NCBI GenBank assembly: GCA_018401695.1
Contig: JAGYKD010000003.1
Coordinates: forward strand, 481,576 to 521,155
Origin: Flavobacteriales bacterium
GTDB taxonomy: Bacteria; Bacteroidota; Bacteroidia; CAIKAF01
DNA: 39,580 nt
Direction: 5' to 3'
In this document: positions 1-39,580 of the stretch, in pieces
Numbering within the stretch: the stretch's first letter is position 1
Layout: every line of letters begins with the position of its first letter
Program-made: the position numbers and the translations under genes
The notes under the pieces: model-generated
Database searches by the model: none
Told to the model about the DNA's origin: nothing
What the model saw: the letters and a program-made list of their open reading frames with translations, nothing else

Positions 1-1
1 A

Positions 2-592
2 CGGGTAAAAACACCGGGGATTTATGACACCGATTATATTGTAGATATTGAACGCATTCAACCCAATTTATTTCTAGTGGGAGGGGGAATCGACATTTTT
101 CAGAACAGCTTAAGGGGGGATTTGGTGGCGGTGGATTCCAACGGTTTTTTATTGCCCGAGTACTTTCCGGAGCCCGGAATAGATAGCTCTAGGGATTGGC
201 ATAATGGCGTGTGGGAATCCTCTCTATCCGAAGTGAATAGCATTGTGAAAGGTCCCGACGGCATGGTGTATGTGGGAGGGACATTTTTGCAGTATATGGG
301 CCAGGACGTACCTCCGGTATTGCGGTTTAAATGGTCTCCGGCAGGATTGGAGGAGGAGGAACTCCCTTCCGGTCCTTTGTATCCGAATCCCGTAAGCCGT
401 GGAGGTGTTCTGTACCATAGGTCTATAGAATCTCCACTAAAGATTTATTCCATGGATGGGCGTTTGCTTTTAGGTATAGCTCCTGAGGCATTGAAATCGG
501 GCTTCAAAGTGCCCATGGACTGGTCTCCGGGCTTGTATTTTTGGCAAAGCGGCAAGGAAAGCGGGAAGTTGATGGTGAGGGATGAATGGTGA
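2..592 (+). CDS. C-terminal part of a T9SS-sorted propeller-type secreted protein (5' end outside window)
   Basis: The frame is open from the first complete codon in the window, so the gene begins upstream; a GTG at 77 is inside the protein and is not needed as a start. The visible part reads as repeated strand motifs of the delta-60/beta-propeller kind (GGGIDIF...GDLVAVDSNG and MVYVGGTFLQYMG). The last 75 or so residues form a type A T9SS sorting domain: LYPNPVSRGG, then LKIYSMDGRLL, then a closing WSPGLYFWQSGKESGKLMV strand. The protein is therefore expected to cross the outer membrane by the type IX system and be surface-anchored or released. No enzymatic motif is visible. The stop lies directly against a tandem hairpin array and the next gene is convergent. 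The sorting domain is certain; the function of the body is unknown. Confidence 0.85.
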   Translation, partial: RVKTPGIYDTDYIVDIERIQPNLFLVGGGIDIFQNSLRGDLVAVDSNGFLLPEYFPEPGIDSSRDWHNGVWESSLSEVNSIVKGPDGMVYVGGTFLQYMGQDVPPVLRFKWSPAGLEEEELPSGPLYPNPVSRGGVLYHRSIESPLKIYSMDGRLLLGIAPEALKSGFKVPMDWSPGLYFWQSGKESGKLMVRDEW

Positions 593-776
593 ATGGTGAA
601 TGGTGAATGGTTAATGATGAGTGATGAGGTAAAGACGGGATGCCTCCCGTCTCTCGATGATGAGTGATGAGGTAAAGACGGGATGCCTCCCGTCTCTCGA
701 TGATGAGAGATGAGGTAAAGACGGGATGCCTCCCGTCTCTCCATGATGAGGTAAGACGGGATGCCTCCCGTCTCTG
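583..776. repeat. Tandem hairpin array, four copies of AGACGGGATGCCTCCCGTCT
   Basis: Four identical 20-bp inverted repeats (8-bp stem AGACGGGA/TCCCGTCT, loop TGCC) lie at 633-652, 676-695, 719-738 and 754-773. The first three are spaced 43 bp apart and the last 35 bp, separated by ATGATGAGnGATGAGGTAA-type linkers. The array is preceded by a short GGTGAAT repeat starting inside the stop region of the upstream gene. It lies between convergent genes, so it could also terminate transcription. A diverged single copy is at 25904-25923. Confidence 0.92.
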
Positions 777-943
777 GAAGGTCTTTGTGGTGCTATAGGT
801 TTCACGCAAGGTCAGGAAGCGGCAAAAGGGGAGGGCGGTACGGTTTCATTCTCAGACCCTTTCCGGTATTTTTAAAAGTGAAAAACAGTCCATTACTTTG
901 TTTTTACCCATTTTTGAGTCAGTACCGACGGTATCCTAAGGCA
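777..943. other. Intergenic sequence, no gene seen
   Basis: This is the rest of the gap between the hairpin array and the stop of the convergent acetyltransferase gene; with the array the gap is about 350 bp. It contains a GGTTTCACGCAAGG stretch near 798, similar to one at 25681, and otherwise AT-rich sequence. Short reading frames that cross it have no family resemblance or start context. Confidence 0.6.
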
Positions 944-1393
944 TTAAGTCGAATGGTTTAACTCCCATAACTCCCAGGAAGCTCCACCCCAAGCAAAGCC
1001 CTTTTTCAAATAAAAGCCCAAGCGGCGAAGCAGCTTTTTGGAACGCCAATGATCGGCCCGAACTTGTGCCTGTACTTGCTTGGGTCCCTCTGCCATCCAG
1101 GCATTGGTCATAGAGTAGGCTAGGCCCTTTCCGCGCTGCCTTGGGTGGAGACGAAAACGAAGGTCTACGCTTTCTTGATTCGGTTCGAATCTATGAAAGG
1201 CTACCAAGCCTACCGGTTCAAACTTTGAATGGCAAGCCAAATGCCAAGAGTTCAGCCTCACATGTCTAAGCAATGGCTCTCCCCATAAAATGCCATCTGC
1301 GGTAACTTGAAGGGTAAGCGGATCGTTCCAAACTTGTTGCAACCAAGCCAATGACGCTTCTTGCGGGTCAACAAACTGCCAGTTAGAATTCAC
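944..1393 (-). CDS. GNAT-family N-acetyltransferase
   Basis: 149 aa, the usual length of a single GNAT domain. The acetyl-CoA-binding motif A is seen as LRFRLHPRQRGKGLAYSMTN (Q/R-x-x-G-x-G/A pattern) at about residues 77-96. A typical C-terminal strand-helix follows, with SKKLLRRLGFYLKKGFAW (motif B region, 'LGF' turn). The substrate cannot be read from the sequence. The ATG is two bases after the stop of the outer-membrane protein gene at 1396-1920, so the two are almost certainly co-transcribed, although no functional link is obvious. Family assignment is good; the precise role is unknown. Confidence 0.82.
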   Translation of the reverse strand: MNSNWQFVDPQEASLAWLQQVWNDPLTLQVTADGILWGEPLLRHVRLNSWHLACHSKFEPVGLVAFHRFEPNQESVDLRFRLHPRQRGKGLAYSMTNAWMAEGPKQVQAQVRADHWRSKKLLRRLGFYLKKGFAWGGASWELWELNHST

Positions 1394-1395
1394 TT

Positions 1396-1920
1396 CTAAA
1401 AATAATCCAAATTCATGGTAAGCCCAAGTCGAAATTCCATGGCTCCCATTTCTACCACGCCAAACATAAGGCGGTATCTTAGGCCAAATTCAAGGCTGGT
1501 GATGTCTCCAATTTCCATTAAAACGCCCGCTTGCGGTGACACTTGAAAAAAAGCAGTGCCTGTATATAAATCCAGGCCCATTTGGGTTCCGGCATAAGGT
1601 CTAAACAGCGCACCTTCGGGTTTTAAAAAAAACTCAGGACCCACATTCAGGCCAATCAACTGGCCATCTAAATTTCCTTGCTCAAAAAGCAAAAACAGGC
1701 TACCTTCTCCGTTTATATTGAACCAATCGTTAACAAAAAACCGGTTGTTGCCGTAAAACCCAATGCCCCAACCGTCGCCCGTAGCAGAATTAAACCTTCC
1801 GTCGGGAATCATAAACTGAAGCCCTAAGCCCGAATAATTTTGAGCATGAATTTTTTGGGAGATTCCGAGGCAAAAAAGAATGAAAATCCCTGTTATGAAT
1901 GCGCGGAAAGGCCTTAGCAT
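1396..1920 (-). CDS. Small outer-membrane beta-barrel protein
   Basis: 174 aa with a cleavable signal peptide (FITGIFILFCLGISQKIHA, cleavage after AHA/HAQ around residue 27). Alternating hydrophobic/aromatic strands follow, such as GWGIGFYGNNRFF, GEGSLFLLF, LIGLNVGPEFFL, RPYAGTQMGLDL and SLEFGLRYRLMFG. The protein ends in Phe (TMNLDYF), the usual barrel C-terminus recognised by BAM. This is the build of the OmpA/OmpW-like 'outer membrane beta-barrel' families of Bacteroidota. It is the first gene of a two-gene unit with the acetyltransferase. No substrate can be inferred. Confidence 0.78.
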   Translation of the reverse strand: MLRPFRAFITGIFILFCLGISQKIHAQNYSGLGLQFMIPDGRFNSATGDGWGIGFYGNNRFFVNDWFNINGEGSLFLLFEQGNLDGQLIGLNVGPEFFLKPEGALFRPYAGTQMGLDLYTGTAFFQVSPQAGVLMEIGDITSLEFGLRYRLMFGVVEMGAMEFRLGLTMNLDYF

Positions 1921-1984
1921 GGAGCTAAGATACGCAAAGGAGCAGGATAGGGCAGAAGCCGCAATTTTTTCTTAATTTAAGCAC

Positions 1985-2461
1985 GTGCAAAGTGCTAAAA
2001 ATCCAAGATTTGAATCCTTGTTGCAGGCTTATGGTGAGAGCCATCAAAATTCTTTCAATAAAGCCGTGCATTGGTGGTGTGTTCCTTTAATCTTCTTTTC
2101 CATTTTTGGTTTGGTGGCTTGCATTCCGGTCCCTTCGTTTTTTCCGGACGGCCTGCACTGGGCCAATGTGGTATTGGTTTTGGTCCTGTTGTATTACGCT
2201 TGGCTTTCTCCTTTGCTCGCCCTTGGTTTTTTGTTCTTTGGAGGTTTGGTAGCTTTGGGAAATCAACAATTGCTGAGCTACGGCAGGGCGTATCTATTGA
2301 CCTTTTCCTTGCTTGTTTTTTTCCTGGCTTGGGCCGGTCAATTTGCAGGCCATGCCGTGGAAGGAAAGAAGCCTTCGTTTTTAAAAGACATTCAGTTTTT
2401 GTTGATAGGACCTGCCTGGCTCATGCATTTTATTTTAAAGAAACTGCGTTTGCCCTATTAA
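1985..2461 (+). CDS. DUF962 / Mpo1-like multi-spanning membrane protein
   Basis: 158 aa, GTG start at 1985 (no in-frame ATG early in the protein). It has the DUF962 layout: an N-terminal YGESHQNSFNKAVHWWCVP segment with two conserved His, several hydrophobic helices (about 30-50, 60-85, 100-120), then GQFAGHAVEGKKPS, and a last helix with IGPAWLMHFIL. Yeast Mpo1 of this family is an iron-dependent dioxygenase in alpha-oxidation of 2-hydroxy fatty acids; the His positions above are the candidate metal ligands. The bacterial role is largely untested. It ends 6 bp from the stop of the convergent broken reductase gene. Confidence 0.85.
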   Translation: MQSAKNPRFESLLQAYGESHQNSFNKAVHWWCVPLIFFSIFGLVACIPVPSFFPDGLHWANVVLVLVLLYYAWLSPLLALGFLFFGGLVALGNQQLLSYGRAYLLTFSLLVFFLAWAGQFAGHAVEGKKPSFLKDIQFLLIGPAWLMHFILKKLRLPY

Positions 2462-2467
2462 ACCCGC

Positions 2468-3248
2468 TTACCAACTTACAAAAGGCATGGCTTGAGGGTA
2501 ATCAAAGGCCTCGGTTTGGCTTATCAAGTAATTGGCCAAGTCCTCTCGGGAAATTTTTGTGCTGCCATTCACACCAACCCAACCCACGCGGTATTGATTT
2601 TTTTCAGGGCCATCCACCAATCTGGGAGCTCTAACAATGGTCCATTCCAGCCCACTGCTTTTTAAAACTGTGGCATGGTCTTCGGCATCGCGGAGCACAT
2701 GTGGAACCGCCAATTTCATAATTCCACGGATGAGCAAATCGGGCAGTTTGGGTTGGTCTTTTTCAGGGAAAGGCAATCCTCCTCCCGATAAAGAAAGGAT
2801 GCGTGAAACCCCGGCACTTTTCATGGCTTGAACAAGGTTGGAAGTGCCTAAGCTTTGAATATCTTTTGGGCCACCTTTAACTTGACCAAATACATTAAGA
2901 GACTGTTGATGCGACGCTATTCTGGCGGCAACTTGGCGTTGCAGTCAAATATCAAGGTCCTCATTTACAATTAGTAAACTGCGGCCTTTCTATTTGCCTG
3001 CGCCTTAATTTGCCTTGAAAACGCAACGCATCAACAGTCTCATTAAATACTAAGGAAGTGCCATGCACCAATGCATGTAAAGAGTTTAGGTCTAAGACAT
3101 CTCCCTTTACCCAGGTTAGCTTAGGGTGCTGTAGTTCGATTTTGTCGGGGTTTCGGTAAAGGCCACGCACACTGTGCCCTTGATTTAATAGTTTTTCTAC
3201 CACAAGGATGCCTGTTCTTCCGGTGGCACCGGTAATGGCTATATGCAT
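2468..3248 (-). pseudogene. NmrA-like NAD(P)H-binding oxidoreductase, interrupted by a 143-bp insertion
   Basis: The N-terminal part starts at the ATG at 3248 (MHIAITGATGRTGILVVEK, a Rossmann GATGRTG loop) and runs to GTSLVFN. There the MITE-like element 2899-3041 enters, and its sequence brings a stop at 2961. The C-terminal part resumes as VFGQVKGGPKDIQSLGTSNL and continues with VSRILSLSGGG, WTIVRAPRLVDGP and YPQAMPFVSW. Deleting the element and one ATTAA duplication (148 bp) gives an unbroken 210-codon frame joined at LVFN-VFGQV. This is the normal length of an NmrA/SDR-a family reductase. It is divergent from the HxlR regulator gene, a common pairing in which the regulator controls the reductase. 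In this genome the gene is expected to be inactive. Confidence 0.93.
2899..3041 (-). mobile_element. MITE-like element copy 1 (143 bp), inserted in the reductase gene
   Basis: Terminal inverted repeats are perfect over 15 bp: GAGACTGTTGATGCG at 2899-2913 and its complement at 3027-3041. The element is flanked by the 5-bp direct duplication ATTAA (2894-2898 and 3042-3046). It has no coding capacity. Read on the minus strand it aligns without gaps to the copy at 25752-25894, with 121 of 143 bases the same by hand count. It contains a small internal hairpin TTTAC-TAATT-GTAAA. Confidence 0.93.
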
Positions 3249-3281
3249 AACTTTTATTTTCAAAATTAAGGCAATCCATTG

Positions 3282-3318
3282 TTGCTAACTAAAGTTGTAG
3301 TACCTACCTTTAGGTTAG
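3282..3318 (+). promoter_or_regulatory. HxlR operon promoter overlapping an inverted-repeat operator candidate
   Basis: TTG at 3282-3284 and TACCTTTA at 3305-3312 (20-nt spacer) fit the Bacteroidota -33/-7 pattern. They are overlaid by the inverted repeat CTAACTAAAG (3285-3294) and CTTTAGGTTAG (3308-3318), a plausible HxlR dimer site. Its position between the regulator and the divergent reductase suggests control of both, including autoregulation. The operator role is inferred. Confidence 0.5.
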
Positions 3319-3327
3319 TAATTTAAT

Positions 3328-3478
3328 TTGCCGCCCGGACCGGTGCGAAAACCCCGGATGGGCAAGGGCTTTGGGCAGCCGTGCCTGCTCGGGGCGGCGC
3401 GCAGCAAGCCCCCGGGCAGGCCGGATGCCCTAGCCCTTGGCCACCGGAGTTGCAGCGAGGGCCGGAAATGCGGCCCAA
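3328..3478 (+). repeat. GC-rich intergenic element A
   Basis: About 150 bp, far more GC-rich than its surroundings, rich in short stems (for example GGCCGGAAATGCGGCC at the right end) and ending in CCCAAAACAC. It resembles the element at 14905-15062 in its start (GCCGCCCGGA versus GGCGCCCGGA), its middle (GGGCGG-x-GCGCA-GCAAGCCCC) and its end (GCCGGAwA-GCGsCCCAAAA). If the promoter at 3282-3312 is used, this element forms the 5' leader of the HxlR mRNA. Confidence 0.6.
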
Positions 3479-3490
3479 AACACAAAGAAA

Positions 3491-3820
3491 ATGAAGGTAA
3501 GTCCCTCTTGTCCCATCCGAACCACCCTTGAAATGTTGGGCGGTAAATGGGCCTTTCTTATTTTGCATGCCTTGCATGCGTCGCCTATGCGTTTTGGGGC
3601 TTTGAACAAGGCCATTCCGGACATTAGTGAAAAAATGCTGGCTCAGGAGCTTAAACGTTTGGCAGATAACGGTTTGGTGGAGCGGAAGAATTATGGAGAA
3701 GTACCTCCGAAGGTAGATTACCGGCTCACCAATCTGGGAAAAGAGGCCCATGCCCTTATTACCCCGATTCGAGCATTTGGCTTGCGTTATTTGGATTATT
3801 TAAAACAAGACCAGTTATGA
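3491..3820 (+). CDS. HxlR-family winged-helix transcriptional regulator
   Basis: 109 aa from the ATG at 3491; a longer frame runs upstream through GC-rich element A but has no family resemblance there. The signature is complete: CPIRTTLEMLGGKWAFLIL at the N-terminus (conserved Cys and GGKW), RFGALNKAIPDISEKMLAQEL as the recognition helix region, GLVERKNYGEVPPKVDYRLT as the wing, and a C-terminal dimer helix. HxlR proteins often sense aldehydes, quinones or hypochlorite through the N-terminal Cys (here in SPSCP) and control a neighbouring oxidoreductase. The stop overlaps the next ATG (ATGA), so it is translationally coupled to the aldehyde dehydrogenase. The divergent reductase target is broken in this genome. 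Confidence 0.93.
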   Translation: MKVSPSCPIRTTLEMLGGKWAFLILHALHASPMRFGALNKAIPDISEKMLAQELKRLADNGLVERKNYGEVPPKVDYRLTNLGKEAHALITPIRAFGLRYLDYLKQDQL

Positions 3821-5205
3821 ACCCACATATTTCAGCCATTTTAGAGGCACAACAGGAGGCCTTTGCCGTGCCGGAGTTCAGGAGCTATGCCCGACGGTTG
3901 GATCGATTAAAGCGCCTAAGAAAGGGATTAAGGCAAAGAGAATCTGCCTTGGCAGAGGCTTTAAAAAAAGATTTAGGAAAATCGGGATTGGAATCTTGGA
4001 TGACCGAGTTTTCGGTAATTGAGGCTTCCATTACACAAGCTGAACGTGAGCTTAAGCATTGGATGCGTCCAAAACCTTTGAGCGGGGGACTGTTGATTTG
4101 GCCGGGCAATGCCCGTTTGATTCCTCAGCCCAAGGGTCAAGTGCTTATTTTATCGCCCTGGAACTATCCGGTGCAGTTGCTTTTGGTGCCTTTGGTAGCG
4201 GCTTTGGCAGCAGGAAACACAGCCTTGCTTAAGCCTTCGGAAATGGTCCCCAATGTTTCGTCGGAATTGGCCGGCTTAATTAAGGACTGTTTTGCGCCTG
4301 AGGAGGTAGCCCTTTATGAAGGAGGGCCGGAAACGGCTAAGGCTCTGACTCAGTTGCCTTTGAATCACATCTTTTTTACGGGAAGCAGCAGGGTAGGGCA
4401 ATTGGTGTATGAGGCTGCTGCCAAGCAACTGATTCCGGTTACTTTGGAACTGGGTGGGAAGAACCCGGTTTGGATGGACGAGACCGCAGAAGTTTGGACC
4501 TCTGTACGTCGGCTGTTTTGGAGCAAAGCTTTGAATGCCGGACAAACCTGTTTGGCGCCCAACCTTTTGATGGCCCCACTAGCTTTGAAGGAAAAAATAG
4601 TGGAAGCATGGAATGCTTGTTGTCAAGACAGGTTTGGGGGTAGCTTAGACCTGGCCGAAGACTTGGGAAGTATCGTAAATAGCGAACATTTTGACCGTAT
4701 GCAAGCGCTTTTAAGTCAGGGTAAACCATTGACTAAGTTGGAATTAGACCCCGAAACAAGGCGGATACTCCCTGTGCTACTTGAGGTGGAAATAGCACCG
4801 AGTGAAGAGGTGTTTGGTCCCATTTTGCCGGTGCAATGGTATAGTCCTGAGGAGTCCGAAAGCAGGTGGAAGGCCATGGAAGCACAAACCCGCCAAGAGG
4901 GTCCTTTGGCGGCCTATTTGTTCAGCAAGTCCAAGGCCAAGAAAAAAGCCTTCAGGTATGGCATTCGTTCGGGAGGGGCCTGCATAAACGATACCACCTT
5001 GCAGTTTACCGTTTCTGATGCGCCGTTTGGTGGGGTTGGCCATAGCGGCATGGGAGCTTACCATGGGCGCTATGGTTTTGAGGCATTTTCGCACCTGCGT
5101 ACGGTGGTAAGCCGTAAGTTCTTCTTTGATTTGCCGGGTAGATTCAATCCCGGTGCTTTTCCGGAGACTTGGATAAAAAAAATCATCGCTTTCTTGATGC
5201 ATTAA
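3817..5205 (+). CDS. Aldehyde dehydrogenase (class 3-like)
   Basis: 462 aa, typical of the short class 3/fatty aldehyde dehydrogenase group. It oxidises aldehydes to carboxylates with NAD(P)+. Key residues are visible: the SPWNYP oxyanion Asn (116), the GSSRVG nucleotide loop (189-194), the ELGGK general-base Glu (211) and the catalytic Cys in NAGQTCLAPN (245). EVFGPILPV follows, and near the C-terminus the class 3 motif SGMGAYHGRYGFEAFSH. The start overlaps the HxlR stop by four bases, so expression is probably regulator-linked and aldehyde-induced (inference). The last 26 bases of the gene are part of a long hairpin that is probably its terminator. The actual aldehyde substrate is not evident. 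Confidence 0.95.
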   Translation: MNPHISAILEAQQEAFAVPEFRSYARRLDRLKRLRKGLRQRESALAEALKKDLGKSGLESWMTEFSVIEASITQAERELKHWMRPKPLSGGLLIWPGNARLIPQPKGQVLILSPWNYPVQLLLVPLVAALAAGNTALLKPSEMVPNVSSELAGLIKDCFAPEEVALYEGGPETAKALTQLPLNHIFFTGSSRVGQLVYEAAAKQLIPVTLELGGKNPVWMDETAEVWTSVRRLFWSKALNAGQTCLAPNLLMAPLALKEKIVEAWNACCQDRFGGSLDLAEDLGSIVNSEHFDRMQALLSQGKPLTKLELDPETRRILPVLLEVEIAPSEEVFGPILPVQWYSPEESESRWKAMEAQTRQEGPLAAYLFSKSKAKKKAFRYGIRSGGACINDTTLQFTVSDAPFGGVGHSGMGAYHGRYGFEAFSHLRTVVSRKFFFDLPGRFNPGAFPETWIKKIIAFLMH

Positions 5206-5219
5206 GAAAGCGATGATTT
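5180..5219. terminator. Bidirectional hairpin terminator between ALDH and tRNA-Ala
   Basis: A perfect 16-bp inverted repeat (5180-5195 and 5204-5219) has an 8-nt loop, A-run on the left and T-run on the right. The ALDH stop codon (TAA, 5203-5205) lies at the loop/right-arm junction. It serves the plus-strand ALDH and the minus-strand tRNA, which converge here. Confidence 0.8.
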
Positions 5220-5223
5220 GGAG

Positions 5224-5297
5224 TGGAGCATAACGGAGTCGAACCGATGACCTCTACAATGCCATTGTAGCGCTCTAGCCAGCTGAGCTAATGCCCC
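5224..5297 (-). tRNA. tRNA-Ala (anticodon GGC)
   Basis: 74 nt on the minus strand. Acceptor GGGGCAT pairs with ATGCTCC (one G-U pair), discriminator A. The D-arm is GCTC-AGCTGGCTA-GAGC. Anticodon stem CTACA/TGTAG encloses loop ATGGCAT, giving anticodon GGC (reads GCC/GCU Ala). The T-arm ATCGG-TTCGACT-CCGTT has one T-T mismatch in the stem. CCA is not encoded. Confidence 0.95.
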
Positions 5298-5318
5298 AAT
5301 TTTTGTTAAAGAGCGGTG

Positions 5319-5349
5319 CAAAGCTAATTATTTATCATTTTTGTGCAAA
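5319..5349 (-). promoter_or_regulatory. Promoter of tRNA-Ala
   Basis: On the minus strand, TTTG (5349-5346), a 19-nt spacer and TAGCTTTG (5326-5319) match the Bacteroidota -33/-7 consensus. Transcription would start about 15 nt before the tRNA 5' end. Confidence 0.7.
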
Positions 5350-5357
5350 TTTAATTT

Positions 5358-6239
5358 ATGCCTGACGCAAATTTTACCCATGCTGTACAAGCTTTGTTGG
5401 AACAAAAGCTATCGATGCCGGTCAACGTTCTTGAAATGCCCCAAATGCGTGGGGGAAGCATAAATACCGCCCGCAGGGTACGTACAGATCAAGGCACCTT
5501 TTTCTTGAAGCACAACAATTCTGCCGATTATCCCCGGATGTTTCATTTGGAGCAAAAGGGCTTGGATCTGTTGCGTTCTGTCGGCGTTTTTAGAATTCCA
5601 GAAGTCATTGGTGTCACTGAAACGGGTGGGGAGGATGTGTTGGTATTGGAAATGATTGATGCGGGCACGCCTCATTTTGATTTTTGGGTTGATTTTGGTC
5701 GTCAGTTGGCTGCTATGCACCGAAATAGTAACCCACAGTTCGGTTTAGATTACGACAATTACATGGGCTCTTTGCCTCAGAACAATACGTTTAGAGACAG
5801 TTGGGCGGCATTTATGGGTGAACATCGTTTGTTGCCTATTTTAAAGAAGGCTGTGGATTCAGGCAAGGCAGAACCTGAATTGATTGCTCCCATGGAGCGG
5901 TTGGTGGCTCGATTACCGGAAATATTTCCGGAAGAAAAGCCGGCCTTATTGCATGGGGATTTATGGAGCGGGAATTTCATGGCCGACCTAAGCGGAGAGC
6001 CTGTGCTTTTTGATCCGGCAGTATATTATGGGCACCGCGAAATGGACTTGGCCATGAGTCGATTGTTTGGAGGCTTTGAACCGGCTTTTTATCATGCCTA
6101 TCAAGAGGAATGGCCTTTAGAAAAGGGTTGGGAAGAGCGTGTAGCCCTTTGCAATTTATATCCCTTGTTGGTGCATGTGCAGCTTTTTGTAGGCAGTTAT
6201 GTGCAATCGGTGCGCAACATTTTGGCGCGTTTCAAATAG
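5358..6239 (+). CDS. Fructosamine-3-kinase family protein
   Basis: 293 aa, matching the usual ~290 aa of fructosamine/ketosamine-3-kinases within the aminoglycoside phosphotransferase-like fold. Visible features: GGSINTARRV near 32-41, ATP-site Lys in TFFLKHN (51), the catalytic LLHGDLWSGNFM loop (HGD at 199-201), the metal-binding LFDPAVYYGHREMDLAMS (Asp 219), and the C-terminal YPLLVHVQLFVGSY helix. These enzymes phosphorylate sugar adducts on protein amines, destabilising them and repairing glycation; some bacterial members act on ribulosamines. It is a stand-alone gene, convergent with recO 3 bp away. The family is clear; the exact sugar is not. Confidence 0.9.
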   Translation: MPDANFTHAVQALLEQKLSMPVNVLEMPQMRGGSINTARRVRTDQGTFFLKHNNSADYPRMFHLEQKGLDLLRSVGVFRIPEVIGVTETGGEDVLVLEMIDAGTPHFDFWVDFGRQLAAMHRNSNPQFGLDYDNYMGSLPQNNTFRDSWAAFMGEHRLLPILKKAVDSGKAEPELIAPMERLVARLPEIFPEEKPALLHGDLWSGNFMADLSGEPVLFDPAVYYGHREMDLAMSRLFGGFEPAFYHAYQEEWPLEKGWEERVALCNLYPLLVHVQLFVGSYVQSVRNILARFK

Positions 6240-6242
6240 CTT

Positions 6243-6950
6243 TTATTCTTGAGCTAAAACCAAGTGGCTTTTTATGCTTCGGCTGCCCAAAACATGGTAT
6301 TCCAGGTAGTTAACCATGGCTTGGAGCAGCGACCTCCGCTCATCTAAAGCCGCCTCATAAGCTTGTCCCAGAAGCAAATTTGCAAAGCAACCGGCAATTC
6401 GGGGGCTCATTTCAAAACTAGGGTCTGCTCTAGGGTTGGAGGGCACAAAGGATTGCAAAGGAATAGAAAAGCCCATGCCCAAGGCATAACGGGAAGCATC
6501 CGGCCCTACACCGGACCATTGAATCAATTCAGCGGTGAAGCTCAAAGGAAGTTGGGCCGGAGGAACTGCTTTGCTTAAGCAAAGCTTCAGGTATTTTTGA
6601 GCAAGCAGGTATAAGTCGGTATCGGCATGGTGTTCTGCGGTAATTTTTTGAAGCACTTCTCCCATAAACATGCATAAAGCTCCCTGGACCGGTCCGGCCA
6701 TGGCAGGGGAAAGACCATCCAACAACTGGAAGTTTGAGGCGTAGGGAAGCTTTGCTTTAGCTTGAGGACTGCTTTCAAACTCCACTAAGGTCATTACCTG
6801 AAGAAGTCCGGCAATTTTTTTTCGTTGCGAGGCGCTCAATCTAACGGCATAATCGTTTTTTTCGCCTTGTTCTTGGAGCACCGAAACAATACAACCCTGA
6901 TCCCCAAAGCGGACTTGACGCAAAACAATACCCCGACAAGTTAGCCGCAT
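6243..6950 (-). CDS. recO: DNA repair protein RecO
   Basis: 235 aa from the ATG at 6950; frames extending upstream of it overlap porZ and were rejected. The N-terminal OB-fold begins MRLTCRGIVLRQVRFGDQGCIVSVLQEQGE. It is followed by the helical RecO C-terminal domain (VQGALCMFMGEVLQKITAE, LYLLAQKYLKLCL, NLLLGQAYEAALDERRSLLQAMVNYLEYHV). RecO anneals ssDNA and loads RecA with RecR (RecFOR pathway). The start is two bases after the porZ stop, so both are in one transcript. The order porZ-recO agrees with my recollection of other Bacteroidota genomes. Confidence 0.92.
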   Translation of the reverse strand: MRLTCRGIVLRQVRFGDQGCIVSVLQEQGEKNDYAVRLSASQRKKIAGLLQVMTLVEFESSPQAKAKLPYASNFQLLDGLSPAMAGPVQGALCMFMGEVLQKITAEHHADTDLYLLAQKYLKLCLSKAVPPAQLPLSFTAELIQWSGVGPDASRYALGMGFSIPLQSFVPSNPRADPSFEMSPRIAGCFANLLLGQAYEAALDERRSLLQAMVNYLEYHVLGSRSIKSHLVLAQE

Positions 6951-6952
6951 GC

Positions 6953-9229
6953 TTAGTGGATGTACAAAAACTTGGTAACCATGGCTTCGGAGCCGTCTTC
7001 GTTGGTACAAAAAACCAAATAAACTCCGGTGGCAGGCCGTCTTCCATCGTATCGTAGTCCGTTCCAAGTAGCGGTTCCGCCTTGAGCCTGTGTTTTGTAG
7101 ACCAAATTTCCGGCTACATCGGCAATAATAACATCGGAATCTCTTGCCAAGCCGGTAATGGTTACCGGTCCGTCATGCGTTTCACGAACGGGGTTTGGAA
7201 AGACGTAAACATCGCCAAAGCTATCGTCTGCTTCAGTGGCATTGCCTCGGAAGGAAATAATGCCTAAGTCGGTACCAAAGTACACTTCTCCGCTTATGGG
7301 ATCAATGGATACACACAATACATTATCGGAGAAAAGCGGTGTTTCTCCGGCTCTAAATCGGTGAATAACTTCGCGGCCATCGTCGCTGACCAATAAGACT
7401 CCTGCGCCTTGAGTAGCCATCCATTTTCTATTGGCCCCATCGACCACAATGTCGTTGATCACGGTTTGCGCCAAAAGAAGCTCGTTGTTTCCATCCTCTG
7501 CGGTAATGACAATTCTCTGTCCATTAACTGCTTGTCCGGTAAACAATTGACCGGGGCTAAAAACACGTATGCCGTCTTCGGTTCCTACCCAAATTTCACC
7601 ATTGCGGTCTTTGGCCAAGGAGCGGATACTAAGGCTGGGTAAATCTCCATTATTGAATTGTCCGGTAAGGTATTGCCTTAAACCGGTTTCGGGCTGATAT
7701 ACGGCAATGCCACGACCTATGGAAGCCAACCAAACATGGCCAAAGTCATCTACCAATACGTCACCTGTAGGGACATTAACGGAGCTAAACCCCGGAAAAT
7801 TTACATTTTGTAGTGTGGTACCATCGGTACTTAGTTGAATTAAGCCAATATCTGAATAAGAAGGACTAAACCACAAATTGCTTTCGGCATCAAAAGCTAA
7901 GCCTCCAATGCCGGGACGACCTTGACCCATTGGAATTGGGGGGCCTTGGGTAATATTGGTAAATTGAAAATCACGAATTTCGTAAAGGCCGGATAGAATA
8001 GAGGCTACAAAAAGGTGGGAGGGATCGTTGGGATCGATGGCAATTTGAACAAAATCTGCATGGGTAAAGGCATAGCCATCGTTACTTTCTCTTAATACCT
8101 TCCAAGCGCCATTTCTTCGGTAAAACATTTGGTCTGCCCTAAAACTTGGTCCCCAGGTTGGGCTTCTGGCGCCGGAGGCTACCCAAATGGTGCCATCATC
8201 CAAAACCTTCATGTCGTAAACGTTTTTGGTTTCGGGTCCGGGAGGACCACTTGTTGCGCCGTTTTGGGAAATAATCACCAAGCCTCTGCGGTCGGAAGCT
8301 GCATAAATTTCACCTTGAGTGGAAATCACAGCTTCCCTAAATGGCCCGAAGGCCTCGCTGTAACTAAAATCCACCTGCCAAGCGCTGTTGAGGGTTAAAA
8401 CAGACTCATCTGCTACCACCAATAAGCGGTTTTGGGAAGTTCTTAAGGAGCGGATGGGGCTGCTTTGGCCTGTATTTACTAGCTGGGGGCTTTGGCCCGG
8501 TGCCCAACGCAAGATGCTGTCGGCTTGGTCATTTTTTAGATACACCAAATGGTTTTGATACACTGCCAAGGACTGAACTCCACCGGCTCCTATGTCGTTT
8601 ACTTTTTCCCAAAGCGTAAGGTTTTTGAAATTAGCTCCTAAGGGAAACCTAAATAAGCCATTGGACAAGGCGGCATAGCCAAAGTTTTGGAAGGTGACAA
8701 AATCAAAACATTGCTGTCCCGTAAACAAAGGGTTATCGGAAAAAAGGACCGAGTTTCGGATGACTTCTTGACGCATATCTACCAGCACGAGCCCAAAATC
8801 GCAGGCCAACCAAGCGGAATCTTGAGAAATAAAAATGCGTTGCACTCTTCGACTGCTGGAAATACCGGCACTAAGCAAATCAGGAAAGGCCGTTATTCTG
8901 CCATTTTTAATCAAATCAATTTGACCGTCTTGGTACCCGGCAATCCACCAGTTTTGAGTTTTATGGTACCTTAGGGCAGATGGCTGGATGGAACTAAAGC
9001 CCTCAGCTGTGGTGTAAGGAATTCTTTCAAAATCCGCAAATTGGTAGCCCCATAGTCCGTTTTGAGAAGCCAAAACCAGTTGATTGGCCCCGGCATCTAT
9101 GCTTTGGCAACGATTCATGGGGACATGCGCTCTCCATGCTCCGGGGGCAATTTGTGCTAAGTTTTGTTGAGCATTTAGTGGGCCCAAAAAGGAAAATAGT
9201 GCGCCGAAGAAAAGGGGGAAATGTTTCAT
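6953..9229 (-). CDS. porZ: PorZ-like type IX secretion system component (two propeller domains plus CTD)
   Basis: 758 aa from the ATG at 9229 (another ATG two codons upstream at 9235 is equally possible). A signal peptide (HFPLFFGALFSFLGPLNAQ) is followed by the PorZ-type first propeller: GAWRAHVPMNRCQSIDAGANQ, ASQNGLWGYQ, IAGYQDGQIDLIKNG and LACDFGLVLVDM. A second regulator-type propeller has repeated motifs (NLWFSPSYSDIGLIQ, HVWLASIGRGIAVYQ, EIWVGTEDGIRVF, KWMATQGAGVLLV). The protein ends in a T9SS CTD (VYVFPNPVRETHDGP ... GVYLVFCTNEDGSEAMVTKFLYIH). In Porphyromonas, PorZ works with PorU/PorV/PorQ in the surface attachment complex and binds A-LPS. A TAAATTTG box at 9256-9263 may be its promoter. 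The identity rests on architecture and the recO linkage. Confidence 0.78.
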   Translation of the reverse strand: MKHFPLFFGALFSFLGPLNAQQNLAQIAPGAWRAHVPMNRCQSIDAGANQLVLASQNGLWGYQFADFERIPYTTAEGFSSIQPSALRYHKTQNWWIAGYQDGQIDLIKNGRITAFPDLLSAGISSSRRVQRIFISQDSAWLACDFGLVLVDMRQEVIRNSVLFSDNPLFTGQQCFDFVTFQNFGYAALSNGLFRFPLGANFKNLTLWEKVNDIGAGGVQSLAVYQNHLVYLKNDQADSILRWAPGQSPQLVNTGQSSPIRSLRTSQNRLLVVADESVLTLNSAWQVDFSYSEAFGPFREAVISTQGEIYAASDRRGLVIISQNGATSGPPGPETKNVYDMKVLDDGTIWVASGARSPTWGPSFRADQMFYRRNGAWKVLRESNDGYAFTHADFVQIAIDPNDPSHLFVASILSGLYEIRDFQFTNITQGPPIPMGQGRPGIGGLAFDAESNLWFSPSYSDIGLIQLSTDGTTLQNVNFPGFSSVNVPTGDVLVDDFGHVWLASIGRGIAVYQPETGLRQYLTGQFNNGDLPSLSIRSLAKDRNGEIWVGTEDGIRVFSPGQLFTGQAVNGQRIVITAEDGNNELLLAQTVINDIVVDGANRKWMATQGAGVLLVSDDGREVIHRFRAGETPLFSDNVLCVSIDPISGEVYFGTDLGIISFRGNATEADDSFGDVYVFPNPVRETHDGPVTITGLARDSDVIIADVAGNLVYKTQAQGGTATWNGLRYDGRRPATGVYLVFCTNEDGSEAMVTKFLYIH

Positions 9230-9260
9230 ATGCATGCTCCGAAGCTAGTATAACGCAAAT

Positions 9261-11144
9261 TTACGGTTTATTGTATAGCTCTTTAAGGTGAACCCACTTG
9301 CCTTGCACCTGAAACTGCACGGAGTCTTGCAAAGGGCCGAAATTCCATCGTACTCTGAGTGGATGATCAATACTGCAATGCAAGAGTTTTGAATTTGTGG
9401 TACATGAAATCATACGATCTTCAGGAAGCCTAAACTTTTGTTCGTTAATGAGTTTAACAAAACCTCCTGTGGGTGGAGCGACCTCAATAGAAAAGTAGCT
9501 TTGGATTGGAGTATTGGCCTTTAACCGGATTTGCCAGTGCAAATAGGAGGTCCCCGCTTCACCCTCAGCTTGGCATTTTTTTTGGTTAAAAATCCATTGA
9601 AAATCACGTTTATCGGCAAATGCAGTGTCTATAAAAGGGGAAGTAGAAGGCGCTTGTTCTGATCTTTGTAAGGTAAAGAAGTTCCAAGCAAGATTTAGGC
9701 TTTTGGACGAATCCATAGGTGTAAATGCTTGGAATGGCAAGGTGCAAAAGGCTTCGTAAGCTTTGGCAGAGGTAAGGTAATGAACAAAAGCCACCGGTGC
9801 ATCGGAAGAGGAAGACCAGTAACGCTCTTTTAAACTAACTAAAGCTAGACAATCGGAGGGGTCATGAAGCTCTACCCCTTTATCCGGGTTTTGCCTAAGC
9901 AGGTGGCTTGCCACTGCTTTTGGAAACTCCACCAGAATGGCCGGCACCTGGTTTTGATGACTTGCTAAAAACCGCTCTACGGGACGGATGTCTGCAAATG
10001 GAGTGGTTCTAAAAATTTCATTTTGAAAAAGGGTTGAATAGGCCAGTAAAAAAGAAAAAGCCAGGAAAATGGGAGGTTTAAGCTGTCTAAACCACTTATT
10101 TCCCAATGGAAGTATAGCCGCTAAAGCAAAGGGAAGCAAAGGCAGTAGCATGCTTTGGTGCAGTACCGACTGACCCTGAAACCAAGCTACAAACAAATAC
10201 AAACACAAAGAGGAAAAAACTAAGACCATACTCAACAAGGCCAGCTTTTCGGAAGGAAGCCTAAGATGTTTGGTTACTTTTTTGCTGCGCTTAGCCTTAG
10301 AAAAGTATCCCAAAACAAGCATGGCCAACAGGGCCAAACCAATCAACCACGACCGGTTAATCCCTTCTGCAAAAATGGAAAAGTAATCTTCCCAATGTTT
10401 TGGTGGCACCGGCCAGCCATTGGGTCCAATATGCATTTTTTTGGCATGCTGCAGGCTTAGGTGCACATAAGGAAGGGTGCCGAGGGTTGATAATCCTAAG
10501 GCAAAGAAAAAAGCTTTTCGGTTGTTCCTATTTAAAAAGAATAGGGAAAACAAACAGAGGCTTAAGGCCACAAAGTAAGAGGGGTAGTGGGTATAAAACA
10601 AGGCAAGAACGGATAGCCCCAAAGCTAAGCCTCGGCTTAAGGGAACCACTTTGTTTCGGTTAAAAATTCGATCCCATTGGTACAAGCTAAGCAGCACTAA
10701 ACTTAAACCCAAGCCATATGGCCTGGCATAAAAGCCAAAAAGCACCGGTAAGTTTCCACAGGCAATAAAGGCACAAACCAGAAGGGCGGTACGGCGGCTG
10801 AACCAGTTTCCAAAAACTTTGTATGCAAAAAAGACGCTGCAGGCCGAAAATAGCACAAAAGGCAAACGTATGAGCACCTCTATTGGTGGAACCACTTGCA
10901 TCCAAAGAGCCAGAATGGTTGCTGTCAGTGGCGGGTGATTGTCGCCCTCATTAAGGGTTTGGCTTATATAGTTCCACCAACCCAACTCCTTTAAGTGGTG
11001 CATCACCTGCAATTCATCTATGGTGAACCCTATGGATTGAACCTTAAGGAGGCGAAGCAACAGACCTAAGCCAAGGAGCATCCACATCATGTACCGCAAG
11101 CTTCGGAGTTTGTCGTCTGAAAAGGCCTGTGGTTTTTGATTCAT
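9261..11144 (-). CDS. GT39/ArnT-like polytopic glycosyltransferase
   Basis: 627 aa. The N-terminal half is a multi-helix membrane domain (first helix about 18-34, then many between 75 and 400). The first periplasmic loop carries the acidic pair FTIDELQV (Asp43-Glu44) and EGDNHPPL (about 66-73), the hallmark catalytic-loop pattern of GT-C enzymes of the PMT/ArnT group; FYARPYGLGL follows. The C-terminal ~200 residues are soluble and periplasmic. Such enzymes move a sugar from a polyprenyl-phosphate carrier to a lipid, glycan or protein; acceptor unknown. It is divergent from pdxH with 35 bp between the starts and is followed by porZ on the same strand. Confidence 0.82.
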   Translation of the reverse strand: MNQKPQAFSDDKLRSLRYMMWMLLGLGLLLRLLKVQSIGFTIDELQVMHHLKELGWWNYISQTLNEGDNHPPLTATILALWMQVVPPIEVLIRLPFVLFSACSVFFAYKVFGNWFSRRTALLVCAFIACGNLPVLFGFYARPYGLGLSLVLLSLYQWDRIFNRNKVVPLSRGLALGLSVLALFYTHYPSYFVALSLCLFSLFFLNRNNRKAFFFALGLSTLGTLPYVHLSLQHAKKMHIGPNGWPVPPKHWEDYFSIFAEGINRSWLIGLALLAMLVLGYFSKAKRSKKVTKHLRLPSEKLALLSMVLVFSSLCLYLFVAWFQGQSVLHQSMLLPLLPFALAAILPLGNKWFRQLKPPIFLAFSFLLAYSTLFQNEIFRTTPFADIRPVERFLASHQNQVPAILVEFPKAVASHLLRQNPDKGVELHDPSDCLALVSLKERYWSSSSDAPVAFVHYLTSAKAYEAFCTLPFQAFTPMDSSKSLNLAWNFFTLQRSEQAPSTSPFIDTAFADKRDFQWIFNQKKCQAEGEAGTSYLHWQIRLKANTPIQSYFSIEVAPPTGGFVKLINEQKFRLPEDRMISCTTNSKLLHCSIDHPLRVRWNFGPLQDSVQFQVQGKWVHLKELYNKP

Positions 11145-11149
11145 TTGGG

Positions 11150-11157
11150 TACCTTTG
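11150..11157 (+). promoter_or_regulatory. -7 box of pdxH
   Basis: TACCTTTG matches the Bacteroidota TAnnTTTG -7 element 22 nt before the pdxH ATG. No well-spaced -33 TTG is present, so this is a partial match only. Confidence 0.4.
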
Positions 11158-11179
11158 GGAAAACGATCGCTTATATCTT

Positions 11180-11827
11180 ATGAAAACGTATTTGTCAAAA
11201 CTCCGTAAAGATTATAAAATGATGTCATTATCGGAGGACGAAGCGGGCGATGACCCCATTAAACTTCTCGAAAAATGGCTTTCAGATGCCGCAAATAACC
11301 ATGTGTCAGAGCCTAATGCCATGGTCCTTTCAACCGTAGATGCGCAGGGGTTTCCTCACTCTAGAGTTCTGCTGTTGAGAAATTTAGAGCAAAAAGGGCT
11401 TACTTTTTACACCAATTATCAATCCGAAAAAGGCATGCACCTAGCGGACAATCCACACGCTGCTATAAATTTTTTCTGGGTTGACATGGAACGTCAGGTG
11501 CGGATTGTGGGTAAGGTGGAAAAGATTTCGGTTATGGAATCCAACGAATATTTTCATTCCAGGCCACGTCAAAATCAAATTTCGGCGTGGGCCTCACCGC
11601 AAAGCGAGGTGGTTGCCAACAGAGAGGCATTGGAAGCCAGGTTCCGTGAGTTTGAACAGAGATTTGAGGCTGCCCACGAAATCGAAAAACCTCCGTTTTG
11701 GGGAGGTTACCGCCTGTCTCCCTCCCGCATGGAGTTTTGGCAAGGCCGCCCCGGAAGGTTGCATGACCGAATCCGCTTTTCTTTAGAAGAGAATCGAAAT
11801 TGGAGAAGGGAGCGCCTTGGACCTTAA
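11180..11827 (+). CDS. pdxH: Pyridoxamine/pyridoxine 5'-phosphate oxidase
   Basis: 215 aa from the ATG at 11180; upstream in-frame codons lack homology. It makes pyridoxal 5'-phosphate from PNP/PMP using FMN and oxygen. The family blocks are intact: DPIKLLEKWLSDA, NAMVLSTVDAQGFPHSRVLLLR (FMN binding), FYTNYQSEKGMHLADNP, HSRPRQNQISAWASPQSEVV, PPFWGGYRLSPSRMEFWQGRPGRLHDR (the PdxH signature) and the C-terminal W-R-RERLGP. It is first of a likely operon with the membrane protein, VWA and MoxR-like genes (36 bp to the next ATG). Its link to them is not obvious. Confidence 0.97.
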   Translation: MKTYLSKLRKDYKMMSLSEDEAGDDPIKLLEKWLSDAANNHVSEPNAMVLSTVDAQGFPHSRVLLLRNLEQKGLTFYTNYQSEKGMHLADNPHAAINFFWVDMERQVRIVGKVEKISVMESNEYFHSRPRQNQISAWASPQSEVVANREALEARFREFEQRFEAAHEIEKPPFWGGYRLSPSRMEFWQGRPGRLHDRIRFSLEENRNWRRERLGP

Positions 11828-11863
11828 TTTAAACTTGATAGGCGGTTTACTTGTTGTAATGGT

Positions 11864-12325
11864 ATGTTTTCACCGGTCTTTTTTATTGCCTTAATTGCCA
11901 CTTTGCTCCTTACCGGCATTGCTTGGTATTCTGCGTTGGTGTATTATCCCTCCTTTACCTATTGGCAAAAAGAAGCCATTCCCTTGCGTGGGCCTTTAGT
12001 GCATAATAGAGGCTTTTTGCTCATGTTTCCGCTCATGTCCCTGGAGCTGCTTACCAGTTTTGCCGTAGTGATTTTTAGCGTTAAAGTGCTCTCCGCAGAT
12101 ACCCCTGGGGGTGACAACTTCTTAATGATGAATGGGATAGCTTTTTTTATGCTCTTGGCTATTTGGTTTATTTCTGTGGCCTTAATGCGGCCTGCAAGGA
12201 AACAGTTTTTTAAACAGCCCGACAGTAAGGTGCATCTGCAGCTCATTCGGATTCAATATGTGCGCATGGGCTTGTGGACCCTAAGGGCTATTTTGATGGT
12301 TTTGTCGGTGGTTCAAAAGGCTTGA
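11864..12325 (+). CDS. Four-helix integral membrane protein of unknown function
   Basis: 153 aa with four predicted membrane segments (about 5-27, 49-73, 84-108, 130-150). Short loops include a cytoplasmic basic stretch RPARKQFFKQPD. No family is recognised with confidence; the size and helix spacing recall small 4-TM DUF proteins. The ATG at 11864 is chosen for the immediate hydrophobic helix. The stop lies one base before the ATG of the VWA gene, so it is tightly co-transcribed with the VWA/ATPase pair and could be its membrane partner (inference). Confidence 0.75.
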   Translation: MFSPVFFIALIATLLLTGIAWYSALVYYPSFTYWQKEAIPLRGPLVHNRGFLLMFPLMSLELLTSFAVVIFSVKVLSADTPGGDNFLMMNGIAFFMLLAIWFISVALMRPARKQFFKQPDSKVHLQLIRIQYVRMGLWTLRAILMVLSVVQKA

Positions 12326-12326
12326 T

Positions 12327-13421
12327 ATGCAAACAGGATATCTAATTACTCGGTTTGTTGCTCCCGAAAAAGACCCCTTTGACCGCTTGTTGCCTATGTT
12401 TCGGGAATTGCTCCTGATTAGTTCCGGAAATGTGGAAGAAACCCTTGATTGGCTGAGGGAAGTGGATAGGCAACATCAAATAACCGATAAGGACTACACC
12501 ATGGAGGACTTTATTGAGGAGCTATTTGAACGCGGCTATTTGCGCCAAGCAACTCCGGGATCTAAAGGAGGTGCCCAAGCTACCGAAAAGGCCGACCGAA
12601 TGATGCGTGAAGCTGCCCTGGAACAAATTTTCGGAAAACTCAAACGAGACACCGGAGGACAGCACCGAAGCACCGGCATAGGAAATAAAGAAGAATGGCA
12701 AGGTTCCTATCACTCCTACAATTTTGGTGATCCGCTAGAAGATATAGACTTAAGCTTGTCCATGCAGGAGGCTATGCGGCGCACCGGATCATGGCGACAC
12801 ATGGAAGAACAGGATTTAAGGGTCCGCGAAAGCGAAAGCAAATCCAAAGTGGCCACTGTGTTGCTTATCGATATTTCGCATTCCATGATTCTTTATGGAG
12901 AAGACCGCATTACTCCGGCTAAAAAGGTAGCCATGGCCCTTGCCGAATTGGTGCGCCGAAAATACCCGGGCGATCACCTCGAAATAGTGGCCTTTGGCAA
13001 CGATGCCCACCGAATATCCATTAAAGATTTACCTTATTTACAGGTTGGACCATTTCATACCAACACCGTGGCCGGGCTTGAAATGGCCTTGGATATTTTA
13101 AGGAGACACCGAAGCGCCAACAAGCAAATCTTTATGATTACCGATGGCAAACCTACCTGCCTCAAGGAAGGCAAAAGCTATTATAAAAACAGCTTTGGCC
13201 TAGACGAAAAAATTTTGAACCGCACCCTGAACCTGGCAGAGGTTTGCCGTCGTCAGTCCATTCCCGTAACCACCTTCATGGTCGCTCAAGATCCTTGGTT
13301 GGTAGAATTTGTAGAAGAATTCACCGAAATCAACGGCGGTAGAGCCTTTTTTAGCGATTTAGAAGGCTTAGGAAGCCTGGTCTTTAGAGATTTTGAAAAG
13401 AACAGAAAAAAAAGATTATGA
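12327..13421 (+). CDS. VWA-domain protein paired with a MoxR-like ATPase
   Basis: 364 aa. Residues 1-170 are helical and charged. A von Willebrand A domain follows with a full MIDAS: DISHS (Asp182, Ser184, Ser186), Thr in FHTNTVAG (about 245-247) and Asp in ITDGKP (273). A functional metal-binding adhesion site is therefore expected. Such proteins act as metal-dependent adaptors for AAA+ partners (as in Mg-chelatase D/I, CoxD/CoxE and RavA/ViaA). The gene starts one base after the membrane-protein stop and overlaps the ATPase start by four bases (ATGA). No signal peptide is present, so it is cytoplasmic. The client of the chaperone pair is unknown. Confidence 0.88.
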   Translation: MQTGYLITRFVAPEKDPFDRLLPMFRELLLISSGNVEETLDWLREVDRQHQITDKDYTMEDFIEELFERGYLRQATPGSKGGAQATEKADRMMREAALEQIFGKLKRDTGGQHRSTGIGNKEEWQGSYHSYNFGDPLEDIDLSLSMQEAMRRTGSWRHMEEQDLRVRESESKSKVATVLLIDISHSMILYGEDRITPAKKVAMALAELVRRKYPGDHLEIVAFGNDAHRISIKDLPYLQVGPFHTNTVAGLEMALDILRRHRSANKQIFMITDGKPTCLKEGKSYYKNSFGLDEKILNRTLNLAEVCRRQSIPVTTFMVAQDPWLVEFVEEFTEINGGRAFFSDLEGLGSLVFRDFEKNRKKRL

Positions 13422-14899
13422 GCGAAAAACCCTCCATAACAACGCTAAGAGCCCTAAAAGCTTCCGGGTATCAATTCAAAAGCGTGGCCGATGAACTTAG
13501 ACAAAACTTGCTGCAGGCCATAGCCAATAATCAACCGGTTTTTGAGGGAGTTTTGGATTATGAAGACACCGTTATCCCTGAATTGAAACGAGCCATCCTG
13601 GCCAAACACCACATCAACTTTTTGGGGATGCGGGGGCAAGCCAAAACGCGCATGGCACGCATGATGGTGGAGTTACTTGACCCTTGGATTCCTGTGGTTA
13701 AGGGCATTCCCATACCCGACGACCCCATGGCTCCTGTGCTGCCTCAAAGCAAACGGCTAATTGAGGACTTGGGCGATGAAACCCCCATCGATTGGATGCA
13801 CCGCAGCGATCGTTATGTAGAGAAACTGGCAACCCCGGACGTAACGGTGGCAGACCTTATTGGGGACATTGACCCCATTGCTGCGGCCCACAAAGGAACA
13901 GGTCTGGGCGATGAAGACGCATTGTTTTTTGGACTTATTCCCAAGGCCAACCGATGCCTGTTTGTTTTGAACGAGCTCCCCGATTTGCAAGCCCGAATTC
14001 AAGTGGCCCTTTTCAATATCCTGCAAGAAGGAGACATTCAAATCCGAAGCTTTAGATTCCGTTTGGCTTTAGATATCTCTTTTGTATTTACCGCCAATCC
14101 GGAAGACTACACCAACAGAGGCAATCTTATTACCCCGCTCAAAGACCGGATTGGAGCCCAAATCTTGACCCATTATCCAAGAAGCGTGGAGGCAGGCATG
14201 GCCATTACCCGACAAGAAGCCAAGATTTCTAAGGAGCTTTTTGAAAGAGTATCGGTCCCCGAATGGATGTTTCGCCTTTTTGAACAAGTGAGTTTTGAGG
14301 CACGAAAAAGTGATTTAATTGACCAGCGTAGTGGGGTTAGTGTGCGATTGTCGGTTTCGGCTCTGGAAGCCTTGTATGCTCAGGCCGAACTCCGCATGGC
14401 GATGAATGGGGAAAAGAAAACCCATATGCGCATTACCGATATGCTGGCCATGGTACCGGCCATTACCGGAAAAGTAGAGCTGGTGTACGAAGGAGAACAA
14501 GAGGGCAGGCAAACCGTTGCCCACACCCTCATCAATAAAGCCATCCGAAGCTGCTTTACCGAAATATTTCCCGATCCGGAACGCATGAAGCGAAGCAAGG
14601 AAGGCGATGTGTATGCTCCATTATTGGCTTGGTATGGACAAGGCAATGAAACCGACCTTGACGCCATGGCCTCCGACAAGGAATATAAAGAAAGCTTAGA
14701 AGCAGTACCGGGGCTACGCGCTTTTGCCGAAAAATATGGCCGAAGCCAAGGAGAAGAAACGCTAGCCCTTATGGAGTTTGTGCTTCTGGGTTTGGCCGAG
14801 TTCTCTCGCTTGGGCAAACACCTCAGAAATCAAGAAATCCAACTTTCTGATCTGTTGAATGCCATAATGAACAGCGAGGATGAGGACGATTATTCATAG
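13418..14899 (+). CDS. MoxR/Mg-chelatase-like AAA+ ATPase
   Basis: 493 aa. The Walker A is GMRGQAKT (70-77), with Ala in place of the usual third Gly. After the DLIGDIDPIAA insertion loop the Walker B position reads LFVLNELPDL (181-190), with Asn in place of the usual Asp before the catalytic Glu. Sensor 1 is TANPEDYTNRG (Asn227) and the arginine-finger region is PLKDRIGAQ (Arg244). The fold and spacing are those of the MoxR/ChlI clade (helix-2 insert). The C-terminal half is helical and family-specific. Translationally coupled to the VWA gene, it probably remodels or loads metal into a partner protein. Both substitutions are worth comparing with orthologues, but hydrolysis is likely retained because the Lys-Thr and Glu are present. 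Confidence 0.9.
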   Translation: MSEKPSITTLRALKASGYQFKSVADELRQNLLQAIANNQPVFEGVLDYEDTVIPELKRAILAKHHINFLGMRGQAKTRMARMMVELLDPWIPVVKGIPIPDDPMAPVLPQSKRLIEDLGDETPIDWMHRSDRYVEKLATPDVTVADLIGDIDPIAAAHKGTGLGDEDALFFGLIPKANRCLFVLNELPDLQARIQVALFNILQEGDIQIRSFRFRLALDISFVFTANPEDYTNRGNLITPLKDRIGAQILTHYPRSVEAGMAITRQEAKISKELFERVSVPEWMFRLFEQVSFEARKSDLIDQRSGVSVRLSVSALEALYAQAELRMAMNGEKKTHMRITDMLAMVPAITGKVELVYEGEQEGRQTVAHTLINKAIRSCFTEIFPDPERMKRSKEGDVYAPLLAWYGQGNETDLDAMASDKEYKESLEAVPGLRAFAEKYGRSQGEETLALMEFVLLGLAEFSRLGKHLRNQEIQLSDLLNAIMNSEDEDDYS

Positions 14900-14904
14900 G
14901 ATCG

Positions 14905-15062
14905 TAATCCGGCGCCCGGATGGACGCGATAGCCTGTGTGGGACGAGGCAGCGTCGGCCCCGCTGAGCCGGGCGGAGCGCATGCAAGCCCCGGAGAAGCG
15001 CAGGGACGACCTGCCAAGGCACATACAGCTAAAGCGGAGAGCCGGATAGCGCCCCAAAAAAA
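14905..15062 (+). repeat. GC-rich intergenic element B
   Basis: A GC-rich, stem-forming stretch follows the ATPase operon: GGCGCCCGGATGGACGCG, later GAGCCGGGCGGAGCGCAT-GCAAGCCCCGG, ending GAGCCGGATAGCGCCCC followed by an A-run. It shares start, middle and end blocks with element A (3328-3478) and its end with the minus strand of 19151-19325. It lies entirely between genes; no reading frame in it looks like a protein. Confidence 0.6.
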
Positions 15063-15121
15063 TCTAAACCCCCGAATTAACTTTAGTTTAAAAGTACATC
15101 CTTACCTTGCAAAGAAAACGC

Positions 15122-16729
15122 ATGCGGCGCTTTGTCATTTTCTTGATATTTCTTGGTTTAGGTTGCACCCTAAAGGCGCAACTTCCCCCAAAATTGGTGG
15201 TGTATATTTCGGTAGACCAAATGCGGGCAGATTACCTGTTTCGTTTTCGTAAGTTATTTACAACCACAGGCTTGTTGCGCATGGAGAGCCTAGGCCGCGT
15301 GTATCGAAACCACCATTTCAGCTATGTGCCCACCTACACCGGTCCCGGACACGCGACCCTCAGCACCGGTACTTGGCCCTATTATCATGGCATTGTGGCC
15401 AACGATTGGTTCGATAAAGAAGTGGAACGCAAGGTCTATTGCGTCGAAGATGCCAGTGCTCAGCCGGTAGGTACCACGCACAAAAATGGTCAAATGAGTC
15501 CCGTTTGGCTTAAAAGCAGTACCCTTGGCGACGAGCTCAAGCTGGCCTATCCCGAAGCAAAGTCGGTGGCCATTGCTTTAAAAGACCGGGCGGCCATCCT
15601 TATGGCCGGTCATTCTGCCGACGGAGTGTATTGGTTCGACGAAAGCACAGGACGTTTTATAAGCTCAACCTATTATACCCAAAGTTTACCTGCCTGGCTT
15701 GAGCAATTCAACGGCAAAAAGCGCGCGGAAGCCCTCCTTCAGGACGACTGGAGCCTGAGCATTCCCGAAGCTATGCTGCAAGATTTTGGTGCGGACGACA
15801 GTCCCTACGAAATGCCCTTTAAGGGCCACGAAAAGGTAACTTTTCCCTATCCACTCACAAAAATTGCCAAGGAAAAAGGTTTGGGACTCATAAAATCTGT
15901 TCCGGGCGGAAATACCATCACCTTTGAAATGGCCCAAGCCGCCATTGAGGGCGAAGCACTGGGCCAGGATTATCAGCCCGATTTGCTGCATCTGAGCTTT
16001 TCGGCCACGGATTATTGCGGCCACCAGTTTGGACCGCGTAGTTTGGAATTGGCGGACATGTATCGCCGTTTTGATGAAGAAATGACCTTGTTTTTGAATT
16101 ACCTGGATAAAACCGTTGGAAAAGACGAATATGTGGTGGTGTTGTGCGCCGACCATGGAGTAGCCGACAATCCACATGCCATGGAGGCCCAACATATTCC
16201 GGCGGGGGTAATTCCTCCCACCTTCGAAAAAGAGTTGATGGAGTGGTGCAACAGGGAAGGAGCCCCGGGTGCCGTTTTGGCCTTCGAGAACTTGCAGATT
16301 TATTTTGACTACCCTGCCCTGGAGGCAGCCGCCGTGCCTTTTCCTGATTTTCGTCTTAAGCTGGAGCAATGGCTGCACAAGCAAGCGTGGGTTCAAGACA
16401 TCCTTTGGGCCGATCAGGTAGACGCCCATTTGAACCATCCCTTAGCCACCGGTTTTGCTGCACGAGGCTATGGAAAGCATCGTTCGGGAGATGTCATGTT
16501 GTTGCTTGCTCCGGGTTACGTAGAGGTGACTTTTAAAGGCAAGGGGGCCACCCACGGAAGTCATTATGCATATGATACGCATGTGCCATTAATTATGTTT
16601 GGCAAGGGCATGGACCGGCTGGAGTGGCATGGCCCAACCCGTGTGGTAGATATTGCCCCGAGCTTGGCTACTTTATTACAAATTCGCGTACCCAACGCAA
16701 GCGTGGGTAAGGTTCTGCCGGGCTTTTGA
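15122..16729 (+). CDS. PafA-like alkaline phosphatase (nucleotide pyrophosphatase/phosphodiesterase fold)
   Basis: 535 aa from the ATG at 15122 (a TTG five codons upstream is possible). A Sec signal peptide (RRFVIFLIFLGLGCTLKAQ) gives a periplasmic enzyme. All positions of the Chryseobacterium PafA active site can be matched: Zn ligand Asp32 (VDQMRADY), nucleophile Thr73 (TYTGPGHATLSTG), Asn94 (GIVANDW), Lys154 and Arg156 (ALKDRAA), then SATDYCGHQFG (Asp, His), CADHGV (Asp-His) and HGSHYAYDTH (His). The Lys/Arg pair distinguishes PafA-type monoesterases from diesterases. The role is scavenging phosphate from monoesters. TACCTTGC before the start is a weak -7 box. The gene stands alone after element B. 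Confidence 0.92.
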   Translation: MRRFVIFLIFLGLGCTLKAQLPPKLVVYISVDQMRADYLFRFRKLFTTTGLLRMESLGRVYRNHHFSYVPTYTGPGHATLSTGTWPYYHGIVANDWFDKEVERKVYCVEDASAQPVGTTHKNGQMSPVWLKSSTLGDELKLAYPEAKSVAIALKDRAAILMAGHSADGVYWFDESTGRFISSTYYTQSLPAWLEQFNGKKRAEALLQDDWSLSIPEAMLQDFGADDSPYEMPFKGHEKVTFPYPLTKIAKEKGLGLIKSVPGGNTITFEMAQAAIEGEALGQDYQPDLLHLSFSATDYCGHQFGPRSLELADMYRRFDEEMTLFLNYLDKTVGKDEYVVVLCADHGVADNPHAMEAQHIPAGVIPPTFEKELMEWCNREGAPGAVLAFENLQIYFDYPALEAAAVPFPDFRLKLEQWLHKQAWVQDILWADQVDAHLNHPLATGFAARGYGKHRSGDVMLLLAPGYVEVTFKGKGATHGSHYAYDTHVPLIMFGKGMDRLEWHGPTRVVDIAPSLATLLQIRVPNASVGKVLPGF

Positions 16730-16858
16730 GCGTACTGGCAATTGCAGGAGACCGCTTAGGCCTTCCATTTTTGATTTAGAATCTTGGTTCAAAGAGGCTA
16801 AGCCGCAGCAACTGCCAATGGCGTTGAAAGGGTTTCCGCCAAGCTTGAACAATTAAAA

Positions 16859-18289
16859 TCAGCGCTGAATGCTAAGCTTTTGCCTATGTACAGCTCCCTG
16901 CGCATCCGTCCATTCCAATAGATAGTGACCATTGGGCCAATCCATGGGAAGGGAAAGCGTGGCATTTTCTGCCGGGTGTTTGGATGTTTCCCAAAGCAGC
17001 CTACCCGAAGCGGTGAATATCCGTATTTGCTTAGGAAGGGCTCCCGTGGGCGGGCTCAGGCTTTGGTTGGCAGGGTTTGGATACCAAAAATGGGCTTTTT
17101 CCATGTGCTGAGGCATAGACAAGACCAAACTGGATTGAAAAACACCCGGGATTAGGCTGTCTAAGCCGCTGCGCCACACAAAGTGCCGGTCTCCCTCGCT
17201 GCCCGAAACCATTGCCTTACGGTCCGCCGGATTCCAATACAAACCCTGGCCAATACTCACCTGGTTTCGCGGCAACCAATGGATGGCCGCCTCTTCAAAA
17301 TCCATATTCATGGTCAACAGGTAGGGCGAAACAGGACCTGCATTGGGATAGCTGGCGGTATAACCGGTTACCAACAAGGTGTCGTTGCCCAGCCATTCGG
17401 CCTGAAAACCGGCATCGGTGCCGCTTTCGCCCACATAACCATAGCTCTTTACTTGTCCGTTTTCATTTAGGCGAACTACAAATAGATCAAATGCAAAGCC
17501 TTGGTTGGTGGTTGACTCCCCAATTAAGAAAATATCGCCTTGGCTGTGTGCCAATAGGGTTTGATTCCCGTTTACGTTTTGATCGGTAATAAGCCGCTGC
17601 CACTTGAATTGACCTAAGGAATCCAAAGCCACCACCATATTTCCATAGCTGCCCAAAAGCACATCGCCACTCAACAGCCAAAAGCCTTGCGGATGCCAAG
17701 CCAAGCCTTGCCCCACATCGTTGTCGGTATCTCCTCCGAAAAACTCCCAAAGCATGCTGCCTGAACCGTCCGTAGCATAAAGCCATAAGTCGTTGTCGTT
17801 TCCTCCGGGCCGGGTATGGGTACCCAACCAAGCTAAGCTTCCGTTGGGCGCTTCCATTACCCGCTTAAAGGAGGCATTGCCTAGGGGAGCGGTAATGGTT
17901 TTTGTCCAAAGGGTATCCAATTGGGGGTTTAAACGCGCCATCCAAGCCCGGGAACTGCCTTGGGCATTGTACCAAAGCCCTGCCAAGGCATAATCGCCGT
18001 TGCTAAGCCTGGCAATAGACCCGGGGGCTGCATTTCCGGGAACTTCAATATGCTTAATGGTCAGCGTTTGAAGCTGGGCATCCAGTACATACAAGCAAAA
18101 CAGGTCTTGGTTGGGCTGCTGAACCGGCCGTTCCGCACCAAAAAACACATAACTGCCGGATTGTGGTCCCTCTACCAGGTTTCGACCAATGCAATTGCCC
18201 TGATCCGGCCCAAAAACACGGTGTTGTGCAGGCAAATTAGCCGTATGGCTTGCAAAAAGGAAACAAACAATACCTACAAACTTATTCAT
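16859..18289 (-). CDS. T9SS-sorted secreted protein with WD/kelch-like repeats
   Basis: 476 aa. A signal peptide (KFVGIVCFLFASHTANLPAQ) precedes ~350 residues of repeated strand units of the form G-D-Y-A-L-A-G / G-S-L-A-W-L-G-T / G-D-I-F-L-I-G-E / N-D-T-L-L-V-T-G-Y, i.e. a propeller-like body. The end is a type A T9SS sorting domain (FWYPNPANQSLSPP, IRIFTASGRLLWE, NGHYLLEWTDAQGAVHRQKLSIQR). It overlaps the M15 peptidase upstream by 8 bp, so the two are co-transcribed. No catalytic residues are recognised; binding or surface structure is likely. Confidence 0.88.
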   Translation of the reverse strand: MNKFVGIVCFLFASHTANLPAQHRVFGPDQGNCIGRNLVEGPQSGSYVFFGAERPVQQPNQDLFCLYVLDAQLQTLTIKHIEVPGNAAPGSIARLSNGDYALAGLWYNAQGSSRAWMARLNPQLDTLWTKTITAPLGNASFKRVMEAPNGSLAWLGTHTRPGGNDNDLWLYATDGSGSMLWEFFGGDTDNDVGQGLAWHPQGFWLLSGDVLLGSYGNMVVALDSLGQFKWQRLITDQNVNGNQTLLAHSQGDIFLIGESTTNQGFAFDLFVVRLNENGQVKSYGYVGESGTDAGFQAEWLGNDTLLVTGYTASYPNAGPVSPYLLTMNMDFEEAAIHWLPRNQVSIGQGLYWNPADRKAMVSGSEGDRHFVWRSGLDSLIPGVFQSSLVLSMPQHMEKAHFWYPNPANQSLSPPTGALPKQIRIFTASGRLLWETSKHPAENATLSLPMDWPNGHYLLEWTDAQGAVHRQKLSIQR

Positions 18290-19034
18290 AACATTTGGGG
18301 TCTACGCCCTCTACATACGCGGCCACCATGCCAATGCTCAGCGCACTCTCTGCCCCGGCAAAGCCTTGAATGTCCTGGTCGCTTAGTAAATGAGCATACA
18401 TTTTGGTTAGCGGAATCGCTAGAGGCATGTAAGACCAATGCCACTTTTCCTCCTCATAGCCACTGGGCCGCAGGCTTCCTTTGGCGCTATATGGCTGGCA
18501 AAACCCATAACCGGCAGCGTGTTCTCTGAGCCAGGCATACTCACTTTTGCCGGGCTCTTTTAGAAAATAGCTGTCGTTTAAATGGTTGATATCAAAATCG
18601 GTGCCCCAATGATGCCGCGATGTGCCCGGCATGGAGGAATACCTCAAAATAAACAAAGCACGCGCTTTGGCCTCCGGATGAGACTTTGGCAAAAATTTAC
18701 CCTCCACTTTTCGCTTTCCGGTCCATTTGGCTTCCCAAATCGATTTTTGGCGGTAAAAACTACGCGTAGCACTTATGATTTTTAGTGTAACTCCATCTTT
18801 TTTAGCTGCTTTGGCCATTTCTACAAAGGCTGCTAAAGCTTCTTTTCGCAAATAGTGGCCGGAACGATCGGCGTAGGCTGCAGGTACTTCCGCAAACCAG
18901 TCCGGATGCTCCGAAGCCTCAAATTTGCCCTGCAAATAGTGGGCCGTATCCATTTTTTCAGGAATAGGGCTCAGCGGCATTTGACTGTGCACCATCAACA
19001 GGGTGCTCATGCATAAATCAAGAATAAAGTGCAT
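18282..19034 (-). CDS. M15 (VanY/D-Ala-D-Ala carboxypeptidase-like) peptidase
   Basis: 250 aa. A short N-terminal hydrophobic stretch (ILDLCMSTLLMVHS) may be a signal sequence. The M15B zinc site is present: SRHHWGTDFDIN supplies His and Asp, and EEEKWHWSYMP supplies the catalytic Glu and third-ligand His. Upstream, LKIISATRSFYRQKSIWEAKWTG is the standard substrate-side motif. The family trims D-alanine from peptidoglycan stem peptides or acts as an LD-/DD-carboxypeptidase in the periplasm. It is first of a two-gene unit with the T9SS protein. A 36-bp perfect palindrome centred about 82 bp upstream may control it. Confidence 0.9.
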   Translation of the reverse strand: MHFILDLCMSTLLMVHSQMPLSPIPEKMDTAHYLQGKFEASEHPDWFAEVPAAYADRSGHYLRKEALAAFVEMAKAAKKDGVTLKIISATRSFYRQKSIWEAKWTGKRKVEGKFLPKSHPEAKARALFILRYSSMPGTSRHHWGTDFDINHLNDSYFLKEPGKSEYAWLREHAAGYGFCQPYSAKGSLRPSGYEEEKWHWSYMPLAIPLTKMYAHLLSDQDIQGFAGAESALSIGMVAAYVEGVDPKCYE

Positions 19035-19098
19035 GCTCTAAGGTACATGTTTTTGCCCATTGTAGGGTGGTTTTTGCCCTAGCGACCTGAACAGCAGG
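19035..19098. other. Start of a 396-bp gene-poor gap
   Basis: No gene or clear signal is seen in this part. The remainder of the gap (19099-19430) holds the 36-bp palindrome, GC-rich element D and the promoter of the lipoprotein gene, listed separately. Confidence 0.5.
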
Positions 19099-19134
19099 CT
19101 GCTACAATTGTAGCATATGCTACAATTGTAGCAG
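19099..19134. promoter_or_regulatory. 36-bp perfect palindrome made of two TGCTACAATTGTAGCA units
   Basis: Two copies of the 16-bp palindrome TGCTACAATTGTAGCA, separated by TA, plus one flanking base pair, give a symmetric 36-bp site. It lies 65-100 bp upstream of the M15 peptidase start (minus strand). Two tandem operator half-complexes for a dimeric regulator is the simplest reading; a cruciform or hairpin is the alternative. Confidence 0.7.
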
Positions 19135-19150
19135 TTGCATGGTTTAACTG

Positions 19151-19325
19151 TTTTTTTGGCGGCCTTATCCCGCTGTCCCAAGTAGTGCCTCAACCTCAGG
19201 CCATGGCTCCGGCGCTCCGGGGTCCCCCGAAACATCGGGGGCCTCCTCGCTGCTCGGAGCCATTGGCCTTCGGTTTTCGGCAGCTACTTTGCTCCATCGG
19301 GGGCCGAAGATCGCATATCTTAGGG
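19151..19325 (-). repeat. GC-rich intergenic element D (minus orientation)
   Basis: A GC-rich stretch with a very stable stem (GGTCCCCCGA-AACA-TCGGGGGCC, about 19221-19242). On the minus strand it ends with AGCGGGATAAGGCCGCC followed by an A-run, like the ends of elements A and B. A 79-codon minus-strand frame covers it but shows only low-complexity Pro/Ala/Glu sequence. Confidence 0.5.
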
Positions 19326-19383
19326 GTGTTTCTAAGGCAATTGCTGTCTGGTACTTTCCTTTGGTTTCCATGTTCTGCCTTTC

Positions 19384-19412
19384 TTTGCCTAGCCAAACAA
19401 CCATTACCTTTA
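19384..19412 (+). promoter_or_regulatory. Probable promoter of the lipoprotein gene
   Basis: TTTG (19384-19387), a 17-nt spacer and TACCTTTA (19405-19412) approximate the Bacteroidota consensus and place transcription start a few bases before the ATG at 19431. Confidence 0.45.
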
Positions 19413-19430
19413 TGCCTGCATCTGTTTTTT

Positions 19431-20900
19431 ATGCCCAGAATTGCTTTGTTTTTGTTGTTGCCTTTTGTTTCGCTTTTTTCTTGTGGCGAAGAGCCTCCCG
19501 AAGGAAAAGAATCCCTTTCCAAAGCTCAGGCATCCGACTGGTTGGAAGCCTGGCCCGACAGCGCTGTATATCCCCTAAGGCAACACATTTCCAGTCAGCA
19601 TACGCCTTTGGACAAATTCAGGATAGAGCATGTGTTTGACGGTGATCCTGAAACACGCTGGGAAAGTAGGGTAGGCCTCAATGTGGGCGAAGGAATGTAT
19701 TGGGTTTTTGATGGCCTTCCGGCGAAGGAAATGCAGGTAGATATCGCCCAAGGTCCCGGTTTGGCCAAGGTGTCCGGAATACGGGTTTGGTTGAATGGGG
19801 CATATTTGGGTCAATTTCCTAATGGTGCTCCGGTTTCTTTGTATGCCCCGGTCTACGAATTGGTGGTTCAATTGCTGTGCGATGAGGGCTGGAATCCGGT
19901 GAGCTTGCCTCTAAACAACCGCTATGGAGATTCCCTAATGCTTACCAAACGCTATTTTTCTAAGGTGTACAATTCTCGTCCGGTAGGTATCTCAGAAATA
20001 CGCTTTCTGGATCATTCCGGAGCGGTGATGCCGGTAAAGGCTAAGCCCAGATACTCTGCCAATATGCGAGTGACCGGACCGGGCTACAAAACCGATAAGT
20101 ATACCTTACACGACGGCTTGCTCTACTCAGGCATTCGGCTTAGACCGGGGGAAGGCGATCGGCGTTTTTTTTACCAGTTCAGAAACAATTTGCCCTTGCA
20201 AGGCTTTCGTCTTTATGCTACAGGGGCGGAAGATGCCCGTATGACCTTTCGCTTGTTTCCGCCCAACGGTGAGGAGCGTTCTTGGGAAGTCAAACCCGGT
20301 TGGAATGTGCTACCGGTCTTAAAAGATACTTTGGGCGGACGTCATTTTTCATTTGGCTGGCAAGAGGTACCTCGCATTCCGGAATTGGCCCTTATGGAAT
20401 TAGATATTTGGTCGGGTGCCCGCTGGTTTCAATTGGTAGAGGACTCCGTGGAATCTATGCCCCTCCGCCGAAAGGACAGCTTAATGAAAACGGCATTGGC
20501 TCCCATGGTTGACCAGGTTATTCGCTACGAAAGACATTGGGCCAAATCTCCAAGCGATGGTACGGTATGGGATGGTGAACGGGATGTACCTTTTGATGCG
20601 CAAGAACGCCAATGGGAGCGCCTCGAAAGTTGCTTCCGTGCCGATGGTAGTTTTTGGTATTTCTTGGAATTTGGTCGTCCTCTGGAGCAAAGTAGCGTAC
20701 GTTATCTAGCCTTGGGACGCTGGTTTCCTGTCGACTCCAGTTTTCAAAACTTAGCATTGACCTACGACTTTTTTTCAGAAAACACAAACAGCAAAACTAG
20801 GCTCTACGATAAAGGAAGCGATAGTTTAAAAGTACATTTGGACCAAAGCCATTTCCAGTCCTCCGACCCTTGGTTGCGGGGATTCCCTTTGCGTTATTAA
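19431..20900 (+). CDS. Lipoprotein with NADase-type glycan-binding-like (discoidin-like) domain
   Basis: 489 aa from the ATG at 19431; the frame is open for 82 codons further upstream, but that part reads through GC-rich element D. It starts with a lipoprotein signal (PRIALFLLLPFVSLFSC, Cys at 18), followed by the acidic EEPPEG, so export to the outer membrane is likely. Residues about 45-180 resemble the galactose-binding-like 'NADase-type glycan-binding' fold: IEHVFDGDPETRWES, GEGMYWVFDG, MQVDIAQGPG, SGIRVWLNGAYLGQF, then GISEIRFLD. A second jelly-roll-like half follows (FRLYATGAEDARMTFRLF ...) with no catalytic motif. The role is probably carbohydrate or surface binding. It stands alone, and a palindromic array follows its stop. 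Confidence 0.72.
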   Translation: MPRIALFLLLPFVSLFSCGEEPPEGKESLSKAQASDWLEAWPDSAVYPLRQHISSQHTPLDKFRIEHVFDGDPETRWESRVGLNVGEGMYWVFDGLPAKEMQVDIAQGPGLAKVSGIRVWLNGAYLGQFPNGAPVSLYAPVYELVVQLLCDEGWNPVSLPLNNRYGDSLMLTKRYFSKVYNSRPVGISEIRFLDHSGAVMPVKAKPRYSANMRVTGPGYKTDKYTLHDGLLYSGIRLRPGEGDRRFFYQFRNNLPLQGFRLYATGAEDARMTFRLFPPNGEERSWEVKPGWNVLPVLKDTLGGRHFSFGWQEVPRIPELALMELDIWSGARWFQLVEDSVESMPLRRKDSLMKTALAPMVDQVIRYERHWAKSPSDGTVWDGERDVPFDAQERQWERLESCFRADGSFWYFLEFGRPLEQSSVRYLALGRWFPVDSSFQNLALTYDFFSENTNSKTRLYDKGSDSLKVHLDQSHFQSSDPWLRGFPLRY

Positions 20901-20904
20901 AAAT

Positions 20905-21163
20905 GTAGCGACGCATGGCTACGCGTCGAAATGGGGGCGTAGCGACGCATGATCATGCGTCGAAATCATGCGCCGAAATCATGCGCCGAAATGGGGGGGG
21001 CGTGGAGACGCAATATTTTGCGTCGAAATCATGCGCCGAAATCATGCGCCGAAATGGGGGCGTAGCGACGCATGATCGTGCGTCGAAATCATGTGCCGAA
21101 ATCATGCGCCGAAATCATGCGCCGAAATGGGGGGCGTGGAGACGCAATATTTTGCGTCTCTAC
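20905..21163. repeat. Palindromic tandem array with alternating GACGCATGATCATGCGTC and GACGCAATATTTTGCGTC units
   Basis: Five units start with GTAGCGACGC or GTGGAGACGC. Each contains a palindromic core (GACGCATGATCATGCGTC, a GATCG variant, or GACGCAATATTTTGCGTC), then one to three AAATCATGCGCCG repeats and a G-run. The last unit closes as GTCTCTAC. It fills the gap between the convergent lipoprotein and yidC genes. No spacers of constant length are present. Confidence 0.9.
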
Positions 21164-21173
21164 CCCAATCCAA

Positions 21174-23138
21174 TCAATTGCCTTGGCGACGTCCGCGGCG
21201 ATTTTTGGGCGCATTTCCTTGGCGGGCCTGCTGTTGTTTGGCTTTTTGCGCCTCTTCTAATCGACGCATGAATTTGCTTTTCTTCTTGGGATTCTGTTTG
21301 TTGGCCTCAATTTTGGCGCGCAATTTATCTTCGTCAATAAAGAATTTACGAATGGCCAGGGTAATGCCTATAGAAACCACATTCGACAAGAAATAATAAT
21401 AGCTCAGGGCCGAGCTGTAGTTGTTTAACACACCTAAGAAAATCACGGGCATCACATACATCATGATTTTCATTTGTTGTGCGTTGGCACCGGTTTGCAT
21501 TTGGCCGCTGGTCATGCGGGTATACAAAATGGTGGTAACGGTCATGAGCAAGGTAAACAAGCTTACATGGCTTCCGTAAAATGGAATATTGAAAGGCAGG
21601 GCCAAAATGGAATCGTAGGTCGATAAATCTTCGGCCCAAAGGAATCCTTGCTGGCGCAATTCAATGGCAGAGGGGAAAAAGCTGAACATGGCCAACAAGA
21701 AGGGCATTTGCACCAGCATGGGCAAGCAACCGGCTAGTGGGTTTACCCCTGCCTGGCGATATAATGTCATTACCGCTTGTTGCTTTTTCATGGCCTCTTC
21801 CGGCTTGTATTTTTTGCTTAGCTCATCTACTTCCGGCTTAAGAATCCGCATTTTGGCGGAGGAAACAAAGGTTTTGAAGTTTAAAGGCGAAAGCAGCACT
21901 TTAATGATTAGGGTAAGCAATAGAATAATCAATCCATAGCCTACACCCAGCCCGTCGAAGAAATTAAATACCGGAATTATAAGGTATTTGTTGATCCAGG
22001 AAAAGATTCCGATGTAGCCCAAATCAATTTGGTCTTCCAGTCCAATTTCGTAGGTGGCAAGGGTTTGGTAATGCAGTGGCCCCATGAACCAACGCATGGA
22101 CACCTGCTCCTGCGGCTGGTAGCTGTAGGGTAGGGAGAGGTTGGCCAGAAAAGCCATATTTACTGTTGAGTCTTCCTCGTTTGGCACTCCGGCTTTGGCG
22201 GTAACGGGGCGTTTAAACAAGCCTTCGTTTAGGATAAGGGCATTGCAGAAAAATTGTTGTTTAAAAGAAATCCAACGCAGGGATTCATCTATTTCTTCTT
22301 CGTTGGCACCTCCGCGGCCAATACGGCTAACGCTTTCGTCCTCGGTTTGGTAATAAATGGTGGTTCGGCTGCGCTCAATTTCCACATCCAATTCTTGACT
22401 TGGTGCCAATTGAGACCAAGCCAAGGGCAAATCGGCCTGTCCGGGATCGAGTACACGTTCCAGATTATGAAAATGAACCGAAAAGTCCAGCATTCGACTT
22501 TCTTTGGGTAGGAAATAACGCCATTCCAAATACCGATCGGGGGCGCCTGCATAAGCTTTAAAACTAAGGCTTTGCGCATCTAAAGGGCTTGCCTCAAAGT
22601 ACAAATCGCCGGTATTGATTTGCCTCCCCTCGGTATAAAAGCTAAGGTCTAAGAACGCAGCTGCCTCGTGAATTAGGTCAAGCGCTTCTTGGCTGTTTTC
22701 GCTAAAATGGACGTGGTAGGTTTGGTAGTCTTTGAGTTTTGCGGAAATTAGGCGGGCTCCCTTGCTCAAAAATTCCAGCCTCAAAAATTCGTTTTCCAAT
22801 ACAAATCGCTTGGCTTCGCCTTGCGCATGGGCGGAAAAAGCACCGAACTGCTGTTTGTTTTGGGTCGAAAGCAGAGAGTCGCGTTTGGCCAAGGAAACCG
22901 AATCGGTAGCGTTCAAGAGGCTGTCGGGAAGGGCTTCTGCTAAAGCCTGTGGTTCTTGTTGTTCCTGTTTTTGCAGGGAATCCAACCGAAGGCTGTCGGC
23001 TACGCGTTGCAAACTATCCAGTCGAGCCCGCTCTTGTTGCTGGGCTTTTACGGTGGCTTCGTCGGGTTTATTGTAAATGAAGTAGGCTACCATCAGCGCA
23101 CTGATGAGCAGCAGTCCTAACAGTTGTTTCTTATCCAT
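21174..23138 (-). CDS. yidC: Membrane protein insertase YidC
   Basis: 654 aa, typical for the long YidC of Bacteroidota. An N-terminal anchor (KQLLGLLLISALMVAYFIYNK) is followed by a Q/E/L-rich linker. The periplasmic domain runs to about residue 365. The conserved Oxa1 core follows: FNFFDGLGVGYGLIILLLTLIIKVLLSPLNFKTFVSSAKM (with the hydrophilic-groove Lys/Arg helix), MTLYRQAGVNPLAGCLPMLVQMPFLLAMF and GVLNNYSSALSYYYFLSNVVSI. The tail is basic (KKKSKFMRRLEEAQKAK...NRRGRRQGN), as expected for ribosome contact. It inserts inner-membrane proteins with or without SecYEG. It is divergent from the TonB receptor gene. Confidence 0.98.
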   Translation of the reverse strand: MDKKQLLGLLLISALMVAYFIYNKPDEATVKAQQQERARLDSLQRVADSLRLDSLQKQEQQEPQALAEALPDSLLNATDSVSLAKRDSLLSTQNKQQFGAFSAHAQGEAKRFVLENEFLRLEFLSKGARLISAKLKDYQTYHVHFSENSQEALDLIHEAAAFLDLSFYTEGRQINTGDLYFEASPLDAQSLSFKAYAGAPDRYLEWRYFLPKESRMLDFSVHFHNLERVLDPGQADLPLAWSQLAPSQELDVEIERSRTTIYYQTEDESVSRIGRGGANEEEIDESLRWISFKQQFFCNALILNEGLFKRPVTAKAGVPNEEDSTVNMAFLANLSLPYSYQPQEQVSMRWFMGPLHYQTLATYEIGLEDQIDLGYIGIFSWINKYLIIPVFNFFDGLGVGYGLIILLLTLIIKVLLSPLNFKTFVSSAKMRILKPEVDELSKKYKPEEAMKKQQAVMTLYRQAGVNPLAGCLPMLVQMPFLLAMFSFFPSAIELRQQGFLWAEDLSTYDSILALPFNIPFYGSHVSLFTLLMTVTTILYTRMTSGQMQTGANAQQMKIMMYVMPVIFLGVLNNYSSALSYYYFLSNVVSIGITLAIRKFFIDEDKLRAKIEANKQNPKKKSKFMRRLEEAQKAKQQQARQGNAPKNRRGRRQGN

Positions 23139-23191
23139 GTGCCGGTCTAAGCATGTATGTATTGCTTCTTAAAGCTTGTTAAAGCAGGGCG

Positions 23192-23223
23192 CAAAGTTAG
23201 TGTGCTGCGGACTTTTGACCAAA
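23192..23223 (-). promoter_or_regulatory. yidC promoter
   Basis: On the minus strand, TTTG (23223-23220), a 20-nt spacer and TAACTTTG (23199-23192) match the Bacteroidota consensus. The 5' leader would be about 45-50 nt. Confidence 0.65.
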
Positions 23224-23263
23224 GGAAAATCGTTTTGTTCCGATAAAGGGCTAAAGTTGTAGC

Positions 23264-23293
23264 TTGATTATTTGCTCAAGGAAAATACCTTTG
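23264..23293 (+). promoter_or_regulatory. TonB-receptor promoter, short or absent leader
   Basis: TTG (23264-23266), a 19-nt spacer and TACCTTTG (23286-23293) match the consensus. The ATG at 23301 lies only seven bases past the box, so the mRNA is expected to be leaderless or nearly so. Confidence 0.6.
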
Positions 23294-23300
23294 TGCTATC

Positions 23301-25607
23301 ATGATACGACCCATTGTTCTCTCGGTTGCCCTTTTTTTTGTGGGCGCAACGGCAGTTTTTGCGCAACAAGCAACCCTCAAAGGGATTGTAGAACAAGAAG
23401 AATCCAGAGAAGTCCTGCCCTTCGCTTCGGTTCAATTGGAAGGAACCCGATACGGCACCAGCACCGACCAAAACGGCTTTTTCTCCATTACGCAATTGCA
23501 ACCCGATACCTACAAGGTGGTTATTTCGGCCCTAGGTTATGAGGCGTATCGCGCTGAAGTTGCCTTGGAACCGGGACAAATAAAACAGATTAAGGTCCGA
23601 TTAAAAAGCTCAAGTAAGGAATTAGATGCTTTTGATTTTGAGGCCGATAAGATTCAAGAGAAACGGGAAAATACCAACGTATCTACCATTTCTATAACTC
23701 CGGAGCAAATGGAGCGTATGCCTAGTTACGGCGGTGAATCCGATGTGGCTCAAATCATGCAAGTGATTCCCGGAGTAACCACTACCGGCGACCAAGGTGG
23801 GCAGCTGTTTATTCGCGGTGGGCCGCCCATTCAAAACAAAGTGCTTTTGGATGGAGCCATTATTTATAATCCCTTCCACTCCATAGGTTTCTTTAGTGTG
23901 TTTGATACCGATTTGCTCAACAATTTTGAAGTATATGCCGGCGGTTTTGGTGCCAACCATGGGGGACGTATCAGTTCCATCATGGACATCAGTACCCGAG
24001 ATGGCAATAGAACACGCCTGGCAGGAAAAGCCAATGTGAACACCTTTACCGGAAAGTTTATGTTGGAAGGACCATTGGCTCCCAAAAAAGACGGTGCCGC
24101 TCCGGTTACCTTTATGCTTAGTGCCAAAGGGTCTTTTCTGGAACAATCGGCCGATGTGTTTTATCCCTACGCCGACAGCACAGGCTTGCCCTTTAATTTC
24201 TTTGATGGTTATGGCAAAATCACCGCCTATGCCGGAGACAATGGTTCCAAGGTAAATTTCTTTGGCTTTAGCCACAACGACTGGGTCAATTTTAATCAAA
24301 CCTCGGATTTGAATTGGAGTTCGGCAGGCGGTGGAGCCAATTTCTTTTTGATTCCCGGAGCTGCCAATGTAAACATTGATGGGGTTTTCAGTTACTCAAA
24401 CTACATGATTAACCTAGAAGAAACGGCCGCCCCGCCCCGTTCTTCCGAAATCAACGGCTTTAATTTCAATGTGAATTTTCACCAGTATTATGGCATCAAT
24501 CGCTTGTCCTATGGTATTGAAGCCAATGGGTTTAGCACAGATTTCCGTTACGAAAATGGCCAGGGAAGAACCATAGCCCAAACCGAAAACACCACCGAAT
24601 TTGCCACCTATGTGCGCTATAAGTTTCTGGCCGGGCGATTTGTATTTGACCCCAGCGTTCGGGTGCACTATTATGCCTCACTCAACGAGCCTTCCTTAGA
24701 GCCGCGCCTGTCGATGAAAATGAACATTACCGAACATTTTCGTTTGAAAGCAGCCGGTGGATTGTACAGCCAAAACCTTATTGCCGCCAATTCTGACCGC
24801 GATGTGGTCAATCTGTTTTATGGCTTTCTTTCGGGCAGCGAAAACCTGCCGGACGAATTTAGAGGAGACGAAGTGGAGAGCAGCCTCCAAAAAGCCCAAC
24901 ATGCCATTTTTGGTGCTGAATTTGAACTCTTCAAATTCTTAGAGTTTAATATCGAGGGCTATTATATGAATTTTAATCAGCTCATCAATATCAACCGCAA
25001 CAAACAATTCGACGATACCCCGGACAATAGCGCAGTACCCGATTACCTCAAAAAGGACTTTATCCGCGAAACGGGTTGGTCGGCCGGTTTGGATGTCCTA
25101 GCCAAAGCCGAGTACAAAAATTGGTACTTGTGGGTGGGCTATTCGCTTATGGCCATTGGTCGCTCCGATGAAATTCAGGACTACACCCCGCACTTTGATC
25201 GGCGCCACAACGTTAATGTAGTGGCCTCTTATCAGTTTGGCAAGGACAAGGCTTGGGAAGTAAATGCGCGTTGGAATATGGGTACCGGATTTCCCTTTAC
25301 CCAAACGCAAGGGTTTTATGAATTCTTAGGTTTCCAAGAGGGAATTACTACCGACTATACCTCAGAAAATGGCGAGCTGGGCATTGAATTGGGCGAAATA
25401 AATACAGGACGCTTACCGGCCTATCATCGCTTAGATGTGAATATCAAGCGGCGGTTCAATTTTGGTAAGCACACCAAACTCGAAATCAATGCGGGTGCAA
25501 CCAATGTCTACAACCGCAACAATATTTTTTACATCGATCGCATCACCTTCGATCGGGTAGACCAGTTGCCCATTATTCCTACCGTTGGGTTGAATATGAG
25601 TTTTTAA
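23301..25607 (+). CDS. TonB-dependent outer-membrane receptor with carboxypeptidase-regulatory domain
   Basis: 768 aa. The signal peptide ends at FAQ (about 22). Residues 25-108 are the carboxypeptidase-D regulatory-like domain (LKGIVEQEESREVLPFASVQLEGT ... DTYKVVISALGYEAYRAEV). The plug follows (MERMPSYGGESDVAQIMQVIPGV, LFIRGGPPIQNKVLLDGAIIYNP), then a 22-strand-type barrel ending with a terminal Phe (VGLNMSF). No SusD partner lies beside it, so it is not a classical SusCD pair; the substrate (siderophore, cobalamin, peptide or other) is unknown. It is monocistronic, with its own promoter, and is followed by repeats. Confidence 0.93.
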   Translation: MIRPIVLSVALFFVGATAVFAQQATLKGIVEQEESREVLPFASVQLEGTRYGTSTDQNGFFSITQLQPDTYKVVISALGYEAYRAEVALEPGQIKQIKVRLKSSSKELDAFDFEADKIQEKRENTNVSTISITPEQMERMPSYGGESDVAQIMQVIPGVTTTGDQGGQLFIRGGPPIQNKVLLDGAIIYNPFHSIGFFSVFDTDLLNNFEVYAGGFGANHGGRISSIMDISTRDGNRTRLAGKANVNTFTGKFMLEGPLAPKKDGAAPVTFMLSAKGSFLEQSADVFYPYADSTGLPFNFFDGYGKITAYAGDNGSKVNFFGFSHNDWVNFNQTSDLNWSSAGGGANFFLIPGAANVNIDGVFSYSNYMINLEETAAPPRSSEINGFNFNVNFHQYYGINRLSYGIEANGFSTDFRYENGQGRTIAQTENTTEFATYVRYKFLAGRFVFDPSVRVHYYASLNEPSLEPRLSMKMNITEHFRLKAAGGLYSQNLIAANSDRDVVNLFYGFLSGSENLPDEFRGDEVESSLQKAQHAIFGAEFELFKFLEFNIEGYYMNFNQLININRNKQFDDTPDNSAVPDYLKKDFIRETGWSAGLDVLAKAEYKNWYLWVGYSLMAIGRSDEIQDYTPHFDRRHNVNVVASYQFGKDKAWEVNARWNMGTGFPFTQTQGFYEFLGFQEGITTDYTSENGELGIELGEINTGRLPAYHRLDVNIKRRFNFGKHTKLEINAGATNVYNRNNIFYIDRITFDRVDQLPIIPTVGLNMSF

Positions 25608-25746
25608 GGTAGCCTTTTTCGAAGCGAATCAAGGCTAAAATTGCGTTTGCCTTTAGGGTGGCAGTGCTGTAACGCAGGAAAGGTTTCATGCAAAGTCGCA
25701 AAGCCGCAAAGGTTTAAGCGGAGCTAAGCGCTCGCAAAGATCACGC
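25608..25746. repeat. Intergenic sequence with CGCAAAG-type short repeats
   Basis: Between the TonB receptor stop and the second MITE copy there is GGTTTCATGCAAAGTCGC-AAAGCCGCAAAGG (25682-25712) and a further CGCAAAGATCACGC near 25734. These are short direct repeats related to a GGTTTCACGCAAGG stretch near 798. No gene is present in the 335-bp gap 25608-25942. Confidence 0.55.
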
Positions 25747-25751
25747 ATCAC

Positions 25752-25894
25752 GAGACCGTTGACGCGTTGTGTTTTCAAGGCGAATTAAGGCACGGACAAA
25801 TCGAAAGGCCGGAGTTTACTGTTTGTAAATGAGGATCTTGAGATTTGGTCGTAACGCAAAGTCGCCGCCAGAATAGCAACGCATCAACGGTCTC
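25752..25894 (+). mobile_element. MITE-like element copy 2 (143 bp)
   Basis: Same length as copy 1 and gap-free alignment in the opposite orientation. Ends are GAGACCGTTGACGCGTTG and the complement of GAGACCGTTGATGCGTTG (17 of 18 paired). It is flanked by the 5-bp duplication ATCAC (25747-25751, 25895-25899). The internal hairpin is TTTAC-TGTTT-GTAAA (25815-25829). It is non-coding and intergenic. Confidence 0.92.
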
Positions 25895-25903
25895 ATCACT
25901 CAA

Positions 25904-25923
25904 AGACAGGAGGCATCCCGTCT
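25904..25923. repeat. Diverged single copy of the AGACGGGATGCC... hairpin
   Basis: AGACAGGAGGCATCCCGTCT is the complement form of the repeat at 633-773 with one stem mismatch. It lies 4 bp from the target duplication of MITE copy 2, at the 3' side of dgt. Confidence 0.75.
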
Positions 25924-25942
25924 TTACCTTATCCACCATTAA

Positions 25943-27259
25943 TCACAGCTCTATCCCCTGCAACTTCCTATACCAGCGCATCGCTTGCCGGTCCGAAAAA
26001 GAAGCCAAAAAGTCGATTACTTGACGTGCCAAGTCATAAACGCTGTGGTCCGGATTGCAATCCACGGGTAATAAGGCCGTTAGGTTTCGGTTGCGCGCGC
26101 TACACCCATCCCCATGTTCCCATCGGTCCAAGCAAGCTTCCATAAACATATCCATAAGTTTCGGCAGCAATTCAAACCCGGCAGCTTGCAGTTCCAACAC
26201 CCGTTCCGATTGATAAATATGCTTCCTCGAAAAGCCCTGCAACTCTTTCATGGATTGACTTTCAGGCAAAAGCTCGTCTAGTGAACGATCCAAAGCACCC
26301 GAAATATAAGCCTCTGCATTAGCCACATAGGTATCTCCCGCCGAACGAATCAATTGTTGAATGGCCATGGCACGAAGCAGTCCGGCTTGATCTGCCAAAG
26401 GCCTTTTCCAAAACCTCGGATTAGGTTCAAAACCTTTGCCTAAAATAGGTTGAACCAATTCCAACATACCGGTTAGGGGCACCACGCCCATCAAAACCGC
26501 ATCTTCTAAGTCCACCAAGAGGTACGAAATGTCGTCGGCGGCTTCTACCAACCAACACAGCGGATGTCTGCCAAATGCGCCCAAGCTTTCATCGGCCACC
26601 GGCAAACCACAAGCCTCAGCCATGGCACGGAAGGCCTGTTCTTCGCTTCTAAACCATCCGTATTTTTTTTGACTGCGTTTGCTTTTGTCTCGTTTGGGAA
26701 AATAGGCAGGACAAGGATATTTGCTAAAGGCTCCTAGCGTGGCAAAAGTGGGCCTAAGGTCTTTCCTGCCAACCAAAAGCCGAAACCCTTGGGCATTTCC
26801 TTCAAAGGCTTGTAAGTCGGCCTGTTCTTCCACACTCAATCCAGGCAAATGATTTTTCTGAAACCAACGGCTTATGGCCTCTTCTCCGGCATGCCCAAAA
26901 GGAGGATTTCCCAAATCATGGGCCAAAGCTGCTGCTGCACAGACTGCTCCCCATTGAGGACTTAAGTAGGCCGCATCCGAGGCCAACAGGCCCTTTCCCA
27001 TTAAGCCTTGTGCTGCTTGCCGACCAAGACTTCGGGCCACACTCGAAACCTCCAAACTGTGGGTTAAGCGTGTATGCACAAAATCATGCTCAGGTAGGGG
27101 AACTACCTGTGTTTTATTCTGCAAAGACCTAAAAGGACGTGAAAATATGATCCGATCCAAGTCCACCTCAAACTCCATCCTATGGGCATCGGCGCTTCCT
27201 GCTTTAGAGCTTCGGCTGTCCGGCCTTTGCTCATTAAACCATTGATTCAATTGTTTCAT
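25943..27259 (-). CDS. dgt: dGTP triphosphohydrolase (dGTPase, HD superfamily)
   Basis: 438 aa from the ATG at 27259, which overlaps the rsmE stop (ATGA). HD-domain residues are visible: RLTHSLEVSSVARSLGRQ (His67), ALAHDLGNPPFGHAGEEAI (His114-Asp115, with the following His) and the distal Asp in LVEAADDISYLLVDLEDAV. The N-terminal FSRPFRSLQNKTQVVPLPEHDFVHTR is the Dgt nucleotide/DNA-binding segment. It cleaves dGTP to deoxyguanosine and triphosphate, controlling dNTP pools and sometimes phage defence. It forms a two-gene unit with rsmE. Confidence 0.95.
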   Translation of the reverse strand: MKQLNQWFNEQRPDSRSSKAGSADAHRMEFEVDLDRIIFSRPFRSLQNKTQVVPLPEHDFVHTRLTHSLEVSSVARSLGRQAAQGLMGKGLLASDAAYLSPQWGAVCAAAALAHDLGNPPFGHAGEEAISRWFQKNHLPGLSVEEQADLQAFEGNAQGFRLLVGRKDLRPTFATLGAFSKYPCPAYFPKRDKSKRSQKKYGWFRSEEQAFRAMAEACGLPVADESLGAFGRHPLCWLVEAADDISYLLVDLEDAVLMGVVPLTGMLELVQPILGKGFEPNPRFWKRPLADQAGLLRAMAIQQLIRSAGDTYVANAEAYISGALDRSLDELLPESQSMKELQGFSRKHIYQSERVLELQAAGFELLPKLMDMFMEACLDRWEHGDGCSARNRNLTALLPVDCNPDHSVYDLARQVIDFLASFSDRQAMRWYRKLQGIEL

Positions 27260-27990
27260 TGTTGCATAGCATCTTGATCCAGACCTTGCGCCTGCATCCA
27301 TTTTGCGGTCATCAAAAGCGCCGCGGTCTCTGTTCTCAGCCGTGCCGCACCTAAGGGCATCGTCTCCGCACGATGGGCTTGAAGCATTTCCACTTCCTTT
27401 GCCGAAAAATCTCCTTCGGGACCAATAAATCCGACGGCCACGGTGTCATTTGAAGCTCCCTCCGTGGGCCAATTTAGCTTAGGAGCTTGCTCTTTGCAAT
27501 AGGCCAGGCGCCAAATACCCGGAGGTGCCATGCGTATGCAGGTCTCCAATTTCATGGGCTCAGCCACTTCCATTAGCGTAAAACGTCCCGATTGTTTCAT
27601 GGCCGATTGTGCAATTTTCTCTAATCTATTTATTTTTATGCGGGAGTAAGGCGATCGTTCCGTCAACAAGGGGTAGAGCTTTTCAACGCCCAGTTCCGCC
27701 AGTTTTTCCACCATCCATTCAAATCGATCTGCCTTTTGCAACATACCCACGGCCATATGCAAGGGTAGCCTTGGTTTTGGGAGGGGAGTAAGATCCTGCA
27801 GCCACTCCAATGCTTGACCTTCGGCAATGCGGCAAAGCGCCCCTTTCCCTTTGCCATCGCAAATGCGCATGCGGCTTCCCACAGGTAAGCGCATTACTTT
27901 TAAGGCATGCTTCCATTCCTCAGCAGGTAAACTCCAACCTTCGGATCCATGCGCTCCGTAGAACAATCCATCGTAGACTGTTTGCTCCAT
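27256..27990 (-). CDS. rsmE: 16S rRNA (uracil-1498-N3)-methyltransferase
   Basis: 244 aa. The N-terminal PUA-like half (HALKVMRLPVGSRMRICDGKG) and the C-terminal SPOUT knot are both present. The knot shows WMVEKLAELGVEKLYPLLTERS, MKQSGR, the SAM-site VAVGFIGPEGDFSAKEVEML, and the closing MPLGAARLRTETAALLMTAKW, which is the RsmE signature. It methylates U1498 of the 16S rRNA in the 30S subunit. A TACCTTCG box lies just before the ATG. It overlaps dgt by four bases. Confidence 0.96.
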   Translation of the reverse strand: MEQTVYDGLFYGAHGSEGWSLPAEEWKHALKVMRLPVGSRMRICDGKGKGALCRIAEGQALEWLQDLTPLPKPRLPLHMAVGMLQKADRFEWMVEKLAELGVEKLYPLLTERSPYSRIKINRLEKIAQSAMKQSGRFTLMEVAEPMKLETCIRMAPPGIWRLAYCKEQAPKLNWPTEGASNDTVAVGFIGPEGDFSAKEVEMLQAHRAETMPLGAARLRTETAALLMTAKWMQAQGLDQDAMQQ

Positions 27991-28020
27991 AGTGCGAAGG
28001 TAATAGAAATGGTTTTTGGG

Positions 28021-28157
28021 CGGTAGCGGGCTATCAGCTCACAGTCCTCATGCCAAAATTAAGGGCTGCTCCTTGCCTTGCGGGGCTTCCAAGGTCGCCC
28101 GCAGGCCATGGCATCCCTAAATTTTGCCATTCCGGGCTGCCGCTTCTATCCCTACCG
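28021..28157. repeat. Long imperfect inverted repeat (intergenic)
   Basis: Arms of about 60 bp pair around an apical loop near 28085-28098. The outer blocks are CGGTAGCGGG with its counterpart CTATCCCTACCG, the middle blocks ATGCCAAAATTAAGGG with CCCTAAATTTTGCCAT, and the inner blocks TGCGGG with CCCGCA. It fills the 174-bp gap between rsmE and the DUF1501 stop. It could act as a terminator, a structured RNA or a mobile repeat. Confidence 0.7.
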
Positions 28158-28164
28158 CAGGAGA

Positions 28165-29799
28165 TTAGGGAGTAATGACCAAACTTGCAGTAAATCTTCT
28201 TCCTCCTCCCCGTACTTCTACAATATAGGTTCCCGGTGCCCATCCACGAATGTCCAAATCCATCTGAACCACCGGAGGGCTAAATTCCATCTGTTTTTTC
28301 ATTACTTGCTGACCCAAAATATTGTGCACCGTCAGCTCGTGCCACCCGGTTTCAAATACCGGTATTTTAAGCCGGGTATTATTTTTGGCCGGATTGGGAA
28401 ACAATTGCATTTGGGCTTTACTGTTTTCTTTTATGGAAGTGGCTGCACATTCCACAAACGGTATGCCTACGCCCACCCAATCGGTAAAGCCGGTTACTTG
28501 CACCGTTTGGGCATCGGCACCAAACCAGTCTTGAATCACGGTAGCCATAATTTGGCGGTAATCGATACCCAGGGGAATATTTCCGTTCTGCAAAGCACTA
28601 AGATTGGCGTTGTTGCCAAACACATCGCCTTCCACACATGGGCCAAAAGCCATTAACGGCGCTCCATTTCCATGGTCCGATCCAAAACTTCCGTTCGATT
28701 TTACCCTCCGTCCAAACTCCGACATGGTGAGCGTCAATACGCGTTGATCCAGGCCCAACTGTCCCAGATCCTTATAAAATGCCCGAACCCCTTCTGCAAT
28801 GTGATACAAAAGGGCGGCATGGTGTCCCATGGTGGTGTCGGTTTCTTCTACTTGATTGGCATGGGTATCAAAACCTCCAATGCGGCAAAGGAAGATTTTG
28901 GTTTTGCAGCCACCACTCAATAGCCTGGCAATGATTTTTAGCTGTGGTGCCAATGGATTGTTTAGGGCTCCCTGCGGAGCCAAATATGGATATTGCTGAG
29001 GGTAGGGAGTATTGCTGTTGGAACCTTGAAGCCAAACATCACGCAATCGACTGGCATATACATTGGCTTCTTCTTCAATCTGCATAATATACTCCAACTC
29101 ATCCCCGGCATGGGTATCCGGAAGACTTAAGGGAGCCGATCCTCCCACGGAGTTAATCAGATTATAAAAGCCAATAGGGTCCGAAATGGAAAGTCCCAAG
29201 GGTATGCCATTGTCCCGGTGAAACGCCAAAGAAACTCCGGTGCCTATTTCAATCGCCAAAGGATCCTCCATTTGAGGATTTGGATAATCGTCGGGATAAT
29301 TGGGGAACTTATGGTCCAAGTAACGTCCCATCCAGCCTGAAGAATAATAGTCGTCGTAATCGCCCCCCATAAACCAAACATCCCTGCTCCTAAAGTGGCT
29401 CCCGTTCATGTAGGGATACGAAACGTTTTGAATCACTGCGGCACTTCCTTCTTGAAACATCTGCCTAAACGCATCCATGTCCGGGTGGGCACCCAAAGCT
29501 CGGTTCGAAGGCAAACTATTGCTTAATGGAATTACCGAACGAGCCCCTGTTTCCGGCAAGGCCAAATTGGGTCTATGGCTGTAATATTCCGGATACTGGT
29601 CTAAGGGCACAAGGGTATTTAAGCCGTCGTTTCCTCCATGCAATTGTATGAAAATTAGAACCCGGTCGTTGGTGCTGTTTGCCGCAGCAGCTTGAAAAAC
29701 CCCCTGGGGCGATAGGGCACGCATCGGAACGCCTTGAAGAGTGAATGCCGCACCGGCGGCTGCCGTACCTGATTTCCGTAAAAACGATCTGCGGTCCAT
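28165..29799 (-). CDS. DUF1501 secreted protein with twin-arginine signal and T9SS sorting domain
   Basis: 544 aa from the ATG at 29799, two bases after the DUF1800 stop. The N-terminus is a Tat signal, MDRRSFLRKSGTAAAGAAF. The DUF1501 domain (sulfatase/alkaline phosphatase-like fold) shows VLIFIQLHGGNDGLNTLVP, GAHPDMDAFRQMF, IGGFDTHANQVEETD and MSEFGRRVKSNGSFGSDHGNGAPLMAFG; the His/Asp residues in these are potential metal ligands. The last ~75 residues are a type A T9SS domain (LFPNPAKNNTRLK ... WAPGTYIVEVRGGGRRFTASLVITP). DUF1501 and DUF1800 genes usually occur as pairs in Bacteroidota and Planctomycetota; the biochemical role is unknown. Confidence 0.93.
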   Translation of the reverse strand: MDRRSFLRKSGTAAAGAAFTLQGVPMRALSPQGVFQAAAANSTNDRVLIFIQLHGGNDGLNTLVPLDQYPEYYSHRPNLALPETGARSVIPLSNSLPSNRALGAHPDMDAFRQMFQEGSAAVIQNVSYPYMNGSHFRSRDVWFMGGDYDDYYSSGWMGRYLDHKFPNYPDDYPNPQMEDPLAIEIGTGVSLAFHRDNGIPLGLSISDPIGFYNLINSVGGSAPLSLPDTHAGDELEYIMQIEEEANVYASRLRDVWLQGSNSNTPYPQQYPYLAPQGALNNPLAPQLKIIARLLSGGCKTKIFLCRIGGFDTHANQVEETDTTMGHHAALLYHIAEGVRAFYKDLGQLGLDQRVLTLTMSEFGRRVKSNGSFGSDHGNGAPLMAFGPCVEGDVFGNNANLSALQNGNIPLGIDYRQIMATVIQDWFGADAQTVQVTGFTDWVGVGIPFVECAATSIKENSKAQMQLFPNPAKNNTRLKIPVFETGWHELTVHNILGQQVMKKQMEFSPPVVQMDLDIRGWAPGTYIVEVRGGGRRFTASLVITP

Positions 29800-29801
29800 A
29801 A

Positions 29802-31433
29802 TCAATAAATTTGATATTCAGGAGATTGTAAAATTCTTCTAAAGAGCTTCTCCAACTGTGTATTTACCGTTGTCGAGGTCCCTCCTTGAGCAAAGCTATT
29901 CCACTCGGTAGACCAAACAGCTCCGGTTATGCCATCCAACAAGCCCTGATCTCTAAATTCCTGACGTCTTGTCTGATCCAAATCAATGGGAACCAAAAAA
30001 CTACACACTTCCAAGACCAGCTGGTCGGGATCGGAGGGGTTGCTGCAATAGGTGCTAATCCATTGCTCCGGCTCCAGTTTAAACAATAGGTTGCCCATCA
30101 TATCTGCCACGCCTGTCAAAATGGTTTCTCCATACTTGTACCGCATGGCCAAATAATTGGGAGTAATCCAAAGACGATTAAAGGAAGGGAACTGAAAGAA
30201 GGGGTCATAACCGGCTACGTCATAGGGCTCATGAAGCTGCAAACCCTGACCATCCATTAAGCCTACCAAGGAATTGCCATAAGCTCTGTAAAAGGCATTT
30301 AAGTCCACAGACTCCGAAGGCATGGGCACTTCCAAAGACCTGAGCGTGCCCACCGTTATTTCCAAAGGCGACTTTATGATAGCTCCTACATTGTCGTTGG
30401 TGCTTATTTGATCATCTACATCGTAAAAATGCTCCGAACTCAACAAGGTTTGAAGCACAGGAACAATTTCATAATTGGCCTGCATCAGTTGCTGCGCCAA
30501 AGGTTCAATAATGTCCTGTTCTATTTCCGGGGTAATGTCGTAATACACAAAGAATCGATACAGCTTACGGCATAAATACTTTGCTGTGTGACTGCTTTGA
30601 AACACCATATCTATAAAGGCATCCAATTCCGCTTCCGCATCTGCTTTGGAATTTCCTGCCGGCGTAATGCTGGTGTTGTTAAATGCGGGACCAAAATTCT
30701 TGGTTCCGGCATCGTGTTGGGTCGCTACCTGACCATTGCCTTTAAGTTTTCCTCGTGGAATTCCGGTAACTGCATCTACCGTACTAAACGTGTGGTCTAT
30801 ATCCCATCCGGTGAGCAGACGGGTAGCCTCTTTTACATCGTTTTCGCTAAAGGTGGTATAGTCGGTTGGACTTACCTGTGCTCCTTTGCCAACGGTAAAT
30901 AGTTCAAAGAATTCACGCGCAAAGTTTTCTTGAGGAGAGGCCGCAACATTGAGTTTTCCATCCAAATGCGCCAACATGGCATTGTCCACACAAATAGCCC
31001 GGGTAAGGGTTTTGTAATTGCCTAAAGCATATTTTCTAAACAACTGATGCTGGTACCAAATGGCAGCAGAGTTGGTGACCCTACTCGAAATGGTTGGAAA
31101 ATGGTTGTGCCAAAACCAAACCATGCGCTCGTAAATGGTGGTAGGGTGTCTATGCACATTGCCCATCCACCATGCCATAAAATGCCCGCGCAGGTCGTCG
31201 TCCATACTGTTGCCGGGGCCCGGAGAAGGATTTACCCAACTAGAACCCGTTGCCGGATCTACAGGTGGGTTTATCGGAGCATCCGTAACCAAAACATTGG
31301 CCAAAATTTGACCGGGGGTTTGTCCCGTGGCAAATTGTATTTCGGATTGACTTGGACCTAAGGTCACTCTTCGCATTAAGTGACCCGCTAATCTGGGGTT
31401 AAGCGGTTGGGAATACGGGGCCAGTGATGCCAT
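29802..31433 (-). CDS. DUF1800 family protein, partner of the DUF1501 gene
   Basis: 543 aa from the ATG at 31433 (an in-frame GTG four codons upstream at 31445 is less likely). The family blocks are seen: HLMRRVTLGPSQSEIQFATG, MVWFWHNHFPT, NYKTLTRAICVDNAMLAHLDGKLN, SPQENFAREFFELFTVGKG, NDVKEATRLLTGWDID and AKYLCRKLYRFFV. No classical signal peptide is obvious. It is first of the two-gene operon with the DUF1501 gene. The function is unknown; in related organisms such pairs are presumed to handle extracellular polymers or a surface structure (inference). Confidence 0.92.
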   Translation of the reverse strand: MASLAPYSQPLNPRLAGHLMRRVTLGPSQSEIQFATGQTPGQILANVLVTDAPINPPVDPATGSSWVNPSPGPGNSMDDDLRGHFMAWWMGNVHRHPTTIYERMVWFWHNHFPTISSRVTNSAAIWYQHQLFRKYALGNYKTLTRAICVDNAMLAHLDGKLNVAASPQENFAREFFELFTVGKGAQVSPTDYTTFSENDVKEATRLLTGWDIDHTFSTVDAVTGIPRGKLKGNGQVATQHDAGTKNFGPAFNNTSITPAGNSKADAEAELDAFIDMVFQSSHTAKYLCRKLYRFFVYYDITPEIEQDIIEPLAQQLMQANYEIVPVLQTLLSSEHFYDVDDQISTNDNVGAIIKSPLEITVGTLRSLEVPMPSESVDLNAFYRAYGNSLVGLMDGQGLQLHEPYDVAGYDPFFQFPSFNRLWITPNYLAMRYKYGETILTGVADMMGNLLFKLEPEQWISTYCSNPSDPDQLVLEVCSFLVPIDLDQTRRQEFRDQGLLDGITGAVWSTEWNSFAQGGTSTTVNTQLEKLFRRILQSPEYQIY

Positions 31434-31587
31434 AGTTTCGCACACTTAATAAACAATTCAGGCAACATGCCTGCTTTTGTCGTGATTTATATGGCTAGTA
31501 TACGAATAATTACTCAAAAAAATAAATAGACATGGGTTTAGTATATCCAGGCGGTGACCAAATACCATCATTTTTTATTTTTATCCT

Positions 31588-32319
31588 ATGAAAATGCCAA
31601 GGCGTAATTATCCTTTGGTCGTCAATGATCAACGTAAAGTAGACCGGATTACTTTTTCTACCATAATGGCTACCTTACTAAGCGCCTTTAATGTGGAAAG
31701 GGGCTTTTTTTATACCCTCAAGTTGCTGCTCCTTAGGCCTGGCCAACTCATGCAGCTTTACCTCTGGGAAGGTCGTTATATTTTATACAGCCCATTTAGG
31801 CTTTTGCTGGTGACTACCGCCCTTAGTTTGTTTTCTGTCTATTTGTTCGATTGGGACCAAGGCTTCCAAAACTTTCAAAAAGGGGTAGAAGATGGTCAAA
31901 ACATGGGCAAGCTGGCACCCAATGCCATGCAAAACTTGGTTTTGGAATGGTATAACCTGTTTTTATGGCTTTTTATTCCCATTATGGCGGTATTTTCTTG
32001 GTTGTTCTTTTTTAAAAAAGGCTACAACTATGCCGAACACTTGGTTTTTCAAACTTTTCATATTTGTCAATTGAACATCTTAACCCTGGGATTTGGGATG
32101 TTGGTTCCTTGGGTTTCATCGGGACTTGTTTACCTTATTATTTTCATCGGGAGCGTGGTGTATTATACCTTCTCTCTCTTGTCCTGGCTTAAGCCTAAAC
32201 CTTTGCCCGGACTTCTTCTAAGTCTGCTTGGCTATGTGGCAGGCTATTTTTTTTATTTTCTTTTCTTATCCACTTTAATAGGCATCATTTTGACCTTTTC
32301 TCAAAGATATTTTGCTTAA
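31588..32319 (+). CDS. DUF3667-like multi-spanning membrane protein
   Basis: 243 aa. The N-terminal RKVDRITFSTIMATLLSAFNVERGFFYTLKLLLLRPGQLMQLYLWEGRYILYSPFRLLLV matches the DUF3667 pattern (turn after 'F..ERGFFYT', 'RPGQ', 'Y..G.R'), though the N-terminal zinc-ribbon of many members is absent. Five or so membrane helices follow (about 71-86, 120-142, 155-185, 187-200, 209-235). No catalytic residues are seen. It is divergent from DUF1800 and about 35 bp before the helicase gene. Confidence 0.7.
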   Translation: MKMPRRNYPLVVNDQRKVDRITFSTIMATLLSAFNVERGFFYTLKLLLLRPGQLMQLYLWEGRYILYSPFRLLLVTTALSLFSVYLFDWDQGFQNFQKGVEDGQNMGKLAPNAMQNLVLEWYNLFLWLFIPIMAVFSWLFFFKKGYNYAEHLVFQTFHICQLNILTLGFGMLVPWVSSGLVYLIIFIGSVVYYTFSLLSWLKPKPLPGLLLSLLGYVAGYFFYFLFLSTLIGIILTFSQRYFA

Positions 32320-32354
32320 TTTAGTAAACAATCCCCGCCCGTAATGCTATACGT

Positions 32355-33887
32355 ATGCAGCATATTACAGGCAATTGGAATCAGTCCTCTTATGTATTGG
32401 CCGGTGCAGGAACCGGTAAAACATCTTACCTGCTTAACACCGCCTCCTCTGCCCCTCCCAATACGTCCTTACTTTTTTTAGCTTTCAACCGAAGGGTAGC
32501 CCAAGATATTCATAGGCGATGGAACAGTCCAACCTCAGGTTTGGGGAGCTCATTAATGCCGCACATGGAGGTAAAAACCATCCACGGCTTAGCCTACCAA
32601 TCTTTAAGCCTCAGCCAAAAGTCCAGGGTAGTTCCCAATTGGTCTCCCGGTTTGTTGGAAGAGGTCAATGGCCTAAAATCTTGGCGTAAAAAAAACAGGG
32701 ATAGAGCCAAAAAACTTCAAGCAATACGTTGGGCAGAAGCTGCTCTTCGCTTTGGAGCTTCCCCTCATACCTTGCCTGATCCCAACCTTTGGTTGGTCCC
32801 CTCACCGGCACTGGATTATTTATTGGCCAACCGCGCTGCCATAGAATCTCTCTGTCAGGAATTATTACTGAACTTGAGCCACCCCAACATGCCTCTTTGC
32901 CATGATGCTTACCTGTATATTTGGCTTAAGCAACAACCTAAACTTACCTACGATGCCTTATTTGTAGACGAAATGCAAGACCTCCAACCACAAATCAGCC
33001 TGTGGTTACTAAATCAAACCATGCCCATGCATTGGGTGGGAGATCCCGCTCAACATATTTATGCCTGGCGTTTTGCCCAAACTCCGCCTCCACCTCCTCA
33101 CTTTGAACTTATCCATCTCGACCAAAGCCACCGTTTAAGCATGCAGCCTACCGAACTGGCCAATAAGGTGCTTTTATGGCTACAACCTTATGGTTTGTAT
33201 TTAGATGCCATTAAACCGCAAGGCCCTCCAAATAAAGAATTAGTGCCTGCTATTCACCTGTTTCGTACTAATTTGGGAATGTTGCACCGCCTTTTGGAAC
33301 TTATGGATGCCCGCCATTGCCCCTCTATTGGCATGGAAGGCCAGTCCGGTGATAAACTTTGGCGTCAGGAAATTCAATTGCTTAAAGATTTAATTGCACT
33401 TAGGAATGGCAAAAAAAGGGGATTCAAAAATGCCTGGCTTAATGAGGTTACTGATTGGAAGGCCCTTGAAACCTTAGCTAAAACTTCTTCTGACCATACG
33501 CTAGCTCAATGTATGCGCTTGGTCAAAGGTTATGGTAAGGCACTGCCCGGACTGTTGCAACGACTTAAAAAACGTACCCTTCCAGAAGCGTATCGATACA
33601 AGGCAGATTGGCTTGGAGCAACCGTTCATTCCGTTAAGGGACTGGAATATAAGAAAGTTTCTCTGGCCTCTGACTTCCCATTATTGTCTGACGTTCAGAA
33701 AACTCTCCACTTTTCCGAGGAAAAAAGTCTCCAATGGCAACTCGCCCGAGAGGAGGCGCATATTTGGTATGTGGCGTTTACCAGAGCCGCAGCGGAAGTG
33801 TCCGGGGCAGGACTTAGAGCCTTTGAAAAAGATTGGCTTGGCTGTTTAGAAACAAAACTCACCGCTTCTTCCGCCGATCCAACATAA
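32355..33887 (+). CDS. Compact superfamily 1 (UvrD/FBH1-like) DNA helicase
   Basis: 510 aa. The helicase motifs are in order: I AGAGTGKT (16-23), Ia LLFLAFNRRVAQDI, Ib VKTIHGLAYQS, II LFVDEMQDLQ, III HWVGDPAQHIYAWRF, IV LDQSHRLS, V GATVHSVKGLEYKKVSL and VI EEAHIWYVAFTRAAAEV. All key Lys, Asp-Glu, Gln and Arg residues are present, so ATP hydrolysis is expected. It is shorter than UvrD/PcrA (~720 aa), with reduced 1B/2B insertions, recalling FBH1-type helicases that dismantle RecA/Rad51 filaments (inference). No nuclease domain is attached. The 3' end overlaps the convergent asd gene by 29 bp. Confidence 0.9.
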   Translation: MQHITGNWNQSSYVLAGAGTGKTSYLLNTASSAPPNTSLLFLAFNRRVAQDIHRRWNSPTSGLGSSLMPHMEVKTIHGLAYQSLSLSQKSRVVPNWSPGLLEEVNGLKSWRKKNRDRAKKLQAIRWAEAALRFGASPHTLPDPNLWLVPSPALDYLLANRAAIESLCQELLLNLSHPNMPLCHDAYLYIWLKQQPKLTYDALFVDEMQDLQPQISLWLLNQTMPMHWVGDPAQHIYAWRFAQTPPPPPHFELIHLDQSHRLSMQPTELANKVLLWLQPYGLYLDAIKPQGPPNKELVPAIHLFRTNLGMLHRLLELMDARHCPSIGMEGQSGDKLWRQEIQLLKDLIALRNGKKRGFKNAWLNEVTDWKALETLAKTSSDHTLAQCMRLVKGYGKALPGLLQRLKKRTLPEAYRYKADWLGATVHSVKGLEYKKVSLASDFPLLSDVQKTLHFSEEKSLQWQLAREEAHIWYVAFTRAAAEVSGAGLRAFEKDWLGCLETKLTASSADPT

Positions 33888-34854
33888 TCTCCATTATTTG
33901 AATGGCATTGGTTGCTGCGCCCTTCCTTAGATTGTCGCCTACAATCCAACAATGGAATCCATGGGTCTGGGTCGGATCCCTGCGAATCCTTCCTATAAAT
34001 ACCTCGTCGTAACCCGCAATATCTAAGGGCATGGGATAGCTCATGGATTCAGGCTTGTCTAGCAAGTTCAAACCCGGTGCTTTTTTGAAAATTTCCAACA
34101 ATTCCTGTATGTCAAAGGGCCGGAAGGTCTCTACTACCACCGACTCCGAGTGGCCTATGGCAACAGGTACTCTGGTACAGGTGGGAGCAATCAATATATG
34201 GTAATCGTTCAATATCTTTTTGCTCTCTCGAATGAGCTTCATTTCCTCCTTAGTAAAACCCTCTTGCTCAAAACTATCGCATTGAGGAATCACATTGCCA
34301 TGAATAGGGTGGGGGAAACATTCGGTTTTTTCTTCCTTACCCTGTACCTCATCCACCCACTGTTGATAGCCTTTTTGACCCGCACCCGAAACCGATTGAA
34401 ACGTGGTTACCACCATCCGACGAATGCCCAAACTCTTATGCACAGGCGCTAAAGCTACCATCAATTGTATGGTGGAGCAGTTGGGATTGGCAATCAATCG
34501 CTCTTTGCCGGTCAGCCAAGCACCGTTCACCTCCGGAACAATCAATGGCGTATCCTGATCCAAACGCCAGGCCGAAGAATTGTCAATAACAACCGTTCCC
34601 GATTCAGAGAATTTTTTAGCCCAAGTCTTACTTAGTTCTCCCCCTGCCGAAAACAAGGCAAAGTCCGGGACAGCTTCCAAAGCTGTGGCCATATCTACCA
34701 CAGCATACTCCTTGCCTCCAAAGGGTATGGACATTCCTACCGAACGTTCTGAGGCTACAGGCACTATGGTTTCCTCACCAAATCCTCGCTCCTCCAATAT
34801 ATGTATCATGTGCCGGCCTACCAGACCTGTAGCACCTACCACAGCAATTTTCAT
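33859..34854 (-). CDS. asd: Aspartate-semialdehyde dehydrogenase
   Basis: 331 aa. The NADP-binding loop is VVGATGLVGRHM (6-16). The catalytic Cys is in IANPNCSTIQLM (126), with SVSGAGQKG next to the substrate site and the general-base His in RVPVAIGHSESV (235). The length matches the bacterial enzyme. It reduces aspartyl phosphate to aspartate semialdehyde, the branch point to lysine/diaminopimelate, methionine and threonine. It is not in an operon with other pathway genes here; its 3' end overlaps the helicase gene on the opposite strand. Confidence 0.97.
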   Translation of the reverse strand: MKIAVVGATGLVGRHMIHILEERGFGEETIVPVASERSVGMSIPFGGKEYAVVDMATALEAVPDFALFSAGGELSKTWAKKFSESGTVVIDNSSAWRLDQDTPLIVPEVNGAWLTGKERLIANPNCSTIQLMVALAPVHKSLGIRRMVVTTFQSVSGAGQKGYQQWVDEVQGKEEKTECFPHPIHGNVIPQCDSFEQEGFTKEEMKLIRESKKILNDYHILIAPTCTRVPVAIGHSESVVVETFRPFDIQELLEIFKKAPGLNLLDKPESMSYPMPLDIAGYDEVFIGRIRRDPTQTHGFHCWIVGDNLRKGAATNAIQIMEIMLDRRKKR

Positions 34855-34904
34855 CTTAATTCTTTGGTAATCAAAGACAGCTCCAAACCCAAAAATAGTA
34901 TAAT

Positions 34905-34912
34905 TACCTTTA
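34905..34912 (+). promoter_or_regulatory. -7 box of the lamin-tail protein gene
   Basis: TACCTTTA, 28 nt before the ATG, fits TAnnTTTG with one change. No well-spaced TTG is seen, so support is partial. Confidence 0.35.
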
Positions 34913-34940
34913 CATTCGATTTAACAGTTCAATCTACCTC

Positions 34941-37900
34941 ATGAAAGGACTCTATCTTTTTTTAAGCGTTGCCCTGGCTCTGCCTTTGTCAGCCCAGTAT
35001 TCCGACGATTTTTCCGACGGTGACTTCACCAATAACCCCACTTGGCTTGGCGATGCCGCTCAGTTTCAAATTAGCGTGGCTAATGCGCTTTGGCTAAACG
35101 ACGGTGCAGCGCAATCCAGCAATGTCCGCTATTTAGCTACTGCATCCAATGCCATGGATAATGCCTCCTGGGAAGCCTTGGTCCGCCTGGAATTCAATCC
35201 TTCCTCAAGCAATTTTGCGCGCTTTTATTTGGTATCCGATGTCGCCGCACTCTCCGGCAACCTAAATGGTTACTTCATTCTTGTTGGAGGCTCCGACGAT
35301 GAAATTGGCCTGTACCGCCAAACCGGGTCCACCACCACTCCTTTAATTTTGTCTCCCCCGGCTTCGGTAGACCAAGATCCGGTGAATGTGCGCGTTCGTG
35401 CCACCCGAGACAATAGCGGAAACTGGGAACTCCTTTGGGACGCCACCGGAGGAAGCAATTTTGTCAGCCTCGGCACAGCCACCGACAACTCCCATACTTT
35501 TTCGGCTTTTTCAGGGGTGTATTGCCGATACACCACCACACGGGCCGATAAAATGTTCTTCGATGATTTTGTGGTGACAGGAACCGGACAAAGCGATCAA
35601 ACACCTCCAACCGTCAGTTCGGTGGCCGCGGAATCTACCACTCAAGTTCGGGTAAGCTTTTCAGAACCGGTGTCTCCTGCTACCGCTTCCACCACCTCCA
35701 ATTATTTGATTTCTTCGGGTATTGGAAACCCAAGTGCGGCGCAACCCAATCCCCAAGCGGCCAATGAAGTGGTTTTGACCTTGGCCAACCCCATCAGCAC
35801 TTCCACCTTATACAACCTGGACATAACTGCTGTTCAGGATTTCTCGGGAAATACCATGCAAGACACCAGCCTTCCTATAGCCCTGGTGGTAGCCACTTCC
35901 GGCGATATTGTCATCAATGAAATCCATCCCGACCCTACACCCGCCATTGGAATGCCCGAGTATGAGTATATTGAACTCTACAACCGGACCAACCTTCCCA
36001 TAAATATCGACCAGTTTGTCCTTAGAGTGGGCTCCTCCGATCGAGTACTTCCTGCCGCTACCATTCAACCCGACAGCTTTTTGGTCCTTACCGACATCGA
36101 TGCCCAAGGCCTCTTTCTGCCCAATACCCCCATAGCTTATTTGAGCTCTTGGCCCTCGCTTACCAACAGCGGCGCCACCATTGAGTTCGAAGACTCCACG
36201 GGCAGCTTACTCGATCGGGTCACCTACGATTTAGATTTCTACAACGACGCTTCCAAAGACGATGGAGGCTACAGCATGGAGCGCATCAATCCCAACGAGT
36301 TTTGTGGTGGCTCCGGAAATTGGGCAGCCTCCCTCAACAACTCCGGAGGAACCCCCGGTCGGTCCAACAGCGTGTTTGACCCGACCCCGGTGGCCCCCGC
36401 GCTTACCTTAGTCGAGGCCGAAACCGCAAGCCAAGTACTCCTTGAATTCAATAAGGAATTGGACGCCGGCTCCATTAGCCCTGCCAATTTTAATATTTCT
36501 GGCGGTATTGGCGCTCCCTTATCTGTTGCTCTGGTGGCACCAAACCAACTGAGGCTTCTACTTGGTGTTGCCCTCCAGGTCAACACTACCTATAGCCTGA
36601 GCTTTGTAAACGACATCAACGACTGTGCCGGAAACAGCTTTGGTGCAGGAATTCAAGAAGACCTGTTGTTTTATGCACCCGAAGCTTTCGATGTGCTCAT
36701 CAACGAGTTCATGGCCGACGAAGCTCCTGCCGTATTGCTGCCTGAAGCCGAATACATTGAGCTATACAATACCAAAGACTTTCCCATCAATCTACGCGAC
36801 TGGACCATTGAAGTGGGCAGCAGCAGCTACACCCTCCCTTCCGGGGTAATACCTCCCGATAGCTTCGTGGTGTTGGTCGACGAAGACGAGGCCGCCCTGT
36901 TCAGCGGAATCAATGTAGTTTCCATGCCTTCCTTGGGCTCTTTAACCAACACCTCCGGAACCATTGCCCTTCGTGCGCCCAATGGCTCCTTACTCCACAG
37001 TGTCTTGTATTCCGATAGCTGGTACGGAAGCAATGCCAAATCCGACGGTGGCTGGTCCTTAGAAATGATTGACCCAAGCAATCCTTGCGGTGGCCGCAAC
37101 AATTGGACCGCAAGCACAAGCACGCAAGGAGGCACACCCGGGGCTACCAATTCGGTACTCGGAACCTCGGTGGATGCCAGCCTCCCCCGCATGTACCGCA
37201 GCGGCTTTTTAGCCCCCGATACCGCCTACCTTTATTTTAGCGAACAGCTAAGTCCGGGAAGCTTGGACCTTTCCGACATCACGCTAAGTGCAGCTCCCGG
37301 CTTGCCCATAGACGTTCGACTGATCCAGCCCGAGCTACAAGTAGCCCGCATCCTGTTGGCCAACCCCATAAACCCCGGAGAAGAAGTATGGGTAACCATT
37401 AGTGGAAACGTAGAAGACTGTGCAGGGAACCTCATGCCTCAAGACAGCGTGCGTTTGCGCAACCCGGAGGCTATTCTGGAGCAAGATATTCTTATCAATG
37501 AGGTATTGAGCGACCCCAAAGACGACGGTATAGACTACCTTGAAATTTACCACAACGGCACAGAAGCCGTAGATCTATCCCAATTGTATTTAACTACTTT
37601 GGATACCCTTACCGGCGAATTTGAAACCACCTACCGGGCAGCCCCCTTGCCCTTATTGCTCTTCCCCGGCGAGTACCTCTTGCTCTCCGAAGACCAGGAA
37701 ATTGTAAAATCTCAGTACCTCACCGAAGATTCCCTAGCCTTTTGGGACGTAGAAGACTTGCCTTCCCTAAACAACGACGACGACGCCATCACCTTAGTGA
37801 ACATAAGTCTGCAAGTAATCGACCACCTCAGCTACAATGCCGACGAATTCCAGTTCCCCTTATTGGAGACCACCGATGGGGTGGCCATGGAGCGCATATT

Positions 37901-38327
37901 GTTCAGCAATCCCACCCAAGACCCCACCAATTGGAATTCAGCGGCCCAGGCCAAAGGCTTTGGCACCCCGGGCTACCGAAACTCCCAGTCGGGAATTTTG
38001 GAACCCATTACGGAGGACATCGTATTGGATCCCGACATCTTTTCGCCGAACAGCGACGGGTATAAGGACCAAATGTTCATTCGCTACCAACTCAGCGAAC
38101 CGGGTGCCTTGGGCACCGTAACCATTTACGATGCGGCGGGCCGTTTGGTGCGCACCTTGGCCAACAACGTATTGTTGGAATCCTCCGGACAATTCATTTG
38201 GGACGGCATCGACGACGAGGGCAACAAAGCCCGCACAGGCATCCACATCGTAGCCTTTGAAATCTTTAGTCCCGACGGCAGAACCGAGCTGTACAAAAAG
38301 CCCTGTACCGTGGCGGCGCAGTTTTGA
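34941..38327 (+). CDS. Large secreted protein with alternating Ig-like and lamin-tail (LTD) domains
   Basis: 1128 aa. The signal peptide ends at LSAQ (about 18). Residues ~20-215 form a LamG/jelly-roll-like domain (YSDDFSDGDFTNNPTWLGD ... MFFDDFVVTGTG). Then three modules follow, each an SbsA-type Ig-like domain (VRVSFSEPVSPAT, VLLEFNKELDAGS, AYLYFSEQLSPGS) plus a lamin-tail domain opening with INEI/INEF/INEV and 'YIELYN' (INEIHPDPTPAIG, INEFMADEAPAVL, INEVLSDPKDDGI). The C-terminus is a FlgD-like Ig/gliding-type sorting segment (IFSPNSDGYKDQMFIRYQL ... VTIYDAAGRLVRTL ... RTGIHIVAFEIF). It is probably exported by T9SS to the cell surface for adhesion or polymer binding. No enzyme domain is visible. 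Confidence 0.88.
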   Translation: MKGLYLFLSVALALPLSAQYSDDFSDGDFTNNPTWLGDAAQFQISVANALWLNDGAAQSSNVRYLATASNAMDNASWEALVRLEFNPSSSNFARFYLVSDVAALSGNLNGYFILVGGSDDEIGLYRQTGSTTTPLILSPPASVDQDPVNVRVRATRDNSGNWELLWDATGGSNFVSLGTATDNSHTFSAFSGVYCRYTTTRADKMFFDDFVVTGTGQSDQTPPTVSSVAAESTTQVRVSFSEPVSPATASTTSNYLISSGIGNPSAAQPNPQAANEVVLTLANPISTSTLYNLDITAVQDFSGNTMQDTSLPIALVVATSGDIVINEIHPDPTPAIGMPEYEYIELYNRTNLPINIDQFVLRVGSSDRVLPAATIQPDSFLVLTDIDAQGLFLPNTPIAYLSSWPSLTNSGATIEFEDSTGSLLDRVTYDLDFYNDASKDDGGYSMERINPNEFCGGSGNWAASLNNSGGTPGRSNSVFDPTPVAPALTLVEAETASQVLLEFNKELDAGSISPANFNISGGIGAPLSVALVAPNQLRLLLGVALQVNTTYSLSFVNDINDCAGNSFGAGIQEDLLFYAPEAFDVLINEFMADEAPAVLLPEAEYIELYNTKDFPINLRDWTIEVGSSSYTLPSGVIPPDSFVVLVDEDEAALFSGINVVSMPSLGSLTNTSGTIALRAPNGSLLHSVLYSDSWYGSNAKSDGGWSLEMIDPSNPCGGRNNWTASTSTQGGTPGATNSVLGTSVDASLPRMYRSGFLAPDTAYLYFSEQLSPGSLDLSDITLSAAPGLPIDVRLIQPELQVARILLANPINPGEEVWVTISGNVEDCAGNLMPQDSVRLRNPEAILEQDILINEVLSDPKDDGIDYLEIYHNGTEAVDLSQLYLTTLDTLTGEFETTYRAAPLPLLLFPGEYLLLSEDQEIVKSQYLTEDSLAFWDVEDLPSLNNDDDAITLVNISLQVIDHLSYNADEFQFPLLETTDGVAMERILFSNPTQDPTNWNSAAQAKGFGTPGYRNSQSGILEPITEDIVLDPDIFSPNSDGYKDQMFIRYQLSEPGALGTVTIYDAAGRLVRTLANNVLLESSGQFIWDGIDDEGNKARTGIHIVAFEIFSPDGRTELYKKPCTVAAQF

Positions 38328-38564
38328 CTTGGATATTTCTTCCATAGGCAAGTTAAATTCCGTATCCGCCCTTTGCATCGGTGCTCCTGACCCAGCACCT
38401 TAGATGCGGAGCGCAGCGGCAGCGTGCAGCGTCCCCGAAGTTTTGGGGCGGGCTACCATTTGCCAATAGAAAAAGAGAAGATTTCTATTTGGGCGCCTCA
38501 TCCGTCTCCGGCCATTAGCTGCCTTGTAGCGCAGCTACGCAGCTAAGCGTGGGCAAGGAGCTTC
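38328..38564. other. GC-rich intergenic region with a short hairpin, no gene seen
   Basis: First part of a 1.16-kb gap. It contains GATGCGGAGCGCAGCGGCAG and CCCCGAAGTTTTGGGGCGG, then the hairpin AATAGAAA-n-TTTCTATT (about 38465-38490). It resembles dispersed GC-rich repeats rather than a gene. The third MITE copy is inserted at its right side. Confidence 0.55.
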
Positions 38565-38811
38565 GAGACCGTTGACACATGGTGTTTTCAAGGTTTCTAA
38601 ATGCCGACCGCAGCGTCGGTGCGAATTAAGGCACGGACAAATCGAAAGTCCCCTGACGCTGCGGTCAGGGCAGGCCGGAGTTTACTAATGGTAAATGAGG
38701 ATCCCTGACGCTGCGGTCAGGATAAAATACTTGAGATTTGGCCGTAACGTAAACCCTGACGCTGTGGTCAGGACAGGATCGCCGCCAGAATAGCCATGTG
38801 CCAACGGTCTC
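38565..38811 (+). mobile_element. MITE-like element copy 3 (247 bp, expanded by four hairpin inserts)
   Basis: The ends GAGACCGTTGACACATGG and the complement of GAGACCGTTGGCACATGG pair at 17 of 18 positions. The 5-bp duplication GCTTC flanks it (38560-38564, 38812-38816). Relative to copy 2 it carries four extra segments of 25-28 bp and is otherwise collinear. The internal hairpin is TTTAC-TAATG-GTAAA. Orientation is that of copy 2. Confidence 0.9.
38604..38772. repeat. Four hairpin inserts sharing GACGCTGCGGTC inside MITE copy 3
   Basis: CCGACCGCAGCGTCGG at 38604-38619 (reverse orientation), CCCTGACGCTGCGGTCAGGG at 38651-38670, CCTGACGCTGCGGTCAGG at 38704-38721, and a CTGTGG variant at 38755-38772. 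All are perfect stems of 5-7 bp around a 6-nt loop. Confidence 0.88.
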
Positions 38812-38816
38812 GCTTC

Positions 38817-39092
38817 CTTTGGTCGCTCTTGGCCGGGCAGCTGCTGTGCGCGCTACATCGGCAGGCTAATTGTCCTGCGCTGGGGCGCTTAAGCTCCGTA
38901 GGGCAATTTTCCCACAGCCCAAGGGTTTTAACCGTGGGCTGTAGTGCGATTTCAACCGTGGGCCATCTACATCCAAAGTTTGAGAGGGAAGGCGTCCGCC
39001 AAGGCACCCGTTCCATTTCCATACCGGGGGAATACCCGGGAATAAACTCCTGCTTGGCCATAATTCCAGCAAAACCAAAGAAATCTACATCC
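38817..39092. other. Intergenic sequence with an inverted repeat, no gene seen
   Basis: It contains the inverted repeat ACAGCCCAAGG-n-CCGTGGGCTGT (38914-38942), a second AACCGTGGGC at 38954-38963, and a CCGGG-n-CCCGG stem near 39030. One plus-strand frame (38796-39248) crosses this area but starts inside the MITE and has no protein-like features. Confidence 0.5.
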
Positions 39093-39485
39093 CTTATAGC
39101 CCAACCGTTATACGCAAAATCCGCTTTTCGCTCGATGATTTGGATTTTTGGAGCTACAGGTGTATTTTTAGAGCAAAGAAATCAATCAAAACTGCCAACC
39201 AACTCAATAGCAATTCTTCGCAAGTGTTATCCAGAAATGATTTATTAGGGAAATATGTGCAAGGTTGCGGATATTGAGTGGTTGGGCAACATACAAAGAA
39301 AGCCCATCGCACAAACAGCACATTTGGTTTTTTGCCGACACAAAAGCCAAGGCTAAAATGCGAAGCATGCACGAACACCGATAAAAAAATAAGGAGCCGT
39401 GAGTAAAAACCAAAAGAGCTGTTTTTTGCCAACACTCGGACGGAATAAACGAAATTTGAAAACTGAATAACAGACAACATTATAA
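39093..39485. other. AT-rich leader of the restriction-modification operon
   Basis: The base composition shifts to AT-rich here compared with the preceding repeats. Short reading frames on the minus strand lack support. It probably holds the promoter of hsdM, but no TTG/TAnnTTTG pair is convincing. Confidence 0.45.
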
Positions 39486-39580
39486 ATGGCCAAAACGAAG
39501 AAAGAAACTAAAGAAAAACCAATTGAAGTAACTCTTTGGGATGCAGCCAACAAACTCAGGGGAAGCGTAGAACCTGCCGA
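39486..39580 (+). CDS. hsdM: Type I restriction-modification DNA methyltransferase subunit (N-terminal fragment)
   Basis: The first 31 codons, continuing past the window end. After a Lys/Glu-rich start (MAKTKKETKEK) comes LWDAANKLRGSVEPA, which closely matches the beginning of HsdM N6-adenine methyltransferases, where it leads into the HsdM_N helical bundle. HsdM with HsdS methylates the recognition site, and HsdR with them cleaves unmodified DNA. Because hsdM is usually the first gene of such operons, a complete type I system probably follows to the right. The ATG at 39486 is the only sensible start. Confidence 0.85.
   Translation, partial: MAKTKKETKEKPIEVTLWDAANKLRGSVEPA

Follow-up and report, generated by a model that had tools for sequence, protein, structure and literature searches.

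The window analysed here, a stretch of 39,580 nucleotides from a Flavobacteriales bacterium (G000:C13:481576-521155; genome size, 2.99 Mb), carries three copies of a small repeated element (Table 1). A preliminary description had credited these copies with shared ends, an internal hairpin, and perfect but different 5-bp duplications, and direct reading of the sequence confirms it: all three (3/3) have GAGAC(C/T)GTTG tips at both ends and an apical TTTAC-N5-GTAAA hairpin, and each is enclosed by a perfect target duplication of its own (ATTAA, ATCAC, and GCTTC, respectively). Copy 1 has the opposite orientation to copies 2 and 3 (minus strand), and copy 3 is longer by four hairpin inserts of 24–28 nt each. 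For copy 2, the predicted fold has a free energy of −64.8 kcal/mol (z −7.3). The window also contains other small repeats. A 26-nt palindrome, AAGACGGGATGCCTCCCGTCT, which perhaps represents a REP-like family, is found in four near-tandem copies at 614-778 (families D2-D3), and a fifth, diverged copy of it adjoins MITE copy 2 at 25903-25928. At 20905-21158, GACGCATG..CATGCGTC palindromes are clustered with GTCGAAAT spacers (families D1, D4, and D5).

Table 1. Positions of the elements and their parts in the window. Bit scores and E-values refer to the covariance models R2 and R3 described in the text.
Feature	Positions	Strand	Remarks
MITE copy 1, 143 bp, T-type tips	2899..3041	-	ATTAA flanks 2894-2898 / 3042-3046
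Copy 1, ERIC-like folded core	2919..3021	-	R2 100.6 bits; ERIC model R3 12.9 bits, E 0.41, rank 2 in window
MITE copy 2, 143 bp, module-free form	25752..25894	+	perfect ATCAC duplication
Copy 2, left target duplication ATCAC	25747..25751	.	direct reading
Copy 2, right target duplication ATCAC	25895..25899	.	direct reading
Copy 2, ERIC-like folded core	25772..25874	+	R2 96.7 bits; ERIC model R3 17.8 bits, E 0.021, top match of the window
MITE copy 3, 247 bp, four-module form, within another repeat family	38565..38811	+	GCTTC 38560-38564 / 38812-38816
Copy 3, hairpin module 1 (CCGAC-CGCAGC-GTCGG)	38604..38619	+	
Copy 3, hairpin module 2 (CCCTGACGCTGCGGTCAGG)	38651..38669	+	repeat family D7
Copy 3, hairpin module 3	38703..38721	+	repeat family D7
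Copy 3, hairpin module 4	38754..38772	+	repeat family D7
Copy 3, apical part of ERIC-like core (CGGAGTTTAC-TAATG-GTAAATGAGG)	38673..38703	+	R2 26.5 bits, E 0.0016, model positions 36-65

A search of the whole host genome, as the preliminary description had proposed, returned 61 HSPs to the 143-bp copy, and exact GAGACYGTTGA tips occur 103 times in this genome, against 0 for a reversed control pattern. When the surroundings of the listed tips were fetched and inward-facing tips were paired, about 50 paired elements of 92–301 bp with ends of 10–18 bp were obtained, 31 of which are flanked by a perfect 5-bp duplication (chance 1/1024 each) of varied sequence. Empty sites have been found as well. 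The flanks of copy 3, joined with one GCTTC, align without gaps to an empty copy of its host repeat over 120 positions with 93% identity, and a copy in the sister species G003 (L108) is missing from the orthologous locus of the host genome. The host repeat of copy 3 (TCTCCGGCCATTAGCTGCC...GGAGCTTCC...) is itself intergenic, extends over approximately 38500-38564 and 38812-38900, and has many copies in the genome. The claim that the three copies belong to a MITE family is thus backed by the copies, the target duplications, the empty sites, and a same-ended IS in the same genome that is described below. Seven copies that lack the conserved interior, or core, are still flanked by perfect duplications, which indicates that the ends suffice and the core is dispensable for insertion. 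The sister species gave 47 HSPs to the window MITE and has many more copies; the MITE was absent from the four other congeners searched, and ten other genomes of the same family gave a weak core match at most. Most of the copies in the host genome are species-specific. No phage or plasmid copies were found of the window element or of a core-bearing copy from another genome, G154. At one locus of the sister species (L109, 1001-1268), two elements adjoin each other with AATTA at all three borders, the second as if it had reused the duplication of the first.

The single PF01609 match of the host genome lies between GAGACCGTTGA and GAGACTGTTGA tips 1302 bp apart. This IS (C1:161131-162432) has the tips GAGACCGTTG and GAGACTGTTG, the same as the MITE, and its transposase matches PF05598 in addition to PF01609, and NCBIfam NF033581 IS5_4 with 218.8 bits (cut-off 140). 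Because an in-frame stop is present near the N-terminus of the transposase and the checked borders of the IS carry no target duplication (ACTAG / AAAAT), present mobility is at most putative. Related IS copies in other Bacteroidota (L143, L146, and L148) have GAGACCGTTGC ends, and the GAGACCGTTG tips are common to the relatives. L143 is flanked by the 5-bp duplication AAAAT, and another related IS (L152, genome G350) with GAGCGTGTTGC/GAGCCTGTTGC ends is flanked by ATTAG, the same duplication length as in the 31 MITEs; several other IS copies have no detectable target duplication. In Porphyromonas gingivalis, ISPg4 (ends GAGACTGTTGCA) and ISPg1 belong to the IS5 family and have ends in common with the local MITEs (PMC4596501). 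The mobilising family, left unassigned in the preliminary description, can now be given as IS5-type from the NF033581 match and the likeness of the tips to those of published ISPg4, and the search for an autonomous IS that it had suggested has yielded both the same-ended IS and the relatives L143 and L152 that duplicate 5 bp. The elements are short and non-coding, have terminal inverted repeats, and share their ends with an IS5-type IS; judged from sequence, they are IS5-type MITEs, a known kind, and the predicted type of their mobiliser is an IS5-type transposase (NF033581), which would move these copies in trans. A string search of the literature for the tip and the core gave the P. gingivalis paper as the sole relevant one among the matches listed. 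The IS5-family MITEs BrickBuilt and MITEPgRS described there are likewise from Bacteroidota and have the GAGAC(C/T)NTTG ends of ISPg1/ISPg4 (PMC4596501). BrickBuilt differs in its own 23-nt tandem repeats and has been reported from P. gingivalis and P. gulae only (PMC4596501), and no ERIC-like core has been reported for either BrickBuilt or MITEPgRS, unlike the window MITE.

The two ends of an element change together from copy to copy, as had been noted for the three window copies, and a shuffling test upheld this covariation. Among 73 elements, variable tip positions match between the ends in 532 of 657 cases, compared with 442 ± 7 after shuffling, and 0 of 2000 shuffles reached as high a value. 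When right ends were shuffled only within clusters of similar bodies, 290 matches were observed against a mean of 250 (0/2000), so that the covariation survives control for relatedness. Although strong, the matching has exceptions: an inner mismatch, ...GCGTTG versus ...GCGACG, persists in the common T-type. In an alignment of 38 copies over 143 bp, compensatory pairs are found far beyond the tips (31/112, 41/101, 43/99, 44/98, 57/85, and others), all of them nested, and pair 57/85 shows all four Watson-Crick types. The element folds into a single long hairpin, with covariation between the arms over most of the length, and AGGC, CG-S-AG, UGAG, and AACG are its unpaired conserved motifs. Mismatches in the outer 15 pairs have no strand polarity (G.U 17 and A.C 19 on the core strand). 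Those further in are nearly all G.U on the core strand: 13 interior pair positions have G.U only and 2 have A.C only (two-sided sign test 0.007, our reading of the counts), with the structure inferred on the core strand, a choice that favours G.U counts. This interior polarity points to one folded strand. Three explanations had been put forward for the co-varying ends, namely a transposase that needs matching ends, gene conversion, and selection of the folded form. For the interior, the folded form is best supported by the compensatory pairs, the conserved loops, and the polar mismatches; for the outer 15 bp, where G.U and A.C are balanced, a DNA-level cause such as transposase recognition, gene conversion, or template switching may be at work.

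Longer copies differ by palindromes of 24–28 nt, typically CCTGAC-GCTNCG-GTCAGG, which occupy four sites mirrored about the element centre. Modules in the 5′ half have the reverse-complementary sequence of their counterparts in the 3′ half, and some hold a further hairpin inside their own loop. An origin of the modules as free-standing mobile mini-palindromes was considered and rejected, as modules outside recognised elements are nearly always found in decayed copies of the same element. The exception is L080 (G000 C12), where the module palindrome CTGACCGAAGCGTCAG occurs at 701-716 and 812-827 within an unrelated duplicated repeat. BOX of Streptococcus pneumoniae also consists of modular small repeats, in which terminal repeats pair in the predicted RNA and inner modules vary (PMC3049150), a likeness that is an analogy of architecture only. 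The boxB modules of BOX stand in tandem at one place, whereas the palindromic modules of the window family are distributed over the four mirrored positions.

Among 395 genomes of the class, a covariance model of the element interior (R1) found the core in 16, from 12 genera and often in several copies. There the core is joined to different ends, which are GGGCATCTCTAAAAA in G154 and GGGGAGTTCTAAAAA in G175 and G035, both with 4-bp duplications, and AAGACCGTTGC in G143, with a 5-bp duplication; in G012, G013, G163, and G183 each core copy has its own end sequence, which still pairs. For 65 cores from the 16 genomes, 92.7% of cells are paired, and sliding the partners lowers this share to 43.5% or less; double changes number 299, against 83 after shuffling (0/500). 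Mismatches on the core strand are G.U in 117 cases (57 when one constant pair is left out) versus A.C in 11. A second core model, R2, detected the core many times in family f84, which belongs to another class of the phylum; these copies have GGGCACCTCTA ends and, in 10 of 12 tested, 4-bp duplications, and the structure holds in them. An autonomous partner for the ends with 4-bp duplications was not found with PF01609 in ten genomes. One core copy is orthologous between G012 and G013 and in both precedes the same conserved gene (translation begins MAKIKVANPVVEMDG). Conservation is higher in its core than in the intergenic flanks, and its stem has changed from TCTAAAAAC/GTTTTTAGA to TCTTTAAAC/GTTTAAAGA, a compensatory change of two pairs. 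At another locus (L209), a remnant of a second core (gcggagtttatgttcggtaaatta) adjoins the first on the left of the element, suggesting nested insertion. A known RNA family was rejected, since Rfam gave no match to the element beyond noise even at E 10. Integron attC sites and REP/RAYT were considered and set aside on account of the true 5-bp duplications, the DDE-type IS ends, and the absence of a GTAG/CGTC tag at the base.

Matches of an f84 copy to intergenic DNA of E. coli, Klebsiella, and others led to a comparison with ERIC, for which the ERIC centre GTGAATCCCCAGGAGCTTACATAAGTAAGTGACTGGGGTGAGCG was used as query. With the core model, ERIC copies align in register and score 18–19 bits (E 0.009–0.015 in 5.4 kb). 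In the opposite direction, a covariance model built from 12 ERIC copies only (R3; E. coli/Klebsiella/Salmonella) gave 17 matches in 74 core-bearing loci, all on cores and all on the core strand, with a best E of 1.8e-4, and 0 matches in 164 kb of control loci. When R3 was applied unfiltered to the whole window, the cores of copies 2 and 1 ranked first and second on the correct strands. The core is thus recognised by an ERIC model at modest scores; it has no nucleotide-level match to the ERIC consensus, and GAGAC ends with varied 5-bp duplications are present instead of ERIC termini and a TA-type target duplication. For these reasons it is called ERIC-like rather than ERIC. BLAST with the ERIC centre hit 287 plasmid records, nearly all enterobacterial, and the window copy had no plasmid match. 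This conserved, cross-genus, ERIC-resembling interior is an addition to the preliminary description.

ERIC (also IRU or RU-1) of Enterobacteria and Vibrio is, like the window element, intergenic and forms an imperfect long hairpin, of ~127 bp. The two have a motif order in common (AAGGCG, GGAG(C/U)UUAC-loop-GUAA(A/G)UGA, and AACGCAG), and their covariance models recognise each other on the correct strand. ERIC has TA-type termini (PMC2229807), whereas the window MITE has IS5-type ends and 5-bp duplications; extra hairpin modules and a Bacteroidota host further distinguish the window family from ERIC. No ERIC relatives in Bacteroidota were reported in the literature searched, the coverage of which is incomplete. 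An enterobacterial element located near qseG and elsewhere (L288, L290, and L291) has a similar core, CCGGAGCGTAC-loop-GTACGTGAGGA, with 31–52 bits by the core model, and differs in its GAGCCTATCCCAGTAGGCG-like ends and TTA flanks; it is intergenic and was matched to no named repeat. In Comamonas, a betaproteobacterium, a core-like sequence lies between two fatty-acid degradation genes (L289 401-475). The likeness to ERIC probably reflects common descent. Arrival at a similar structure from separate origins is also possible because the E-values are modest (0.02 and 0.41 for window copies, 0.009–0.015 for ERIC). More tentatively, and at somewhat less than even odds, ERIC may be one branch of an old core superfamily that crosses phyla and has repeatedly acquired whatever transposon ends were available, so that the cargo persists and the ends do not. 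Such ends would be IS5-type with 5-bp duplications here, GGGCA(T/C)CTCTA with 4-bp duplications in other Bacteroidota and another class, and TA-type in enterobacteria.

Intergenic, convergent sites are preferred in the host genome (22 convergent versus 5 divergent), and many copies lie just 3′ of stop codons. Tandem sites of this genome show no orientation bias (11 versus 7). Of 38 tandem settings in other genera, 30 have the core strand antisense to the flanking genes (p 0.0005), gene calls being based on codon scores over short flanks. The antisense excess elsewhere and the lack of bias in the host genome fit poorly with a simple sense 3′-UTR role. Orientation was accordingly rejected as proof of a transcribed role, as there is no bias in the host genome and the bias elsewhere is opposite to expectation. 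For ERIC, an effect on mRNA stability that depends on orientation has been reported (PMC2229807).

With a probability of roughly 0.7, the three sites represent a two-part non-autonomous mobile element, in which IS5-type ends move an ERIC-like folded RNA passenger. For transport, the outer ~12–18 bp (GAGAC(C/T)GTTGACG) would serve as IS5-type transposon ends; a DDE transposase would cut at GAGAC in trans, and 5-bp staggered insertion would leave the 5-bp duplications. The cargo would be the conserved folded core, a long hairpin that has UUUAC-loop-GUAAA as its invariant apical stem, together with conserved unpaired motifs and covarying helices; it may be a distant relative of the enterobacterial ERIC core, and elsewhere in the phylum it is carried by other transposon ends. 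Covariation of the ends would follow from maintenance of the whole element as a hairpin, and the 24–28-nt modules would be tolerated because they branch off sideways from it at four mirrored positions. The fold is probably under selection, most likely as RNA; it would be kept as a bearable or active RNA when transcribed, as proposed for ERIC, and the cargo presumably acts as RNA. The observations under this reading are the copies, duplications, empty sites, and same-ended IS, together with core-wide covariation, different ends, and specific cross-matching with ERIC. The MITE kind itself is known, and what is new is that its IS5-type ends carry an ERIC-like fold into which mirrored hairpin modules are set.

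Template switching in quasi-palindromes yields compensatory-looking changes without selection. The element could accordingly be an ordinary IS5-type MITE, in which the hairpin is a by-product of long inverted repeats, template switching or gene conversion between the arms maintains the similarity of ends and arms, and the ERIC likeness is due to chance; the balance of G.U and A.C in the outer 15 bp agrees with this, and stable hairpins are general in MITEs (PMC10969869). Correction of quasi-palindromes should, however, mend the loops, whereas GNA/GA, AGGC, and AACG stay unpaired and are conserved across genera. With interior mismatches that favour one strand, the same core on different transposon ends, and an ERIC model that matches cores only and on the core strand only, this explanation appears distinctly unlikely. 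It is unlikely, too, that the fold acts as DNA, as a single-stranded or cruciform hairpin recognised in replication or transposition. Neither the antisense bias in other genera nor the lack of bias here would then need transcription, and the preference for intergenic, convergent sites would be in keeping with it, but the polarity of G.U over A.C and the G.A-type internal loops fit RNA or one particular strand, and the insertion of core-less copies with perfect duplications indicates that the core is not needed for transposition.

Resident copies might instead have been co-opted as regulatory parts, for example as terminators or mRNA-stability elements, and kept for that reason. The convergent preference and the many copies just 3′ of stop codons would suit such a role, but avoidance of promoters also predicts the former, as reported for pneumococcal repeats (PMC3049150). 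The orthologous copy of G012 and G013, upstream of the same gene, with its compensatory change and a core conserved above its flanks, speaks for co-option; it is the one orthologous pair tested, and most copies in the host genome are species-specific. Co-option is on the whole unlikely. For the reading as a mobile element with an RNA passenger, passenger and vehicle are separable through core-less copies with ends, cores behind different ends, and orthologous copies with compensatory changes.

ERIC has been used for decades as a PCR fingerprint, on gut bacteria, although where it came from and how it spread still await an explanation. Should the proposed link hold, ERIC would be joined by relatives from another phylum whose ends and transposase type can be identified, and both its movement and the role of its fold would become testable.
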